Origin: Candidatus Peribacteria bacterium
Lineage (GTDB): Bacteria; Patescibacteriota; Gracilibacteria; Peribacterales; Peribacteraceae
DNA length: 62,238 nucleotides
Direction of reading: 5' to 3'
Assembly (NCBI GenBank): GCA_943350395.1
Contig: CALRAD010000006.1
Coordinates: forward strand, 1-62,238
Shown: piece after piece, positions 1-62,238 of the stretch
Numbering within the stretch: position 1 is the stretch's first letter
Layout of the letters: each line of letters opens with the position of its first letter
The notes under the pieces: generated by a model
Databases searched by the model: none
Told to the model about the DNA's origin: nothing
Seen by the model: only the letters and a program-made list of their open reading frames with translations
Translations under genes and position numbers: made by a program

Positions 1-415
1 TGCGTATAGTTTTGCCTTTCTTTGCCTGCTTCATTGATTGCCTGAGATGACGAATGTGATTTTCCGAGAAAATCGAAGGTTCTTCCAAGAGAAATATCAT
101 TGCTTCCATGAGAGGGGGAAGATCTTCTTGAACTGTTTGCCAGACAGTATGCATGTCTGTCTCGGCGTAATCATGAACAAGAATATCGCGCATCCCTGCA
201 ACGGCTTTCCACGCAATCTTTGGATAGTGCTTCGTCACGCTTTCGGGAAGCTTCTTCACAGCTTCGCCAATGATCGCGAGATTTCGTATCACCGCATCCT
301 GAGTCTTCTCATCATCCAAAAATACCCTCTTTCCATCAACCGTATAGGCACGAATCTGATGAATGGAATGACGGATATCTTGTAGATACACCCGAACATT
401 GCGGGGAGACTTCAT
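1..415 (-). CDS. HEPN-domain (HepT/DUF86-like) toxin, 3' end outside window
   Basis: At least 138 codons stay open from an ATG at 415 to the window edge, so the C-terminus is not seen. The protein has the HepT signature RDILVHDY (R-x4-H-x-Y) about two thirds along, which is the RNase-like active site of HEPN toxins; an LAIIGEAVKKLP helix precedes it. The ATG overlaps the TGA of the upstream nucleotidyltransferase gene (ATGA), so the two are co-transcribed and probably translationally coupled. Known HepT proteins are RNases neutralised by an MNT partner that AMPylates a tyrosine near the active site; that role is inferred here. Confidence 0.85.
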   Translation of the reverse strand, partial: MKSPRNVRVYLQDIRHSIHQIRAYTVDGKRVFLDDEKTQDAVIRNLAIIGEAVKKLPESVTKHYPKIAWKAVAGMRDILVHDYAETDMHTVWQTVQEDLPPLMEAMIFLLEEPSIFSENHIRHLRQSMKQAKKGKTIR

Positions 416-729
416 AGCTGTTGTGCTTCGGCAAGAATACTCTCTCTTAAAATCGGCTTTATACAATGTGATGGAATGATATCCACATTTTTCTTCAGTG
501 CTTTCTCAAGATCCAGCTTCAAACCGACGAGATCAAGAAGAGAGCTTCGCCTGGGCATAGTGACCATGAGATCAATATCGCTCTTCTCTGTTTGCGTACC
601 ACGAGCATAGGATCCGAAGAGTGCTATTTCCTGCACCCCATGCGCACGCGCAACTGATACTGCCGTCTGTCTCAAAGATAGCAGAGGATCGTTTTTTTTT
701 GCCCGTTGCTTCAAGCTTCGAAAACTCAT
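412..729 (-). CDS. MNT-type minimal nucleotidyltransferase antitoxin
   Basis: A 105-residue protein with the nucleotidyltransferase signature GSYARGTQTEKSDIDL at about residues 39-54: GSxARG followed by the SDxDL metal-binding aspartates. This is the MntA/MNT antitoxin family, which pairs with HEPN toxins. The antitoxin gene comes first and overlaps the toxin start by four bases. A TATAAT box lies 6 bases before the ATG, so the mRNA is probably leaderless. Confidence 0.88.
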   Translation of the reverse strand: MSFRSLKQRAKKNDPLLSLRQTAVSVARAHGVQEIALFGSYARGTQTEKSDIDLMVTMPRRSSLLDLVGLKLDLEKALKKNVDIIPSHCIKPILRESILAEAQQL

Positions 730-735
730 GTGTGG

Positions 736-744
736 ATTATATCA
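736..744 (-). promoter_or_regulatory. Extended -10 promoter of the MNT/HEPN operon
   Basis: Consensus TATAAT (741-736) preceded by TGA (744-742). Six bases separate it from the ATG at 729. Confidence 0.7.
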
Positions 745-751
745 CACTGCC

Positions 752-1228
752 TTACAGAAAAGACGTGGAGAGCATCGGGAAGATGCCGTTTGATTCCATC
801 TTCACAAACCTCACCCCGATCGCTTTCCCGAATCCCCCATCCGCACTCTCGCGATCACCGACAACGACCGACCGCTCCTTGTCGATTTCATGTTCTCGTA
901 AAAACTCATCGACCATCCCTGTCTTCGGCTTCCGGCAATTGCAACCCTCGCCCTCACTATGCGGACAGAGAAAGACAAAATCGAACGCAAGTCCTCCCGC
1001 CTTCAGTGCTGCAAACAGCAACTCCTGCGTGTCCTCAAAACACTTGATACGGGAAACATCGCCGTAAAAGCTCTGATTCGTAATCATGACCAGCGTATAT
1101 CCCTGCGCCTTGAGAGTCTTGAGACCCTCAATCACACCCGGAAGCACGCGAAAACCTTCCGGTCTCACAAGCCCGTCAGGTGGCTCGTAGACCAGTGTAC
1201 CGTCACGGTCGAAGAAGGCGACATCCAT
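752..1228 (-). CDS. gmhB: HAD-family D,D-heptose 1,7-bisphosphate phosphatase-like
   Basis: A 158-residue HAD-IIIA phosphatase. FDRDGT at residues 6-11 carries the nucleophile and acid/base aspartates, and VMITNQS is motif II. A CPH...CNCRKPKTGM segment matches the zinc-binding Cys-His-Cys-Cys loop of GmhB and HisB-N, followed by the VGDRESAD motif. GmhB removes the C7 phosphate of heptose bisphosphate in heptose-nucleotide synthesis. No other heptose gene is visible here, so the sugar substrate is uncertain; HisB-N-like histidinol phosphatase is the main alternative. Confidence 0.8.
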   Translation of the reverse strand: MDVAFFDRDGTLVYEPPDGLVRPEGFRVLPGVIEGLKTLKAQGYTLVMITNQSFYGDVSRIKCFEDTQELLFAALKAGGLAFDFVFLCPHSEGEGCNCRKPKTGMVDEFLREHEIDKERSVVVGDRESADGGFGKAIGVRFVKMESNGIFPMLSTSFL

Positions 1229-1234
1229 GGGGAA

Positions 1235-1240
1235 AGTGTA
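1235..1240 (-). promoter_or_regulatory. -10 element of the gmhB-like gene
   Basis: TACACT, then the six bases TTCCCC, then ATG at 1228. Confidence 0.6.
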
Positions 1241-1310
1241 ACAGCTTCCGATCTAGATCTTCTCATTCGTGTCCTTTGGCAGTATCCTGTCTCGGCTGAT
1301 CTTTGCCAAT

Positions 1311-1385
1311 GCGGGTGTCGTATAATGGTTATTACCCCAGGTTTCCAACCTGGTGACGACGGTTCGATTCCGTTCACCCGCTCCA
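1311..1385 (+). tRNA. tRNA-Gly (anticodon UCC)
   Basis: Acceptor arm GCGGGTG (1311-1317) pairs perfectly with CACCCGC (1375-1381). The discriminator is T1382 and CCA is encoded (1383-1385). The anticodon stem CCAGG/CCTGG encloses the loop TTTCCAA, giving anticodon TCC. The T-arm contains GGTTCGATTCC. It lies between the phosphatase and the RelE-type pair. Confidence 0.95.
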
Positions 1386-1389
1386 AACA

Positions 1390-1671
1390 TCAAAACCTCT
1401 GCAGAGAGTCTTCGTAGATTACAGACCTATGTCCTATCGCAAAGATTTTGACCGCCTTCTGCTCAATGCGAAAAATGACGCGATAGTCGCCGATCCGCAA
1501 CGACCGATAACCCTTCATGGAACGACGCAAAGGCTTGCCAAAGACCTCAGGGGAAGCAACAAGCTTGCCTTCGATGGCTCTGCGTATTCTGATCTTCTCT
1601 CTCTTCGGAAGCGCAGGAATGTCGATATCCACAACTTCCTGCTCATAGAGAATCAGGAATGTCATCGCCAT
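1390..1671 (-). CDS. RelE/ParE-superfamily toxin
   Basis: A protein of 91-93 residues with the RelE-fold core: KLVASPEVFGKPL, then GYRSLRIGDYRVIFRI, then a C-terminal IGHRSVIY strand with the arginine and tyrosine typical of ribosome-dependent mRNA interferases. Its ATG at 1671 overlaps the antitoxin end, and a second in-frame ATG at 1665 forms an ATGA with the antitoxin stop, so either may be used. The toxin function is inferred from family and operon structure. Confidence 0.82.
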   Translation of the reverse strand: MAMTFLILYEQEVVDIDIPALPKREKIRIRRAIEGKLVASPEVFGKPLRRSMKGYRSLRIGDYRVIFRIEQKAVKIFAIGHRSVIYEDSLQRF

Positions 1672-1883
1672 GCTTTGTCATGAGACACAAATGTCGCATC
1701 CTTCCTGTCGCGTCTCTCCGCAATAGCATTCCAAACATCGTCCTCCTCGAGTTCCAAAGCAATCCGAAGAAGATACAGAGCCTTCGTCGCCTGTGGCATG
1801 TCGTCGCGCTTCGAGAGTTTCGAGAGGGCCTCTTCTATATCCTCTGGAAGACTCATGTTGAGACGCTTTTTGAGAGTAGGCAT
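1662..1883 (-). CDS. Antitoxin of the RelE-type pair (RHH/RelB-like)
   Basis: A 73-residue protein whose N-terminus (KKRLNMSLPEDIEEALSKLSKR) reads like a ribbon-helix-helix DNA-binding strand plus helix. An acidic amphipathic tail follows that could wrap the toxin. The gene precedes and overlaps the toxin gene. The 20 bp palindrome inside its promoter is the expected autoregulatory operator. Confidence 0.75.
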   Translation of the reverse strand: MPTLKKRLNMSLPEDIEEALSKLSKRDDMPQATKALYLLRIALELEEDDVWNAIAERRDRKDATFVSHDKAWR

Positions 1884-1889
1884 GTCTAT

Positions 1890-1918
1890 AGTGTAACACA
1901 GGTGTTACACCGATGCAA
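1890..1918 (-). promoter_or_regulatory. Promoter of the RelE-type operon
   Basis: TTGCAT (1918-1913), a 17-base spacer and TACACT (1895-1890), followed by six bases and the antitoxin ATG at 1883. The palindromic operator fills most of the spacer and overlaps the -10 box. Confidence 0.65.
1891..1910. promoter_or_regulatory. Palindromic operator of the toxin-antitoxin operon
   Basis: GTGTAACAC (1891-1899), two bases, then GTGTTACAC (1902-1910): a perfect 9-2-9 inverted repeat. The upstream acetyltransferase gene ends inside it, its TAA being at 1907-1905. Confidence 0.75.
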
Positions 1919-2495
1919 GAGGATGTATTGAAAGTTGCTTCAGATGCTCTAGGAATCCTTCCTCCGGAGGACGCATCAGAAGTGGAAACAATGCTTCAAT
2001 GCGTTCGATGGACCATTCCCACCACCGTATGCGAAGCAGCTCCGCAATGATCTCCTCAGAAAATCTTTTTCGAATGACTTCTGCCGGATTGCCGCCGACG
2101 ATTGCGTACGGTTCGACGTCTTTCGTAACAACACTGCGCGCACCGATCACCGCTCCGTCGCCAATGGTCACACCCGGCAGAATCGTCGCACCGAAACCGA
2201 TCCATACATCGTTGCCGATCGTGACACTGTGCTTGAAGTACGGAATATCCGGATACGCAAAAGGCAGGTTCGCCGCTTCCTTCAATGCAAACTCAAGCGG
2301 ATAGCTCGTCACGTTCGTGATCGGATGCTGTCCGCCAAGCAAAATCGATACATCCTCGGCAATCGAACAAAATTTTCCGATCCGAAGCTTCTCGTGCGTA
2401 TGCCACGTGAGAACGCGCGGATGACCGTACGTGTACTCCCCGATGTCATGCTTCGGATTGAGGAACTGCTTAGTGTACGGCAATCCCATAGTCAT
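1905..2495 (-). CDS. Left-handed beta-helix acetyltransferase (CatB/VatD-like)
   Basis: A 196-residue protein starting at ATG 2495; a TTG at 2510 is an alternative start. It has hexapeptide-repeat strands ([50 protein letters not shown]) and the family ending [16 protein letters not shown]. The HP.....YP region resembles xenobiotic O-acetyltransferases such as CatB and VatD. Those enzymes transfer acetyl from acetyl-CoA to antibiotics or sugars; next to glycan genes, a sugar acceptor is just as likely. It lies 23 bp after the flavoenzyme gene on the same strand, so co-transcription is likely. Confidence 0.82.
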
Positions 2496-2518
2496 GTGAG
2501 AAATGATCAAATGAAAAA

Positions 2519-4174
2519 CTAACTCTTCTTCTCTTCGTGATACTCGTCATCCAAATTCACTTCCCAGAGATTCGCCTTGTCCGTCCGACCCGAGACGATG
2601 TTGTCGACCGCAAACATGGCGGTGAGCATGCTGTGATCCTGATTGTTGTAGCGGTGCATGCCATTTCGACCGATCAGGAACAGATTTGGAATCTTCTCGA
2701 CGTACTCACGCACCACAGGAAGCTGCGTGTAACTGCCGATGTACGCGGGATACGCTTTCGGCATGCGAAGTACACAACCGTCGATGACATCCTCACGTTT
2801 GATCATCGCGATCTTTTCCATTTCAGAAATGCCAAGCTCAATCAGATTTTTATCTTCCATGATCCACAGATCCCCTCCCTCATTCACAAAATACTCGAGC
2901 CCAATCCAAATCGTGTTCTTCCTGTCACTGACCATGTACGGGCTCCAGTTGTTAAAGACCTGTACTCGCCCGACTCTCACGCCACCCTCCTGAATGTAAA
3001 TCCAGTTGTCCGGAACATCGCTTTGAGGCTTTTTGCCCTTCTCCTGCACATGCAATTTCTTCAGAAGCAAACCAACCGTGAGAAAATCGCGATACTGCAA
3101 TCCTTCCGCCACCTCAAGAACTCGGCCGTCCGGACGGGGATGCATCATCCCAAACAGGTGCTTGATCGGCATCGTTGAGAAAAAATAATCGCAGGCTACC
3201 TGCTCACTCTCTCCTGTCACCGCATTTTCAAGTGTTGCGGCAAATACTTTGCCGTCTTTCATATGCACGCCCGACACGCGCGTATGCATGCGAACTTCTC
3301 CTCCGCATGCAAGAAGTTGCTTCGTCACGGTCTCCCACATCTGCCCGGGACCGAACTTCGGATAGAAGAACCGCGTGATAAGACTGGTCTCCCGCTGCTC
3401 TTGCTGCTTCTTGAAATCGCTGCTTAAGAGATCTTTGACGGCATGAATAACCGCACGCTTGAGCGATAGACCCTTTACGCGCTGTGCTCCCCAGTCGGCA
3501 CGGATCTGACCGCAGGGTACACCCCAGACTTTCTCGGTATAGGCTTCGAAAAACGTTCGGTACAAGCGGTCGCCGAAGCGATTCTTATAGAATGCATCGA
3601 GGTACGTTTCGTCTTTCAGGGGAAACGCATGACGCCAAATATACGAACACCCGATGAGTGCCGTATTGAAAAATCCGAGACGCTTCGCAACCGTCAGTGT
3701 AATGCCGATGGGATACGGAAAGAAACTCTTGCGATAGAAAATGCGTGACACTCTTGGACGCTGAAGCATGACATCATCTTCGATCTCCGGATCGGGAGCA
3801 GGCCGCTTTGCAGGAGCTGAAGAGCATTCGGGCATGCCCACCGAAGCCTTGGCGTAGGCGGGGCAGAGATACTCGACAATTGCTTCTGCCACATATTCTA
3901 TTTCATGATTCTTTTCGACCGTATCCGCTGCGGGCTTACCCTGACGAGGTAAAATGTTAAACCACCACTTCATCACGCGATCGCTCTTCGAAAAAAACCG
4001 ATGACCGCCGATATCGATGCGATTACCCTTGTAGTTATAGGTCTGAGCGATGCCTCCAATCGCATCGGTCGATTCGCACACAATCGGATGAATGTCCGTT
4101 CGCTTGAGAAGTTCGTACGCTGCGGTGAGGCCTGCGGGACCGGCACCGGCAATGATGGCAATTTTTTGGGACAT
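2519..4174 (-). CDS. FAD-dependent oxidoreductase (UDP-galactopyranose mutase/amine oxidase-like)
   Basis: A 551-residue flavoenzyme. [17 protein letters not shown] at the N-terminus is the Rossmann dinucleotide-binding motif, followed by the ES acid position and [33 protein letters not shown] and the C-terminal [20 protein letters not shown] are typical of Glf/protoporphyrinogen oxidase-like enzymes of polysaccharide loci. About 20-30 residues near residues 95-125 look inserted, because a short repeat is translated there. The ATG at 4174 is chosen because the Rossmann strand begins just after it and an extended -10 box sits 8 bases upstream. The substrate is unknown. Confidence 0.8.
3829..3866 (-). 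repeat. Short interspersed repeat translated in frame inside the flavoenzyme gene
   Basis: On the coding strand this reads through into [13 protein letters not shown], with a GC-rich imperfect palindrome (GCCTACGCCAAGGC, then GGTGGGC). From memory, similar PAYAKAS-encoding repeats occur scattered in CPR genomes. Only one copy is visible in this window, so its identity as a repeat rests on that recollection. Confidence 0.45.
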
Positions 4175-4182
4175 GCGGGAGG

Positions 4183-4191
4183 AGGATAGCA
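4183..4191 (-). promoter_or_regulatory. Extended -10 of the flavoenzyme gene
   Basis: TGC (4191-4189) then TATCCT (4188-4183); eight bases follow before ATG 4174. Confidence 0.5.
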
Positions 4192-4221
4192 TGAAACGAC
4201 CCGTATCTTCAGCCCTTCCCC

Positions 4222-4402
4222 GCCTCACCCCCGTCCCCTCTCCCGCGCTAACGCTTGGGAGAGGGGTGCACTGTTTTTCAAATTTTGAATAACAAAGGCT
4301 CCCCCTTCTCCAGAAAAAAACTTATCCGCTTTCTTTCTCCGCCTCAGCGGAGAGAGTGGCCCCGCAGGGCCGAGAGAGGACCGGAGGGGTCAGGGGATGA
4401 GG
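4222..4402. repeat. Palindrome-rich interspersed repeat, copy A
   Basis: Fills the gap between gtrA and the flavoenzyme gene. It is built of nested hairpins (CCCCTCTCCC...GGGAGAGGGG; CTCCGCC...GGCGGAG-like; CCTCATCCCCTGACCCC at one end in reverse). It shares its end sequences with the copies at 15.8, 35.1 and 56.0 kb but has a partly different centre. Confidence 0.75.
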
Positions 4403-4405
4403 CGC

Positions 4406-4852
4406 TCAGAACACCGCCAACTGTGCTTCCATTGGCACCGGCTCTTTCTTAAAGATGAACAAATGCGAGAACGTGTAATTGACGACAGCCGTGACGGCAA
4501 TCGCCAGCACTTTCGCCATATAGGTGATATCGAGCGTCGTAATGCCGTTTGCAAGCGCAATCGGAAGCGGCAAAATCACATGCAAACCAACCAAATAGAG
4601 CGAGGAGGAAAGGCAGTAGTTCAAAATGAACGTCAGCGTGTAGACCAGAATGAAGCGTCTGCTCTGAGCTCTCGAATTGCCGGACCCGACGCGAAACGTG
4701 ACGTGTCTGTTGAAGAGAAAAACGAAGACTGCAGGAATGCCGCCCGAGAAAATGTAAGAAACGACAGGTGTAATGTGCAATCTGCCGACAAGAACATAGA
4801 TAATCAAAAATTCCATCAAAGCACCCATGATGCCGCAGACGATAAACTTCAT
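4406..4852 (-). CDS. GtrA-family small membrane protein
   Basis: A 148-residue protein with four predicted membrane segments: FIVCGIMGALMEFLIIYVL, SYIFSGGIPAVFVFLF, FILVYTLTFILNYCLSS and MAKVLAIAVTAVVNYTFS. FNRHVTFR and YTFSHLFIF are typical of GtrA proteins, which are thought to help move polyprenyl-linked sugars across the membrane. The start is uncertain. ATG 4852 gives a nearly bare first helix, while a GTG at 4897 would add 15 basic residues. Any longer start would translate the AT-rich repeat upstream and is rejected. Confidence 0.8.
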   Translation of the reverse strand: MKFIVCGIMGALMEFLIIYVLVGRLHITPVVSYIFSGGIPAVFVFLFNRHVTFRVGSGNSRAQSRRFILVYTLTFILNYCLSSSLYLVGLHVILPLPIALANGITTLDITYMAKVLAIAVTAVVNYTFSHLFIFKKEPVPMEAQLAVF

Positions 4853-4922
4853 CCCCTGCTTGAAATGCCTGTGTAGACGCGTATGCAAACGATTCACTGT
4901 GAAGAGAGTGTAGCGATAGACA

Positions 4923-4996
4923 TCAAAAATCCAAATTCCAGAAACCAAAATCCAAGAGGGGTATATTGGAATTTGGTTTTTATTTTTTGGAATTTC
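4923..4996. repeat. AT-rich imperfect inverted repeat, copy 1
   Basis: AAAATCCAAATTCCA... on the left mirrors TTGGAATTTGG...TTTTTTGGAATTT on the right, forming an AT-rich hairpin between the epimerase end and gtrA. The right arm recurs almost unchanged at 53.5 kb. Confidence 0.7.
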
Positions 4997-5001
4997 ACAA
5001 G

Positions 5002-5931
5002 CTATTTCCCCTTTGCCTTCCACCCCTCATACGTTCGCTTCAGACCCTCCGCAAGCGGTGTCCACGGAAAGCCCCGCAAACACTCATGCGGTGCAAGGAC
5101 GGGAACCGAACGCGACCCCTCAGATTTCGAAGTATCGAACACAAGCCTCAAACCGGGATGCACAATATCGCAGATCATTGTCGCAAGATCTTTGACGTTA
5201 GTGACATCCGGCGGACTCACGTACTGCACGGAAGTGACGTCGTGGTCGAGGAGCCGAAACACCACGTCGATTAAATCCGTACTGTAGAGGAATACCCGTT
5301 CCTGTTTCCCCGAGCCCCAAACTAAAAGCTCTTGTGTCGCCGCCTCCGCTTTCACCATGAGTGACGGAATAACATTCCCCTCTTCCGAGAACGTATCGCG
5401 TTCACCGTATACCCCAACAGGTCGAACAATAAGCAGGGGAAACCCATACTGTCTCGACGCCGTAAGCCAGAGAGTTTCCGACAATGCTTTCCCAAGAACG
5501 TATCCGTCGGTTGATGACTGCTGTGCGAGACGAATGACATCGATCTCGGGCGGAACATTTGCCGAACTAAAGAACGTAACGTGCGCATGTGGATACTCTT
5601 TCATCGCGTGGACGAGCGCCAATGTCATCTCGACATTGCCCGTAAGCACGTCGGCACAGTGCTCATGGTGAAAACCGACATTTCTGCGATGCGCAGCCAA
5701 ATGAAAGACATGATCCATTCCGGTAATGAGTCGCGTGCAGTAGGTCGGATCTCTCAGATCTCCGTCGATCCATTCGATCTTGGAGCGAAGTTTCGAAAGT
5801 GACCGGTAATTGTCGCTGCGAGTGGGAACACGAACGACGGCACCCCTCTGCAGCAGCGCCTCAACGAGGATGCTCCCGACGAATCCTGTTCCGCCAGTAA
5901 CGACCACGCGTTTGTCCTTCCAATTGATCAT
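5002..5931 (-). CDS. NAD-dependent epimerase/dehydratase (extended SDR)
   Basis: A 309-residue protein. VVVTGGTGFVGSILVEAL is the glycine-rich NAD motif, followed by the D-L-R-D and HLAAHRRNVG segments. The active-site tyrosine is expected in the STDGYVLGKALSE segment (YxxxK: YVLGK), and RPVGVYGERDTFSEEGNVIP fits the RPxNxYGP region. It probably acts on a nucleotide sugar; the exact product cannot be told. It diverges from the FkbM gene with 42 bp between start codons. Confidence 0.82.
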   Translation of the reverse strand: MINWKDKRVVVTGGTGFVGSILVEALLQRGAVVRVPTRSDNYRSLSKLRSKIEWIDGDLRDPTYCTRLITGMDHVFHLAAHRRNVGFHHEHCADVLTGNVEMTLALVHAMKEYPHAHVTFFSSANVPPEIDVIRLAQQSSTDGYVLGKALSETLWLTASRQYGFPLLIVRPVGVYGERDTFSEEGNVIPSLMVKAEAATQELLVWGSGKQERVFLYSTDLIDVVFRLLDHDVTSVQYVSPPDVTNVKDLATMICDIVHPGLRLVFDTSKSEGSRSVPVLAPHECLRGFPWTPLAEGLKRTYEGWKAKGK

Positions 5932-5937
5932 GGACAA

Positions 5938-5943
5938 AGAGTA
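5938..5943 (-). promoter_or_regulatory. -10 element of the SDR gene
   Basis: TACTCT, six bases (TTGTCC), then ATG 5931. Confidence 0.5.
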
Positions 5944-5957
5944 CAGCAAACAAACTG

Positions 5958-5966
5958 TGGTAGGCT
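5958..5966 (+). promoter_or_regulatory. Extended -10 of the FkbM gene
   Basis: TGG then TAGGCT; seven bases to ATG 5974. It lies back to back with the SDR promoter. Confidence 0.5.
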
Positions 5967-5973
5967 ACAGTGC

Positions 5974-6756
5974 ATGAAACTTGGTCTCCGCTTGCGCACG
6001 CTTCTCTGTTTGATTGCAACAGTGAAGAACTGGCCTCTGTACTTCTTCGATCGATTCGGATGGGTACGCGGGGAAACGACCTACAAACTGAGAAATGGAC
6101 TTCGTCTGACCAGTCGCTCGTTCGCTCTGGATCGAGGACCCTTAAACGACGTGTGGTTCGACCAAAGTTACGAACCCAACGCGTATGGAATTCCGTTCGA
6201 CTGGAGCCGATGCAAAACAATCGTGGATATAGGCGCCAACATCGGCGTCTTCACGCTCTTTGCGGCATGGAAAGCGCCGTACAGCAGAATTGTCGCAATC
6301 GAAGCAGAGCCGTCGAATGCCAAGTGTGCACAGAGAAACGTGCTGCAGAACAATCTACAGAACCGTGTGACAGTCACCTCAAAAGCGGTCGGTAAAGCAA
6401 ACGGAACCCTTGAGTTGTTTCTTTCGACCAACAATAGCGGAGGCAACTCCATGTTCGAGTATGCGAAAGGATCTCCAAAAATCACGGTACCAATGGTCTC
6501 ACTCGAACATCTATTCCAAGAACAAAAAATCGAGAGCTGCGACTACCTGAAACTCGATTGCGAAGGAGCCGAATATGACATTTTGTATGCACTCCCAGAA
6601 TCTACGATGACAAAAATCCAGTTCATGGCGATCGAATACCATCATTTTTCATCCGAAAGCACACACCAACCGGAAGCACTGCGTGCATTTTTGGAACAAC
6701 GAGGATTTGAGGTCACAAAACCCAAAAAATCGTTCTTCTACGCGGTGCGTAGATAG
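5974..6756 (+). CDS. FkbM-family methyltransferase
   Basis: A 260-residue protein. The SAM motif I is VDIGANIGVFTLFAA (about residues 83-97) and the acidic residue after strand 2 is in AIEAEP. SCDYLKLDCEGAEYDIL is the FkbM-family hallmark. Members O-methylate sugars or glycolipids. A paralogue with the same domain order lies at 25.3 kb. Confidence 0.87.
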   Translation: MKLGLRLRTLLCLIATVKNWPLYFFDRFGWVRGETTYKLRNGLRLTSRSFALDRGPLNDVWFDQSYEPNAYGIPFDWSRCKTIVDIGANIGVFTLFAAWKAPYSRIVAIEAEPSNAKCAQRNVLQNNLQNRVTVTSKAVGKANGTLELFLSTNNSGGNSMFEYAKGSPKITVPMVSLEHLFQEQKIESCDYLKLDCEGAEYDILYALPESTMTKIQFMAIEYHHFSSESTHQPEALRAFLEQRGFEVTKPKKSFFYAVRR

Positions 6757-6772
6757 ATCACGTTGGATCCAG

Positions 6773-6778
6773 TACACT
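6773..6778 (+). promoter_or_regulatory. -10 element of the nucleotide-sugar dehydrogenase gene
   Basis: TACACT, six bases (GTCGGC), ATG 6785. It settles the start, because the frame is open further upstream. Confidence 0.6.
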
Positions 6779-6784
6779 GTCGGC

Positions 6785-8071
6785 ATGCAATCGAAAGAAC
6801 CGATTCTCTGCATTGTAGGGCTGGGGTACGTCGGCCTGCCGCTCGCGGCTGCGTTTGGAAGAACCGGATGGAAAACCTACGGTTATGACATCAATGAGGA
6901 GCGCATCAAAACCTTACGGTCGGGGAACGATTGGACACATGAACTTAATGCAAAGCAACTTTCAGAAACAAAAATCGAGTACAGCACGGATCCGACGGTA
7001 ATTTCGAAAGCGAATACGATCATCGTTGCGGTGCCAACTCCGGTCGATGAAAATAATAAACCGGATCTCTCGCCACTCGTCTCGTCGAGCACGATGATCG
7101 GAAAATATCTGAAAAGTGGTTCCGTCGTCGTCTACGAAGCGACCGTCTACCCTGGCGTCACGGAAGATGTCTGCGCGCCAATTCTGGAGCAAGAGTCAGG
7201 GCTCGTGTGCGGCAAAGATTTCACCGTCGGATACTCCCCCGAGCGCATCAATCCGGGTGACAAAGAACACACTGTCGACAAGATCATCAAGATCGTTGCG
7301 GGACAGGATGAACAGACGACCGAGTGGCTCGCGACAGTCTACGGAAAGATCGTGACCGCAGGAATCCACAAGGCACCCAATATCAAAGTGGCGGAACTCG
7401 CGAAAGCTCTTGAGAACACGCAACGCGACATCAACATTGCACTCATGAATGAGGTCGCGACGTTCTGCGACTTACTTGGCATTCGTACGAGTGATGTCCT
7501 CAAGGCTGCCGGCACCAAATGGAACTTTCTCAAATTCACCCCCGGGCTAGTCGGCGGTCACTGCATCGGTGTCGATCCGTACTACTTGGTCGAGAAAGCC
7601 AAAGAACTCGGCATGAATACGGAAGTGATTTCTGCGGGAAGAAAAATCAACGACGGCATGGCAGCATTCGTTGCAAAGCAAATCGTACACGGTCTGCAGC
7701 AAGCGAAGAAAGACCCGAAAAAATCTGCAGTCCTCGTCCTCGGTCTCACCTTCAAAGAAAACATCCCCGACACGCGCAATGCAAAAGTACACGATCTGAT
7801 CCATGCACTCGAAGAAGCAGGCTGCACCGTATCGGCACACGATCCGCAGCTGTCGAACGAACGAATCGAACAACTCGGTTTTAAGGCTGGTTCGCTGGTC
7901 AGCGGTCCTTTCGATGTGATCGTTGCCGCCGTACCACATGCCGCATACGGAACAATCACTTCTGTCGATTTCATCGATGCGCTCAAACCGGACGGCATTT
8001 TTTACGATCTCAAGTCGATCCGAAATCCGAGCGAGTTTGAAGCGAAGGGAATCAAGTACCTGTCACTATGA
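6785..8071 (+). CDS. Nucleotide-sugar 6-dehydrogenase (TviB/WbpO-like)
   Basis: A 428-residue protein of the UDP-glucose/GDP-mannose dehydrogenase family. IVGLGYVGLPLAAAFG is the NAD-binding motif, VYEATVYPGVTED the strand before the hinge, and GLVGGHCIGVDPYYL contains the catalytic cysteine. The C-terminal domain has GLTFKENIPDTRNAKV. GGHCIGVDPYYL is the form usual in enzymes oxidising UDP-GlcNAc/GalNAc to the uronic acid (TviB, WbpO) rather than plain Ugd. It overlaps the next gene by four bases. Confidence 0.9.
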   Translation: MQSKEPILCIVGLGYVGLPLAAAFGRTGWKTYGYDINEERIKTLRSGNDWTHELNAKQLSETKIEYSTDPTVISKANTIIVAVPTPVDENNKPDLSPLVSSSTMIGKYLKSGSVVVYEATVYPGVTEDVCAPILEQESGLVCGKDFTVGYSPERINPGDKEHTVDKIIKIVAGQDEQTTEWLATVYGKIVTAGIHKAPNIKVAELAKALENTQRDINIALMNEVATFCDLLGIRTSDVLKAAGTKWNFLKFTPGLVGGHCIGVDPYYLVEKAKELGMNTEVISAGRKINDGMAAFVAKQIVHGLQQAKKDPKKSAVLVLGLTFKENIPDTRNAKVHDLIHALEEAGCTVSAHDPQLSNERIEQLGFKAGSLVSGPFDVIVAAVPHAAYGTITSVDFIDALKPDGIFYDLKSIRNPSEFEAKGIKYLSL

Positions 8072-9216
8072 TCCGATCTTGCAAGCGTTACTGGCCTATC
8101 GCCATTCTTGCCCTTGTGCTTGCGACGATCATCTTGATGAATATCCGACCATATGACCGGAACATCACCGCCATCTTCCACATGGATCACGTGATTCATG
8201 GCCAACACCCGATGCCGAAGAACTTCGTGATTCTCGATGTGCCGAGCTACGACGGAGCGCAGTACTACCAAATTTCGAGAAACATCCCGACCGTCTTTCA
8301 GCCGAGCAGATGGCATGAACTCCGAAACACTTCTCCGGTTTCTTACGCGTACCAACGCTTCCTGCTTCCACTTTGCGCTTTCATCATCTCACTTGGCCAG
8401 GAGACGTCTCTGCCGTGGGCATTCGTCCTGATCAACGTCGCCGCACTGCTGCTGACAGCAACACTTGTTCTCCAGGATAGGAAACCTCTGTATGCGTTTG
8501 CCCTCGCACTTTCGCCGACGGCAATGGTTGCCATGCACTTCACGCTGGCAGAACCGCTGACATTGCTGCTGATCACCCTGTCGCTCCTGCGCATCGAGAA
8601 GACAAAAAACATCGATGCACTCACCCTCCTCTTCCTATCGCTTGTGGTCCTTGCAAGGGAAGTAAACATTCTCTTCATTCTGTTCCTGCTCGGATACTCA
8701 CTTCTAAAAACCCGATGGCTCGATGCGCTGAAACTTCTCATTCCCGTACTCTCGTTCCTGATACTTCATGGAGTGATCTATTTGATCTTCGGGGACATTC
8801 CGTTTTTGATCAGTGCAGCCGCTCGTCAACTGCCAGGTCTTGCGGCATACGACATCCTTGTCGGCAACCGCGGATATGACCGCTATACACTCTCCGCAGT
8901 CGCATTGCTTCTCGGGTTCGTACTGCCGGCACTCTTCTGGACCGGTCGCGAAATGCTCCGAACCAAAACTCTGGATCTTCTCACGCTCGGCGCATTCGCT
9001 TTTCTCTGTCTCATGCTTATCATGCCCGACTATATCTGGGGATCGATGACGAGCATCGGCCGAGTGATCACGCCGGTCTACCCTCTCACTGTTCTTGCCC
9101 TGTCCCGAAGAGACATGCTCTCGTCACGACTGCTTGCACTGTCGATCCTGCTACTGGGAATCGGCACTGCTCTCGGTCTGGCTCTGCAGATTCATCCGTT
9201 CACTCTCGCTGCGTGA
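8068..9216 (+). CDS. Multi-spanning membrane protein, possible GT-C glycosyltransferase
   Basis: A 382-residue protein with about nine hydrophobic helices. An extracytoplasmic loop after helix 1 has YDGAQYYQISR (residues 61-71), and YQRFLLPLCAFI follows. This pattern, an acidic loop motif followed by a YQR-LP segment, is seen in poorly characterised GT-C-like proteins of glycopolymer loci. It starts in an ATGA overlap with the dehydrogenase gene. Lipid-linked-sugar-dependent glycosyltransfer is inferred only. Confidence 0.65.
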   Translation: MIRSCKRYWPIAILALVLATIILMNIRPYDRNITAIFHMDHVIHGQHPMPKNFVILDVPSYDGAQYYQISRNIPTVFQPSRWHELRNTSPVSYAYQRFLLPLCAFIISLGQETSLPWAFVLINVAALLLTATLVLQDRKPLYAFALALSPTAMVAMHFTLAEPLTLLLITLSLLRIEKTKNIDALTLLFLSLVVLAREVNILFILFLLGYSLLKTRWLDALKLLIPVLSFLILHGVIYLIFGDIPFLISAAARQLPGLAAYDILVGNRGYDRYTLSAVALLLGFVLPALFWTGREMLRTKTLDLLTLGAFAFLCLMLIMPDYIWGSMTSIGRVITPVYPLTVLALSRRDMLSSRLLALSILLLGIGTALGLALQIHPFTLAA

Positions 9217-9231
9217 TGAGCGACCGTGATG

Positions 9232-9237
9232 TATGAT
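9232..9237 (+). promoter_or_regulatory. -10 element of the GT2 gene
   Basis: TATGAT; seven bases to ATG 9245. It favours this ATG over the in-frame ATG at 9233, which lies inside the box. Confidence 0.5.
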
Positions 9238-9244
9238 TGGAAAG

Positions 9245-9928
9245 ATGAGTCTACTCCCCGCCCTCACTGTCCTCGTCCCCGTCTACAACGAAGAGCGCAC
9301 GCTCCGAGAATTGATGCGTGAGCTGACGACCGCTCTGCCCGATGCAGAGATCGTCTACATCGATGACGGATCGAAAGACCGTTCGCATCAGATCCTGCTG
9401 CAGGAAAAGAGACCACAGGACATTGTGCTCAGCAAAGAAAACGGAGGAAAAGGATCGGCAATCCGAGATGGCATCAAGCATGCAAATGGCACGTACTGCG
9501 TGATTCAAGATGCCGATCTCGAGTACGATCCGAAAGAAATACTGACCCTGCTCGAGGAAGCAAAGGCGCACCCCGGAAGTATTGTATTCGGGTCAAGATT
9601 TTTACAACGCAATCCAAACATCTATCCGCTGTACCTTCTCGGAAATAAAACTCTGACGGGCATTGTCAATGTCCTGTTCGGAGGATCTCTGACGGATGCG
9701 TATACCTGCTACAAACTCTTCCCGACTGCGATGCTTCGCACTCTTCCGCTCACTGCAAACGGTTTCGAACTCGAAGCGGAACTAACGGCCTATCCCCTGA
9801 AGAGAGGATGCGAGATTCGCGAATGTCCCATTACCTACCGACCGCGTTCTTTCGAAGAAGGAAAGAAGATCAACTGGAAAGACGCTGTAAAAGGCATCCT
9901 CACAATGATGAAGATACGATACACATGA
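9245..9928 (+). CDS. Family 2 glycosyltransferase (polyprenyl-phosphate sugar synthase-like)
   Basis: A 227-residue GT-A enzyme. LTVLVPVYNEERTL opens it, IDDGSKDRS is the nucleotide-binding strand, GKGSAIRDGI and QDADLEYDP (DxD-type metal site) follow, and the GSRF segment is present. There is no membrane segment, so it resembles soluble dolichyl-phosphate mannose synthases that charge a polyprenyl phosphate. Such a product would feed the GT-C proteins nearby (inference). It is convergent with the next gene, one stop ending at 9928 and the other beginning at 9929. Confidence 0.85.
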   Translation: MSLLPALTVLVPVYNEERTLRELMRELTTALPDAEIVYIDDGSKDRSHQILLQEKRPQDIVLSKENGGKGSAIRDGIKHANGTYCVIQDADLEYDPKEILTLLEEAKAHPGSIVFGSRFLQRNPNIYPLYLLGNKTLTGIVNVLFGGSLTDAYTCYKLFPTAMLRTLPLTANGFELEAELTAYPLKRGCEIRECPITYRPRSFEEGKKINWKDAVKGILTMMKIRYT

Positions 9929-11416
9929 TCACTTTCGCATAACGACGTAAAAATTTGCCGCACACAATTCTGCACCCGGCATGTGCGCAAAGAGCACATC
10001 GAAATATTTGATCGGAAACAACAGCACCAAAAACAAATATTGAAGAATCCCCTGCAATTTTTTTGAACCGAAACAAAAGACCGTTGCAAAGAAAGCTGCC
10101 AGAAAGGCATTGAGTGCGGAAAACGGACCCGCCATGATGCCCTGCTCTTTCATCTCGCAATCGGGGAAGAGAGATGTAAGACCCTCCTGCGTCCATCGCG
10201 TATAGTCGGACGGTGACGGATGCCACGGAAAAACGAAAGGTGAAGCGACGTGAATCAGGCCACCGACACGCGTGACACGAAACAATTCCGATGCAACAAA
10301 CTTCGGGTCTTTCACATGCTCCAACACCTGATCGCACGTCACCGCATCGAACACGCCATCACGAAATGGCAGATCCGAAAGATCGGCCGCAACATCGACG
10401 CCTTCGAAAGGGAAAAGATCCACGTTCACCGACCTTGTTCCCAGACGGCGAGTACCCGACCCTGCATGCAATACGCGATCGGTCGACTGTAAACCGGCGA
10501 CAAAACGCTTCGACGTCATCCCCGTCAGGAATGACGGTCCGATCACTGCAAAGAAGAAGGCATACAAAGTCGGCCAACGCTTAAAAAAATCTTTGAAACG
10601 ACTCTCTCTCCCCATCTTCCCTTCAATATCGCTGCGCTGCGCCACGGTAACAAAATCCGGGATCCCATTCGTAACCGTGACGGGCATACGACTGAAAAGC
10701 GTTCCATCGGATGCACTGCCTTGCTTCAAACGCAGCTTTGCCACCAGTCGAATCGGCAGAAAACAGAAGGGAACCGACTGTATTGACTCGATCACAAAAC
10801 AAGACGATGCCAACTGCCGAAGTAAGATTCTGTCGAAGCTGCGAAGATGCCACTCGTCCTCCATGTGATCGGCCATCGTTGGGAAAAGCAGTCGAAATAC
10901 ACCGAGAGATTTCAAAATGCCTTTTAACGTATTGATCATGCCTTCATTTGGAACCGATACGACAACTCTGCCATCAGGCTTCAGCGCTGCCGCCATTTCC
11001 GAGAGCACATTCTCCGGATGCTGCACGTGCTCAAGCACTTCGCTACAGTAGATACGATCGAATGACCCCGGCTGCACGAATTGATGGAGAGCCTCTGCAT
11101 CACCGAGAAGAAGGCTGACGCTTGGCCCAAGACGTTTCTTCGCCTTCTCCAAAAGAAACGGACTCAAATCGAGTCCGACTCGGTGCTCCGAATGCACTTG
11201 CTCCAAAATATTGCCCGCTCCCACTCCCACTTCGAGTACGCGATGCTCCGGGCGAGCATCCATCAATCGAAGAATGCACTCGACGCGCTTCCGTTCAACG
11301 AACCGTACGATCGGATTTGTCGATGCATGGTATTGCTCCGGATCGTACTCATGAGCCATCCGCTCATTCCAAGCGGAAAACTCATCCTTGTTCATGGATG
11401 TTGCGGGATTCGTCAT
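9929..11416 (-). CDS. Two-domain SAM methyltransferase fusion
   Basis: A 495-residue protein with two class I methyltransferase-like halves. The first has VLEVGVGAGNILEQV, GLDLS and IYCSEVLEHVQHPENVLSEMAAALKPDGRVVVSVPN. The second has VLHAGSGTRRLGTRSVNVDLFP, AVTCDQVLEHVKDPKFVASELFRVTRVGG and a hydrophobic tail with a possible membrane-seated hairpin. A short NGIPDFV segment between them recalls Trm112-like linkers. The ATG at 11416 overlaps the upstream GT gene stop (ATGA). Sugar or lipid methylation is likely from context. Confidence 0.8.
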   Translation of the reverse strand: MTNPATSMNKDEFSAWNERMAHEYDPEQYHASTNPIVRFVERKRVECILRLMDARPEHRVLEVGVGAGNILEQVHSEHRVGLDLSPFLLEKAKKRLGPSVSLLLGDAEALHQFVQPGSFDRIYCSEVLEHVQHPENVLSEMAAALKPDGRVVVSVPNEGMINTLKGILKSLGVFRLLFPTMADHMEDEWHLRSFDRILLRQLASSCFVIESIQSVPFCFLPIRLVAKLRLKQGSASDGTLFSRMPVTVTNGIPDFVTVAQRSDIEGKMGRESRFKDFFKRWPTLYAFFFAVIGPSFLTGMTSKRFVAGLQSTDRVLHAGSGTRRLGTRSVNVDLFPFEGVDVAADLSDLPFRDGVFDAVTCDQVLEHVKDPKFVASELFRVTRVGGLIHVASPFVFPWHPSPSDYTRWTQEGLTSLFPDCEMKEQGIMAGPFSALNAFLAAFFATVFCFGSKKLQGILQYLFLVLLFPIKYFDVLFAHMPGAELCAANFYVVMRK

Positions 11417-12351
11417 AGGGAACGGGGATCTTGCTGTAAAAGGTATGGCTTGCGGTTTGAAGACTGAAAATACGTTCGCATCAGCATTTCGGCAAGAAGC
11501 CCCATGAGAGCGCACTGGATACCGACGATCACGAAGAGTGCCGAAAGAACCGGCAATGGTGTTTCGATGAGTGTCGGACCACCGACCTCACGCCACACGA
11601 CGGCACCGACAATAGTTAGTGCCCCGAGCAGAATCGACGTGAGACCGATTGCACCGAAAAATTGCATGGGTCTGGTGAATGAGCGGAGAAAGAACGTGAG
11701 TAGAAACAAATCAAGAAGCACGCGCCACACGCGACCGAACCCGTACTTCGACATTCCTCTCGTCCGCGGACGATGGTGCACAACGATTTCGGCGACTTTT
11801 GCACCATTCACGGCGGCATACGCCGCAAGAAAACGATGCATATCGCCGTAGAGACCGAGATTTTCGACAACATTTTTTTTGTACGCCTTCATTGTGCAAC
11901 CATAATCGTGAATCGATTGTCCTGACGCGAGACGAATCAAACGATTCGCGATGCGCGACAGCAGTGACCGAAGCCAGGCATCGTGTCGATTCCTGCGCCA
12001 ACCCGAAACAATGTCATATCCTTCCGCAATTTTCGAAACGAATTTGGGGATATCCGCGGGATCATTCTGCATATCGGCATCCATCGGCAAGAGAATATCG
12101 CCAGTCGCGACGTCCATTCCTGCTGCGATTGCTGCTGTCTGTCCATAATTGGTCGCAAGCCTCACGACACGGAGAAAGCTGAATTTCTTGGAGAGCCTCT
12201 CCAAAACATCAAAACTTCCGTCGGTGGATCCGTCATCAACGGCGATGACCTCGCTCCCTTGATAGGCAACTAGAACTCCTGAAAGCTCCCCCAGAAGTGG
12301 CTCCAGATTTTCACGCTCATTATGGACAGGCAGAATAACGGAAAGACGCAT
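11413..12351 (-). CDS. Membrane-anchored family 2 glycosyltransferase (DPM1/ArnC-like)
   Basis: A 312-residue protein. LSVILPVHNERENLEPLL, VDDGSTDGSFDVL and PMDADMQNDPADIP form the GT-A core, with the HDYGCTMKAYKK and HHRPRTRGMSKYGFGRVWR segments. Two C-terminal membrane helices (about residues 225-260 and 265-290) follow. This is the layout of undecaprenyl-phosphate glycosyltransferases such as ArnC and GtrB. It heads a minus-strand gene pair with the two-domain methyltransferase. Confidence 0.88.
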   Translation of the reverse strand: MRLSVILPVHNERENLEPLLGELSGVLVAYQGSEVIAVDDGSTDGSFDVLERLSKKFSFLRVVRLATNYGQTAAIAAGMDVATGDILLPMDADMQNDPADIPKFVSKIAEGYDIVSGWRRNRHDAWLRSLLSRIANRLIRLASGQSIHDYGCTMKAYKKNVVENLGLYGDMHRFLAAYAAVNGAKVAEIVVHHRPRTRGMSKYGFGRVWRVLLDLFLLTFFLRSFTRPMQFFGAIGLTSILLGALTIVGAVVWREVGGPTLIETPLPVLSALFVIVGIQCALMGLLAEMLMRTYFQSSNRKPYLLQQDPRSL

Positions 12352-12357
12352 AGCAAC

Positions 12358-12363
12358 ACTATA
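12358..12363 (-). promoter_or_regulatory. -10 element of the GT2 gene
   Basis: TATAGT, six bases (GTTGCT), ATG 12351. Confidence 0.6.
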
Positions 12364-12390
12364 AAGGAGCCGATGACACCGCGCCACGAT

Positions 12391-14115
12391 CTATTTCCGA
12401 AGCTCTATGAGCTCATACCCAGGACCTGCATAGACACTTCTGCCTCCCGAAAGCAACAAACGGTACTGCTGTGTCTTCGTATCACTTGGAGACACAATAA
12501 CGTAATCGAGAGGATAGAGACTTAATTTTCTCTGCAGTGGCAGAGCGTAATACCGCGAATATTCCCGTACATGCTCTTCGACAAGTTCATCGGGGAGTGC
12601 GGCGTAATCACCACGCAATTCCCGATAATAACTGCCGTAAATATCCGTTCCGAGCGTTCTGCGGAGCGTCGTAGGAAATTGAAGACCAGCATCCTTCGGC
12701 ATGATGCCTTGTAACCAAAGCGTAAAAAAGAGCATGTCACGCAATCTCGAAGCCGGCAGAAGATAATTACTCGCCTGCGCGGATGTATACACATTCATCG
12801 ATGTGTACACGGGAAGCAAATCCATCACGAATGCATCTTGTGAATACGCCACCGTATCTTTTGGCACGCGCTCCCCGACGTACGAAAAGAGCGGCGCAAG
12901 ATTCTGAAGACCACCCCACTCGCTGCGGTATGTCCCGTACGTATCGCGCTGCTGCAAAAATCCGACAACGAGCGACGCCGCGATGATGCTGCATAGAAAA
13001 AAATCATAGAGCGCTGCACGCAGGTGTTTCCGAGCGAAAAGCAGAATCAGCAATGCGAAGAAGAGCGTGCCGAGAGGCTGCACAAAGTACCAGTGGTAAT
13101 GTTCCGGGAAGAGATGTTGAGACGTCATCACCTGCTGGTTCATCGCAATCGCACCGCCAAGCGCAAGTGCAAGAACAAGCGGAAACTGTTCTTTCCAAGC
13201 AATACGCTTACCAAGAACTGACAAAACGACGAGCGCGATCAGCCACGCACCAACGACAGGCAAGCGTGACGAAACCAATCCCTGATGACGTGAAGAGTCC
13301 AAGTACCACGGATGCTGTATCAATCCTGCAAGATCCAGAAAGTAACCGCTGCCAAGAAACAAGAAGAGTGCGAAGTAGAGCAGAAGATGCCAAAGCCTTT
13401 TCTTCTCTTTTTTCCATGCATAGAAAAGAAAAAGCACTCCCGCAGTCGCGAGAAGATACGTCCATGCATAAAAATAGGAATACAGCAGAACGGTCGTCAT
13501 GATCGCCGCACAGACGATCCAAAGAATCTCTGCCTTCCGCACCCAACGACTAAAGAAAAAGACTGTCGTAAAGAAGAGCGGCATCGTCCAGAGAGGATTG
13601 ACGGGCCGCGCAAATCGGAGCCACCCGAAATCGGCAAAGGATCCGGAGGAAAGAACATTCAGCACATTCCACGGCGTGCCGAAGGGAGCTGCGGCAAAAA
13701 GCATCACAGCAACTGCTGCAAGCGATTCATACCGCCTCCCGGTGATCGAAGCAGTCATCAGAACCGCAGTACAGAATGTGATGAATGCGCAGAGTCCCGT
13801 CAGGAGAACAAAACTGAGGACAGGATCGAACGGAAGAGCTCGGGATAACATGGCAAGAGACCATTCGGGCAGAGGCGGTTGGACCGAGGGTTGATCCTTC
13901 GGTGCCGAGAGATACGTATTGCCAAGCTCCGGATGACCATCAAGAATTTCTCGGTAACGTGCGGCATAATGCGTCTCGGCATCCGTCGCCATGATCGAGA
14001 TGCCCTGAAACGGATACTCATGATCCAGTCGCTGCAATACATGCGGCAGAAGCACTGCCGATGCGAACAGGAACCCCAGAAGAGCAACGGAAAGTGGAAA
14101 CGTAATATTCTTCAT
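12391..14115 (-). CDS. Large membrane protein, probable GT-C glycosyltransferase
   Basis: A 574-residue protein with around a dozen hydrophobic helices. The first periplasmic loop has TDAETHYAARYREILDGHPELG, an acidic motif in the position of the GT-C catalytic loop, then QPPLPEW. A C-terminal soluble part (from about residue 470) has a DAFVMDLLPVYT...NYLLP segment. There are no recognisable signatures beyond this. It starts one base after the stop of the upstream gene, so the two are translated from one mRNA. The ATG at 14115 immediately precedes the first hydrophobic helix. Confidence 0.65.
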   Translation of the reverse strand: MKNITFPLSVALLGFLFASAVLLPHVLQRLDHEYPFQGISIMATDAETHYAARYREILDGHPELGNTYLSAPKDQPSVQPPLPEWSLAMLSRALPFDPVLSFVLLTGLCAFITFCTAVLMTASITGRRYESLAAVAVMLFAAAPFGTPWNVLNVLSSGSFADFGWLRFARPVNPLWTMPLFFTTVFFFSRWVRKAEILWIVCAAIMTTVLLYSYFYAWTYLLATAGVLFLFYAWKKEKKRLWHLLLYFALFLFLGSGYFLDLAGLIQHPWYLDSSRHQGLVSSRLPVVGAWLIALVVLSVLGKRIAWKEQFPLVLALALGGAIAMNQQVMTSQHLFPEHYHWYFVQPLGTLFFALLILLFARKHLRAALYDFFLCSIIAASLVVGFLQQRDTYGTYRSEWGGLQNLAPLFSYVGERVPKDTVAYSQDAFVMDLLPVYTSMNVYTSAQASNYLLPASRLRDMLFFTLWLQGIMPKDAGLQFPTTLRRTLGTDIYGSYYRELRGDYAALPDELVEEHVREYSRYYALPLQRKLSLYPLDYVIVSPSDTKTQQYRLLLSGGRSVYAGPGYELIELRK

Positions 14116-14116
14116 A

Positions 14117-15352
14117 TCAGCGAGCAGGAGGAAAACCGAGACGCGAAAGCAGTTTGTCGTATCCGATCGCTGCAAACATGGCGTAGCAGAAACTGACAGG
14201 AATCAGATACCGAGGTGTAGCCGCGATGAGGGCGAAGAAAGCTGTATTGTATGCAATCAAGAGAAGGAAGAAGAACATGCGCCGATCAAAGAGAGACCTG
14301 AAGGCAAGAAGACAACCGACGTAGATGATTGCTGATCCGATGGCTGCAAAAAGGTTGAACAGAAAGGGCCATCCCCCACCGACGAAAGGAAGATGAAGTT
14401 CCAAAATCTGGAAGAGCGAATCCCAAAGATACCAACCAAAGTGTGAGCGGATCTTCTCGAGAGCCAGAGGTGCGAGAGCCGTATCGACGGACGGCTGGTC
14501 GCTTGGCCATATGCGATGCATGAGGGAATTCACGCTGCATGCGTCGGATCTCCCCGTCCAATCCCTCGAAACATACTCTGCCCAAAGGCAAAGAAACGGT
14601 TCGACTCCGTGCAATCTCTCAGCTTGCTCACCGCGCGCGTACAGCATCACCGTCGTGCGATCGGAACCGATGATGCGAAAATGCCCATCGATGCGCTGAT
14701 TGCGAAAACCCCAGAAAGAAAGAATTGCTGCCGTCAGAACAAACATCCAAAGAAGTGCTTTCTTCGGCACGCGCCGATACCACAAATAGAGGAGAACGAA
14801 GAGCGGAAGAAAAATGAACGAGTAGTACGCAAGCGGCAGAAAGCCGAGAAGTACTCCGATCAGGATTGCTGTCCGCAGGCGATATCGTTCGAGAATCGAG
14901 AGGATAGCGATCGACAACCCGAGAAGAAGCAGGAGTGCGAATGCTTCGCGATACACGATGAAAATGCCATGCAAGACGGAAGGTGACGTGAGGAGAAGAA
15001 AAAAGAAAATGCTTGCAGTTCGTTTCCCGAAAATCGATGCAAGTTTTTGAGACAAGAAAAGAGACAGCAACCAATAGAGAACCGCCTGAACCGCAAAAAC
15101 GGCGATTCCGTTCCAAAGACCGAAAACGCTGTACACGACAGCAACAAACGCACTATAGAGAGGCTCACGCTCGATGAACGGATAAATCCCGTCTTGGGAA
15201 TACGTCCCTATCTCCAGAAGATTCACCGCACCCAGGCTGTAGGTCTTGCTGTCACCGACGAACGTCAAATCTTTCGGCAGCCAAAAAAACACAATGGCAA
15301 TGCAACACATCAAGTACACGATGCTGCCGATGAGGATCGTAGTGCGAGACAT
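14117..15352 (-). CDS. Membrane protein, PMT/ArnT-like GT-C glycosyltransferase
   Basis: A 411-residue, roughly ten-helix protein. FVGDSKTYSLGAVNLLEIGTYS followed by EREPLYSAFVAVVYSVFG matches the D-x-Y...EPLYP-FLA pattern of family 39-like transferases. A periplasmic stretch with two cysteines (CLWAEYV, DACSVNSLM) follows the middle helices. The ATG overlaps the asparagine synthetase stop by one base (TGATG), which places it in an operon with asnB1. Confidence 0.75.
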   Translation of the reverse strand: MSRTTILIGSIVYLMCCIAIVFFWLPKDLTFVGDSKTYSLGAVNLLEIGTYSQDGIYPFIEREPLYSAFVAVVYSVFGLWNGIAVFAVQAVLYWLLSLFLSQKLASIFGKRTASIFFFLLLTSPSVLHGIFIVYREAFALLLLLGLSIAILSILERYRLRTAILIGVLLGFLPLAYYSFIFLPLFVLLYLWYRRVPKKALLWMFVLTAAILSFWGFRNQRIDGHFRIIGSDRTTVMLYARGEQAERLHGVEPFLCLWAEYVSRDWTGRSDACSVNSLMHRIWPSDQPSVDTALAPLALEKIRSHFGWYLWDSLFQILELHLPFVGGGWPFLFNLFAAIGSAIIYVGCLLAFRSLFDRRMFFFLLLIAYNTAFFALIAATPRYLIPVSFCYAMFAAIGYDKLLSRLGFPPAR

Positions 15353-17340
15353 CAGTCGTTCCCATACTGTACCAGCCATTCATCCAGGTACAGAAGCGAC
15401 CACACGTGATCGCTGTAGTCGATCCGAGAATTGAAGTAGAAAGCGAGAAATTTTTCCATCGCAGCCCGATCGAAGATTTCCCAAAGTCGGGAACTCGGCG
15501 ACAGCAATCGATCGGTCACAAATGACTTGAGATCGGTTCGAAACCAACGATCGAGCGGAAGTCTGAAACCGGACTTCTTCTTCGCAAGCGTCTCCGCCGG
15601 CAAATAATCTTTCAAGATTTCTTTGAGGATCCATTTTTTCGTATTCCACCCTCGTAATTGATACTCCGAAGGCAGTGTTGCAGTCAGCTCGAGAAGTTTG
15701 TGATCGAGAAACGGCGACCTTGCCTCAAGCCCGCTCGCCATCGCACCGAGATCGACCTTCGGGAGCAGGTCATCTGCGAGGTAGGTCTCGAGATCGAGGC
15801 TCAGCGCTTGATGGAGAAGATCGTCACCAGTCCTCACTCCGCCCCGCCGAGCGGGGCACCTCTCTCCATCGGCTGGAGAGAGGAAGTCAGTATTGAGAAA
15901 AGTATGGGCTCCCCCTTCTCCGGCATACGGAGAAGGGGTCAGGGGATGAGGACCGCGCCTCGCATACCACTCACTTGTCACAGAAAAATTTTCTGCAAAT
16001 CTCTTCCGATAGAGCGCTCTCTTCTCCTCTTCCGTAAACAGACTGATGTACTGCAGAAGTCTCTCTGCCCAAGGCAAACCGATCGTCGATTCGAATCGCT
16101 GCATGCGATAACTGAGCGTCGTTCCGGCAAACGCATGAAAACCGTTGATGAGTGGACGCAGAAGAGCGTGCAGGGGAATGCGACGCCAGAGTTCCGAGAA
16201 CTGCAGAATCGGATAGCGAACGTAGCCCGCAAAATTTTCGTCTCCGCCGTCGCCATTCAAAGCAACTGTCACGAATTTCCGGGTTTCGCGCGCAAGCAAG
16301 TACGTTGGAATCGCCGACGGATCCGCATACGGCTCTTCGTACGTCGCAACAATCTCGGGAAGCAAATGCACGATGTCTGCTTTCAGGAGTATCGGATGAT
16401 GATTTGTCTTGAAGAGCTTCGCGATACGTTCGGCATCGGGCAGCTCGTTGTGTGTTTGCTCGGGGCTGCCGATCGAAAATGTCTCAACTGGACGATTGCT
16501 GAGCTGACTCATCATGCAGACGACCGCCGCGGAATCGATCCCTCCCGAGAGAAACGCTCCAACCGGAACATCGGCGATCATGCGGAGCCGCACACTCTCC
16601 CGAAACGTTTCGAGAATATCCCGTTTCCATTGTTCAAGAGACTTCGATCGATCTGTCTTGTAACTGAGTGACCAATACTTCTTGAGTGTTTGCTTCCCGG
16701 AGTTCAAATCGATCGTCAGTGAGTGTGCCGCAGGGAGCTTCTTGATACCGCTCACACCGGTCTCGGGTGAAGCGACGTACATCATCGTCAGATAATGATG
16801 CACCGCCTCAGAATCCATCCCCCTTGGACACTCAGGAAGCGTCCGAAGTGCCTTCAGCTCCGAAGCAAAAGCAAACATCGTTTCATTCGCAAAATATTTG
16901 AGCGGTTTCTTGCCAACTCTGTCTCGTGCAAGAAACACTATGTTCTTTTTCCGATCATGGATCGCAAACGAAAACATCCCACGCAGTTTCTGCACACACT
17001 CTTCACCCTCCTCACGATAGAGCGCGAGGAGCACTTCGGTATCACCCGTCGACTTGAAGACGCATCCCCTCTTTTGCAGTTCCAACCGGAGTTCTTTGAA
17101 ATTATAAATCTCACCGTTAAACACAATCGCAAGTGACTGATCATCACTGATCATCGGCTGACTTGCAGCGCTGCTCAGATCAAGAATCGACAGTCGCCGG
17201 TGTCCGAGTCCGACCGGACCGGCTATCACCGTGCCTCGCCCGTCGGGACCGCGGTGCGTCAGTCCATCGGTCAACCGATCAAGAGCTGCTTGATCAGGAG
17301 TGACGCCGTCGAAACGAATGATGCCTGCGATACCGCACAT
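15352..17340 (-). CDS. asnB: Asparagine synthetase (glutamine-hydrolysing), paralogue 1
   Basis: A 662-residue protein starting MCGIAGII, so Cys2 is the glutaminase nucleophile after Met removal. The N-terminal Ntn domain has RRLSILDLS, NGEIYNF and ARDRVGKKPL; the synthetase domain has AFLSGGIDSAAV (PP-loop), NGDGGDENFAGY and SPFLDHKLLE. In glycan loci such enzymes often amidate uronic acids rather than make free asparagine, which fits the two sugar dehydrogenases here (inference). About 40 extra residues (464-503) come from an in-frame repeat copy in a variable loop. Its ATG is 19 bases from that of its divergent paralogue. Confidence 0.9.
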   Translation of the reverse strand: MCGIAGIIRFDGVTPDQAALDRLTDGLTHRGPDGRGTVIAGPVGLGHRRLSILDLSSAASQPMISDDQSLAIVFNGEIYNFKELRLELQKRGCVFKSTGDTEVLLALYREEGEECVQKLRGMFSFAIHDRKKNIVFLARDRVGKKPLKYFANETMFAFASELKALRTLPECPRGMDSEAVHHYLTMMYVASPETGVSGIKKLPAAHSLTIDLNSGKQTLKKYWSLSYKTDRSKSLEQWKRDILETFRESVRLRMIADVPVGAFLSGGIDSAAVVCMMSQLSNRPVETFSIGSPEQTHNELPDAERIAKLFKTNHHPILLKADIVHLLPEIVATYEEPYADPSAIPTYLLARETRKFVTVALNGDGGDENFAGYVRYPILQFSELWRRIPLHALLRPLINGFHAFAGTTLSYRMQRFESTIGLPWAERLLQYISLFTEEEKRALYRKRFAENFSVTSEWYARRGPHPLTPSPYAGEGGAHTFLNTDFLSPADGERCPARRGGVRTGDDLLHQALSLDLETYLADDLLPKVDLGAMASGLEARSPFLDHKLLELTATLPSEYQLRGWNTKKWILKEILKDYLPAETLAKKKSGFRLPLDRWFRTDLKSFVTDRLLSPSSRLWEIFDRAAMEKFLAFYFNSRIDYSDHVWSLLYLDEWLVQYGND
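15832..15951. repeat. Palindrome-rich interspersed repeat, copy B, in frame inside asnB1
   Basis: Exactly 120 bp. On the minus strand it begins CCTCATCCCCTGACCCC and ends with a GAGCGGGGC/GCCCCGC-type hairpin and GGAGTGAGG, as copy C does. It is read through as 40 codons (including HPLTPSPYAGEGGAH) in the phase where the CCCTGA of its start is not a stop. Confidence 0.88.
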
Positions 17341-17345
17341 GGTGG

Positions 17346-17352
17346 TACTATA
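17346..17352. promoter_or_regulatory. Overlapping divergent -10 elements between the asnB paralogues
   Basis: TACTATA reads as TACTAT on + (17346-17351, eight bases before ATG 17360) and as TATAGT on - (17352-17347, six bases before ATG 17340). Both -35 regions would lie inside the opposite gene. Confidence 0.6.
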
Positions 17353-17359
17353 GCCTCGA

Positions 17360-19183
17360 ATGTGTGGTATCGCAGGCTTTATCGGCGAAGACCGTAGACG
17401 GATCGATCGCATGACGGATGCGCTCGTTCACAGAGGACCGGACGGCAATGCACGGTACGTCGGAAACGGCGTATCGCTTGGGCATGCAAGACTCGCGATT
17501 CTTGATCCGAGACCGGAAGCCGACCAGCCGATGTGGAACGACGAAAAAACGGTCGTGATTGTCTATAACGGCGAAATTTATAATTACAGAGCTTTGGCAC
17601 AAGCGGAAAAGCTGACGTGCAAAACAACCAGTGATACGGAAGTCATCCTCAAACTGTATGAGAAGTACGGCATCGACTGCGTGAAACTGTTTCGAGGCAT
17701 GTTCGCATTCGGTCTCTACGATATCGCGAAAAAAACTCTCTTCCTCTCGCGCGACGGAAGTGGCATCAAGCCTCTCTTCGTATCAACACTCGGTGGAACG
17801 CTGTCGTTTGCTTCCGAAATGCGCTCACTGATGACATCACTCCCGCAAAAACCAAGTCTGAATTTCAAAGCACTGAGCAACTACGTTCGCCTTCACTATG
17901 TCCCCGGTCCTGAAACGCTTTGCGAGGGCATTGAATCTCTGCCGGCAGGAACGATACTCACATACAAAAACGGACAAGAGCAAAGACGCACGTTCAGAAC
18001 GGCTGTCGAACCGATTGCATACGATTCAAAAGCGGATTTCAGCCGGAACTTTCCGGATCTGATGGACATGGTCGTGAAAGGTCATCTCGTCTCGGACAAA
18101 CCGGTCGGCATTTTCCTGAGTGGAGGGATGGATTCATCGATCGTGCTGCATTCCATGTGCAAACACGCACAAAAACCCGTGAAAACGTTTACCGTACGCT
18201 TCGAAGCAACCGAAGAGGAAGATGCTGCAAGGTTCAACCGCGATGCAGATATTGCGAAGCAGACGGCGAAGCACTACGGAACCGATCACTCTGAGATCAC
18301 GCTGACTGCCGCACTCTGCCGCGAAGTGTATGAAGAAACAGCTAAAGCTTTGGACCAACCGAATGCCGACTCGGTCGCGATGGCGCAGTTTGTGCTTGCA
18401 AGAGAAGCCAAGAAACACGTCGATGTCGTTCTTACGGGGTCCGGCGGCGATGAACTCTTCGGCGGTTATCCGCGGTACCGCATCGCACGGATTCTCTCTC
18501 TTCTTCGATTCATTCCTGCGAAACTGCGAGGAACAATCGGTGGACTGCTCGGGTATCCCCCTGATGTGCTTCGCATGACTCCCGGTCCCGCTCTCGCAGA
18601 GAGACTCCTCGCAAGATCGGAGTCTGAAACGAACGCGATCGTGTCCGGCCACTGGTATGAACCACAGGAAACAACTGAACTTTTCCGAACACGATTTGAA
18701 GAAAGCTCGTTTCAGAATGATCCCGTACGTGCCTTCATGGAATTCGACAGAACACTCTGGCTCACAGACGAGTCTCTCCGCCTTGCCGATGCCGTGACGA
18801 TGGCGAGCGGACTTGAGTGCAGAGTGCCGTTCCTCGATCCGCTGATCATCAGCGCATCGCACGGAACGAACAGCGCATGGCACACAGGACCGAGACGAAC
18901 GAAGGCACTTTTGAAAGATACCTACTATCCGATCCTCCCCGACTGTATCCGTTCCATCGATAAAGCATCGTTCTATCCACCTCTCGCCAAGTGGTTCCGA
19001 CGCGAATGCGCACCACTCGCGGAACACGCGCTTGCTCACCAAAGAATTCGCGAACTGTTTGATACCGACGCACTGAAGCGTATCTTCACGGAACACAAAG
19101 AACACAAGAAGTACGGGCTGCATACCCTCCAGATGATCACGCAGCTTGCCTTCTGGTTCGACACTGTCTACGACCGCACATGA
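17360..19183 (+). CDS. asnB: Asparagine synthetase (glutamine-hydrolysing), paralogue 2
   Basis: A 607-residue protein with MCGIAGFIG, so Cys2 is the nucleophile again. It has ARLAILDPR, YNGEIYNY, GSGIKPLF and the PP-loop FLSGGMDSSIV, then TGSGGDELFGGYPRYR and ECRVPFLDP. The length is normal and there is no repeat insertion. The last bases overlap the flippase start (ATGA), so it belongs to the polysaccharide export operon. Sugar amidation is more plausible than a second free-asparagine enzyme, but this is not shown. Confidence 0.9.
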   Translation: MCGIAGFIGEDRRRIDRMTDALVHRGPDGNARYVGNGVSLGHARLAILDPRPEADQPMWNDEKTVVIVYNGEIYNYRALAQAEKLTCKTTSDTEVILKLYEKYGIDCVKLFRGMFAFGLYDIAKKTLFLSRDGSGIKPLFVSTLGGTLSFASEMRSLMTSLPQKPSLNFKALSNYVRLHYVPGPETLCEGIESLPAGTILTYKNGQEQRRTFRTAVEPIAYDSKADFSRNFPDLMDMVVKGHLVSDKPVGIFLSGGMDSSIVLHSMCKHAQKPVKTFTVRFEATEEEDAARFNRDADIAKQTAKHYGTDHSEITLTAALCREVYEETAKALDQPNADSVAMAQFVLAREAKKHVDVVLTGSGGDELFGGYPRYRIARILSLLRFIPAKLRGTIGGLLGYPPDVLRMTPGPALAERLLARSESETNAIVSGHWYEPQETTELFRTRFEESSFQNDPVRAFMEFDRTLWLTDESLRLADAVTMASGLECRVPFLDPLIISASHGTNSAWHTGPRRTKALLKDTYYPILPDCIRSIDKASFYPPLAKWFRRECAPLAEHALAHQRIRELFDTDALKRIFTEHKEHKKYGLHTLQMITQLAFWFDTVYDRT

Positions 19184-20499
19184 AGTTCTTCGCATCCATC
19201 ACCGGTCTGCGTCGCATTCCCTTCGTCCGCGATGTTGCGACGATTCAAGTCGGATCCATGATCCTGATGGCAGCAGGTTTCGTGAGTTCGATCGCATTCG
19301 CGAGACTGCTCGGCAAAGAAACATACGGTCTCTATGCTGTTATCCTGGCATTTTCGGGGACATTCACAGCATTCTTCAACATCGGTCAGGGGCAATCTCT
19401 CTACGTCTTCTTCTCCGAAGCGTACGGAAGAAAAGACCGACATGCGATGGCGGCGGTCATCGCAAATTTCACCGCAGTTGCCGGTGTGAACATCGTTCTC
19501 CTGCTGATCCTTTCGATGCTGATGCCAATGCTCTCGATGAAATTCTATGGCTCACCGAGTATCGGTCAGTACGCACGCATCCTCTGCTTTTTCCAGATGA
19601 GCGAAATCCTGAACAGCATGACGCTGATACTGTTGCAGTCGCTTCGGCAAATCCGCCTCAAAGTCATCTTGGAACAATCGGCAAATCTCTCGTACCTCGG
19701 ACTCGCGGTCGCCGTACTCTTCTTCGGAGGAAAAATTCATGCAGTACTTTTAACACAGCTCGGAGTGAGTCTCTTCTTCCTGCCAATTTCAATCATTGCA
19801 CTCGGGGTCACCGCACGCCGTTTCTCGCTCCCCGGAATCAGAGAAGTCCTCCGCATCCCATGGAAAGAGAGCAAAGAGTATTTGGGACAGGGACTTCTGA
19901 TCACCGCTGACAAAACAATCGGCAACTTCTTTCCGCAAGGACTCTACTTCTTCCTCAGCCTCTTCGTTCCGGCCTCTTTTGTCGGCGTCGCACGCATCGC
20001 CGTGCAACTTGCAAACGTCCCAAGGAGCATTCTCCTCCCGCAAGCAGGCGATCTCTCGACCGCTGCTTTTGCACGAATGAAGACTGAGGGAGTGACAGTT
20101 CTCCGGAAGAACGCAGCCAAACTCATCAAGCATGCGCTCGCGTTTCACGCGCTCCTCTCTCTCGGCGCCGCCATCGTCTTCCCTCCGATCGTGATGTTCT
20201 TTTATGGCGTGCAGTATCTTGAAGCTATTCCGGTGATGCTCTGGCTTCTTTTGATTCACCTCGTAAGCTCCCTCTCGATCGCAAACTCTCCTCTCCTTCG
20301 CTTGTATCGAAAAACGCAATACTCGATCCTGGCGGGAGCGGTGAACTGGACACTGATGATCGGCAGCCTCCTCATCCTTGTTCGATTCTTCCCTCCACTC
20401 CCTGTGTTCCTCATCACGTACTTGATCGGTACCACGGTACCACTTGCGCTCACGTGGTACGTCTTCAAACGGCTCCTTGTCGGTGATCAACAGCAATAA
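19180..20499 (+). CDS. Polysaccharide flippase (Wzx-like, MOP superfamily)
   Basis: A 439-residue protein with 12-14 hydrophobic helices. The N-terminal pattern IQVGSMILMAAGFVSSIAFARLLGKETYGLYAVILAF is the usual opening of PST/Wzx exporters. Helix-breaking charged residues and the long central loop (EVLRIPWKESKEYLGQ) also fit. It would move polyprenyl-linked repeat units across the membrane. Confidence 0.85.
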   Translation: MKFFASITGLRRIPFVRDVATIQVGSMILMAAGFVSSIAFARLLGKETYGLYAVILAFSGTFTAFFNIGQGQSLYVFFSEAYGRKDRHAMAAVIANFTAVAGVNIVLLLILSMLMPMLSMKFYGSPSIGQYARILCFFQMSEILNSMTLILLQSLRQIRLKVILEQSANLSYLGLAVAVLFFGGKIHAVLLTQLGVSLFFLPISIIALGVTARRFSLPGIREVLRIPWKESKEYLGQGLLITADKTIGNFFPQGLYFFLSLFVPASFVGVARIAVQLANVPRSILLPQAGDLSTAAFARMKTEGVTVLRKNAAKLIKHALAFHALLSLGAAIVFPPIVMFFYGVQYLEAIPVMLWLLLIHLVSSLSIANSPLLRLYRKTQYSILAGAVNWTLMIGSLLILVRFFPPLPVFLITYLIGTTVPLALTWYVFKRLLVGDQQQ

Positions 20500-20513
20500 A
20501 CATCGCCTCCTCC

Positions 20514-21665
20514 ATGCATATCCTCTTCATCACCTCAACTCTCGAACCCAAAAGCGGATGGGGAACATACAGTAGAAATACTGTGAAAGGATTTCTGGAA
20601 CGTGGACACCGCGTGAGCGTACTGACGCATGAGCGCTCCGAAAATCCTATCATGCGCGAAGATGCAGTTCTCCCCGCCCCTCTGCATGTGCTCACGTCCT
20701 ACCTCTCACTGGTTTGGTCGTCATGGATGATTGCGAAGGCGATACGCAAACATCGTCCCGATGTTCTGCACATTCTCATCGAACCGTACGTCATCGCCAT
20801 GCCTCTCGTACGCCTCCTCACGACACTGCCTCCGTGGGTGATGAATCTGCACGGAACGTACAGTGTTTTTCCGTTTGTCCGGCGACGCAGTCGCCAACTC
20901 ATGGACTTGGCATGCAGACAGGCAGCTGCATTCCTTGCGTGCAGTCACTACACGTGGAATAAAACACTCGAAGCTGCAACGCGGTATGCATCGAAAGAAG
21001 CAGTCAGGAATCTCAAAGAACGAACGCATCTGTTTCGCTTTGGCATCAACGCACCGGTGAAAACAGCGAACAAAATATCTGAAAGAAAAAGTCACACCGT
21101 GCTTTTCGTCGGTGAAGTGAAACCGAGAAAGGGTGTCAAAGAACTTCTGCTCGCATGCATGCAGTACGCGAAGGAATCATCCGTGCCTCTGCATCTCGCG
21201 ATCGTCGGAAACACGACCGAACAAAGTTCTTACATGAAAGAACTGAGGACGTTGGTGCAAAACCACGGTCTTCAAGACATCGTCACGTTCTATGGAAAAA
21301 CATCCGAGCAGAAACTTTCGGAACTGTTTGCCGAGAGCGATCTCTTCATGATGCTTAGCAAAAGTGACGGCATCTACTTCGAAGGATTCGGACTGGTGTT
21401 TCTCGAAGCGAATGCGCACGACATTCCGGTCATCGGTTCCAAGGACTCCGGCTGCGCGGAAGCGATCGATGAAGGGAAATCCGGATACGCGGTCGATGCT
21501 TTTGATCAAAAAATGATTGTCGAACGCATGCACTGGGTTCTCAATGAAAAACGCATCAATGGATCCGAGTGTCGCCGGTGGGCGGAATTCCATAGCATTC
21601 CGAAGCAAGTCGATCAGATCGAGGCATGCTACAAAAGCATTCTCCCTACGCCTTCGGCTGAATGA
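20514..21665 (+). CDS. Family 4 glycosyltransferase
   Basis: A 383-residue GT-B enzyme. MHILFITSTLEPKSGWGTYSRN opens the acceptor domain, VLFVGEVKPRKGVKELL begins the donor domain, and KSDGIYFEGFGLVFLEANAHDIPVIGSKDSGCAEAI holds the E-x7-E region that binds the sugar nucleotide. It follows the flippase by 14 bases, whose sequence is pyrimidine-rich with no Shine-Dalgarno. Its 3' end overlaps the convergent SDR gene by 20 bp. Confidence 0.87.
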   Translation: MHILFITSTLEPKSGWGTYSRNTVKGFLERGHRVSVLTHERSENPIMREDAVLPAPLHVLTSYLSLVWSSWMIAKAIRKHRPDVLHILIEPYVIAMPLVRLLTTLPPWVMNLHGTYSVFPFVRRRSRQLMDLACRQAAAFLACSHYTWNKTLEAATRYASKEAVRNLKERTHLFRFGINAPVKTANKISERKSHTVLFVGEVKPRKGVKELLLACMQYAKESSVPLHLAIVGNTTEQSSYMKELRTLVQNHGLQDIVTFYGKTSEQKLSELFAESDLFMMLSKSDGIYFEGFGLVFLEANAHDIPVIGSKDSGCAEAIDEGKSGYAVDAFDQKMIVERMHWVLNEKRINGSECRRWAEFHSIPKQVDQIEACYKSILPTPSAE

Positions 21666-22353
21666 TCGCCGAAATCTTTTCCGAAGTAATGTGGACATCG
21701 GCACCGTTTGGAATGACTGGATGATCCTGCAAACACCCGACAATGAGCGCAGCGACAGCCGATGGGCTCTGCTGCTTCTTGCTGTCTTCCTCTCCGAAGA
21801 GTGAGGCGCGCATGACAGTGTCGATGCCTCCCGGAGAAACGGAGAAACACCGAATCGGAAGGGACGCTTCCTCCATGTCTTTCGCAACCGCCTCGGTAAA
21901 ACCACGCACCGCAAACTTGGTTGCGCAATACACGGGAAAACCAGGATGAACAAACGTACCCGCCCTGGAACCGATCGTGACGATGGTGCCCGATTGTTGC
22001 TTCCTCATGATCGGGAGCACTTCTCGGATCGCATACAGCGGACCTTTCACGTTCGTATCGATGCATCGATCGATATCCTCGGGTGAGATCGAATCAATCG
22101 ATTGCATCTGTTCGACCCAACCTGCGTTATTGATCAAGATGTCGATCTTCCCATATTTTCTGTGTGCTTCTTCAACAAATGCCTTCACCTCCGACTGCTT
22201 TCGAACATCGACAACAGCAATCCCCGATTCTTTGGAAGGATGAGAGGCGCACGCAATGGTCGTTGCGCCCGCTTTCTCGAGTGCGAGACGAAGTTCCAGT
22301 CCCAGCCCACGACTTCCGCCAGTAATCACAGCGACTGCTCCAGAGAGATTCAT
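21646..22353 (-). CDS. Short-chain dehydrogenase/reductase
   Basis: A 235-residue classical SDR. VAVITGGSRGLGLELRLAL is the cofactor motif, ILINNAG the structural motif, IGSRAG supplies the catalytic Ser and YCATK the Tyr-Lys pair, then SPGGIDT. It is of normal length with no fusion. Acting on a sugar or polyketide-like substrate is possible; the sequence does not decide. The ATG at 22353 is preceded by an extended -10. Confidence 0.87.
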   Translation of the reverse strand: MNLSGAVAVITGGSRGLGLELRLALEKAGATTIACASHPSKESGIAVVDVRKQSEVKAFVEEAHRKYGKIDILINNAGWVEQMQSIDSISPEDIDRCIDTNVKGPLYAIREVLPIMRKQQSGTIVTIGSRAGTFVHPGFPVYCATKFAVRGFTEAVAKDMEEASLPIRCFSVSPGGIDTVMRASLFGEEDSKKQQSPSAVAALIVGCLQDHPVIPNGADVHITSEKISAIIQPKA

Positions 22354-22359
22354 GCAATC

Positions 22360-22368
22360 ATGGTAACA
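22360..22368 (-). promoter_or_regulatory. Extended -10 of the SDR gene
   Basis: TGT then TACCAT; six bases (GATTGC) to ATG 22353. Confidence 0.5.
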
Positions 22369-22468
22369 GTTTCCCCTCCTCCTGTAGAGAACATGGCTGC
22401 TAGACATCCAGGAGGGCAAACTATACTCTCTCTCTGCGTACTATTTTACCCTCAAGACCACTCGGACA

Positions 22469-23731
22469 ATGCATCTGCTCACGCAAGAATATCCCAAGGG
22501 TCATTTTCGCCAGGATTGTCGTTTGTGCCATAGCACCGCACTCGATATTTTTTTGGATTTTGGCATGCATCCGCATTCGGACGGGTTTGTACCTGCAGAT
22601 CGGCTACTGGAACCGGAACCGTACTTCCCGCTTGCGATGCAATTCTGCACAGAATGCGGACAAGTGCAGATTCACTACATCGTGGATCCTCTCTATCTCT
22701 ATGGACAGGATTACCTCTACGACTCGACCATCACCGACACCGGTCGCAAGCATTTTCTGGGGATGGCGGAGACGATTGTCACGGAACACCGTATCCCAAA
22801 AGGCAGCCTGACCGTGGACATCGGTTCCAATGTCGGACTGCTGCTCTCTGGATTCCGCGAACAGGGAATGAATGTGCAAGGCGTAGATCCAACGCCGCGC
22901 ATGACGGAAGTGGCGATCGCGAACGGCCTTTCGACCATCCAAGAATGTTTTTCGGCAACGGTGGCAAGCAACATTGTCGCCGAAAAAGGCAAAGCGATGG
23001 TCATCACGGGAACCAATGTCGTCGCACACATCGACGATCTGGATGATTTCATGACGGGAGTCGACACTCTGCTTGCTGAGAACGGAATTCTTGTCATTGA
23101 AGCTCCGTATCTCGGCGAACTGATCGACAAACTGGAATACGACACGGTCTACCATCAACATCTTTCGTACTTCTCCGTCTCACCGCTGGCACGATTTTTC
23201 AAGCGCTTCGGTATGGAACTCTTTGACGTAAAGAAAACAACGATCCATGGAGGAAGCATCCGACTCTTCGTTGCACGCAAAGGCATGAAGACCGTACAAC
23301 CGATCGTCGACGAGATGATCAGGCAGGAATCCGCGAACGGACTGCTGACAGCCGCCCGCATGCATCGCTTTGCAGACGATGTGCGTGCGCATCGTCTCGC
23401 ACTCATCACTCTTCTCGTAGAACTCAAGAACAAAGGAAAGAGACTTGCGGGCATTGGCGCACCCGCCAAAGGATCCACGCTGCTCAATTTCTGCGGCATC
23501 AACAGCTCGCTCCTGGACTTCGTGACCGAGAAAAATACTCTCAAAGTGGGGCGATATACGCCCGGAACTCATATTCCCATTCTCGAAGATCTGGAACTTC
23601 TGAAAACGAAGCCCGACTATGCGCTGATTCTTGCTTGGAATTTTGCACCGGAGATCATGGCAAATCTGCATGCCTACAAAGAACAAGGAGGAAAATTCAT
23701 CATCCCCATTCCCTCTCCCCACATCGTATGA
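22469..23731 (+). CDS. Sugar C-methyltransferase-like (TylCIII/NovU-type), paralogue 1
   Basis: A 420-residue three-part protein. The N-terminal zinc module has CRLCH (about residue 17) and CTECGQ (about residue 62). The SAM domain has TVDIGSNVGLLLSGFREQG, and the C-terminal substrate-binding part has GIGAPAKGSTLLNFCG. This architecture is that of C-3 methyltransferases acting on dTDP-4-keto-6-deoxysugars. No dTDP-sugar genes (rmlA/rmlB) are visible, so the donor sugar is unclear. It overlaps the cupin gene by four bases. Confidence 0.85.
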   Translation: MHLLTQEYPKGHFRQDCRLCHSTALDIFLDFGMHPHSDGFVPADRLLEPEPYFPLAMQFCTECGQVQIHYIVDPLYLYGQDYLYDSTITDTGRKHFLGMAETIVTEHRIPKGSLTVDIGSNVGLLLSGFREQGMNVQGVDPTPRMTEVAIANGLSTIQECFSATVASNIVAEKGKAMVITGTNVVAHIDDLDDFMTGVDTLLAENGILVIEAPYLGELIDKLEYDTVYHQHLSYFSVSPLARFFKRFGMELFDVKKTTIHGGSIRLFVARKGMKTVQPIVDEMIRQESANGLLTAARMHRFADDVRAHRLALITLLVELKNKGKRLAGIGAPAKGSTLLNFCGINSSLLDFVTEKNTLKVGRYTPGTHIPILEDLELLKTKPDYALILAWNFAPEIMANLHAYKEQGGKFIIPIPSPHIV

Positions 23732-24108
23732 GCGTCACCGTCACAAAAATAAAACCGGCATTCAGCGACGACCGAGGAGCAATCATCGACGTACTCGAAG
23801 CGGAAGTACACCATACCGGCATCATCACGTTCTCAGGAGACGCTGTGCGTGCGAATCACTATCATAAGAAACAAACGCAATACACGTACATCACAATGGG
23901 GAAAGTAGAATTGAAGACGAAAGATGCCAAGAATCCCGATGCACCCGTCGAGAAATTTCTGCTCGAACCAGGTGACCTGGCAACAATTCCGCCATTCACG
24001 ATTCATGCCTACCGAGCACTGGAGCCAACCTCCATGCTCTGCCTTACGACACTTCCGAGAAGCAGCGAACTCTACGAAGAAGATACATTTCGAGTGGAAC
24101 CGCTGTAA
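23728..24108 (+). CDS. Cupin protein, RmlC/FdtA-like sugar isomerase
   Basis: A 126-residue single-domain cupin. FSDDRGAIIDVL opens it, RANHYHKKQTQYTYITMGKVEL is the first cupin motif with paired histidines, and LLEPGDLATIPPFTIHAYRAL the second. Such proteins in glycan loci are 3,5-epimerases or 3,4-ketoisomerases of nucleotide-linked keto sugars. It starts within the C-methyltransferase stop (ATGA), so the two probably act on one intermediate. Confidence 0.78.
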   Translation: MSVTVTKIKPAFSDDRGAIIDVLEAEVHHTGIITFSGDAVRANHYHKKQTQYTYITMGKVELKTKDAKNPDAPVEKFLLEPGDLATIPPFTIHAYRALEPTSMLCLTTLPRSSELYEEDTFRVEPL

Positions 24109-24123
24109 GCTCTTCGTACGCGC

Positions 24124-25290
24124 ATGAGAATCCTGCACATCGTTGACGGCATTCCGCCGGTCACTCTCGGGGGGACGGGAAGAATCGTGATGGAAATCGC
24201 TCTCCAGCAACTACGAAACGGAAAGTTTGTGGGCATTTTGTCCGCAGCAAAACAGGGAGAGCTTCCACATGAACATCAGGGCATACAACTGTTGACAGTC
24301 CCTCGGATCAAGAAACGCTTCATTCACTTTGCCACCGTCTTCTCCCGTTCCCGCGAACGGGAAGTACTGCAAAAAATAGAAGAATTTGAGCCGGACATCA
24401 TCCATGCTCATACCATCTCACGGCAGTGCGGCTATCGATGGATGAAAGAGGTGAAAAAAAAGGGCATTCGTCTGATTATCACGTGCCATGATGTCTCGCA
24501 CGTCTCGTACGGCAAAGTGCTTGGAAACGAAAGCAATCTGTGGCTTACAGAAATGCTCCGTTACCGTTGGACCTGGAACCCGCTTCGAATGTTCGCAATC
24601 AAGAAGTATCTCAAAAACGCAGACGTGATTCTCACAGTGAGCGATGCACTGAAAGAGTATCTCTCGAAGCGCGGAATCCGGAAAATGCAGACCATGCATA
24701 ATGGCATCGATCTCTCATACTGGAAGCCATCAGTCTCTCAGGTGGAAGCAAGAGAGCAATTGCGATTACCTCAGGATCGATTACTTTTCCTCCTTGCCGG
24801 TCGGATGGGATTCGACAAGGGATCAACGCTCATCGCTGCAACACTTCCGAAGAATGCTGACTTGGTCATCGCAGGTGACAATGTGAGCGACGAATTTGCA
24901 CCCGTTCAAAAACGCATGCATGTCTATAAAAACCAGAATGCAGAGCAAATGAAGCTGCACTATAGCGCATGCGACGCGGTACTGGTTCCCTCTCGTTGTC
25001 TCGACTGTTTCCCAACCGTCTGCCTCGAAGCCATGGCGATGGAACGCCCCGTGCTCGCAACATGCATGGGGGGAGCGAAGGAAGCAGTCATAGACGGCGA
25101 CACTGGATGGATCATTGATCCATGGGACGAATCTGCATGGCAACGTCGGATGGAATGGTGCACTGAACATCGACCGGAGCTGATGGAGGCGGGCAAAAAA
25201 GGACGCAAGAGAATGGAATCGACATTCTCGATCGAACAAATGGTCGATCTGCTCGATACTGTGTATGAAAAGGCATCTCTTCACGTATGA
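24124..25290 (+). CDS. Family 4 glycosyltransferase
   Basis: A 388-residue GT-B protein. MRILHIVDGIPPVTLGGTGR has the N-terminal glycine loop, DIIHAH the acceptor-side strand, and AGRMGFDKGSTLIAA opens the donor domain. PSRCLDCFPTVCLEAMAMERPVLATCMGGAKEAVIDG is the donor-binding E-x7-E-like region. It sits in a plus-strand run between the cupin and FkbM genes. Confidence 0.87.
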   Translation: MRILHIVDGIPPVTLGGTGRIVMEIALQQLRNGKFVGILSAAKQGELPHEHQGIQLLTVPRIKKRFIHFATVFSRSREREVLQKIEEFEPDIIHAHTISRQCGYRWMKEVKKKGIRLIITCHDVSHVSYGKVLGNESNLWLTEMLRYRWTWNPLRMFAIKKYLKNADVILTVSDALKEYLSKRGIRKMQTMHNGIDLSYWKPSVSQVEAREQLRLPQDRLLFLLAGRMGFDKGSTLIAATLPKNADLVIAGDNVSDEFAPVQKRMHVYKNQNAEQMKLHYSACDAVLVPSRCLDCFPTVCLEAMAMERPVLATCMGGAKEAVIDGDTGWIIDPWDESAWQRRMEWCTEHRPELMEAGKKGRKRMESTFSIEQMVDLLDTVYEKASLHV

Positions 25291-25302
25291 TCCGAGCTCC
25301 TC

Positions 25303-26121
25303 ATGAGTACTCCCTCCCTTCAGTACCGGATTGCATCACTTCGAAGACGCGTTGGTGCGTGGCTTCATTGGCATGTCATTGTTCCGATTGCCTTCATGCT
25401 AACGACAAAGAACTGGAGACCGTTCTTCAGTGACAAACCCGACAAATCAGACACCACATATTATTTCCGTTCGGGCTACTCGCTTACTGTTCCAGCGGGA
25501 TCCACCAACATCAATCCCTACATCGCTGTGTGGCTGAATCACGTCTACGACCACGGAGACATCGCATGGAACGATGCCAAAACGATCATCGATATCGGTG
25601 CGCATATCGGAGCATTCTCGCTCTACGCGGCAAAGAAAGCCCCACATGCGAAAATTTTCTCGTACGAACCAGATCCTGTGACCGAAGGGTACCTCCGAAA
25701 AAACATCACACAGAATCATTGTGAGCACCGCATCAAGAGCAATCTTGCGGCCGTCGGAGGCGCTGAGGGTACGGGCACGCTGCATGTCCTCCCAAGCCGC
25801 AGTGAAGCAAACTCAATGTATCGAACACTGGAAGGCGGCCACACCATTCCGGTGCGTGTCACCATGCTGCAGAAAATTTTCGATGACGAGAATATCGAAG
25901 AGTGCGATCTGCTCAAGATGAATGCAGAAGGCGTTGAATACGAAATCTTCTACGGACTGCCTGTCGACTATCTAAGAAGGATCAAGGTGATCGTAATGAA
26001 CTACCACGTGTTCGTGAAAAAACCACGATGCACGCCGCAGGAACTGCAAGCGTATCTCGAATCGCACGGATTTGCCGTTACCGAACAAGGAAAGAGGATC
26101 TTCGTCGCGGTGCGACGCTAA
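25303..26121 (+). CDS. FkbM-family methyltransferase, paralogue
   Basis: A 272-residue protein. IIDIGAHIGAFSLYAAKK is SAM motif I, SYEPDP follows strand 2, and ECDLLKMNAEGVEYEIFYGLP is the FkbM block (the commoner LDCEGAE is MNAEGVE here). It aligns by eye with the FkbM protein at 5974 over its whole length, including the N-terminal MLTTKNWRPFF versus IATVKNWPLYF segment, so the two look like duplicates. It abuts the convergent gene at 26122. Confidence 0.86.
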   Translation: MSTPSLQYRIASLRRRVGAWLHWHVIVPIAFMLTTKNWRPFFSDKPDKSDTTYYFRSGYSLTVPAGSTNINPYIAVWLNHVYDHGDIAWNDAKTIIDIGAHIGAFSLYAAKKAPHAKIFSYEPDPVTEGYLRKNITQNHCEHRIKSNLAAVGGAEGTGTLHVLPSRSEANSMYRTLEGGHTIPVRVTMLQKIFDDENIEECDLLKMNAEGVEYEIFYGLPVDYLRRIKVIVMNYHVFVKKPRCTPQELQAYLESHGFAVTEQGKRIFVAVRR

Positions 26122-27378
26122 TTACGCCACGTCGGCATTCTTCACAATCTTCGGCACAGGAAGCGGAATGATGAAATCTCCCTTGTAGCCGCGCTTCTTG
26201 AGATTCGTCATCAGTTCTGAAGCAATGTGCCACGAGAGGAGCAGCGCGTACGGAGGCTGATCTGCATAAAGTTTCGATTCCTCAAGCACCGGAATATTGC
26301 GACCAGGCATGTATTTGCCGATTTTCTTCGAGCCTTTAATTTCCATGACGCAGGGAAGAAGTCCGTCATCGAGACCAACGTAGTTCACAAGTGTGCTTGC
26401 TCGAGAAGGCGCACTGATGCCGTAGACAGCCTGCTTCTTCGCATGAATGTCTTTGAGAAGTCCGTACAGCTCAAGCTTCGAGCGGATGATTCCTTCCTGG
26501 AACTGCTTCATCCATGATGTTCCTTCAAGCCCTGCCTTCTTCTCTTCTTCGAGTAGTGCTTCAACGGAACCATCGGAAGCGAATGTTTTCTTTCTCGAAG
26601 CGTACACGCGAATCCCACCGCCATGCGTCGGGAGACGTTGAACCTTGAAAACCGTAAAGCCATGCTTCTCGAGCAGAAACTTGATACTCCGAAGTGAGTA
26701 GTAACGAAGATGCTCATGATAGATCGTGTCGTACTGAAGAGTCTGGATGAGGTCGAGCAGATAGTGAGACTCGGAAATGAAGACGCCATCGTCACTGAGG
26801 AGTCGCACGATATTTTCGACGACGGAATTCGGATCAAGAATATGCGCAAACACGTTGGCTGCCGTGATGACATCAGCTTTGCCGTGGGACTTCAGAACCG
26901 TATCAGTTGCCTCCGTCCCGAAAAACGTCATGAGCGTGTCGACACCTGCAGCTTCGGCAAGCTTTGCGGTGAGCGACGGCTCGATACCGAGCACCTTGTG
27001 CCCTCCTTCCTTGAAGTTCTTGAGGAGAGTGCCGTCATTGGAACCGATGTCGACGATGAAGTGCTGGGGCTGCAAATCGAGCAGTGCTTTGACGTTTCGA
27101 TACAGATCGGCAAAATTCTCTCGAAGAATTCTGGTCGTCCCACTCGTATAGGGGTACTCCGGAGGGAAGATCATCGCAGGATCGGCAACGAATCCGAGCT
27201 GCACGAGCGTGCACTTCGGGCACCGGAGCATCTCAGCCGGGAACCATTGTTCCTGGGCTTTTGGCGTTCCAATGTCACTCATAACATTCACGGACGGCAG
27301 AAATGCGAGGAAAATGACCGACTCAAGATCCTTGCATCCACATGTTTGACACGAAGTGACTGGACCGTACTGTGGCAT
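26122..27378 (-). CDS. Sugar C-methyltransferase-like, paralogue 2
   Basis: A 418-residue protein with CQTCG and CPKCT zinc ligands, SAM motif VDIGSNDGTLLKNFKEGG, ANVFAHI, YHEHLRYYS and the C-terminal YGISAPSRASTLVNYVG. It has the same domain plan as the protein at 22469 but clearly diverged. The gene lies 5 bp after the epimerase gene and is transcribed with it. A role in C-methylating a keto sugar made by that partner is inferred. Confidence 0.85.
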   Translation of the reverse strand: MPQYGPVTSCQTCGCKDLESVIFLAFLPSVNVMSDIGTPKAQEQWFPAEMLRCPKCTLVQLGFVADPAMIFPPEYPYTSGTTRILRENFADLYRNVKALLDLQPQHFIVDIGSNDGTLLKNFKEGGHKVLGIEPSLTAKLAEAAGVDTLMTFFGTEATDTVLKSHGKADVITAANVFAHILDPNSVVENIVRLLSDDGVFISESHYLLDLIQTLQYDTIYHEHLRYYSLRSIKFLLEKHGFTVFKVQRLPTHGGGIRVYASRKKTFASDGSVEALLEEEKKAGLEGTSWMKQFQEGIIRSKLELYGLLKDIHAKKQAVYGISAPSRASTLVNYVGLDDGLLPCVMEIKGSKKIGKYMPGRNIPVLEESKLYADQPPYALLLSWHIASELMTNLKKRGYKGDFIIPLPVPKIVKNADVA

Positions 27379-27383
27379 GATGA

Positions 27384-28391
27384 TTAGGAGTGAAAGAAGA
27401 GAGAGGGTTCCGAAATTTTACGTTTTTCACCGATGTGCTGAGCAGCGTACCATTCGACCGTAGGCAGAAGACCCTGCTCAAGTGTGAACTTCGGCTTGAA
27501 ACCGAGCGCCACAAGTTTAGAGATATCGGGACAGCGTCGCAACGTGCCTCCCGCAAGCTCGGGGCCTTCCTGCACGGTGATCGAAAGGCTCATCTGCTTC
27601 GCAATACGCATCGCAAGCGACTTGATGCTCACTTCCTCAAGCGTGCCAATATGGTAAATCCCAAGATGCTCGCCTTTGTCGATCGCAAGCAATAGTCCCT
27701 CGGTGAAATCATCAATGTACACAAACGAACGCGTCTGCAGTCCGGATCCCTGAATCGGAAATGCGAATGATGTTCCCGAGGACTTCTCCGAAAGTTCCTG
27801 CAGTCGCCCAACAAACTGAGGAATGACGTGTTCGAAACCCATCGCAGGACCGTAGACATTATGCGGGCGAAAGACAATGACACGGTCGAAGTATGCTCGT
27901 CCGTAATTGAGTGCCATCAGTTCACTGATGATCTTCCCTCCTCCATAGGAATAGCGGGGATTTTGCGGATCAGGCACGGAGAGAGAGGCTGTTTCGGGTG
28001 TCGGTACCATGTCCGGTGTCTGGTACACCTCGGAACTCGAAGCGAGCACCAGTTCCTTCACGCCTTCCTGAATGCAACTATCGAGCACGTTCACCATTCC
28101 TTTCACGCCAACATCCAGAACAAACGCCGGATACTTGTAAAAGTATTCGGTGCCATTCACGAATGCGAGGTGCATGACGCTGTCCATGCCTTTCACTGCT
28201 CTTCGCACGAGAACCGGATCACGGATGTCGCCTTCGATGATTTCCACGTTGTTTGCGGCAGAACCAAGTTTTTCTTTCGATCCCCGGGATGAATTGTCGA
28301 GAACCCGCACGGACTCCCCGCGAGCCACGAGTGCTTGCACGAGCGATGCCCCGATGAACCCAAGACCCCCGGTGACAAGTATCTTCTTCAT
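27384..28391 (-). CDS. NAD-dependent nucleotide-sugar epimerase/dehydratase
   Basis: A 335-residue extended SDR. ILVTGGLGFIGASLVQALV is the NAD motif, then EGDIRDP and MHLAFVNG. SSSEVYQ is followed by YSYGGGKIISE (catalytic YxxxK: YGGGK), and RPHNVYGPAMG fits well. YIDDFTEGLLLAID and YHIGTLEEVSIKSLA complete the family pattern. It is close to UDP-glucose 4-epimerase or GDP-mannose 3,5-epimerase-type proteins; the exact substrate cannot be read. It is divergent from a GT2 gene, with 36 bp between starts. Confidence 0.86.
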   Translation of the reverse strand: MKKILVTGGLGFIGASLVQALVARGESVRVLDNSSRGSKEKLGSAANNVEIIEGDIRDPVLVRRAVKGMDSVMHLAFVNGTEYFYKYPAFVLDVGVKGMVNVLDSCIQEGVKELVLASSSEVYQTPDMVPTPETASLSVPDPQNPRYSYGGGKIISELMALNYGRAYFDRVIVFRPHNVYGPAMGFEHVIPQFVGRLQELSEKSSGTSFAFPIQGSGLQTRSFVYIDDFTEGLLLAIDKGEHLGIYHIGTLEEVSIKSLAMRIAKQMSLSITVQEGPELAGGTLRRCPDISKLVALGFKPKFTLEQGLLPTVEWYAAQHIGEKRKISEPSLFFHS

Positions 28392-28397
28392 AAACCA

Positions 28398-28403
28398 AGT
28401 CTA
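28398..28403 (-). promoter_or_regulatory. -10 element of the epimerase operon
   Basis: TAGACT, six bases (TGGTTT), ATG 28391. Confidence 0.55.
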
Positions 28404-28411
28404 ACGGAAAA

Positions 28412-28420
28412 TGGTACACT
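28412..28420 (+). promoter_or_regulatory. Extended -10 of the GT2 gene
   Basis: TGG then TACACT; seven bases to a GTG at 28428. It is the reason for choosing this GTG. Confidence 0.6.
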
Positions 28421-28427
28421 GCACATC

Positions 28428-29153
28428 GTGAATCAATCTCACCTGCTCTCCATCGTCATTCCGGTCTACAACGAAGCCGAGAATGCGCCACCGCTCCTTA
28501 GAGACCTGGAGGCATTCGTCCGTGAACCGTATGAAGCACTGATCGTCTATGATTTCGACGAAGACAACACCTTGCCTGCAATTACCTCCATGCAGCCGCC
28601 TGCATCAAACGTACGTCTAGTCCGAAACAGAATCGGTAAAGGAGTACTCAATGCCTACAAAGCAGGATTCTCCGCAAGCAAAGGGGACGTCATCATCCTT
28701 GTTGCGGGCGATCGTGCAGATGACCCAAAAGATATTCCGATTCTCGCAAAACTCGTACGCGAAGGAGCGGATGTTGCCGCCGGATCGCGCTATATGAAAG
28801 GAGGGGCGCAAGTAGGCGGACCGGTGTTCAAACAGTTTTTAAGCAGACTTGCAGGGCTCTCGCTCCATTACCTCGTCGGTCTTCCGACACATGACGCAAC
28901 CAATAACTTCCGCGCGTACAGCAGACGGGTGATCGAACTTCCGATCGAAACCACCGTGAGTTTCGCTCTCGGCATCGAACTGGTGCTGAAAACTTTCTGG
29001 AACGGATGGATCATTCGAGAAATTCCGACCGTGTGGCACGACCGCAGAGAAGGCGTCTCCCGTTTCCGACTCTGGGCATGGATGCCCGAATATCTGCGTT
29101 GGTATCTTCTCGCATTCTGGAAAACACTCATAGGCGGCAGAAAACACAATTGA
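28428..29153 (+). CDS. Family 2 glycosyltransferase
   Basis: A 241-residue protein from a GTG start. LSIVIPVYNEAENAPPLL, IVYDFDEDNT (a D-x-D pair in place of the usual DDGS), GKGVLNAYKAGF and VAGDRADDPKDIP define the GT-A fold, and HDATNNFRAYSRRV follows. It lacks membrane helices, like a soluble polyprenol-phosphate transferase. The frame is open upstream into the divergent epimerase gene, but the promoter position favours the GTG. Confidence 0.82.
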   Translation: MNQSHLLSIVIPVYNEAENAPPLLRDLEAFVREPYEALIVYDFDEDNTLPAITSMQPPASNVRLVRNRIGKGVLNAYKAGFSASKGDVIILVAGDRADDPKDIPILAKLVREGADVAAGSRYMKGGAQVGGPVFKQFLSRLAGLSLHYLVGLPTHDATNNFRAYSRRVIELPIETTVSFALGIELVLKTFWNGWIIREIPTVWHDRREGVSRFRLWAWMPEYLRWYLLAFWKTLIGGRKHN

Positions 29154-29176
29154 CTATCGCTACCTTGAACGTGAGA

Positions 29177-30388
29177 ATGAACCCGATGAAGGATCTTGCA
29201 AAACCCAACGGCAAAACGCTTGCGATCATCGGTGGCTGTGGCCATGTCGGTCTACCGCTCGGTATGGCATTCGCCGAGAAAGGCTACCGCGTGCACTTGG
29301 TCGACATCAGCGAAAAAGCCGTGAACATGGTCAATGCTGGAACAATGCCATTCGTGGAAGAAGAAGCAGATGCACTGCTCCCGAGAGTGCTGGCAGCCGG
29401 ACTCCTCAGCGCAACGACGGATTTCGGAGTTCTCAAAGACACCGAGATCGTGATCGTGACGATCGGCACCCCCGTCGACGAATATCTGGATCCCTCGGTG
29501 CACAGTTTCGACGAAGCACTTCATCGTCTCATCGGGCAGATGCACGCAGGCCAACTGCTGGTGCTTCGAAGCACGGTGTTCCCGGGAGTCACCGACAGAC
29601 TCGGCAGGCAACTTTCATCCATGGGACATGCCGACATCGATCTTGCCTACTGCCCCGAGCGCATCGTGCAGGGGCAATCTCTACAGGAACTTAAAGAATT
29701 GCCTCAGCTGATTGGAGGATTCACCGATGATGCCGCCAAACGAGCAGCAGAACTTTTTACGTGCCTCTCCCCGACATCAATTTTCCTGAGGCCCATCGAA
29801 GCAGAACTCGCAAAACTCTATGCCAACGCATGGCGCTACATCAATTTTGCCATCTCCAACCAATTCTGGGTCACCTCCCAAGATTTCGGCGCCGACTTCG
29901 ACAAGATTCATTCGGCGTTAAAACAGGATTACCCCCGCATGAAATCCTTTGCGAGAGCAGGATTCGCTGCAGGACCCTGTCTCCTGAAAGACACCATGCA
30001 GCTTGGAGCTTTCAACCACGGTTCGTTTGTGCTCGGGCAAGCGGCAATGATGATTAACGAGGGACTCCCCTATCTGCTGGTCCAGCAGATCAAGCAGACC
30101 CATGATCTAAGTACGATGAAAGTAGGCATCCTCGGGATGGCATTTAAGCCAAACAGCGACGATATCAGAAGCTCACTTTCCTACAAGCTCCGGAAAGTTC
30201 TCGTCCTCGAAGCGAAAGAAGTCCTCTGCGCCGATCCGTACGTCCGTGACCCAGAACTCTGCACACAGGAAAAAGTGCTGAAGGAAGCAGACCTCATTGT
30301 CATCGGCACACCGCATGACTGCTATAAGACTCTCGCGTTCAAACAACCGGTCGTCGATATTACAAAGACTATTTCGAATACGAAATAA
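29177..30388 (+). CDS. Nucleotide-sugar dehydrogenase (WecC-like)
   Basis: About 403 residues. AIIGGCGHVGLPLGMAFAEKG is the NAD motif, VLRSTVFPGVTDRL and AYCPERIVQG follow, and FAAGPCLLKDTMQLG carries the catalytic cysteine. LGMAFKPNSDDIRSSLSYKL is the C-terminal domain motif. AGPCLLKD is the WecC-type form, so UDP-ManNAc or a similar amino sugar is a reasonable guess. The start could also be ATG 29186 or GTG 29171. Its 3' end overlaps the convergent membrane gene by 20 bp. Confidence 0.85.
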   Translation: MNPMKDLAKPNGKTLAIIGGCGHVGLPLGMAFAEKGYRVHLVDISEKAVNMVNAGTMPFVEEEADALLPRVLAAGLLSATTDFGVLKDTEIVIVTIGTPVDEYLDPSVHSFDEALHRLIGQMHAGQLLVLRSTVFPGVTDRLGRQLSSMGHADIDLAYCPERIVQGQSLQELKELPQLIGGFTDDAAKRAAELFTCLSPTSIFLRPIEAELAKLYANAWRYINFAISNQFWVTSQDFGADFDKIHSALKQDYPRMKSFARAGFAAGPCLLKDTMQLGAFNHGSFVLGQAAMMINEGLPYLLVQQIKQTHDLSTMKVGILGMAFKPNSDDIRSSLSYKLRKVLVLEAKEVLCADPYVRDPELCTQEKVLKEADLIVIGTPHDCYKTLAFKQPVVDITKTISNTK

Positions 30389-31964
30389 TTTTATACAGGT
30401 ACTGCGTCGGTGACTTCGGCGCTCCTTTCACAAGCTGCAACTTCATATTGGTGTGCAGGTACTGATACAACTTGTCCTGCCGAAGTTCCAAACTCGGAAT
30501 CAACAAATACTCCACGTTGAGTGATCGCAGGTATTCATTGAGCGTTCCATCATTCAGAGTGCGTGCAGCCTCCGGATCGATGTTGCCTGCAAGATCCTGC
30601 ACTCTCACCTCAGTGAACAGAGACGCCCGACCGTAATCGCGCACACCGACGATCGTACCTGCCGGAAGATTGTCCCGCATCCAATCGATCGTGCTCCAGA
30701 AGTACGCGCTCTTCACAGGGTCAGGACGACTGACGTAACTCATATACGGAGCCCACGGAAATCTGGTCGTCATCTGATAGTGCTTGTATCCCGAAAGCAC
30801 GATGATCGATAGCGTAAGAAACGCAACCGACAACTTCTTGAACCGATCCGCCGGCAACTGCCAGAGCAAAAATGCGATGAAGATGAAGAGAATATGCACC
30901 GCAGGATTCAAATACCGCAAACCGTGGAGATTGGCGAAGTACCACTGGTAACCAACAAGGAGCGAGAAAAAAATACCGAGATAGATCACCGTGAAGATGC
31001 CAAGCATCCGAAGGCTCCGATGCAGAAGGCCTGTCATCAGCCCTGCAAGTGCAAGAAGCGATCCTCCGAGTGCAATCATCAGGAGATCCTCGAGCTGAAA
31101 AATATTCCACACGACGATCTTCAGATACTTCGAAAGGGAGAAATGATCGAAGGAAAACCCGTGAAAAGCGAGTGCGAGCTCTCTGCGACCGACTTGATTG
31201 CCGGGGAACGGAGAACCGGTCTGCAGAAGCTGCCAACCCATGAAGAAAGAGAAGCAAATACCGGAAACAAGAACAATGCCAAAAAGCGACTGCATGTGTT
31301 CTCTCCGCTCGGAGGCGGAAGCGGTCCACCACTCGTACAGCTTCACGCAAAGAAGCGCGATAATGACGAAAAGTCCGTCTCCGCGTGTCATGACCGTGAG
31401 TCCGAGCACTAATCCTATGACGCAGCCCCACGAGAACGAAGACCATGTTGCAGGTTTGCCAACACCAAAGTACGTACTGATGCTCAGGAGAACGAAGAGG
31501 GTGAAAAGCACGGTATCCATGCCATTCATGCCATTGAAAAATGCATTCGCCGTGAATGTGGAAAGCAGAAATGCCGTCCATGCAACGCGGCGATCCCTAA
31601 CCAATTTGAGAGCAATGAAGAAAACAACAACAGTGGCGAGTGCCCCGAGCAAAGACGTTTCGATCAGCGTTGCTCGGATGGCTGCGTCCTTCCCAAAAAC
31701 CATGTGATTGAGTGACGTCAGGTAAATCCATAGAAACGGCGCACCCGTCGTCGCATGCAGACCGTCCAAAGAAAACCCGAACCCGAGCCCCAAATTCCTG
31801 GCCACCTTCATCTCGATCAAACTGTCATCGATGAGCCAAGCAGTACTCGCAAGTCCCCGAATAGACGTGAGAAGGATGAAGAGCGATTTCAGGAAAAAAA
31901 CGACCCCCGCCATCAGCCAAACGTACAGAGAAGACGATGAAGATTCTTTTTTCTGAAACCACAT
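30369..31964 (-). CDS. GT-C membrane glycosyltransferase-like protein
   Basis: A 531-residue protein with some 11 hydrophobic helices. WLIDDSLIEMKVARNLGLGFGF has a paired-aspartate loop motif after helix 1, then TGAPFLWIYLTSLN, as in GT39/ArnT-like enzymes. A soluble C-terminal region carries RDYGRASLFTEVRVQDLAGNIDPEA, the extracytoplasmic domain pattern seen in related proteins. It uses a lipid-linked sugar donor if it follows the family. A TATAGT box lies 10 bases before the ATG. Confidence 0.72.
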   Translation of the reverse strand: MWFQKKESSSSSLYVWLMAGVVFFLKSLFILLTSIRGLASTAWLIDDSLIEMKVARNLGLGFGFSLDGLHATTGAPFLWIYLTSLNHMVFGKDAAIRATLIETSLLGALATVVVFFIALKLVRDRRVAWTAFLLSTFTANAFFNGMNGMDTVLFTLFVLLSISTYFGVGKPATWSSFSWGCVIGLVLGLTVMTRGDGLFVIIALLCVKLYEWWTASASERREHMQSLFGIVLVSGICFSFFMGWQLLQTGSPFPGNQVGRRELALAFHGFSFDHFSLSKYLKIVVWNIFQLEDLLMIALGGSLLALAGLMTGLLHRSLRMLGIFTVIYLGIFFSLLVGYQWYFANLHGLRYLNPAVHILFIFIAFLLWQLPADRFKKLSVAFLTLSIIVLSGYKHYQMTTRFPWAPYMSYVSRPDPVKSAYFWSTIDWMRDNLPAGTIVGVRDYGRASLFTEVRVQDLAGNIDPEAARTLNDGTLNEYLRSLNVEYLLIPSLELRQDKLYQYLHTNMKLQLVKGAPKSPTQYLYKIISYSK

Positions 31965-31986
31965 AACACAAGTCACTATACGATCG

Positions 31987-33534
31987 TCAGTGCACCTTGT
32001 AAATCTTCAACAATGGTGACTGCATCCGTTCGAGCGTAAATGCAGGCTTCATCGGCAGCAGTGCATACTGCCCGGCTTCGGAATAACGGGTGAAGAACAT
32101 CACGTAGGTGGACTTTGCCGAACACTCGAAACTGAAATCCTCGCGCCACGGATACCACGTCACGAGAATGCCTGCGGTTGGAACACAAATCACAGGATTC
32201 AGTGCCGCATTCTCAGTGAGCCAGTCCATCCCCTGTTGATAGGATGCTCCCCAGTACTCGATTTGAAACACAGAATCCATTGCGGTCGGTACTGCGAGAC
32301 GCACAAGTTCATTCCTGTACGAGCCTTCGAAAGGATGGAGAACAAACGTCTCGCGAAGGAGCGAAAGGAAGAGAATGGTAAGAAAACCAATGACTATTGC
32401 TTTCGGATGCATGCCGCGTCGCTCGATGCGGAGGAGGAGTGCATCGAACCCAAATGCCGCAAGTATCGCAATCGCAGGAAGGCAGAAGAAGAACTGACGC
32501 ATGCTGTCATACCGAACGAGATGCGGCTTGATGCTAAAAAGAATCGGAAACAAAACCCAGAATAAAAGAAACGTGAAATGAAGCGGCAAGAATTCCCGTG
32601 CGAGCAATCGACGCAGACACAAAACGACTCCTGCAACAAAAGACAGCATCATGAGGATCGGCATCGAGCTCAGATACTCGAATGGAATGTAGTACCAAGG
32701 GAGCGCGGCACCGCCATACTCACGGCCGAAAAACAGAACCTTTCCCGGCCAAAAATCCTGCGTGAAGAAAAGAATCGACCGCGGAATCAGCAAGAGATCA
32801 CCCCAAGCGGATGGCCAAGCCAGAATGCTTCCTGCAAGCACAGCCAAAAAACCAAACACAATCGTGAAAAATTCCCGCCGAAAATTGAGCCTCGTCCTCT
32901 GTGAATACAGCCAAAGGAAATACGTGCAAGTAAACGCCGGAAACATCAAAAGCGCACTCACCTTCAGTGCAATACTGCAACCGAACAAGAAGCCTGCAAA
33001 AAAGAGCAGCCGCCGACTCGATGCACGCAGCGCATGGAGAAAGACAAACGACGTGATCAGAAGCGCCGTCATCAGTGGAATGTCTTTCGGGTTGTAGTGC
33101 GCGTGTGCAATGAACGGCGGAAAAAAGATGAAGAATAGCCCCGAGAGAAAGGCAACCCGCTTCGTACCAACAGAACGTGCAAACGCATACACAAAACCGA
33201 CCGCAATGCTCGCAGTCAAAAGATTCAAGAGATGATTCGCCGCAACGAAAGACAGAAGCTGCATCGAAAGAAGCGCCTCGGAGAGCAGATAATTCACAAA
33301 GTAGTACACCGGACCGTAATGAATGCCGTGACCGGGCATAAGCTCCAGAAGATGTCGATCTCCGGTCCGGAGAAAAAGATAAAAGATCTTTCCCCAGTTG
33401 CGATGCAACGGCTCATCCCATGAAACACCGTACTCATGAATGAAGAAAAGTTGCACCGCAAAAAAAAAGGCACCGAGTGCGACTGCAGTAACAATCGTAG
33501 AATGCCGTTTCATAAAATCGGTACATGGACGCAT
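31987..33534 (-). CDS. GT39-like membrane glycosyltransferase
   Basis: A 515-residue multi-helix protein. YGVSWDEPLHRNWGKIFYLFL holds the DE motif of the first outer loop, HYGPVYYFVNYLL follows, and AHAHYNPKDIPLMTALLIT is characteristic of the PMT-like fold (second acidic site). A soluble tail ends in the extracytoplasmic space. It precedes a second GT-C gene by 22 bp on the same strand, so they may act one after the other on one glycan. Confidence 0.75.
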   Translation of the reverse strand: MRPCTDFMKRHSTIVTAVALGAFFFAVQLFFIHEYGVSWDEPLHRNWGKIFYLFLRTGDRHLLELMPGHGIHYGPVYYFVNYLLSEALLSMQLLSFVAANHLLNLLTASIAVGFVYAFARSVGTKRVAFLSGLFFIFFPPFIAHAHYNPKDIPLMTALLITSFVFLHALRASSRRLLFFAGFLFGCSIALKVSALLMFPAFTCTYFLWLYSQRTRLNFRREFFTIVFGFLAVLAGSILAWPSAWGDLLLIPRSILFFTQDFWPGKVLFFGREYGGAALPWYYIPFEYLSSMPILMMLSFVAGVVLCLRRLLAREFLPLHFTFLLFWVLFPILFSIKPHLVRYDSMRQFFFCLPAIAILAAFGFDALLLRIERRGMHPKAIVIGFLTILFLSLLRETFVLHPFEGSYRNELVRLAVPTAMDSVFQIEYWGASYQQGMDWLTENAALNPVICVPTAGILVTWYPWREDFSFECSAKSTYVMFFTRYSEAGQYALLPMKPAFTLERMQSPLLKIYKVH

Positions 33535-33542
33535 CGACTCTT

Positions 33543-33548
33543 ATCGTA
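33543..33548 (-). promoter_or_regulatory. -10 element of the GT39-like gene
   Basis: TACGAT; eight bases to ATG 33534. It favours that ATG over the one at 33513. Confidence 0.45.
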
Positions 33549-33557
33549 CCATGCGCT

Positions 33558-34040
33558 CTACTGATTCGGGTTTCTGAGTCCCTGTTGCGTCTCTACGGCA
33601 GGCAAATCGCCGAGCATTTTCTCGCAAAGAGCACGGTATGCCGGATCGACATTACGCGGGCATGAATGCTTCCGGAGTTGCATCTGCAGTGCTTCGCGCT
33701 CAGTAGTAGAGAGATCTTCGTAATGCAGAGATGCAGGTTCCGATGAGGCGGACGAACGCAGAGACGGATCGCAAGGATCGACGGAAGAAGCGGAAGAGCT
33801 TGTTTCAGTTGGCACAATGACCGGAGCATCTACCGATTCGGAGTGCCTGAGTCTTCGCTCCAAGCGGAACTGCTCCATATTGAAGAGGGACATATCGAAG
33901 ATCGTCTGTGCCTGATCGATGCCCTCGGCGAAGATCGGTGCGACCTTCGCAGCCAAGACAGGGGTAAGAACCGCAATCGATGCAAGCACGAGCGAAAGCA
34001 CATGCTTCTTCGGACTCTTCTTCACGGGCTTTTTTGACAT
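33558..34040 (-). CDS. Small membrane-anchored protein of unknown function
   Basis: A 160-residue protein. A lysine-rich start (SKKPVKKSPKKH) precedes one hydrophobic helix (VLSLVLASIAVLTPVLAA), which suggests a signal anchor or signal peptide. The rest is polar with a Ser-rich linker (TETSSSASS) and two spaced cysteines (HSCPRN, ALCEK). No family is recognised. It shows the same Ser-rich style as the SLH protein at 56-57 kb, which suggests an exported protein. Confidence 0.65.
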   Translation of the reverse strand: MSKKPVKKSPKKHVLSLVLASIAVLTPVLAAKVAPIFAEGIDQAQTIFDMSLFNMEQFRLERRLRHSESVDAPVIVPTETSSSASSVDPCDPSLRSSASSEPASLHYEDLSTTEREALQMQLRKHSCPRNVDPAYRALCEKMLGDLPAVETQQGLRNPNQ

Positions 34041-34068
34041 GAATATTTGTGTGAAATGACAAGAGAAC

Positions 34069-34074
34069 AGTATA
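34069..34074 (-). promoter_or_regulatory. -10 element of the small membrane protein gene
   Basis: TATACT, 28 bases before ATG 34040, so a leader of about 20 bases is expected. This is one of the few promoters here that would give a 5' UTR; the leader is pyrimidine-rich with no Shine-Dalgarno. Confidence 0.45.
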
Positions 34075-34113
34075 CATCAAATCCAGAAAATTCTCAAGTA
34101 TAGACACGAGCAT

Positions 34114-35079
34114 CTACGCAAGCCCTACCGTCTTTCGGACCTTCTGCATTGTCGCTTTTGCCACTGTAGATGCCTTCTCCGCACCCTTTCTGATCACCTC
34201 CTCCACTTCATCGTGCTTCTTCTCGAGCGCCGCACGTTTCGTGCGCATTTCACCAAAATAATCCATGTATACCTCGAAGAGCATTTTCTTGGCATCCCCG
34301 TATCCGAGTCCTCCGGCTCTGTACTTCTCTGCAAGCGTCTTCGCCTCGGCGTTGCTTAGAAATAATTTATGAATATTGTAGACAATGCACGTCTCGGGGT
34401 CTTTCGGTTCCTCGACACCCTTACTGTCCGTCACGATCCCTGAGATCACCTTCTTGATCATCTTTTCGTCACCAAACAACGGGATAGTATTGCCGTAGCT
34501 CTTGCTCATCTTCTGTCCGTCCGTGCCGGGCACAACGGCAACCTCGTCACGAATAAGTGGCTCTGGAACAACGAACGTTTCACCGTACTGATGATTGAAT
34601 TTCAGTGCGAGATCGCGTGCAATTTCCACGTGCTGCTTCTGGTCTCTCCCCACCGGCACAGTGGTCGCATCGTACAAAAGAATGTCCGCCGCCATCAGCA
34701 CGGGATACGTAAAAAGACCGACGGAAGCAGTCATTCCCTTCTGTACTTTATCTTTGTAGCTCACCGCACGTTCGAGAAGTCCCATTGGACACACCGTCGA
34801 CAAAATCCACAGAAGTTCCGTGTGCTCGGGAACATGCGACTGATAATAGAGAACGGACTTTTCTGGATCGAACCCACATGCGAGGTAGTCCAGAATGATA
34901 TCGGAACGCGCTTCCCGCAAAACTGCAGAATCATTGACCGTCGTAAGCGCATGAAGGTCGGCGATGAAGAAAAAACTCTGCTCGGCTTTTGCTGAAAGCT
35001 CAAAATTCGGCAGAATCGAACCGAAGTAATTCCCAAGATGCAACTTTCCCGACGGCTGTATTCCAGAAAGCGTGCGCAT
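34114..35079 (-). CDS. trpS: Tryptophanyl-tRNA synthetase
   Basis: A 321-residue class I synthetase. SGIQPSGKLHLGNYFGSI holds the HIGH-equivalent HLGN, VGRDQKQHVEIARDLA lies in the middle and GQKMSKSYGN is the KMSKS loop. The length is typical of bacterial TrpS. ATG 35079 sits six bases behind a TATGCT box; the frame upstream is not conserved-looking. Confidence 0.96.
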   Translation of the reverse strand: MRTLSGIQPSGKLHLGNYFGSILPNFELSAKAEQSFFFIADLHALTTVNDSAVLREARSDIILDYLACGFDPEKSVLYYQSHVPEHTELLWILSTVCPMGLLERAVSYKDKVQKGMTASVGLFTYPVLMAADILLYDATTVPVGRDQKQHVEIARDLALKFNHQYGETFVVPEPLIRDEVAVVPGTDGQKMSKSYGNTIPLFGDEKMIKKVISGIVTDSKGVEEPKDPETCIVYNIHKLFLSNAEAKTLAEKYRAGGLGYGDAKKMLFEVYMDYFGEMRTKRAALEKKHDEVEEVIRKGAEKASTVAKATMQKVRKTVGLA

Positions 35080-35085
35080 ACGGAG

Positions 35086-35091
35086 AGCATA
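35086..35091 (-). promoter_or_regulatory. -10 element of trpS
   Basis: TATGCT, six bases (CTCCGT), ATG 35079. Confidence 0.6.
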
Positions 35092-35120
35092 CACTAAGGA
35101 ATAGCGCGCGCCACAGGCAG

Positions 35121-35310
35121 CCCTCATCCCCTGACCCCTTCTCCATCATCCGGAGAAGGGGGAGCCCATGCTTTATCTGATTACGAACTTCCTCTCTCCT
35201 GAAAAAAATTCTTCCGCTTTCTTTCTCCTGCCTCAGCAGGAGAGAGTGGCCCGAAGGGTCGAGAGAGGTCGTTGGAGAGAGGTGCCCCGCTCGGCGGGGC
35301 GGAGTGAGGG
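35121..35310. repeat. Palindrome-rich interspersed repeat, copy C
   Basis: 190 bp running from CCCTCATCCCCTGACCCC to GGCGGAGTGAGGG. Internal hairpins are TTCTCC...GGAGAA, CTCCTGCC...GCAGGAG-like and GCCCCGC/GCGGGGC-type. It fills the whole space between the pseudouridine synthase stop (35311) and trpS. Confidence 0.85.
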
Positions 35311-35985
35311 CTAAGATCCTTTCCCCGCAACCAAGTTTCGCAATTTTTTCAGAACCACTTCAAACGTCTTCGGCATCGGACAGATAATCTCCGTCTGCGT
35401 TCCGGTGAACGGGTGCGGGAAGGTGATGCGGCTCGCATGCAGAAAAAACCGGTGCAGCTTCAAGAATTTTCCGAACTCTTTGTTCGCTTTGGCGATGCCA
35501 TACACGTCGTCCAAAATGAGAGGATGATGGATCATCGAAAGATGCCTTCTGATCTGGTGCTTTTGCCCCCGCTCAATCGTCAGTCGAAGCAACGTCACCG
35601 GCCCGATGTGTTCGACGACGCTGTATTGCGTCTCTGCCGCCACTTTGCCCTCTCCGCTGCGCGCAGGAAGCTTGAAAGTGATCGAACCGCTTCCCTGCTT
35701 CACCTGCCCGAGCGCAATCGCCACGTATTCTTTCTTCCAACCGGCAAATTTCGTTGCAAGAATTTGCCCAAGTATGCTTTTCGATTTTGCGAACACAACG
35801 ACACCAGACGTCTCAAAATCCAACCGATGAATCGCGAGAATCCCCGGATGATCTTTTCGGAGGAAATCGAGAAGCGGAAGCTTGTCGAGTCTCCCCTTGC
35901 CCTGCACGACGAGCTCCCCCGCCAGCTTGCTGACGGCAAGAAGCCACTGATCTTCGAAAAGGATGCGTTCTTTGGCGATCGGCAT
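35311..35985 (-). CDS. RluA-family pseudouridine synthase
   Basis: A 224-residue catalytic domain without an S4 domain. LAIHRLDFETSGVVVFAKS contains the catalytic aspartate (HRLDxxTSG), and ERGQKHQIRRHLSMIHHPLILDDVYG is the second conserved block (usually GRTHQIR; here GQKHQIR). The target (23S rRNA or tRNA) cannot be told. Its stop codon directly touches repeat copy C. Confidence 0.9.
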   Translation of the reverse strand: MPIAKERILFEDQWLLAVSKLAGELVVQGKGRLDKLPLLDFLRKDHPGILAIHRLDFETSGVVVFAKSKSILGQILATKFAGWKKEYVAIALGQVKQGSGSITFKLPARSGEGKVAAETQYSVVEHIGPVTLLRLTIERGQKHQIRRHLSMIHHPLILDDVYGIAKANKEFGKFLKLHRFFLHASRITFPHPFTGTQTEIICPMPKTFEVVLKKLRNLVAGKGS

Positions 35986-35991
35986 AAGGAG

Positions 35992-35997
35992 AGTGTA
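35992..35997 (-). promoter_or_regulatory. -10 element of the pseudouridine synthase gene
   Basis: TACACT, six bases (CTCCTT), ATG 35985. Confidence 0.6.
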
Positions 35998-36023
35998 CAG
36001 CATCCTCGTCTCCCTAATCTCTA

Positions 36024-36749
36024 CTAAACCCGCTTCTTCCGGAGAACCATCAGCCCGTTCCAAAAGGTCGGATGGCAATTACAAAACGTTGCAACATCGA
36101 AGAGCACTTCGTAATTGTTGTGATCTCGTAGAAAACGCTCTGTCGCTCGCCTCGGACCGGTCCAATTCGTATCGTCAACTACCACGATTCCTCCTTCAAT
36201 GATGAACGGATCACAAAGAAGAAGCGACTCATACTGGCAGGTCTCGCTGTGATCGGCATCATAGAAGAGCACACCGATCTTCTGCGTATGCTTCTCCATG
36301 TATTGTCGCCAATCGGTGACATGAAAAACGTGACGATCGGATCTGAGTTCCTCGAATCGACGCAAACATTCGCTTTTAGGATGATCAAATTGCTCAAACG
36401 AATCGACACCGATGCACCACTTCCCAGCATTGCCGATCATGCCAGAAAAGAGTGAATATCCGTACCAGGTGCCGATATTGAGATAGCAGGCATCCTCGGG
36501 CATCTCCCGAACGCATTCATTGAGAATGGCACCGATTGCAATAGTGGACATCTTCTTCATGCGGGAAATTTTGCGAAGCTCCAAAAGACGATCGGGGTTG
36601 ATAAAAGGAATGACCGCGTTGAATCTATCGAAAAAATATTGAAGGGGAACGCATACCTTTCGTAGAACTTTTCGAACAAGCTTTGGAAACGGGAAGCGGG
36701 GTTCCGTAAATCGAAAATGAATAGACCGAAAAAGATAAGAAGAAATCAC
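36024..36749 (-). CDS. SAM-dependent methyltransferase (TylF/MT-24-like)
   Basis: A 241-residue protein starting at GTG 36749. CYLNIGTWYGYSLFSGMIGN is SAM motif I and CIGVDSFEQF follows strand 2. LFYDADHSETCQYESLLL and IVVVDDTNW supply the acidic metal ligands typical of the caffeoyl-CoA/TylF O-methyltransferase branch. It is divergent from another small methyltransferase gene at 36803. Confidence 0.75.
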   Translation of the reverse strand: MISSYLFRSIHFRFTEPRFPFPKLVRKVLRKVCVPLQYFFDRFNAVIPFINPDRLLELRKISRMKKMSTIAIGAILNECVREMPEDACYLNIGTWYGYSLFSGMIGNAGKWCIGVDSFEQFDHPKSECLRRFEELRSDRHVFHVTDWRQYMEKHTQKIGVLFYDADHSETCQYESLLLCDPFIIEGGIVVVDDTNWTGPRRATERFLRDHNNYEVLFDVATFCNCHPTFWNGLMVLRKKRV

Positions 36750-36755
36750 ACTCGC

Positions 36756-36761
36756 ACAATA
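36756..36761 (-). promoter_or_regulatory. -10 element upstream of the GTG start at 36749
   Basis: TATTGT, six bases (GCGAGT), GTG 36749. Confidence 0.5.
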
Positions 36762-36790
36762 CTGACTGGATCTCTGTTGCTCAATGCCTG

Positions 36791-36796
36791 TAGTCT
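36791..36796 (+). promoter_or_regulatory. -10 element of the methyltransferase gene at 36803
   Basis: TAGTCT, six bases (CGCGCC), ATG 36803. Confidence 0.5.
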
Positions 36797-36802
36797 CGCG
36801 CC

Positions 36803-37417
36803 ATGGAACCGCACTTCACCTCCGATTGGTTCAGCCCGCATATCCCCGTATGGAAGGAAGTTTTCGCTCCAATGGAAGGAAAACCTGATCTCCACTTTCT
36901 CGAAATCGGCAGTTATGAAGGCAGAAGTGCATGCTGGTTGCTCACGAATGTGCTGACGCATTCTTCGAGCCGGCTCACGTGCATCGATATTTTCCACCTA
37001 AGCGAGGAGAGCATCGAAACGTCCACGCGGCTCAACCTTGCCATGCCGAGCGGCGAAGAGATCGAAAGTCGATTCGATGCAAACATTCGCGCCGTCGGTG
37101 CGGAGAACAAAGTGACCAAATTGAAAGGTGCATCGAGGGAATTGCTGCGCACACTGCCCCTCGGAAGTTTCGACTGCGCGTACGTCGACGGGTCGCACAC
37201 ATCAGCCTCTGCACTCATCGATGGCATCCTCTGTCTCGATCTCCTAAAAACGGACGGACTTCTGGTCTTCGACGACTACCGATGGAATTGTTTCCCGGAA
37301 GCCCCACTCAAAAATCCCGGAAGCGGCATCGACGCGTTCCTGACCTTTTTCAAAGACGAGATCAACATTATCCATAACGATTATCAAGTCATCGTCCGCA
37401 AAACCGAAAAGCGATAG
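36803..37417 (+). CDS. Class I SAM methyltransferase (MT-24 type)
   Basis: A 204-residue protein. FLEIGSYEGRSACWLL is motif I, RLTCIDIFH gives the acidic end of strand 2, and DCAYVDGSHTSASALIDGILCLDLLKTDGLLVFDDYRW is the characteristic MT-24 block. It leads a plus-strand run of glycosyltransferases (37.4-40.3 kb), so its acceptor is probably the same glycan. Confidence 0.85.
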   Translation: MEPHFTSDWFSPHIPVWKEVFAPMEGKPDLHFLEIGSYEGRSACWLLTNVLTHSSSRLTCIDIFHLSEESIETSTRLNLAMPSGEEIESRFDANIRAVGAENKVTKLKGASRELLRTLPLGSFDCAYVDGSHTSASALIDGILCLDLLKTDGLLVFDDYRWNCFPEAPLKNPGSGIDAFLTFFKDEINIIHNDYQVIVRKTEKR

Positions 37418-37445
37418 AATCAAACGCCTACTCCAAAGAGAACTC

Positions 37446-38438
37446 ATGAAAATCACCACCATTTTCTGCGCCAGAAACGAAGCCGACATTCTCGAAGCCT
37501 GCGTGCGCCATTATGCACAATGGTCTTCCAAAATCATCGTTGTGCTGCACCAGTGCGTCGACAATTCGAAGGAGATCATCGAACATCTCATACGTGAAGG
37601 ACTACCGATAGAGTGCCGCATCGATTCGGGTCTGCTGCACGAACAATCCTCGATGATGACAACGCTCCTTTTTGACGCAATGAACGAGGGAGCGGATTGG
37701 ATTGTGCCTGTTGATGCCGATGAATTCATCATCGGTGATGTTCCGAGCATTCTCGCAAATCAGAGCGGCTTGTCCCCTATTCGAGTTCCATGGAAATGCT
37801 ACGTTCCGATGCCCGAAGACCATTCTGAGGAAAAAAATGTACTACGTAGAATCACGTACAGAAAGGCGAGTGAACATCCGCCTTGGTACAAAGTAATCGT
37901 TCCAACAGCACTGCTAAGAGACGGCAGCGGGAAGCGTCTGTATGCGGGAAACCATGGAGTGATGAACGCAGATGGCACACCTGTATCGGACATCGATACC
38001 ACACTCACGATGGCGCACTTCCCGGTACGGTCAGCCGAGCAAATCAAACGCAAAGTGTACGGGGGATGGCTGACAAACATTGCGGACATCAGAAAACCTC
38101 ACGGAAACACATTCCAATGGAAAGCGATTTTTGACGAAATGAAGAATAACGACATCATCACCCCGGATGATCTGAAGCGCCATGCTCTCGAGTACGGAAT
38201 GAAAATACAATGGAACCGACTTCCATCGTCCTTCCTCAGTCTGGGCAATACGACGTGGATCCCGTGGGACGGAGAACACTCGACGGAACTCCCCGTATCG
38301 GATCCGGTACCATGCGCCTTCGATATTCGGTATCCGATACGCGAAGCGGAGCCGCTTGCCGTACTGCTCGAAACCGCAGAATCATTTGCGAGAGCCTACG
38401 GAGAATGCCGATTTTCAAAAAAACCGAACGCATCATGA
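37446..38438 (+). CDS. Family 2 glycosyltransferase, type with VRNEAD-like start, paralogue 1
   Basis: A 330-residue protein. ITTIFCARNEADILEACVRHY, IIVVLHQCVDNS and WIVPVDADEFIIG define the PF13704-like GT2 branch (a DADEF metal motif instead of DxD alone), and HFPVRSAEQIKRKVYGGWL is the C-terminal signature. It aligns by eye with the protein at 39282. Its end overlaps the GT8 gene by four bases. Confidence 0.85.
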   Translation: MKITTIFCARNEADILEACVRHYAQWSSKIIVVLHQCVDNSKEIIEHLIREGLPIECRIDSGLLHEQSSMMTTLLFDAMNEGADWIVPVDADEFIIGDVPSILANQSGLSPIRVPWKCYVPMPEDHSEEKNVLRRITYRKASEHPPWYKVIVPTALLRDGSGKRLYAGNHGVMNADGTPVSDIDTTLTMAHFPVRSAEQIKRKVYGGWLTNIADIRKPHGNTFQWKAIFDEMKNNDIITPDDLKRHALEYGMKIQWNRLPSSFLSLGNTTWIPWDGEHSTELPVSDPVPCAFDIRYPIREAEPLAVLLETAESFARAYGECRFSKKPNAS

Positions 38439-39271
38439 GTACTATGGAACCGATTTTCATCGCCTGCAGCACCGATCTGCGCTATGCGCCGGGTCTTGCC
38501 GTGATGATGCGTTCGCTGCTCGACCACTGCGGAGGCACACGGTCGATCGAATTGTACGTGCTTGAAACCGATTTGCAGGAAGAGACGAAGAACAATCTGC
38601 TTTCTTCCTGGAACGATGCGCGTCTCACTGTGACATTCCTCCGACCCGATACTTCCGCAATCGAACATCTCACGCGTTTCAACGGCGTGCATATGGCGAT
38701 GTATTTCTACCTTCTGCTTCCCGCACTCCTGCCACAGCACAAAAAAATATTGAAGATGGATGCGGACATGATGGTGCTCTCCGATATCGGAGAACTCTGG
38801 GACACCGAACTCGACGCTCACCCCATGGCAGCCGCACAGGAGTTGCGTTCGCCGCTCGTATCGAGCGCATGGGCACTCCCTAACTACAAGGAGCTCGGCA
38901 TTCCACCCGACAAACAGTACTGCAATGCAGGCCTGATGCTCATCAATCTGGATCTCTGGCGCACGGAAAACATTGCCGGAAAAATCATCGAGCATACGAA
39001 GCGATATGAAAGCGTCATCCGATACTGGGACCAAGACGGCGTAAATGCGGTGCTTGCCGGACGATGGTTGCAACTGGATCCGATCTGGAATGTCGAAGCG
39101 GAAGGATTGATGATGAGCGGATGGATTCCTGAGGAACCCGAGAGAGTGCAGGAGATTATTCGGAATGCGAAAATCATTCACTTTGTCTGCTTCAAGCCCT
39201 GGAACAGAGACTGCACACATCCGAAAGCCTCGCTCTTCCATGAATATCTGAGTAGAACCACATTCCTGTAG
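38435..39271 (+). CDS. Family 8 glycosyltransferase
   Basis: A 278-residue protein. IFIACSTDLRYAPGLAVMMRSLL opens it and ILKMDADMMVLSDIGELWD holds the DxD metal site. QYCNAGLMLINLDLWR is the GT8 hallmark, and HFVCFKPWNRDC the C-terminal HxxGxxKPW-like site. It resembles LPS galactosyl/glucosyltransferases (GspA/RfaJ). The ATG at 38435 forms an ATGA with the previous stop. Confidence 0.9.
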   Translation: MSTMEPIFIACSTDLRYAPGLAVMMRSLLDHCGGTRSIELYVLETDLQEETKNNLLSSWNDARLTVTFLRPDTSAIEHLTRFNGVHMAMYFYLLLPALLPQHKKILKMDADMMVLSDIGELWDTELDAHPMAAAQELRSPLVSSAWALPNYKELGIPPDKQYCNAGLMLINLDLWRTENIAGKIIEHTKRYESVIRYWDQDGVNAVLAGRWLQLDPIWNVEAEGLMMSGWIPEEPERVQEIIRNAKIIHFVCFKPWNRDCTHPKASLFHEYLSRTTFL

Positions 39272-39281
39272 GATCTCACCC

Positions 39282-40307
39282 ATGAAGATCGTCTCCATCA
39301 GCTGGGTACGAAATGAAGCCGACGTCATTGAGACGTTCGTTCGTCATCACTGTGCTTTTCTGGACCACATGATTCTTATCGACAACCGAAGCACAGATAA
39401 CACGAGAGAAATTCTCAGCAAACTCAAAGAGGAAGGACTGCCTTTGGATCTGCGGATCGACGATTCGTTTGCACATCTGCAAGGAGAGGCACTGACGGCG
39501 GTACTCGGAGAACTCCGCGGCAATGCACCTGACTACGTACTCCCACTCGATGCCGATGAATTTCTATGGACAAACGAAGGTGAGAACGTGCGCATGGCAC
39601 TGGAGAAACTTCCAACAGACATCGCATCGCTCGTCCGATGGCACACCTACGTTCCAATGCCCGGCGACGATCCGGCGGAGTGCAATGTTCTCAAGCGTGT
39701 CCGACAGAGAAGAGCAATCGAAAGGCCGCAGTGGTTCAAAGTCATCATTCCGAAGAAGCTGCTCTTAGGAACCATGAAACTCAGGATGGGAAGCCACGCG
39801 CTCGTGGACGAGACAAGTAACCGGAATGCCGAGCACTGCGAATCGTCTTCGCTCTTCCTTGGGCATTTTCCGGTGCGCTCTCCGGATCAGATCGCCGGAA
39901 AAGTCTTCGGTGGATGGCTCAGCCAAATGGCAAATCCTCTGCGAGCAAAAGGCGCAATCTTCCAGTGGAAGGCGATCTTCGACGAACTGAAATCGGGGAA
40001 AGAAATCGATCCGGAGATGCTCATGAGATTGGCGATGGATTATGGTACCGAGAAGCAGTGGCACGCACTGCCTGCAGAAGAAAAGGATGGAAAATCTCTC
40101 GGACACTTTGCAGGCACAGACGCACAGGCATCGAGTGTGGGAAACGCAACTGCTCCCGATCCCATCCCCGCAAACTTTGCACTGAAATACCCCGCTCATC
40201 GCCTGCCTCCGATCCGCATTCTCGCAGAGAGTGCCGAGTATCTGGCTCAAGAAGTGGCGAAAAATATTTGTGTTGTTCAAAAAAGAAACAAAGAAATTAC
40301 TCTGTAA
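39282..40307 (+). CDS. Family 2 glycosyltransferase, paralogue 2
   Basis: A 341-residue protein with VSISWVRNEADVIETFVRHH, MILIDNRSTDNT, YVLPLDADEFLWT and GHFPVRSPDQIAGKVFGGWL. It has the same domain as the gene at 37446 with the GT8 gene between them. Ten bases (pyrimidine-rich, no Shine-Dalgarno) separate it from the GT8 stop. It overlaps the convergent ZIP gene by 11 bp. Confidence 0.86.
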   Translation: MKIVSISWVRNEADVIETFVRHHCAFLDHMILIDNRSTDNTREILSKLKEEGLPLDLRIDDSFAHLQGEALTAVLGELRGNAPDYVLPLDADEFLWTNEGENVRMALEKLPTDIASLVRWHTYVPMPGDDPAECNVLKRVRQRRAIERPQWFKVIIPKKLLLGTMKLRMGSHALVDETSNRNAEHCESSSLFLGHFPVRSPDQIAGKVFGGWLSQMANPLRAKGAIFQWKAIFDELKSGKEIDPEMLMRLAMDYGTEKQWHALPAEEKDGKSLGHFAGTDAQASSVGNATAPDPIPANFALKYPAHRLPPIRILAESAEYLAQEVAKNICVVQKRNKEITL

Positions 40308-41055
40308 ACTTCAAGCCGTACATCATGACCATGCCCACGACAATGCAGAAAAGCTGCCCGAGTGTCTTTCGTAGCGCGGTCTCTTTATGGAGTTCGGGGA
40401 TCAAGTCGGAGCCGGCGATGTAGAGAAGATTACCTGCGGCAAACGGCAAGATGCGCGAGACGAGATCGCCATCCGATGCCGCGAACAAAAGCACGATCAA
40501 AGCCCCTACAATCGACATCAGCCCGGACAGCCCGTTAAAGAGGAGCGCACGCTTCCTCGAGTAACCGCTATGCAGAAGGATCGCAACATTGCCGACTTCA
40601 TGGGGGATCTCATGCAACACCACAGCGAGTGTCGTCGAGAGACCGATCGGAATGCTCGCCAAAAACGCCGCCGCGATCACGAGTCCGTCGATGAAGTTAT
40701 GCATCGACTCTCCGATGAGACTGACAATCCCCATCGGATGGTGATGATGGTGATGATGATGTTCCCCGGACGGCAAGACGTGACAGTGTCTCCAGTGGAT
40801 GACTTTCTCGAGCACGAAGGAGAAAAGAATACCCGACAGCAGAATATAAAGACTCCTCCCGAACGTTTCTGTGGACTCGGCAAGATCGGGAATAATGTGA
40901 ATGAACACATCCCCAAGCAGTGCTCCGGTCGAGAGACTCACGAAATACAGCAACAGCTTCCGTATGGTGCTTTCTTCGAAAAGAAAGAAGAAGATACCAA
41001 GAAACGACAGCAAGCTGATGAGAAGGACACTGCCGAGTGTGTAGAGAGTGACCAT
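40297..41055 (-). CDS. ZIP-family zinc transporter
   Basis: A 252-residue protein with eight hydrophobic helices. The helix IV and V signatures are MHNFIDGLVIAAAF and VVLHEIPHEVG, the metal path of ZIP transporters. The cytoplasmic loop before helix IV carries eight consecutive histidines, as in many ZIPs. It lies 15 bp after the Zur-like gene on the same strand, so zinc-controlled expression is likely. Confidence 0.92.
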   Translation of the reverse strand: MVTLYTLGSVLLISLLSFLGIFFFLFEESTIRKLLLYFVSLSTGALLGDVFIHIIPDLAESTETFGRSLYILLSGILFSFVLEKVIHWRHCHVLPSGEHHHHHHHHPMGIVSLIGESMHNFIDGLVIAAAFLASIPIGLSTTLAVVLHEIPHEVGNVAILLHSGYSRKRALLFNGLSGLMSIVGALIVLLFAASDGDLVSRILPFAAGNLLYIAGSDLIPELHKETALRKTLGQLFCIVVGMVMMYGLKFTE

Positions 41056-41070
41056 GAGAGGAAAGAAAAA

Positions 41071-41511
41071 TTAAGATTTGCAATGCTTACAGAGACCGGA
41101 GATCTCATTCATGTGGTTCTCAAGATCGAAGCCTGCTTTCTTCGCAATGCCATGCTCAAGCGTACAAAGTGCCGGACTGCAAAATTCCTCCGTGAGTCCG
41201 CAGGAATGACAATGCAAAAATCCGTGATGACCCTTCTGCTCCGGCAATGTACAAAGTGCAAAATGACCGCTGCAAGGATGCCTATGCACAATGCAAGCAC
41301 TGTTGAATGCATGCAGAATACGGTAGATCGTCACCGCATTGAGTTCAGTGTTTTTTTTGAGGAGCCATTTTTGGATTCCGTACGGTGACACGGGCATGTT
41401 GATCTTCGCAAGAGCCTCGAGCACCATGCGCCTCGGCTGGGTGTCTTTGAGCTTGGATTTCTTTAGAAGTTCTCCTGTATCGACGATAGGTTTCGAAACG
41501 AAAGAATGCAT
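41071..41511 (-). CDS. Fur-family repressor, probable zinc regulator
   Basis: A 146-residue protein. The winged-helix part has DTQPRRMVLEALAK and NAVTIYRILHAFNSACIVHR. Metal sites include HHGFLHCHSCGLTEEFC (CxxC) and a C-terminal GLCKHC (second CxxC), i.e. the structural zinc site. Transcription together with a ZIP importer points to Zur rather than Fur or PerR. The ATG at 41511 is picked because a TTGCAT-17-TACGCT promoter ends six bases before it. Confidence 0.87.
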   Translation of the reverse strand: MHSFVSKPIVDTGELLKKSKLKDTQPRRMVLEALAKINMPVSPYGIQKWLLKKNTELNAVTIYRILHAFNSACIVHRHPCSGHFALCTLPEQKGHHGFLHCHSCGLTEEFCSPALCTLEHGIAKKAGFDLENHMNEISGLCKHCKS

Positions 41512-41517
41512 GGATGC

Positions 41518-41546
41518 AGCGTACTGCAATATTATTGCAAATGCAA
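41518..41546 (-). promoter_or_regulatory. Promoter of the zur-zip operon
   Basis: TTGCAT (41546-41541), 17 bases, TACGCT (41523-41518), six bases, ATG 41511. It has the same -35 hexamer and spacing as the RelE-type operon promoter. Confidence 0.65.
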
Positions 41547-41556
41547 TATTATTGCA
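41525..41556. promoter_or_regulatory. Tandem 7-1-7 Fur-family operator boxes
   Basis: TGCAATA-T-TATTGCA occurs perfectly twice, at 41525-41539 and 41542-41556, with two bases between. One box fills the promoter spacer and the other covers part of the -35, so bound repressor would block RNA polymerase. Confidence 0.82.
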
Positions 41557-41576
41557 TGAACAAAGAAACACTCTCT

Positions 41577-42758
41577 TCAATAGCATGCAAAGTCACCCGC
41601 TTCGGCAGCAGGAACCGCATACGCCCCTAGATGGATGCCTTCAACGACGACAAGAAGGAGCGCTCCATTCGACAACGATCCTGACTGAGACATGTTCCGT
41701 TTGATCGGCTGAATACCCTGCTCATGGAGAATCTTTGCAATTTCTTGGGGAGTTTCGACTCCCGTCAATGCCTGCGGATTGAGTACGCAAGACTGGAATG
41801 GAAACATCGTCATCCGAGACGATTGATAGTATTCGTTCTGCAAAATTCTCACTTTGAGATCTCCATCGCAGAGATCGGAGAGTTCCACCTCAACATCCCG
41901 ATTGAAGTCCGCATCGAAATCGAGTTGCGCAGTCTCGCCATCTCTTTCGTCGCTTTCAATCTCAGAAAAATCCGTGCTCCACTCACGATTGCTTTGTGCA
42001 TCGAAACTCTGTGTCGTCGCTGCTTCAGCAACCTCAGCGGATGTGAGAGGCAGTGCGGCATCATCCTTCGGCACGTACAAGACGACAATGCTGTTGATCC
42101 CTTCAGGCTCGTACAGGTACGGAGTCATCTCCCTCACCCGTATCGATTCTCTGAAGATCATCAGCTCGATATCAGCATCACGCTCCAAATTTTTGTCCGG
42201 CTCAACCCCGACCGATGGCGGAACGCAGTATGCGTGATAACAGTGTGCAAATGAAAAAGCTTCCACGATGACACGACCCTCCCTACTGCGCTGAAGCAAT
42301 GCGTAATTGTACGCATCGGCATCCTCAAGGATTCTACAGTGAGAAATGAGTCTGCCAACCTTCTCTCCGCGAAGCAGTTCCATGACGCTTCTGGGATTGA
42401 TCTTTCGAAGCTCGTCATACGTCGGCTTCGCCGACAATGCGTTTCGAGCCGCCTCGAATGTCGGAAGCATGATACCTTGGGCTTCTTGATCCCTGAATTC
42501 CACAAGACCATCGAGGAGCTCGACGACTCCCAATTTCGTTTTCACTCTGATCGCGTACGGGAAAGCCTTGCCCGTGGTTTTGCCGACTGCCTGAATCTGT
42601 CCCCCTTCGACCGACACTTCATTTCCCCTGAAACCGAGCTTTGCAAGCTCTGAAACAATGAACGACCGCAGAAGCTGAAAATTTGCCCTCGTGACGGAGA
42701 AATCGTCAAGCTTCGATAGATCAATGCCCTTATCTGTTACGGCATCCAGTTCAGCCAT
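41577..42758 (-). CDS. Protein of unknown function (393 aa)
   Basis: A soluble protein without a signal peptide or membrane helix. A middle segment is strongly acidic (about residues 240-290: SEIESDERDGETAQLDFDAD) and looks like a flexible linker between two folded halves. The C-terminal part ends ALLLVVVEGIHLGAYAVPAAEAGDFACY. I do not recognise a family. It precedes the zur operon boxes, with 21 bases from its stop to the nearest box. Confidence 0.75.
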   Translation of the reverse strand: MAELDAVTDKGIDLSKLDDFSVTRANFQLLRSFIVSELAKLGFRGNEVSVEGGQIQAVGKTTGKAFPYAIRVKTKLGVVELLDGLVEFRDQEAQGIMLPTFEAARNALSAKPTYDELRKINPRSVMELLRGEKVGRLISHCRILEDADAYNYALLQRSREGRVIVEAFSFAHCYHAYCVPPSVGVEPDKNLERDADIELMIFRESIRVREMTPYLYEPEGINSIVVLYVPKDDAALPLTSAEVAEAATTQSFDAQSNREWSTDFSEIESDERDGETAQLDFDADFNRDVEVELSDLCDGDLKVRILQNEYYQSSRMTMFPFQSCVLNPQALTGVETPQEIAKILHEQGIQPIKRNMSQSGSLSNGALLLVVVEGIHLGAYAVPAAEAGDFACY

Positions 42759-42764
42759 AAAGAT

Positions 42765-42770
42765 ATAATA
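42765..42770 (-). promoter_or_regulatory. -10 element of the 393-residue unknown
   Basis: TATTAT, six bases (ATCTTT), ATG 42758. Confidence 0.55.
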
Positions 42771-42793
42771 ATGATATTTTCATTTGTGTCAAG

Positions 42794-42870
42794 TGGTGGA
42801 CGATCCCGGATTCGAACCGGGGACCTTTCGAATGTGAATCGAACGCTCTAACCAGCTGAGCTAATCGTCC
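42794..42870 (-). tRNA. tRNA-Val (anticodon CAC)
   Basis: On the minus strand GGACGAT pairs with ATCGTCC. The discriminator is A and CCA is encoded (42796-42794). The D-arm is GCTC...GAGC, the anticodon stem TTCGA/TCGAA encloses TTCACAT (anticodon CAC), and the T-arm is CCCGG TTCGAAT CCGGG. Confidence 0.94.
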
Positions 42871-42936
42871 AAACAACTTGATTAGCCTACTACGTTTTTC
42901 CCGTTTCCGCATCTATCTCTGAAGCTGAAACCTGAC

Positions 42937-42942
42937 TACAAT
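42937..42942 (+). promoter_or_regulatory. -10 element of the flavodoxin-kor operon
   Basis: TACAAT, six bases (CTACCC), GTG 42949. Confidence 0.6.
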
Positions 42943-42948
42943 CTACCC

Positions 42949-43425
42949 GTGACACGCACTCTCACTCTCATCTATTCGACATCCACAGGACACACAGAGT
43001 TTGTAGTCGATACCCTTACTCTGTCGCTAAGCAAGCTGATCCCTGATCTCAGGATCGTCAAACAACGCGCAGAAATGAGCACGGGCGAAGATCTGCGGAA
43101 AGCAAATCTGCTGCTTTTGGCATGTGGCTCGTGGAACACCAACAACGTCGAAGGGCAGTTGCAACCGCACATGCATGAACTTCTCATGGTGCGGGCTGCC
43201 GATTCGGAATTGAAAGGGATTCCCGCTGCCGCGATCGGTCTCGGTGACGAGCGGTATCACTTCACGGCGCGCGCAGCGGAGAGGCTGACCGAATACCTCA
43301 CGGGTCGCCAAGCTACACTGCTGCTTCCGACACTCAAGATTATCAATGATCCGTACGATCAGACTGCAAAAATCGAAGCATGGACGAAAGAATTTGCAAA
43401 TGCCATTTCCAAACTCCCGTCGTGA
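42949..43425 (+). CDS. Flavodoxin-like electron carrier
   Basis: A 158-residue protein. LIYSTSTGHTEFVVDTL is the FMN phosphate-binding loop (usual form T/S-x-T-G-x-T), LLLACGSWNTNNVEGQLQPHM the 50s-loop region and AAAIGLGDERYHFTARAAERL the 90s loop. It overlaps the kor alpha gene by four bases (GTGA), which suggests that it takes electrons from the oxidoreductase in place of ferredoxin (inference). Confidence 0.87.
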   Translation: MTRTLTLIYSTSTGHTEFVVDTLTLSLSKLIPDLRIVKQRAEMSTGEDLRKANLLLLACGSWNTNNVEGQLQPHMHELLMVRAADSELKGIPAAAIGLGDERYHFTARAAERLTEYLTGRQATLLLPTLKIINDPYDQTAKIEAWTKEFANAISKLPS

Positions 43426-45155
43426 GCCGTCTTTCCCTCAAAATCGTCGGCGCATCGGGGCAGGGCTTGGACTCGATCGGTGAAGTGATGGCGAAAGCGC
43501 TGAAGCGAAGCGGATACTGCGTTTTCGGATATCGCGAGTTCCCTTCACTCATTAAGGGAGGACACTCAAGCAATCAATTGGATATTTCGGACGAGAAGAT
43601 CGCAAGCAGTGAAGTGAAAGTAAATATCGTCATCGCACTGAATCATCACGGACTGGAACATAATCTGAAAGATCTGAAACCAGGCGGTATCCTGATCCAC
43701 TCGACACCCGACTGGAAATTATCGAAAGAAGACAAGAAACTGATCGACCAATTGAGTCTGAGTATCATCGAGTTGCCGATCGAAGCAACGCTCCGGAAAC
43801 TCGGCGCAAAACCGATCCTGGGAAATGTTCTCCTCTCTGCGTTTATCTGGTCCGTGTTCGGACAGGACATCGGAGCACTCAAAAAAATGGTCGGAGAAAA
43901 ATTCGCAAAGAAGAAAGACCTGCTCGAACTGAATATGCGCTGTATCGAGGAAGGCTTCATGGTCCGCAAAGAATTTTCATCGCTCAGTGTTGCACTGCCG
44001 AAACCGCAGAAGAAGTGGCAGAAACAGCTACTTATCACCGGAAGCAAAGCAATGGGCCTCGGCGCTGTGCACGCGGGTATGCGTCTCTATGCCGGCTACC
44101 CGATGACCCCAAGCAGTCCCCTCTTAAGCTACGTTGCATCGATTCAGAACCAGACTGGCATTGTCATCAAGCAAGCCGAAGACGAGATCACGGCAGCGCA
44201 ACTTGTCTCCGGCGCAATGTTCATGGGGACGAGAGCGCTGACCGGAACCTCCGGCGGAGGGTTCGATCTGATGAGCGAAACACTGTCCTTGAACGCCATC
44301 ATCGAAAATCCCACAGTTTTCGTACTTGCACAGCGCCCCGGACCCGCGACGGGCCTTCCGACATGGACCGGCCAAGCGGATCTACTCATGGCTATCCATA
44401 CCGCTCACGGTGAATTCACACGACTTGTGATGTCTGTTTCAGACAGTGACGATGCGTTTACCCTGATGAACGAAGCGTTCAACATTGCCGAAGAATTTCA
44501 GATCAGCGTGATCGTCCTCACAGACAAGCAGATAGCCGAGGCGCTCTACACCCAAGAACAGTACAATCTCACGAAAACGAAGATCAAACGAGGACTGACC
44601 ACAGATCCGGAGAAACTGAGGAAGCTCAAATCTTCGGATCGGTATGCGATCGATGCCAAGAACGGCATATCACCGAGGTGGCTCCCCGGAAGCGACGCCG
44701 CTACGTACGTAGCGCAAGGAGACGAACACGGTCCGGATGGAAGTGTCGACGAAACTGCCGCGAACGCGAAGGCGCAACTTGAGAAACGGATGAAGAAGAT
44801 GGAAGCACTGAAGAGCGTGCTTCCAGAACCGGAATTATTCGGATCACAAGAGCCCGAAACTTTGCTTGTCGGCTGGGGAAGCACGAAATCGGTCGTGCTC
44901 GATGCCATGAAGAATCTCAGCCCGTCCGTCGGCTACCTGCATTACACCCGACTCTGGCCGCTGAAGACCGCAACCTTCACGAAACTTGCGAAGTCTGCAA
45001 AAAAAATCATCCTCATCGAAGGCAACTATCATGGACAACTTGGGCAACTCCTGAAACAGGAGACGGGGGTCGACATCAAAGACAAAATTCTGAAATATGA
45101 CGGACGACCATTCTTCTATGATGAATTGCTAAAACTTATCTCCGATTGCATCTAA
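43422..45155 (+). CDS. korA: 2-oxoacid:acceptor oxidoreductase, fused gamma-alpha subunit (KorA-like)
   Basis: About 577 residues from a GTG start. The N-terminal gamma domain (to about residue 185) has IVGASGQGLDSIGEVMAKAL and YREFPSLIKGGHSS. The alpha domain has GAVHAGMRLYAGYPMTPSSPL and QAEDEITAAQLVSGAMFMGTRALTGTSGGGFDLM. This fusion is the usual KorA layout of 2-oxoglutarate- and other 2-oxoacid:ferredoxin oxidoreductases. It forms CoA thioesters from 2-oxoacids with KorB; the preferred acid is not readable. Confidence 0.9.
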   Translation: MSRLSLKIVGASGQGLDSIGEVMAKALKRSGYCVFGYREFPSLIKGGHSSNQLDISDEKIASSEVKVNIVIALNHHGLEHNLKDLKPGGILIHSTPDWKLSKEDKKLIDQLSLSIIELPIEATLRKLGAKPILGNVLLSAFIWSVFGQDIGALKKMVGEKFAKKKDLLELNMRCIEEGFMVRKEFSSLSVALPKPQKKWQKQLLITGSKAMGLGAVHAGMRLYAGYPMTPSSPLLSYVASIQNQTGIVIKQAEDEITAAQLVSGAMFMGTRALTGTSGGGFDLMSETLSLNAIIENPTVFVLAQRPGPATGLPTWTGQADLLMAIHTAHGEFTRLVMSVSDSDDAFTLMNEAFNIAEEFQISVIVLTDKQIAEALYTQEQYNLTKTKIKRGLTTDPEKLRKLKSSDRYAIDAKNGISPRWLPGSDAATYVAQGDEHGPDGSVDETAANAKAQLEKRMKKMEALKSVLPEPELFGSQEPETLLVGWGSTKSVVLDAMKNLSPSVGYLHYTRLWPLKTATFTKLAKSAKKIILIEGNYHGQLGQLLKQETGVDIKDKILKYDGRPFFYDELLKLISDCI

Positions 45156-45160
45156 CTCCT

Positions 45161-46048
45161 ATGTCCATTCCTCTCCAAACATCGGCACCCACGATGAAGG
45201 ACTACCACTCGCAAAACCAATCGACATGGTGCGACGGCTGCGGTGATTACGGCATCTGGGCAGCCATCAAACAGGCACTTGTGGAACTCAAGATCCCACC
45301 AACGCAGACTCTCTTGTGTTACGACGTCGGCTGTCACGGCAACATGTCGGATAAACTGCTCGGCTATCGGTTTCACGGTCTTCATGGTCGTGTGCTGCCT
45401 TTTGCAGCGGGGGCAAAAATTGCGAATCCGAAGCTCCCCGTCATTGCATTCGGCGGGGATGGTGCAAGCTTCTCGGAAGGAATCGGACATCTCGTGCACG
45501 CGGTTCGCAGTCATTATCCGATCGTCTTCGTACTCCACAATAACGGCAACTACGGACTCACCCAAGGGCAAGCAAGCTCACTGACACCCCAAAACCAGCC
45601 GATGAACACGGCCCCGAACAGCATTCCCGAAGGAACCCTTAACTCGATGGATTTCATCTTCTCTCTCGAACCGACATTCGTCGCACGCGGGTTCTCGGGT
45701 GACATCAAACAGCTCAAAGAAATTCTAAAGACCGCGATCTCACACAGAGGCTTCGCCTTCGTCGACGTATTGCAGGCGTGTCCGACCTATAACCACTTCG
45801 CAACGCACACAATGCTGATGCAGAAATGCTACAAGGTCGAAGATGAAAATCACGACTCAAGCGACTTCGTGAAAGCACGAAAACTCGCTGTCGATACTGG
45901 AAAGCGCATTGCAACGGGTATTCTCTATCGCAATGAAAATGTCCCGAACTTCATCGAGAGGCTCGTGCCAAGACAGGGCAAAACGACAACGCCCGTGGAA
46001 GAAGTACAGACATTCGATGTGAGCAAGTTGATGGAGGAGTTTATCTAA
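45161..46048 (+). CDS. korB: 2-oxoacid:acceptor oxidoreductase beta subunit (KorB-like)
   Basis: A 295-residue TPP-binding subunit. STWCDGCGDYGIWAAIKQAL has the CxxC iron-sulfur pair, YDVGCHGNM a further cysteine, and AFGGDGASFSEGIGHLVHAVR the TPP/Mg motif. HNNGNYGLTQGQASSLTPQ and QACPTYN complete the pattern of cysteines holding one 4Fe-4S cluster. It lies five bases after korA. The last four bases overlap the convergent pdxT stop. Confidence 0.92.
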   Translation: MSIPLQTSAPTMKDYHSQNQSTWCDGCGDYGIWAAIKQALVELKIPPTQTLLCYDVGCHGNMSDKLLGYRFHGLHGRVLPFAAGAKIANPKLPVIAFGGDGASFSEGIGHLVHAVRSHYPIVFVLHNNGNYGLTQGQASSLTPQNQPMNTAPNSIPEGTLNSMDFIFSLEPTFVARGFSGDIKQLKEILKTAISHRGFAFVDVLQACPTYNHFATHTMLMQKCYKVEDENHDSSDFVKARKLAVDTGKRIATGILYRNENVPNFIERLVPRQGKTTTPVEEVQTFDVSKLMEEFI

Positions 46049-46632
46049 ACTCTCGTCATTTCCAAAAATAACTGATGCACCCGTGCGTCAGCTCGTACCT
46101 CCGGATGAAACGTCCCTACAAGCACTCTCCCCTGCCGTACAAGTACGGGAATTCCGCCGTGTTCAGCCAAAATTTCGACATCTTTCCCGACTCGCGTTAT
46201 TTTTGGTGCACGGATGAATGACACAGGGATTTTCCCGGAAATGCCTTTCACTCGGATCTCCGTTTCGAAACTCTCAAGCTGTGTTCCGTACGCATTGCGG
46301 TCGATCGTGATGTCAATGATGCCGAGTGAGCGAGGTGCATTTTTTCCTGTTACTTTTTTCGACAACACAATTGCACCGGCGCAGGTGCCGTAGACGAAGA
46401 GCGGCTGCGGGTCAGTAGACCCGCGCTGAATTCTTTTGATTATTTCTTTTCCTACTTCTGTCTCCTCCAAAAATTTCGCAATCACCGTTGATTCACCGCC
46501 CGGAATGATCAGCGCACCGACTTTCGAGAGATCGGAAAGTGATCGAACTTCAATCGCGGGAACATGCATCGAATGCAGCACCGCGATGTGCTCGGAAAAA
46601 TCACCCTGAAATGCGAGAACACCGACGATCAT
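46045..46632 (-). CDS. pdxT: Glutaminase subunit of pyridoxal 5'-phosphate synthase
   Basis: A 195-residue class I glutaminase. GVLAFQGDFSEHIAVL opens it and IIPGGESTVIAKFL is the oxyanion region. YGTCAGAIVLSKKV holds the nucleophilic Cys, and VGTFHPEV the His-Glu pair. It supplies ammonia to PdxS. The gene lies downstream of pdxS on the same strand, with a separate promoter in the 110 bp between. Confidence 0.95.
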   Translation of the reverse strand: MIVGVLAFQGDFSEHIAVLHSMHVPAIEVRSLSDLSKVGALIIPGGESTVIAKFLEETEVGKEIIKRIQRGSTDPQPLFVYGTCAGAIVLSKKVTGKNAPRSLGIIDITIDRNAYGTQLESFETEIRVKGISGKIPVSFIRAPKITRVGKDVEILAEHGGIPVLVRQGRVLVGTFHPEVRADARVHQLFLEMTRV

Positions 46633-46638
46633 GGATGC

Positions 46639-46644
46639 AGTGTA
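46639..46644 (-). promoter_or_regulatory. -10 element of pdxT
   Basis: TACACT, six bases (GCATCC), ATG 46632. Confidence 0.6.
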
Positions 46645-46665
46645 GCAAATCAGAAGTTGCCGCAG

Positions 46666-46724
46666 CCGCGGAGGGCTGCTGCTGGAGAAAATTTATACAA
46701 ATAACAAGCAGCGCCCCTCCGCGG
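46666..46724. repeat. GC-rich inverted repeat between pdxS and pdxT
   Basis: CCGCGGAGGGCTGCT (46666-46680) mirrors AGCAGCGCCCCTCCGCGG (46707-46724) around an AT-rich centre. Each arm can also form its own six-base-pair hairpin with a CTCCGC loop (GCAGCC/GGCTGC and GCGCCC/GGGCGC). No T-tract follows on either strand, so an intrinsic terminator is not supported. Confidence 0.6.
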
Positions 46725-46742
46725 GCGCGGGTCGGATAAGAA

Positions 46743-47618
46743 TTACAAACCCCTTTCCTGCATCCTCACCTGCAAACCCGCTACCTCAAGCCCCGCCATC
46801 GCTCCCCCAAGCCCTCTGCTTACTTCTGTCACTTTCACAGGATCTTTGTAATGAGTCGTTGCCTGCACGATCGCATTTGCCATTCGTTTCGGGTCTTTGG
46901 ACTTGAAAATACCAGAACCGACAAACACCCCCTCGGCTCCGAGCTCCATGAGGAGAGCTGCGTCTGCGGGAGTGGCAATCCCTCCGGCAACGAACGTCAC
47001 GACGGGAAGACGCTGTGCCTTCCGAACACTTTCGACGAGATCAAGAGGCACACGCTCTTCATGCGCATACGCTTTGAGCTGAGCGGTTTTCATCGATTTC
47101 AGAGCGACAATTTCACCGTTGATCAACTTCAAATGACGCACCGCCTCAACGACGTTTCCTGTTCCCGCCTCGCCTTTCGTACGGATCATGCACGCACCTT
47201 CGGCGATTCTCCGGAGAGCCTCACCCAGATTGGTCGCTCCGCACACGAACGGTATCTTGAACTGCTTTTTTTCAACATGATGAAACGGATCGGCAGGAGT
47301 GAGCACCTCGGACTCGTCGATGAAATCAACTTTCAGTACCTCCAAAATTCTCGCTTCCGCCGTGTGACCGATACGAATTTTTGCCATGACCGGAATAGAA
47401 ACGGCTTTCTGGATCTCCTCGATGAGCGAAGGATCGCTCATGCGAGCAACTCCTCCCTGCGCACGGATATCCGACGGCACTCGTTCAAGAGCCATCACGG
47501 CGCACGCTCCTGCAGCCTCGGCAATCTTCGCCTGCTTTGCGGTCACCACATCCATGATGACGCCGCCTTTGAGCATCCGGGCAAGATCTGCGCCTGTGCT
47601 GTTTACGATTCGAAACAT
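46743..47618 (-). CDS. pdxS: Pyridoxal 5'-phosphate synthase, synthase subunit
   Basis: A 291-residue TIM-barrel protein. [56 protein letters not shown] (catalytic lysine), [19 protein letters not shown] (phosphate loop and second lysine) and [24 protein letters not shown] are all conserved. It makes PLP from ribose 5-phosphate, glyceraldehyde 3-phosphate and ammonia. It starts seven bases after the dcd stop, so the genes share an mRNA. Confidence 0.97.
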
Positions 47619-47625
47619 TCGATGA

Positions 47626-48231
47626 TTAAAGATCAGCAGCAGCCCCGGCCGTGACGAATTCCGGATCGATGGAAAGCCTGCTCTCCTCGGGGAGCACCTG
47701 TCCCTGATACTTGCTGAACGGCTTCATGTTGTATGGAGTCTCGGCTGGTGAACTCATCGTCTCGAAAGCAAGCTGACACACGCGCATTCCGGGATACAGC
47801 GCGACCGGAAGACGATTCAAATTGCTGATCTCCAGGGTAATCGTTCCGGAGAAACCCGGATCGACGAAACCTGCGGTCGAGTGCACGATGATGCCGAGGC
47901 GACCGAGCGAACTCCTGCCCTCCACGCGCACGACCAAGTCATCCGGGACCGTGATCTTCTCCTGTGTGACGCCGAGAATAAATTCTCCGGGCTGCACGAT
48001 GAACGGATCACCATCGGCAATCGTAATGATGCGCATGTTCTGGGCGAACGTCTTCGGGTTCTTCGGGTCCAGCACGGCGTACTTGCTGTGCTCGTAGACT
48101 TTAAAAATGTTACCAAGTCGCAGGTCCATGCTGCTCGCGTGGATGTAGCGGAACAGTTCGGCTTGATTGGATTCGATCTTCACTCTGCCGGACTCGATGG
48201 CCTTTTTTATATCACGATCAGAGAGAATCAT
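47626..48231 (-). CDS. dcd: dCTP deaminase
   Basis: A 201-residue protein. [15 protein letters not shown] opens it, and [38 protein letters not shown] contains the catalytic glutamate and nucleotide-binding block. [13 protein letters not shown] follows. It deaminates dCTP to dUTP; some relatives continue to dUMP, which would matter because no dut gene is in view. ATG 48231 is chosen; a TTG at 48237, eight bases from a TATGAT box, is possible. Confidence 0.94.
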
Positions 48232-48304
48232 ATGCAAAAGGAGGAATCATAGGTTCCTACAGTAGAGAGAGAAGACACGAAGCGTCAACCGCCTTGACTC
48301 ATCC

Positions 48305-50110
48305 GTGAGTTCAATGAAAAACAGGCATCACAAGGGTGCCAAAGGAGATATACTCCTGACCCCCATGGCATCATTTGATCGGTCAGAATCGGCTGCGGTA
48401 CTGGAACGCAATGAAAGCAAGGACGCAACGCAATCCAGAGAGACCGTCCGGCAGATCACCAGCCAGGTGCGCCGCCACACGGGCATTACATTCGACGAGA
48501 TTGGAGCGGCCTCGAGAGAAGAAAATGCGCAGCTGCTCCGCGGTATCAAAGAATTGGAATCGAATCCCGGAAAAATCGGTGAATGGGAAGGATTCATCGA
48601 GTGGTCCGAGAAAGCGATTCAATCAGCAAAGAAAGTGTTTGCAACACTGAAAGAACAAGTATCGAGAGCCTGCGACAATGAATTGATTTCGAGAAACTCT
48701 CGGGACATGTGGCTGACACGCTTCAAAGACCCCTCGACCGGCTACAAGCAGAAAGAATACTGGGTAATGCACCAAATGCCTCACTACATCGAATCGTGGC
48801 GCAAAGTCGCAGAGAAACGTACAACCATCCTGAATAATGCCGGCTACAAAGAACTCGTACGCTACGACTCTCGCTTTGCTGTCATCGACAAAAAAGAAGA
48901 ATTCCTCAGCTTGCATTTCGAGAAACGAAAAGATCTGATCGCTTCAGCTGAAGGAGCTCTTCTGGCATCGAACAGCATGCAGCTCGATCTCTATGCTCAA
49001 GCGAAGACGAAGCTCGGAGAAGCGGCTTCGCAGGGAATCCTCAGCCAGAACAAAGTCGGCCAGTGGCTGGAACGGATTTTCAAGAGTAAAGCCGAAGCGA
49101 AGAAAGTGGCGTCATTCATCCATGGCAGCGCAAGTGATTCCCTCGGATCTCTGATGAAAAACTGGGGTAACGTGAAGAAACGATACGACGATGTTGCAAA
49201 AAAATTCCACTCTCAAGGCAGCGAGCAACTGCCGCGCGGCATTCATCTCGTGAGCGAGTCACAATTTCTCGGCATGCACTATTCCTCACGCATGCATTAC
49301 GTCGAAGAAATGGAGAAAAGGCTGATGCACGGCTCCGATCTCAGCAAAGAACCGACGTCGTTCGTCAGCATTCGTCATGCCATCGACACCAAAGACTGGG
49401 TCGAAGCGGCAATGCTCATCGAGCAGACGAAGAAAGAATCACTGCAAGAACCAGACCGCCTGAGACTCGATTCGATGTATCGCTACGTGAAACAGTTCAC
49501 GAAACGCAGTGAAGATTCTGCATCGAGTCTTGAGCATGCGGTGCAAGCGAAAAAGAAAATAGACGAATTAATACACCAAGTTCCGAGTTCGATGCAACCG
49601 ATCGTCCTCAGACTTCTTAAAGGACCGAACGGAAACCGCTCCATCAACCAATTCCGATGGGTCGTGTACAACAACAAATGGTGTCGCGAGCACGGCTACT
49701 TGAATGATGACATAGCGAGGAGAGGCGCGAATAAAAACAATGAAGAACTCACGAAGTACAGAGCAAAGAAAGGCATGGACATCGGTCGCCACGATGTACT
49801 GGGCTACGAGACGGCCGACAAACAGTACTTTCAAAAAGAGGAATACTCGAAGCACAAGGCAACGTACATTCACGCGAACGTGAAAAGTGGCGGCGTGCAA
49901 CAAGCACTCGGACAATGGCTGGAACGAGAGCAAGACCCCAAGACCCTCTACTGGACAACCCTCAGCTGTCATGAGGACGGCGACCCAAAGGGAGAAATCT
50001 GGCACAACGATCTCTTCCATGTGCTCACGGAAATGCGATCTGCAACGCGTACCATCCAAAAAGCTGGTCTCATGTACCGCTCCCCGAACGAGAATCTCGT
50101 GGCGCTCTGA
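48305..50110 (+). CDS. Large helical protein of unknown function (601 aa)
   Basis: A soluble, charged, mostly helical protein with no signal peptide. Segments such as EENAQLLRGIKELESNPGKI and EHAVQAKKKIDELIHQV suggest coiled coils. The C-terminal 120 residues look like a separate fold with ordered aromatics and two cysteines (NNKWCREHGYLNDD, LSCHEDGDPKGEIWH). No family is recognised. The start may be GTG 48305, ATG 48314 or ATG 48365; a TATACT box precedes the last by 10 bases. Confidence 0.7.
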   Translation: MSSMKNRHHKGAKGDILLTPMASFDRSESAAVLERNESKDATQSRETVRQITSQVRRHTGITFDEIGAASREENAQLLRGIKELESNPGKIGEWEGFIEWSEKAIQSAKKVFATLKEQVSRACDNELISRNSRDMWLTRFKDPSTGYKQKEYWVMHQMPHYIESWRKVAEKRTTILNNAGYKELVRYDSRFAVIDKKEEFLSLHFEKRKDLIASAEGALLASNSMQLDLYAQAKTKLGEAASQGILSQNKVGQWLERIFKSKAEAKKVASFIHGSASDSLGSLMKNWGNVKKRYDDVAKKFHSQGSEQLPRGIHLVSESQFLGMHYSSRMHYVEEMEKRLMHGSDLSKEPTSFVSIRHAIDTKDWVEAAMLIEQTKKESLQEPDRLRLDSMYRYVKQFTKRSEDSASSLEHAVQAKKKIDELIHQVPSSMQPIVLRLLKGPNGNRSINQFRWVVYNNKWCREHGYLNDDIARRGANKNNEELTKYRAKKGMDIGRHDVLGYETADKQYFQKEEYSKHKATYIHANVKSGGVQQALGQWLEREQDPKTLYWTTLSCHEDGDPKGEIWHNDLFHVLTEMRSATRTIQKAGLMYRSPNENLVAL

Positions 50111-50155
50111 AAACACCTTGCGAAAAAGGCAGATTGTCATAAGAATGGCGTCACT

Positions 50156-50743
50156 ATGCGCGTTGCCTCACTCGCTTCCGTCATCGGCATCTGTCTCACC
50201 CTCGCTGCCTGCGGTGGCAATACCGAAAGAACATCTGTCGACCAAGAGAACAAAAACCCTCTCACGGCCTCACGCTATGGCGACGAACTCGCAGATGCGA
50301 TGGCCAATCTTGTGATCCAGGATGATCCTGCAGCAAAAGATCCCGCAATGCGAAAAGTGATCGATGCGGAGATAGCACGAGGAAAGAAAATCGGCATTGA
50401 TGCGCGAGCGGTGCAGGCAAAAGGCCTGAAAGGCTTCATCATTCCGGTTCGAGAGGAAGTCCAAGGAAACGTTCTCTACTTCGAGGATATGTTTTACCTC
50501 TCTTCCGATTTCATCACGAAACCGGGACCCGCACTGCATGTTTTTTTAACAACGGCTGTCGATCCCCGAGACATTGCATCGTTCCCGGATACAACCGCTC
50601 TTGACCTCGGAGAAGTACAGAATGCGTACGGTGCACAGTCGTACGCCGTACCGACGCAAGAAAACCCCGCGCTCTACCGAACATTCGTTCTCTTCGACCT
50701 TAAGCTGAAACGCATCTACGGATTCGCACAGATCAGTAAATAG
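50156..50743 (+). CDS. Lipoprotein with a DM13-like domain
   Basis: A 195-residue protein. A signal peptide with lipobox LAAC places the lipidated Cys at residue 19. The C-terminal domain has VLYFEDMFYLSSDFITKPGPALHVFLTT, LDLGEVQNAYGAQSYAVP and FVLFDLKLKRIYGFAQI, which fits the DM13 pattern (FxDF...GPxLxVYL...G...Q.Y.IP...V.I.C). DM13 is proposed to bind a redox cofactor through a cysteine; here that position appears to be FDL, so electron transfer is doubtful. It ends against the convergent DsbA-like gene. Confidence 0.72.
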   Translation: MRVASLASVIGICLTLAACGGNTERTSVDQENKNPLTASRYGDELADAMANLVIQDDPAAKDPAMRKVIDAEIARGKKIGIDARAVQAKGLKGFIIPVREEVQGNVLYFEDMFYLSSDFITKPGPALHVFLTTAVDPRDIASFPDTTALDLGEVQNAYGAQSYAVPTQENPALYRTFVLFDLKLKRIYGFAQISK

Positions 50744-51346
50744 CTAGAGTGGTGCATTCTCGGTCTTCGAAAGCACCTCATCGATCGCCGCACCGATTGC
50801 CTCGAGGCTGCTCGTTATGCGCTGTCCATTGACGAAGTATGAAGGCGTTCCCTCGACACCCATCTTCTCGCCTTCCTCGACATCGGACATCACGACATCA
50901 TCTTTGATCTTCGAACGGATACAACGATCGTAGAGATCCGCATCGAGACCGAGTGCAGTTCCCCATGCACGGAGCGTTTCGGATGAAAGATCTTTCTGAT
51001 TGACGTAATTCATCTCCACAAATTCCCAAAACTTTCCCTGATCAGCAGCGCACTCCGAAGCCAGCGCCGCCTCGTAGGCGTACGCATGAATCGCCCGCAG
51101 AGGGAAATGTCTGAATTCGAAACGAACCTTGCCAGCATATTTCTCCTCGAGGGGCTTATTGATGAGCGTGTACGCCGAGGCGCATGCAGGACACTGGAAA
51201 TCCGCATACTCCGTCACGGTGACACTTGCAGACTCGGAACCTTTCACCGGTCTCGTCGAGGTTGCACTGAGTCCCGTCGTATCGACGCCGCACGCGGAGA
51301 GGAGGATGCAAAAGAAGAAAGCAGAAGCTGGGCGATGCAATTTCAT
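50744..51346 (-). CDS. DsbA/thioredoxin-fold lipoprotein
   Basis: A 200-residue protein. The signal peptide ends in lipobox LLSAC. VTVTEYADFQCPACASAY carries the CPAC redox pair, and GVEGTPSYFVNGQRI the cis-proline. This is the DsbA-like DSBA/BdbD family of extracytoplasmic thiol oxidoreductases. An unusual point is that CPAC differs from the common CPHC or CPYC. ATG 51346 is chosen over longer starts because the signal peptide begins there. Confidence 0.87.
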   Translation of the reverse strand: MKLHRPASAFFFCILLSACGVDTTGLSATSTRPVKGSESASVTVTEYADFQCPACASAYTLINKPLEEKYAGKVRFEFRHFPLRAIHAYAYEAALASECAADQGKFWEFVEMNYVNQKDLSSETLRAWGTALGLDADLYDRCIRSKIKDDVVMSDVEEGEKMGVEGTPSYFVNGQRITSSLEAIGAAIDEVLSKTENAPL

Positions 51347-51372
51347 GAAATAGAGTGAGAAAGTAACGCAAG

Positions 51373-51398
51373 TATAGCAAAGAATGTAGTATACTTGC
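51373..51398. promoter_or_regulatory. Divergent promoters between the DsbA-like gene and dnaX
   Basis: AAGTATA and TATACTT form a 7 bp inverted repeat about 13 bases apart, giving a TATACT -10 on each strand. The one towards dnaX lies about 40 bases before ATG 51434 and the one towards the DsbA-like gene about 30 bases before ATG 51346. Confidence 0.5.
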
Positions 51399-51433
51399 AC
51401 TCCTCAGGCGAAATGCCTGCTGTGCCTGATCCT

Positions 51434-52903
51434 ATGGCTCTCTACCTCAAATACCGGCCACAATCCTTCGCAGACGTCGTCGGACAAGATCATATCGTCA
51501 CGACTCTGGAGCAATCCATCGAGCGAGGACGCATCTCGCATGCCTACCTCCTCTGCGGAACGCGCGGTACCGGCAAGACATCCGTTGCGCGCATCCTCGC
51601 AAAGACCATCCTGCTTCGGGGGATGGACGACGAAGTCATTCGGATGCAATCGACGAAAGGCATCGAAGAGGGATCCTTCGTCGACCTCATCGAAATCGAT
51701 GCCGCGAGCAATCGCAGAATCGACGACATCCGAGAACTCATCGAGAAAATAAATTTCTCACCGGCTGTCTCGAAAGCGAAGGTCTACATCATCGACGAAG
51801 TGCATATGCTCACGAAGGAAGCGTTCAATGCTCTGCTGAAGACTCTGGAGGAACCTCCCGAGTACGCCTACTTCATTCTTGCGACAACTGAACTCCACAA
51901 AGTACCGGAGACGATCCAATCGCGTTGTCAGCGTTTCCTCTTCAAGAGAGTGAAAGACGACGACATCATCCGCAGGCTGCAGTACATCGTCGATCAGGAG
52001 CGGATCGTCATCGATCGAGAAGCACTCCGAGCCATCGCGCACTCCGCACTCGGGAGCTTCCGAGACGGGATCTCTCTTCTGGACCAACTCCGGTCACTCG
52101 AGAAAATCGGAATCGACGATGTGACAGACCGCATCGGCAAAACATCGACGCTATTCATCGACGATATTGTCGCCGCTCTTCTGAACCGAGATCCCGAGAA
52201 GATTAAAGATGTCATCGCACATATCGAAGAATCGAATGTGCCCATCGACCTGATCGCATCGGATCTCCTCACGCTGGTGCGCTCACACCTGCATGAAGCG
52301 ATTGTAAAAAAAGAAGAACTATCGGATTACCTGCACATGACGGACGTGCTGCTGCTGGCGATGAAAAACATCCGCTTGTCCCCGCTCCCGGCTCTGATTC
52401 TGGAATCTGCTCTCATCTCGCTCTGCATGGAAACGGAGAAGAAAGAAGAATCGCACAGAAAATCCCCCGTGAGTCACGGTCTGAAACTGAAAGCGCCGAC
52501 ACCCGAGGCTGATGCCCCAAAAGCAACCGAGGTTGCTCCCGAGGCAGATGCACTTCCAAAAAGCGCTCTCGTGGAAGCGGAAGATCTCACCGTTCAAAAC
52601 GTGCTGCGACACTGGCAGGACCTTCTTAAAGAAGTGACGCCGGCTTCCGTACGCATGAGCCTCAAAGACGGCACCGTCTCAGGCGCGAACGGTGAACTTC
52701 TGGAACTGTCATTCCCGTCATCCTTTCATAGGGATCGGGTCGCCGAAACTCACGCAAGCCGCACCATCGAAGAGATCCTCCTCAAAATCTTCAAGAAACC
52801 CGTGCACCTAAAATGCATCCTCGACAAAGATTCGAGACCTGCAGTCGCGGGACCGGAAACAGACCTTGTGGAAGCAGCAGCGGAAGTGTTCGGAACACTG
52901 TAA
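51434..52903 (+). CDS. dnaX: DNA polymerase III subunit gamma/tau
   Basis: A 489-residue AAA+ clamp-loader subunit. LKYRPQSFADVVGQDHIV opens it, LCGTRGTGKTSVARILAK is Walker A, VYIIDEVHMLTKEAFNALLKTLEEPP contains Walker B (DEVH) and ILATTELHKVPETIQSRCQRF the sensor and SRC arginine finger. The zinc-binding four-cysteine insert of most DnaX proteins is missing between Walker A and the EIDAASN segment. A Pro/Ala-rich linker (about residues 345-390) leads to a tau-like C-terminal domain. ATG 51434 is chosen; ATG 51413 is possible. Confidence 0.94.
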   Translation: MALYLKYRPQSFADVVGQDHIVTTLEQSIERGRISHAYLLCGTRGTGKTSVARILAKTILLRGMDDEVIRMQSTKGIEEGSFVDLIEIDAASNRRIDDIRELIEKINFSPAVSKAKVYIIDEVHMLTKEAFNALLKTLEEPPEYAYFILATTELHKVPETIQSRCQRFLFKRVKDDDIIRRLQYIVDQERIVIDREALRAIAHSALGSFRDGISLLDQLRSLEKIGIDDVTDRIGKTSTLFIDDIVAALLNRDPEKIKDVIAHIEESNVPIDLIASDLLTLVRSHLHEAIVKKEELSDYLHMTDVLLLAMKNIRLSPLPALILESALISLCMETEKKEESHRKSPVSHGLKLKAPTPEADAPKATEVAPEADALPKSALVEAEDLTVQNVLRHWQDLLKEVTPASVRMSLKDGTVSGANGELLELSFPSSFHRDRVAETHASRTIEEILLKIFKKPVHLKCILDKDSRPAVAGPETDLVEAAAEVFGTL

Positions 52904-52906
52904 AAT
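52901..52906 (+). promoter_or_regulatory. -10 element of the cyclo-ligase gene
   Basis: TAAAAT overlaps the dnaX stop; six bases (AAAAGC) to ATG 52913. Confidence 0.45.
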
Positions 52907-52912
52907 AAAAGC

Positions 52913-53479
52913 ATGGAAGCCAAAGCCTCGCTCCGACTCGCAATAAAAGAACGTCTCTCGCGCATGAGCGAGAACGATCGCCGTGTTGAGAGCAATATTA
53001 TTGTGCGTGAACTCCGGAAGATGCTCGGAGAAAAATCAGGAACCATCGCCGTCTACTTTCCGTACCTCGATGAACCAGACATGCGTCCGTTGATTACAGA
53101 ACTTCTGGAGCAAAAAAACGTTGTCTGTATGCCAAAAGCCGAGATGCATGGCATGACCATGCACCGAATTCTTTCGCTGGATGCCATCCAAAAAAATCCG
53201 GTCACCGGCATCGTCGAACCGACAGAGCTCTCACCTCTAGATGAAGCAATGATAGAGACAGTCATCGTCCCCGGACGTGCCTTCCTGCGCACAGGTGAGC
53301 GTCTCGGTCGCGGAAATGGCGGGTATGACCACTGGATCAGTGATCAGCGGAAACGAAATCCGGAGACACGTTTCATCGGCGTGTGCTTCGACTGTCAAAT
53401 TCTTCAGGAAATGCCGACGGAGCCACACGATGAGAAAGTGGATATTGTTCTCAGCGCAACCGAGTTCAAGAAGGCATAA
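52913..53479 (+). CDS. 5-formyltetrahydrofolate cyclo-ligase
   Basis: A 188-residue protein. KASLRLAIKERLSRMSENDR opens it, IAVYFPYLDEPDMRPLI is the substrate side, and LGRGNGGYDHWISDQR is the ATP/Mg motif (usual GRGxGYYD; here GRGNGGYD). It converts 5-formyl-THF to methenyl-THF. It lies just before glyA, whose side reaction generates 5-formyl-THF. Confidence 0.9.
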   Translation: MEAKASLRLAIKERLSRMSENDRRVESNIIVRELRKMLGEKSGTIAVYFPYLDEPDMRPLITELLEQKNVVCMPKAEMHGMTMHRILSLDAIQKNPVTGIVEPTELSPLDEAMIETVIVPGRAFLRTGERLGRGNGGYDHWISDQRKRNPETRFIGVCFDCQILQEMPTEPHDEKVDIVLSATEFKKA

Positions 53480-53481
53480 AT

Positions 53482-53542
53482 AAAGAAAATCCAAAAATAT
53501 AGGCAAGTTGGAATTTGGTTTTTTGATTTTGGAATTTTATCT
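53482..53542. repeat. AT-rich imperfect inverted repeat, copy 2
   Basis: GAAAATCCAAAAATATA is followed by TTGGAATTTGG and TTTTGGAATTTTA. The right half matches copy 1 (4923-4996) at nearly every base. It lies just past the cyclo-ligase stop; the T-rich end could help terminate transcription on the plus strand. Confidence 0.65.
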
Positions 53543-53576
53543 AACTTTTCACTTTCCACTTTTCACTTCTCTCGCG

Positions 53577-53582
53577 TATCCT
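53577..53582 (+). promoter_or_regulatory. -10 element of glyA
   Basis: TATCCT, six bases (CCACAT), ATG 53589. Confidence 0.55.
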
Positions 53583-53588
53583 CCACAT

Positions 53589-54857
53589 ATGCCAACCTAC
53601 ACCGCACTTCAAGCCGCTGATCCGGACGTGTACCGAGCTGTCATAGGCGAAATGGACAGACAGAGAGAGGGTGTGGAACTGATCGCATCGGAGAACTACA
53701 TCTCGCCTGCCGTCCTCGAAACAATGGCAACGGTCTTCAACAATAAATATTCGGAAGGGTATCCGGGCAGACGGTACTACGGCGGGCAGGAATTCACGGA
53801 CAACGTGGAAAGACTGGCGATTGATCGCGCAAAGCAGCTCTTCGACGCGGGACATGCCAACGTGCAACCGCATGCCGGAGCACCAGCAAACGTCGCCATG
53901 TACTTCGCGCTCCTCGAGCCCGGCGACACGGTGATGGGAATGGACTTAAGCCATGGCGGACACCTGACACACGGCCACCCCGTGACGTACCTCACAAAAA
54001 TTTTCAAATTCGTGCGCTACAAGATGAAAGACGTCGAAACCGGGGAAATCGATTACGATGACATGCGCAAAGTTGCGCTGGCTGAAAAACCGAAAATCAT
54101 CCTCGCAGGGTTCTCCGCATACCCGAGAGAATTAAACTACGCCAAGATGAAGGCGATTGCAGACGAGGTCGGTGCCGTCACCGTCGCCGACATGGCGCAC
54201 ATCGCAGGATTGATCGCGGGAAAGGCTCTCAGGAATCCGTTTCACGACGGCTTTGATGTCATCACGACGACCACCCATAAAACATTACGAGGACCCAGAG
54301 GCGGCATGATTCTCTCCCGCACGGAAGAGATGGGGAAGAAGATCGATAAGTCTGTCTTTCCCGGATTCCAGGGCGGACCGATCATGCAGATGGTCGCAGC
54401 GAAAGCCGTCGCATTCGGCGAGGCATTGAAGCCGGAATTCAGAGAATACGCGAAGCAGGTGGTCGCAAACTCAAAACATCTCGCAAAGTTTTTCATGGAT
54501 CACGGAGTCAAACTCGTCACGAACGGTACCGACAACCATCTGATGCTCATCGATTGTGTTGCTTCATGGGGCATCGGCGGTGGCGAGGTCGAAACACTGC
54601 TCGACTCAATCGGCATCACCCTGAATAAGAATATGATCGCCAATGATACGAGGAAACCAATGGACCCGTCGGGCGTTCGTCTTGGAACACCGGCCATCAC
54701 CACGCGAGGCATGAAAGAAAAAGACATGGAAACTCTCGGTAATTTCATGCTGACAGCGATACAAAACCGATCGGACGCTGCGGCAGTGAAAAAACTCCAT
54801 GAAGAAGTGAAAACATTCTGTCTCCGGTTCCCGGTTCCGGGCATCACCGCGGCCTAA
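53589..54857 (+). CDS. glyA: Serine hydroxymethyltransferase
   Basis: A 422-residue PLP enzyme. IELIASENY-type LIASENYISPAVLE, YSEGYPGRRYYGG, PHAGAPANVAMYFALL and LSHGGHLTHG are present. ADMAHIAGLIAG precedes the PLP-lysine motif TTTTHKTLRGPRGG. GNDTRKP-like ANDTRKPMDPSGVRLGTPAITTRG completes the family pattern. It makes glycine and methylene-THF from serine. The ATG is placed after the repeat, where the -10 box ends. Confidence 0.97.
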   Translation: MPTYTALQAADPDVYRAVIGEMDRQREGVELIASENYISPAVLETMATVFNNKYSEGYPGRRYYGGQEFTDNVERLAIDRAKQLFDAGHANVQPHAGAPANVAMYFALLEPGDTVMGMDLSHGGHLTHGHPVTYLTKIFKFVRYKMKDVETGEIDYDDMRKVALAEKPKIILAGFSAYPRELNYAKMKAIADEVGAVTVADMAHIAGLIAGKALRNPFHDGFDVITTTTHKTLRGPRGGMILSRTEEMGKKIDKSVFPGFQGGPIMQMVAAKAVAFGEALKPEFREYAKQVVANSKHLAKFFMDHGVKLVTNGTDNHLMLIDCVASWGIGGGEVETLLDSIGITLNKNMIANDTRKPMDPSGVRLGTPAITTRGMKEKDMETLGNFMLTAIQNRSDAAAVKKLHEEVKTFCLRFPVPGITAA

Positions 54858-54867
54858 CCCCTCTCCC

Positions 54868-55260
54868 ATGAAAAAATCACTGCTGAGTCTCGGGCATGCA
54901 ATTCACGGACTGACACATGCAATCAAAACCGAGAGGAACCTACGGCTGTTCGTGTTCGGTCACCTTCTACTGATGCTCGTAGCCCTCGTTGCCAGGGTCG
55001 ATCTTTTCTCGATCCTCGCTTCGACGTTCGTCGCCGGGCTCTTCATCACCGTGGAGCTTCTTAATACCGCAATCGAACGCCTCGCCGATACCGTCGATGA
55101 TTGCGAAAAGAAACGAAACGCTGGTCACTACCATCACGGCATCAAGCTCACGAAAGACGTGGGATCGGCTGCTTCGCTCATCATGCTCACGCTGTACATC
55201 GGCTGTATCGTCCTGATCACAGTCCCCTACACCCTCTACTTCCTCTTGGGTCAGGCGTGA
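54868..55260 (+). CDS. dgkA: Diacylglycerol/undecaprenol kinase
   Basis: A 130-residue three-helix protein of the prokaryotic DgkA family. TERNLRLFVFGHLLLML starts the core, and VELLNTAIERLADTVDD and KLTKDVGSAASLIMLTL hold the conserved E, N, D, K-D and SAA residues. In Gram-positive-like lineages the substrate is undecaprenol, giving carrier phosphate. That fits the uppP gene, which starts inside its stop codon. Confidence 0.92.
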   Translation: MKKSLLSLGHAIHGLTHAIKTERNLRLFVFGHLLLMLVALVARVDLFSILASTFVAGLFITVELLNTAIERLADTVDDCEKKRNAGHYHHGIKLTKDVGSAASLIMLTLYIGCIVLITVPYTLYFLLGQA

Positions 55261-56027
55261 CATTTACTCTCGCTGCCGTTCTCGGCATCGTCGAGGGAAT
55301 TTCCGAATTTCTGCCGATCAGTTCGACCGGTCATCTGATCTTGGCGCAGCGTCTTCTTCGGATGCAGGAAACCGAGGTGCTCAAAAGTTTCGACATCGCC
55401 ATTCAACTCGGTGCGATACTGGCCGTGATTCTCATCTACGGAACTTCGCTTCGGCGTTCACCGAAATCATGGCTTCCGATTCTCGTTGCGTTTATTCCCA
55501 CTGCCGTGATCGGCTTTCTGCTGCACAGCATCGTCAAAACATATCTGCTCGGAAACAGTTCGGTCGTCATATGGTCGCTGTTCATTGGAGGTCTTTTCAT
55601 ACTTGCATTTGAACTATTGTACAAAAAAAAGACAGCGTCTGTGTACTCGCTCGAAGTAATGCCCTTAAAAACGGCCTTCGCCGTGGGGGTTTGCCAATCG
55701 CTTGCACTGATACCGGGAGTATCGCGCTCCGCAGCAACAATCCTCGGAGGAATGTTCCTCGGAGTGGACAGGCGAACGATCGTCGATTTCAGTTTCCTCC
55801 TCGCGATCCCCACGATGACCGCGGCTACAGCCTTCGATCTCGTGAAATCAGCACACCTCTTCAGTCCACACGATGCCTCGGCACTTGGTATCGGCTTCCT
55901 CGCGGCATTCGTGACGGCGTACATCGTCGTGCGATGGCTTCTACAATTCATACAGACGCACACATTCATGATCTTCGGTCTCGAGCGCATCATCGTTGCG
56001 ATCGTGTTTTGGGTCCTCATCCCCTAA
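55257..56027 (+). CDS. uppP: Undecaprenyl-diphosphate phosphatase
   Basis: A 256-residue polytopic protein from a GTG. LAAVLGIVEGISEFLPISSTGHLIL is the (E/Q)xxxE-SxxxGH active-site motif, and IPGVSRSAATILGGMFLGVDR the second conserved block with its catalytic Arg. It recycles the lipid carrier for peptidoglycan and glycan synthesis. It overlaps dgkA by four bases. Its last residues LIP and stop are encoded by the first bases of repeat copy D, so its natural 3' end may have been replaced. Confidence 0.95.
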   Translation: MTFTLAAVLGIVEGISEFLPISSTGHLILAQRLLRMQETEVLKSFDIAIQLGAILAVILIYGTSLRRSPKSWLPILVAFIPTAVIGFLLHSIVKTYLLGNSSVVIWSLFIGGLFILAFELLYKKKTASVYSLEVMPLKTAFAVGVCQSLALIPGVSRSAATILGGMFLGVDRRTIVDFSFLLAIPTMTAATAFDLVKSAHLFSPHDASALGIGFLAAFVTAYIVVRWLLQFIQTHTFMIFGLERIIVAIVFWVLIP

Positions 56028-56184
56028 CCCCTTCTCCGTACGCCGGAGAAGGGGGAGCCCAAGCTTCTCTCAATACAAACCTTCCTCTCTCCAGCCGAAA
56101 AGAATGTGACCTATTTCCCTCTCCCCTCAGGGAGAGGGGCAGGGGTGAGGCGGAGAGAGGTGGCTCCACAGAGCCGGAGTGAGG
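56015..56184. repeat. Palindrome-rich interspersed repeat, copy D
   Basis: 170 bp from CCTCATCCCCTAACCCC to GAGCCGGAGTGAGG, with hairpins TTCTCC...GGAGAA and CCCTCTCCC...GGGAGAGGG. It begins inside uppP and supplies its stop codon. Confidence 0.87.
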
Positions 56185-56201
56185 ACCGCTTTGCTGCAAA
56201 C

Positions 56202-56233
56202 AAAAAAACCCCTCACCCGTTTAGGAAGAGGGG
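56202..56233 (-). terminator. Intrinsic terminator of the SLH/Calx-beta gene
   Basis: Read on the minus strand, CCCCTC (56233-56228), a 13-base loop and GAGGGG (56214-56209) are followed directly by seven Ts (56208-56202). It lies 20 bases after the stop codon. Confidence 0.72.
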
Positions 56234-56253
56234 AAATCAATAGATAATTATTC

Positions 56254-57708
56254 TTATAAATTAATAGTAATCGTCGCACTACTCGGATCAGCTAGCGTCG
56301 ATCCGCCCGAAGGACTGCTGAGGGACATGTTCACGGTCTTTCCACCAGTCGAATTACTGTTCGTGAGTATCGGCACAGTGAACGTCTTGCTAATTTCGTT
56401 GGCAGCAAACGTCAGCGTACCGCTCACCGGCGTGTAATCGACGCCGGATGCACCCGAACCGCCGTTCGTTGCATAGTTCACGGTGACCGCTCTGACACCA
56501 AGAACATGGTTGACCGTGATCGTCGCAACCCCCTGACTCATCGTGACGGCATACGCATTGGAGCTGAACTTGAGAGATCCGGAACCGATCGGCACACCTT
56601 CATCATCGTTGATGGTGACATTCGCAGCACCGATGCCAAGCCCTGCTCCTCCCGTCGGACTCGACAAATTCACGGTAAACGACCGATTGCCTTCGATGCT
56701 GCTATTGTTCGTGATGGCAACGGTGAAAGTCTTGGTTGTTTCACCGGCAGCAAATGCAAAAGTGCCACTTGTTGTCGTGTAATCGGCACCGGGAGTCGCC
56801 GACGCATTCGTCGTTGTATAATTCACCCCGACAGCCGTCGTCGTGACACCGGATCTCACGACCGTCACCGTCATGCTGCCACCATTCTCCGCCACTCCAT
56901 ACGCACTCGCACCGAAAGAAACGGTCGTCGCAGGACCAGAACTTGAGGAAGAAGACGCGGTCGGCAACGGAAGATTCGGATCGTTGATATTGAGCGTCAC
57001 GTTTGCCGGGTTTGAAATACCGACGGCACCTTTTGCATTTTTCAATACAAGATTGACTGTTTTGGTTCCTGTCGTCGTCGCATCATTCATGATGACCATC
57101 GTGATCTTCTTGCTCGTCTCCTTGGTACCGAAAGAGAGAGTACCCGAAAGCGGTTGATAGTTCTTACCAGCTACCGCCGTACCGCCACTGAAAGAGTAAT
57201 CGACCGATCCCGCCCCCTGATTTCCACCGGTTCTCGCGACAATGATCGTAATCTGCCCCGTCGCGACGTTCTTATAGACGTTGTAACCGTTCGCATCGAA
57301 GTGCACATATCCTCCCGCATTGTACGGAAGACTGGAACTGATCGAACTCACGGAACTGCTTACGGAACTGCTTGAGCTTGCAACACTGGAACTCGAAGAA
57401 GAAGAGGAACTGCTACTGGAGGAAGCCGATGAAACAGTTCCCCGTAGCTCGTTTCGGAGTCTCTGAAACAGCAGTGCAGCCTGTCCGCGTGTCAGTGGCA
57501 GATCCGGACCAAACGTATCACTCGTCATCCCTTTGATAATGCCCAGCTGATACATCTCCCCGATCGCATCGTCTGCGTAGTGTGTGGAAGAGACATCACG
57601 GAAGATTGTAGAACCCTTGAACGCTGCGCCAAGCTGAACGATACCAACGCCGAAGACGGTGCCTGCGAGAAACACTGCAGGGATAGAGCGGAGAAACAAT
57701 TTCTTCAT
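56254..57708 (-). CDS. SLH-domain surface protein with Calx-beta repeats
   Basis: A 484-residue exported protein. A signal peptide (MKKLFLRSIPAVFLAGTVFG) is followed by one SLH-like module (IFRDVSSTHYADDAIGEMYQLGIIKGMTS, about residues 35-80). A linker of about 35 residues that is nearly all serine comes next. Three Calx-beta-type repeats follow, each with an ADYTTTSGTFAFAAGETTKTF-like strand pair (DY...SGTL.F...E..K.F). SLH modules bind cell-wall polymers, so it is probably held on the glycan made by this region (inference). Confidence 0.88.
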   Translation of the reverse strand: MKKLFLRSIPAVFLAGTVFGVGIVQLGAAFKGSTIFRDVSSTHYADDAIGEMYQLGIIKGMTSDTFGPDLPLTRGQAALLFQRLRNELRGTVSSASSSSSSSSSSSSSVASSSSSVSSSVSSISSSLPYNAGGYVHFDANGYNVYKNVATGQITIIVARTGGNQGAGSVDYSFSGGTAVAGKNYQPLSGTLSFGTKETSKKITMVIMNDATTTGTKTVNLVLKNAKGAVGISNPANVTLNINDPNLPLPTASSSSSSGPATTVSFGASAYGVAENGGSMTVTVVRSGVTTTAVGVNYTTTNASATPGADYTTTSGTFAFAAGETTKTFTVAITNNSSIEGNRSFTVNLSSPTGGAGLGIGAANVTINDDEGVPIGSGSLKFSSNAYAVTMSQGVATITVNHVLGVRAVTVNYATNGGSGASGVDYTPVSGTLTFAANEISKTFTVPILTNSNSTGGKTVNMSLSSPSGGSTLADPSSATITINL

Positions 57709-57825
57709 ACAGATGAGTGGAAAGAGAAAAAGATCGCGCACATTATGTGTTCAGTCTTGTGTCAAAGCAATTGTGAAAATTCCCGAATTGTTCAGGGATC
57801 ATGCTTGCATTGTTCTGCCATTAAA

Positions 57826-60591
57826 CTATAAAGCACCATTCTTCTTCGCCTCTGCCTCGATCATCGCCTTGCTTGGCGGCGGGACGCCACCTGATTTTTC
57901 GAGCTTGCTTTGCAAATCCTTCATCTTCCCCTGCTCTTCTCCGGACAACGCTTCGGTGATTGCCTTCTTCCGAAGCGCATTAAAATCATTCGTCCACATC
58001 TCTCTATCTCGCCATGCGCGATACTCATCCAGTTTCATGCCTTTCTTCTTCGCTTTCTCTCGCTCTTCGACTTCCTTCTCTTTGTTCTTCTCCGCCTTCA
58101 CGGCAACCATGCGACCCTCCTTGGCACTCTCGAGCCAACGCCCGATCTTGTCTTCGACGATGGAGCGCTTTTCGCAGTACCGCTCTCTGGATGCTCTCCG
58201 AATGACTGTCACGCGGCTCTCATCCTGCTTGAAATCGGGAGGCGGGAGCGTTGAGACCGAAAAAGGTTTGCTTGCCATGCCGCTAACCATCAGACGCAGG
58301 TATGCGTGAAACTTCGGAAGACTGAGAATATCTTTCGGCGCAACCATCTCTTCAAACTGAAGACTCAGTTCTTCACTGTCTTCGGCACCAACCTGGAAAC
58401 ACACCATCGAGCCGACGTTGCCGAACACCGCATCCTTAAGCGCCGAATTGTTGCCGCCGTCACCGATCATGAGCTGTCCGATGTACTGATTCGCGAGAGT
58501 CAGGTTCAGACGATACTTCCGAGCCTCGCTCAGGATCGTCGCGAACGATTCAGTCGCAAAGTTCTGGAATTCGTCGACGTAGAGATAGAAATCTCTTCGC
58601 TGTTTCTCGGGAATATCCGTCCTGCTCATGGCATCAAGCTGGAATTTCGTCACAAGCATGGAGCCAAGAAATGCGGAATTATCTTCGCCGAGATTGCCCT
58701 TGCTCAAGTTCACGAGAATGATTTTTCCGCTGTCCATCGCCTCTCGGACAGAGAATTTGCTCGTGGTCTGACCCACAATATTTCGAATCATTGGTACGGA
58801 CAAAAGCTGTCCGATCTTGTTCTGGATCGCTGCAATCGCCTCAGTACGATACTTCTCGGACCAGTTGGCGTACTCGTCTTCCCAGAAGCTCTTCACGAGA
58901 CGGTCCTCGAGATGCGAGACGATCTTCGCCCGGAACGCATCATCGGAGAAGATCCGGAGAATGCCCATCATCGAGTTGCCGGGCGATTCGATGAGTGCCA
59001 AGAGCGTGTTTCTGAGGATATGTTCCATGCGCCCGCTCCACACGTCGGGCCAGAGTTTCGTGAAGACGCTCATGAGCCCGGACACCACAAGCGGGAACTG
59101 ATCGGGACCCGAACAACTGAGCATGTTGAAACTTAAAGGAAATTCTTTATCGGCAGGATCGAAGAGGATCACATCGTTCGTTCGTTCCGGAGGAATAAAC
59201 CGAAGCACGGCTTCGATCAGATCACCGTGAGGATCGATGACGGCAACTCCTTTCCCGCAGTGTATGTCCGAGAAGATCATGTTCTCGAGCAGCGTCGATT
59301 TTCCCATACCGGTCTTTCCGATGATGTACATATGACGCCGCCTATCGTCGGGGCGTATGCCAAACTTGCTTCTACGGCCACGGAATACAGCTTCACCGAG
59401 GAGTGTCAGGTCTTTGTCATGCTCGGGGGTAGGAAGATCCACTGGAGGCTCGAGCTTCTTGCTCATCACCCAATCGATGTTCGGCGTCTTCACGAGCACG
59501 TTCGGGAAATGCCACAACGTCGCAAGCTCTTCGACAGACAATGCGTACGGAAGAACCGTAAACATCGGCTTCAAGGTTTCGCACCTGCGCACCGATGTTG
59601 CACGAAAGGCGTTGCAGTTCGGCAAAGCAAACTGCCGGAAACTGCTCAGAATTTCTTGGACTTTGTGTTCGGCGCTCGCCGTCTGATCCTCCGGAACAAT
59701 CACGGAGAGATGCACGTTACTGACAAACATCAGACGGTTCACCTTATCGATGATCGCCGCAACGGGATCCTCTGATTCATGGCTTCGGCGCGCAGCTTTG
59801 AGGATATCCTCATGCGTGTCCATATCGCGATCGGCTTTTCCTCCACCCTCCTCCGATGCGGAAGCGAATGAAAACCACAGACGGAAACCTCCGAAAATAA
59901 TTCGAAGCGGGAAGTATGCAATCCGTCTCCAACCGCGAGCGAGATGCACGGTGGCAAGAAATTTTGCATACCACGAAAACTTCTTCGCTAGTCCCTTCTC
60001 CATGAGCGGTAGAAATTTGAGCACACGCTTCCTGAATTTGGATTTGAGCGGTCGGAAGACTATCTGAATGTGTCCTCGCATTCTTGGATCCGGAAACCTC
60101 ACGAGCGTCGACGTAATGCCTGCAATCGAGTCGATCGTCTGACGCGCAAGCATATCGTCAAACTGCGGATGACGCTTGATCGGAAAAATTTCATGCTTGC
60201 TCAGAAATAAATCCGTCGTCAGAACCGTTTCGCCTTGCTTCGGCTCCAATTCTTTCGGATCCATCTCCTCGATGTCGATGTCCGGATACTGCGCATAGAG
60301 TTGGCTTTCAAGGAGCGGAAGTGCCTTTCTTGTCCCACGCACAAAGAAACAAATTTTGCCCTGATACGAACCGATTTCAAAACTGATGAGACCGTCAATG
60401 CCCTTGAGCGAATGCAATGCAGAGATTGCAGGCTCGATATGCAGAGGTCCGCGAGACGCATTCTTATCCTCCGGATCGGGCAGAGCAGGACGGATGCGGA
60501 GGAGAGCCAGATCTGATGAAGGCGTTGTTATTGGTGAGAGTGAGGAGTTAGTCGCGGATAAGATCGGCAACCATCTGCAGTGCCGCCGCAT
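57826..60591 (-). CDS. Type IV secretion-like ATPase (TraG/VirB4-type, CPR family)
   Basis: About 920 residues. An N-terminal DUF-like region (SFEIGSYQGKICFFVRG, LYAQYPDIDIEEM) precedes the P-loop HMYIIGKTGMGKSTLLENMIFSD (Walker A GKTGMGKST). VAVIDPHGDLIEAVL and FYLYVDEFQNFATESFATILSEARKYRLNLTLANQYIGQL (Walker B and TraD/TraG recognition block) follow. The tail is a charged coiled coil. The start is uncertain: ATG 60591 overlaps hrcA by 44 bp, and a CTG at 60510 is also possible. Such ATPases are widespread in CPR genomes and are proposed to drive pilus or DNA transfer. Confidence 0.82.
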   Translation of the reverse strand: MRRHCRWLPILSATNSSLSPITTPSSDLALLRIRPALPDPEDKNASRGPLHIEPAISALHSLKGIDGLISFEIGSYQGKICFFVRGTRKALPLLESQLYAQYPDIDIEEMDPKELEPKQGETVLTTDLFLSKHEIFPIKRHPQFDDMLARQTIDSIAGITSTLVRFPDPRMRGHIQIVFRPLKSKFRKRVLKFLPLMEKGLAKKFSWYAKFLATVHLARGWRRIAYFPLRIIFGGFRLWFSFASASEEGGGKADRDMDTHEDILKAARRSHESEDPVAAIIDKVNRLMFVSNVHLSVIVPEDQTASAEHKVQEILSSFRQFALPNCNAFRATSVRRCETLKPMFTVLPYALSVEELATLWHFPNVLVKTPNIDWVMSKKLEPPVDLPTPEHDKDLTLLGEAVFRGRRSKFGIRPDDRRRHMYIIGKTGMGKSTLLENMIFSDIHCGKGVAVIDPHGDLIEAVLRFIPPERTNDVILFDPADKEFPLSFNMLSCSGPDQFPLVVSGLMSVFTKLWPDVWSGRMEHILRNTLLALIESPGNSMMGILRIFSDDAFRAKIVSHLEDRLVKSFWEDEYANWSEKYRTEAIAAIQNKIGQLLSVPMIRNIVGQTTSKFSVREAMDSGKIILVNLSKGNLGEDNSAFLGSMLVTKFQLDAMSRTDIPEKQRRDFYLYVDEFQNFATESFATILSEARKYRLNLTLANQYIGQLMIGDGGNNSALKDAVFGNVGSMVCFQVGAEDSEELSLQFEEMVAPKDILSLPKFHAYLRLMVSGMASKPFSVSTLPPPDFKQDESRVTVIRRASRERYCEKRSIVEDKIGRWLESAKEGRMVAVKAEKNKEKEVEEREKAKKKGMKLDEYRAWRDREMWTNDFNALRKKAITEALSGEEQGKMKDLQSKLEKSGGVPPPSKAMIEAEAKKNGAL

Positions 60592-61255
60592 TGTACGCGT
60601 AGTCCATACGAACCGGACCGAGGATGCCGATGGCACCGGTCTCACCACGAATACGATACTTCGTGACGAGCATGCTGCAACTGGCAAACTGCGTGCAGAG
60701 ATCTTTCTCTCCGACGAAATACTGCACGGTCTCGTCGAGATCGATGTGATCGATGAGACTCGCAAGACGCTTCTCGAGCACTTCGACGATGCCGCTCACA
60801 AATCGACTGTCCGCCATAAATTCAGGTTGCTGCATCGCGTTGCTGAGTCCGAGGTACGACACCTGTTCGCGGTGCGGCACAGTGGCAAAGCTCACGTTCG
60901 GAATCATATTCGAGAGCATCGCGACGGCTTCGTACGCTCGCTCCCGATCTTTGTGCTGAAAATACTGTTCCTTGAGTTCTGTAAATCTGGCCCTGACTGC
61001 TCTCTCGTGACTTGTGGGCTTCATAAACTGCTGCACATACATCCGATAGCCCTGCACGGTCGGAATGCGTCCTGCGGAGGTATGCGGCTGCTCGATGAAG
61101 CCTTCTTCTCCGAGAAAGCGCATTTCATTGCGAATCGTGGCTCCGGACACGGGGAAAAGACCTCGCTCGATAATGTGATGAGAACCAACCGGGATCGCTG
61201 TCTCGATGAACTGGTCAATGATCGCCGTGAGAAGCTTTGCCTGACGGATGTTCAT
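60548..61255 (-). CDS. hrcA: Heat-shock repressor HrcA (short form)
   Basis: A 235-residue protein against about 340 in most bacteria. It has an N-terminal winged helix (LLTAIIDQFIETAIPVGSHHI, SGATIRNEMRFLGEEGFIEQPHTSAGRIPTVQGYRMYV) and a C-terminal TGAIGILGPVRMDYAYNAAAL. The middle regulatory part is reduced. It would repress chaperone genes through CIRCE, but no CIRCE element is found in this window. ATG 61255 follows a TATAAT box by nine bases. Confidence 0.9.
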   Translation of the reverse strand: MNIRQAKLLTAIIDQFIETAIPVGSHHIIERGLFPVSGATIRNEMRFLGEEGFIEQPHTSAGRIPTVQGYRMYVQQFMKPTSHERAVRARFTELKEQYFQHKDRERAYEAVAMLSNMIPNVSFATVPHREQVSYLGLSNAMQQPEFMADSRFVSGIVEVLEKRLASLIDHIDLDETVQYFVGEKDLCTQFASCSMLVTKYRIRGETGAIGILGPVRMDYAYNAAALQMVADLIRD

Positions 61256-61264
61256 AATGGTCTC

Positions 61265-61270
61265 ATTATA
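61265..61270 (-). promoter_or_regulatory. -10 element of hrcA
   Basis: TATAAT; nine bases to ATG 61255, with ATT exactly six bases downstream. Confidence 0.6.
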
Positions 61271-61345
61271 GCGGAAAACGGCGAAAATGGCGATGTGCTT
61301 AGGCTGCGGGAATAGAGGTCTCCACAGCAATGAAACAAGGACGTC

Positions 61346-62041
61346 TCATTCACCCAAATACAGTCCGCATGGAGGATTTTTCAATAGTAGACAATGCATT
61401 TCTCGAACCTTCCGTCTCCGAAAATAAATATTCTTTGCAGTTGATGGCGTTCCGTTATTCTCCGTTGAACTTTGAATCATTGCCCCGCAGAGTCCGACCA
61501 CAGCATCCGCTTTCCCCAAAAGTGTTTTTGGGTGCAGTCGGATCGCATTCCCGAGAGTTTCGCGAATATGCAATACATCGGACCCAAGAAGAATCGTGCA
61601 ACGTTTAATAAATTCTTGGATTCTCTGCTCAAGTGAACATACGACCCTTTCGTTTCCGAATTGATCGAGAATAGTCTGAAGATGTGTTTTTACCACGTCA
61701 TACTGAACCGGGTCAATCACGATCGGACGATGCTTAAGACTTGAACCAAGATTTTCTACCATCAAAGGAACAAATTGTCCCAAACCTGCACCCACTTCGA
61801 CGAGCTGATCGTCCTGAGTGATATCCAAATCGTATCCGAGATGATCCATATACTCTGGCACATCGCGCCCTGTCATCATCGACAGTATGCGCTGATCTTG
61901 GATTGGATAATGAATTGATAGAGCATTGAAAGCAGTGGGTTCTACTTGAGCATTCAATTGAGCAAAATACTTTGTCTTTGGATCTGTAAGAATTAGGCGT
62001 GCAGAGCCCGAACGATAACAATCCAGCTTCGGTGCGTTCAT
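61346..62041 (-). CDS. Class I SAM methyltransferase-like protein
   Basis: A 231-residue protein. QLVEVGAGLGQFVPLMVENLG is a good SAM motif I and RPIVIDPVQYDVV the strand 2 end. The C-terminal half lacks the usual post-motif strands I can name, and its catalytic identity is open. The C-terminus has several cysteines. It is more AT-rich than its neighbours and sits beside an IS30 end, so recent acquisition is possible. Confidence 0.65.
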   Translation of the reverse strand: MNAPKLDCYRSGSARLILTDPKTKYFAQLNAQVEPTAFNALSIHYPIQDQRILSMMTGRDVPEYMDHLGYDLDITQDDQLVEVGAGLGQFVPLMVENLGSSLKHRPIVIDPVQYDVVKTHLQTILDQFGNERVVCSLEQRIQEFIKRCTILLGSDVLHIRETLGNAIRLHPKTLLGKADAVVGLCGAMIQSSTENNGTPSTAKNIYFRRRKVREMHCLLLKNPPCGLYLGE

Positions 62042-62048
62042 GAAAATA

Positions 62049-62054
62049 ATTATA
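62049..62054 (-). promoter_or_regulatory. -10 element of the methyltransferase-like gene
   Basis: TATAAT; seven bases to ATG 62041. Confidence 0.6.
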
Positions 62055-62096
62055 CAACAAAAAACAAATTATGCAATATATCGCCCTACCCCGAAT

Positions 62097-62238
62097 TCAA
62101 GCTGGAAGTTGAACACCTAGGCGGAGACAGTGAGAGGATAACACTTCGTAGGGAGTTTTGAAGCCAAGACATTTTCTGGGTCGATGATTGAGCTTGTTCT
62201 GGAGATGCAGTAGATGCTTCGGAGTAACTGTTTTTAAG
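62097..62238 (-). mobile_element. IS30-family transposase, C-terminal end (continues beyond window)
   Basis: The last 46 codons, ending at TGA 62099-62097, translate to a stretch with NKLNHRPRKCLGFKTPYEVL. This is the typical C-terminus of IS30-family DDE transposases (LNxRPRKxLGFxTPxE). The rest of the gene and both inverted repeats are outside or unresolved. Whether the copy is intact cannot be seen. Confidence 0.85.

Follow-up and report, generated by a model that had tools for sequence, protein, structure and literature searches.

Bidirectional promoters of the 18-bp layout have overlapping -10 elements in which -7T and -11A are reciprocally paired (PMC10268837, accessible part of the article). 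In the part of the E. coli study that was available (PMC12825309), strongly activating one direction represses the opposite one, and none of the five bidirectional promoters tested gave competition between polymerases at basal level, being too weak for it. According to the accessible text of the survey (PMC3160421), leaderless (TA-led) bacterial genes are marked by a TANNNT hexamer some 12 bp ahead of the start codon. WbpS and WbqG are members of the eps_aminotran_1 family, and deletion of wbpS abolishes the uronamide in P. gingivalis, as the available sections report (PMC7468200); in human asparagine synthetase (ASNS), Glu-364 and Asp-367 touch the aspartyl part (PMC6748925, in excerpt).

The window analysed in the present study is a stretch of 62,238 nucleotides from a Candidatus Peribacteria bacterium (contig CALRAD010000006.1 of assembly GCA_943350395.1). 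It contains two divergent genes with 19 bp between them, and this spacer is probably a bidirectional promoter of the sigma-70 type, captured by deletion, that serves two leaderless or near-leaderless genes encoding distinct amidotransferases, which probably act on sugars.

The divergent gene pair and its spacer

Class II amidotransferases have an obligatory Cys at residue 2. The two genes occupy positions 15352–17340 on the minus strand (662 aa) and 17360–19183 on the plus strand (607 aa), and both proteins have the N-terminus MCGIAG. The minus-strand ORF can be extended upstream to an ATG at 17412, but the requirement for Cys-2 makes 17340 the true start; this catalytic residue fixes the starts of both genes by chemistry rather than by annotation. 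The first 18 bases of the minus gene (17323–17340) and of the plus gene (17360–17377) are the left and right arms of an inverted repeat with a 17/18 match, because both encode MCGIAG.

The spacer, ggtggtactatagcctcga (17341–17359), makes up the whole intergenic region, at a junction known from one draft assembly of 27 contigs, and represents a putative shared bidirectional promoter. Its core TACTATA (17346–17352) reads TACTAT on the plus strand (17346–17351) and TATAGT on the minus strand (17347–17352), the hexamers overlapping at five of their six bases. The candidate -10 hexamer of the plus gene starts at -14, 2 bp farther from the ATG than the modal distance, and is preceded by TGG, as in an extended -10 element; the hexamer of the minus gene starts at -12 and has G at position 5, which is rare (6% of 106 leaderless-like starts in the genome, 89% of which have A or C there). 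The same 106 starts contain almost no -35 information and favour G or T at position -2 relative to the hexamer. A simple scan of the spacer revealed no -35/-10 pair, and a classical -35 promoter was rejected on these two grounds. Overlapping hexamers at the allowed positions occurred in 0.5% of 200,000 random 19-mers of the genome and in 1.3% of 26-mers; shuffling of this spacer produced them in 1.4% of cases, and shuffling of three actual spacers in 1.4–2.2%.

The criterion of the 18-bp class, overlapping -10 elements with reciprocal -7T/-11A pairing, was applied as the pattern TANNNTA, and TACTATA has this pattern. The class is further characterised by divergent transcription starts lying 7–25 bp apart, with a mode of 18, and by a T at -18 from each start. 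The 18-bp rule predicts starts at 17340 on the minus strand, which is the A of the ATG, and at 17358 on the plus strand, which would leave a 2-nt leader; under these predicted starts, the base at -18 is C for the minus strand and T for the plus strand. A first-pass annotation of the window had proposed two MCGI-type genes starting 19 bp apart at 17340 and 17360, with TATAGT and TACTAT as overlapping -10 candidates on opposite strands, and both points are confirmed on the sequence; the shared promoter that it derived from them is well supported by the sequence and by the comparison with related genomes.

Leaderless starts and overlapping promoters in the genome and its relatives

The genome (G000) is 1.25 Mb in size, with 51% GC in the sample used. 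Counted by position ahead of the first ATG in ORFs of at least 150 aa, TANNNT peaked at -12, where 46 of 339 ORFs had it, compared with about 4.5 ORFs at each position upstream; the genome-wide peak extends from -12 to -17. The excess of TANNNT over positions -18 to -11 was 118/336 genes in 442 kb of the genome, and Shine-Dalgarno-like motifs were depleted in this 442-kb sample (6 versus 18.6 expected). These sequence signals indicate that many genes of this genome have leaderless or near-leaderless starts. Genome G002 behaves similarly, with a TANNNT excess of 93/294; in G031 the TANNNT peak is present (69/268), yet there is an excess of Shine-Dalgarno motifs too (22 versus 9). For G094 the leaderless test was uninformative, as standard stops were used and its class includes genomes that apparently read TGA as sense.

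Both genes of the pair carry TANNNT near -12, at -12 for the minus gene and at -14 for the plus gene, and the signal is conserved at their orthologues. The hexamer precedes 22 of 24 starts (plus-type 14/15, minus-type 8/9; chance about 5% each), the commonest form at the starts of either type being TATACT at -12, and the two starts lacking it are a plus-type start in G030 and a minus-type start in G026. None of the 24 plus- and minus-type starts of this genome and its relatives has a Shine-Dalgarno site. Four minus-protein homologues that the tree does not place in the minus clade (G006, G011, G015 and G040) are excluded from this count; by eye, three of the four have no such hexamer upstream. 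The two leaderless mRNAs of the first-pass annotation are thus well supported by sequence and comparison as leaderless or near-leaderless, the plus mRNA being predicted to be leaderless or to have a 2-nt leader.

Overlapping promoters were also found elsewhere. The 442 kb of G000 contain 72 divergent ORF pairs, 17 of them with an ATG-to-ATG spacer of 8–45 bp; four of the 72 have both hexamers and three have overlapping hexamers, and among the five pairs with a spacer of 15–30 bp three overlap. The corresponding counts of overlap were 2/73 divergent pairs in G002, 1/81 in G031 and 0/57 in G094; since the scan chose start codons favouring overlap, all these counts are somewhat generous. The pair at C1 117021/117041 shares the TACTATA core, its spacer is likewise 19 bp long, and its plus gene encodes SLH domains. 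The pair at C2 21141/21168 has the palindrome AGTGTACACT between genes for an M16 peptidase (the family was assigned from the G002 orthologue) and a RelA/SpoT-domain protein, and it is conserved between G000 and its congener G002. The pattern does not extend to the whole class, given the Shine-Dalgarno excess of G031 and the absence of overlapping pairs in the G094 sample.

Amidotransferase families and glycan context

Both proteins contain Cys-2, the SGGxDS motif and the conserved Lys of amidotransferases with the Asn-synthase fold, and no other protein of the genome matches Asn_synthase strongly; C3 holds a third, weak match scoring 25.3 bits, slightly above the cut-off of 21. The minus protein is a class II glutamine amidotransferase resembling eps_aminotran_1 and WbpS (PF00733, 296 bits). 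TIGR03108 is its best family (557.8 bits, 371.8 for the plus protein), with both scores below the cut-off of 816.9. Both proteins exceed the TIGR01536 cut-off of 267.1 (446.9 for the minus and 383.9 for the plus protein) and miss the cut-off of 499 for asparagine synthase B, PRK09431 (271.4 and 250.6, respectively).

In a 33-row tree, built without WbpS and WbqG, the plus-type proteins form a clade of 14 (support 100/100) and the minus-type proteins a clade of 8 (100/99). The minus clade joins a haloarchaeal homologue from a glycan cluster of Halorussus (96/90) and then the XrtA amidotransferase (88/84, below full support); E. coli AsnB has a very long branch of unsure placement, and the tree analysis marks its joining with the plus clade as potentially false. 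The two proteins belong to old, distinct subfamilies of glutamine-dependent amidotransferases, and a recent local duplication of the two genes was rejected in view of their separate clades. The position of the Glu of the aspartate pocket is occupied by Ser, Ala or Thr in 14/14 plus-type proteins and by Asp in 8/8 minus-type proteins; in the pair studied it is Ser in the plus and Asp in the minus protein. Among the references, the XrtA and Halorussus proteins have Asp there, the NAGGN amidotransferase has Gln, and E. coli AsnB, Paenibacillus asnB and the third-type proteins have Glu. A pattern search in 80 named homologues gave D 61, E 10, other residues 6 and no match in 9 loci, some loci being matched multiply. 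A literature search combining asparagine synthetase with Glu348, which we take to be the E. coli numbering of this residue, found nothing. Neither protein looks like a biosynthetic AsnB; the minus protein is, by sequence, nearest to the WbpS/eps_aminotran_1 uronamide family, which is a statement about how it may work and not about membership.

The minus gene contains an in-frame copy of a dispersed palindromic repeat (15830–15953), found by sequence searches, which the G001 orthologue lacks. The repeat has 54 matches in the genome, many of them fragmentary. Of 39 genomes searched, each of the three belonging to the genus carries it, with 22, 16 and 21 matches, and the other 36 yielded no more than traces, in two of them. 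The AlphaFold model of the minus protein, based on a 24-row alignment, is mostly confident (mean pLDDT 86.3, pTM 0.88), with residues 454–484 and 488–503 below a pLDDT of 50. On this model, the insert probably forms a flexible loop that leaves the enzyme able to fold.

Each amidotransferase gene heads a run of glycan genes, as had been read from the sequence earlier. On the minus strand, the next gene (14117–15379) encodes a PMT_2-like membrane glycosyltransferase, a weak match (PF13231, 22.2 bits, below the gathering score of 26.1), and is followed by a 594-aa ORF of the same operon without a family match (12391–14175), a family 2 glycosyltransferase (11413–12387, PF00535) and a methyltransferase-domain protein (9929–11515, PF08241). 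On the plus strand, a polysaccharide flippase gene (Polysacc_synt, 19180–20499, PF01943) overlaps the stop of the amidotransferase gene, with a family 4-type glycosyltransferase downstream (20514–21665, PF00534). The window also encodes a TviB-like nucleotide-sugar 6-dehydrogenase (6683–8071, plus strand; TIGR03026 375 bits, above the cut-off; NF011729 389.5, below the cut-off of 592) and a second nucleotide-sugar dehydrogenase (29006–30388, plus strand; TIGR03026 254.9, above the cut-off of 189.8).

The first-pass annotation had taken the pair for sugar amidotransferases rather than true AsnB, which the families, the tree, the active-site residue and the presence of GatB with no AsnRS over its cut-off all support. 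Its term "paralogues" holds in a deep sense and fails for a local duplication, the clades being separate and old; the phylogenetic check that it suggested yielded these two clades, the minus one joined below full support by the XrtA amidotransferase, in a tree where E. coli AsnB is placed unsurely and WbpS is not represented. Both of its sugar dehydrogenases are present in the window, but neither lies within the two operons. As to its amidated uronic acids, amidation of sugars is likely, and uronic or other acidic sugars are the best guess for the substrate, judging by family and gene context.

Origin of the arrangement

The plus- and minus-type genes diverge on one contig in six relatives, with 0.86–12 kb between them (4175 bp in G001, 860 in G027, 888 in G051, 3768 in G047, 1734 in G026 and 11974 in G020), and none of the six has the 19-bp fusion; in G016 and G022 they lie on separate contigs. 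An ancestral 19-bp arrangement was rejected, as genes intervene in the relatives. One methyltransferase gene occurs in 8 of the 12 genomes searched, adjoining one of the pair or lying between them where coordinates were checked; among the 12, it was not found in G000, G001, G030 and G031. The interval in G001 contains a 1362-aa ORF with no Pfam match, present in none of the 11 other genomes searched.

The spacer aligns with the DNA just 5' of the plus gene in the congener G001 (18 of 5000 shuffles were as good), and it does not match the minus gene's own promoter there (740 of 5000 as good). In the plus reading, the core is TACCATG in G001 and TACTATA in G000; the differences, whose direction was not polarised, create the minus hexamer and also bring the plus hexamer closer to the consensus. 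The simplest history is that the G000 line lost the DNA between the two genes, because the spacer matches only the upstream DNA of the plus gene. The alignment suggests that the minus gene has probably lost its own promoter and now uses the back of the plus gene's promoter, and the 19-bp arrangement probably arose recently in this lineage.

Alternative explanations and proposed mechanism

Perhaps only the plus gene uses the spacer, TATAGT being a by-product of near-symmetry, and the minus gene has a promoter inside the plus gene or is barely expressed. The homology of the spacer solely to the plus gene's upstream DNA, the disfavoured G in the minus hexamer and the repeat insert, absent from the G001 orthologue and reminiscent of a decaying gene, are all consistent with this. 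It is nevertheless unlikely: the minus hexamer sits exactly at the modal -12, the minus ORF is intact over 662 codons and keeps the checked catalytic residues except the AsnB Glu, its protein is modelled with confidence except at the insert (pTM 0.88), and the differences from G001 create the minus hexamer while improving the plus one. It is very unlikely that an assembly error fused two inverted gene starts to give the 19-bp junction; the 17/18 inverted repeat of the gene starts, the draft state of the genome in 27 contigs and the different DNA at that place in the relatives would fit such an error, but 18 bp of inverted match is little to cause a false join, and the spacer holds a coherent promoter correctly distanced from both ATGs.

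The first-pass annotation had suggested a switch-like balance; in a regulatory switch of this kind, mutual exclusion at the shared -10 would give a bistable or tuned ratio of two glycan programmes. The two -10 elements indeed cannot be occupied together, and strong activation in one direction represses the other in E. coli, in the part of the study available (PMC12825309). This proposal is unsupported and very improbable: the fusion is not conserved (0/6 relatives), mutual exclusion by itself carries no memory, and the 5/5 E. coli promoters showed no basal competition in the same accessible text (PMC12825309), so that the switch is the less likely reading because competition there appears under strong one-sided activation. 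It is also improbable that the two proteins serve as ordinary asparagine synthetases and provide free asparagine. They do score above the TIGR01536 cut-off, and plasmid homologues are annotated as asnB; against this stand the replacement of the pocket Glu by Ser, Ala or Thr in all plus-type and by Asp in all minus-type proteins, the location of both genes among glycan genes and the occurrence of strong homologues (E < 1e-30) in just 21 of 57 same-family genomes. Moreover, GatB is above its cut-off in the genome and no AsnRS exceeds the family cut-off, so Asn-tRNA is presumably made by amidation.

In the favoured model of a captured bidirectional promoter, the symmetrical core TACTATA would present one -10 element per strand, and RNA polymerase would load either way, not both simultaneously. 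The mRNAs would start at AUG or within about 2 nt of it, and, with no Shine-Dalgarno site, ribosomes would initiate at the 5'-terminal AUG. The DNA separating the genes in relatives would have been lost in this lineage, with the minus gene taking the reverse face of the plus promoter, and both enzymes would amidate carboxylates of surface-glycan sugars, probably uronic acids.

A wider proposal is offered tentatively, as possible rather than probable: in this Peribacteria-type lineage, leaderless translation may free divergent genes from leaders, so that intergenic DNA can shrink to one symmetrical -10, and minimal promoters of this kind may arise repeatedly by deletion and back-face capture, some of them, such as that of the M16 peptidase and RelA/SpoT genes, being kept by selection. 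If true, these would be near-smallest promoter-plus-ribosome-entry units for two genes. The arrangement studied here would join symmetric bidirectional promoters and leaderless genes, both already known, in one compact unit; the comparison of genomes shows a route by which promoter capture can produce one, and the spacer is a clean, short sequence open to laboratory testing. The enzymes add evidence that asnB-annotated genes in the glycan clusters of candidate phyla need not encode asparagine synthetases.

Comparison with described systems

The two proteins share with E. coli AsnB and human ASNS the domains, the glutaminase residues, the PPi loop and the Asp and Lys of the synthetase site, but the aspartate-pocket Glu-364 (human numbering) is kept in neither. 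With WbpS, WbqG and the eps_aminotran_1 family (TIGR03108), as far as the accessible sections describe them (PMC7468200), they have in common the fold, Cys-2, the SGGxDS loop and a glycan context with nucleotide-sugar dehydrogenases, and the XrtA amidotransferase reference and the minus protein both have Asp at the AsnB-Glu position; unlike TIGR03108 members, the minus protein is under the curated cut-off, and the plus protein belongs to another clade with Ser, Ala or Thr.

The positional peak of TANNNT about 12 bp 5' of the start codon is the same as in TA-led genes (PMC3160421, accessible part); here, by comparison, the lineage is of the Peribacteria type, which the available text of that survey does not name, and two signals share bases. 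In the accessible portions of the literature on Candidate Phyla Radiation, Patescibacteria and candidate phyla, no description of leaderless bidirectional promoters was recognised. The bacterial 18-bp bidirectional promoters, as described in the available parts of both studies (PMC10268837, PMC12825309), likewise use one near-symmetrical -10 for both strands, with reciprocal pairing of -7T and -11A, and often lie between divergent genes. Unlike the examples of that class, the spacer here is the full intergenic region, both mRNAs are predicted to be leaderless or nearly so from starts that are themselves predicted from sequence, and the host genome is depleted in Shine-Dalgarno sites; with these differences, the spacer seems to be a compact example of an already known kind of promoter.

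The divergent arrangement of the window, in which a 19-bp spacer with the core TACTATA separates two amidotransferase genes, is repeated by another gene pair elsewhere in the same genome (contig C1, 117021/117041), where the spacer is also 19 bp long with the same core, and the plus-strand gene encodes SLH domains. A palindromic AGTGTACACT promoter, flanked by genes for an M16 peptidase and RelA/SpoT, both predicted to be leaderless, is kept in the window's genome (contig C2, 21141/21168) and in its same-genus relative G002 (contig C6, 238279/238305). In the congener G001, the two amidotransferase genes are separated by a 1362-aa ORF (locus L112, 8382–12470), which has no Pfam match and is absent from all 11 other genomes searched. 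G002 and the same-family relative G051 encode a third, shorter Asn-synthase-fold protein starting with MCSICGM (loci L118, 17174–18625, and L114, 15699–16730), which retains the AsnB Glu.

The minus-strand amidotransferase gene contains, in frame, a palindromic repeat (15830–15953) with the ends GTCCTCA/TGAGGAC and three hairpins (DNA folding z-score −5.45). The distribution of this repeat is confined to one genus; among the 16 longer copies checked, this is the only one lying fully within an ORF longer than 340 aa, and two further copies lie within ORFs of 154 and 163 aa. Adjoining the insert, 149 bases (15587–15735) are identical to those of G001, against mostly about 63–88% identity (60-column blocks) in the rest of the gene, and the tract looks like one of recent recombination. 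The in-frame repeat behaves similarly to the palindromic elements of Rickettsia.
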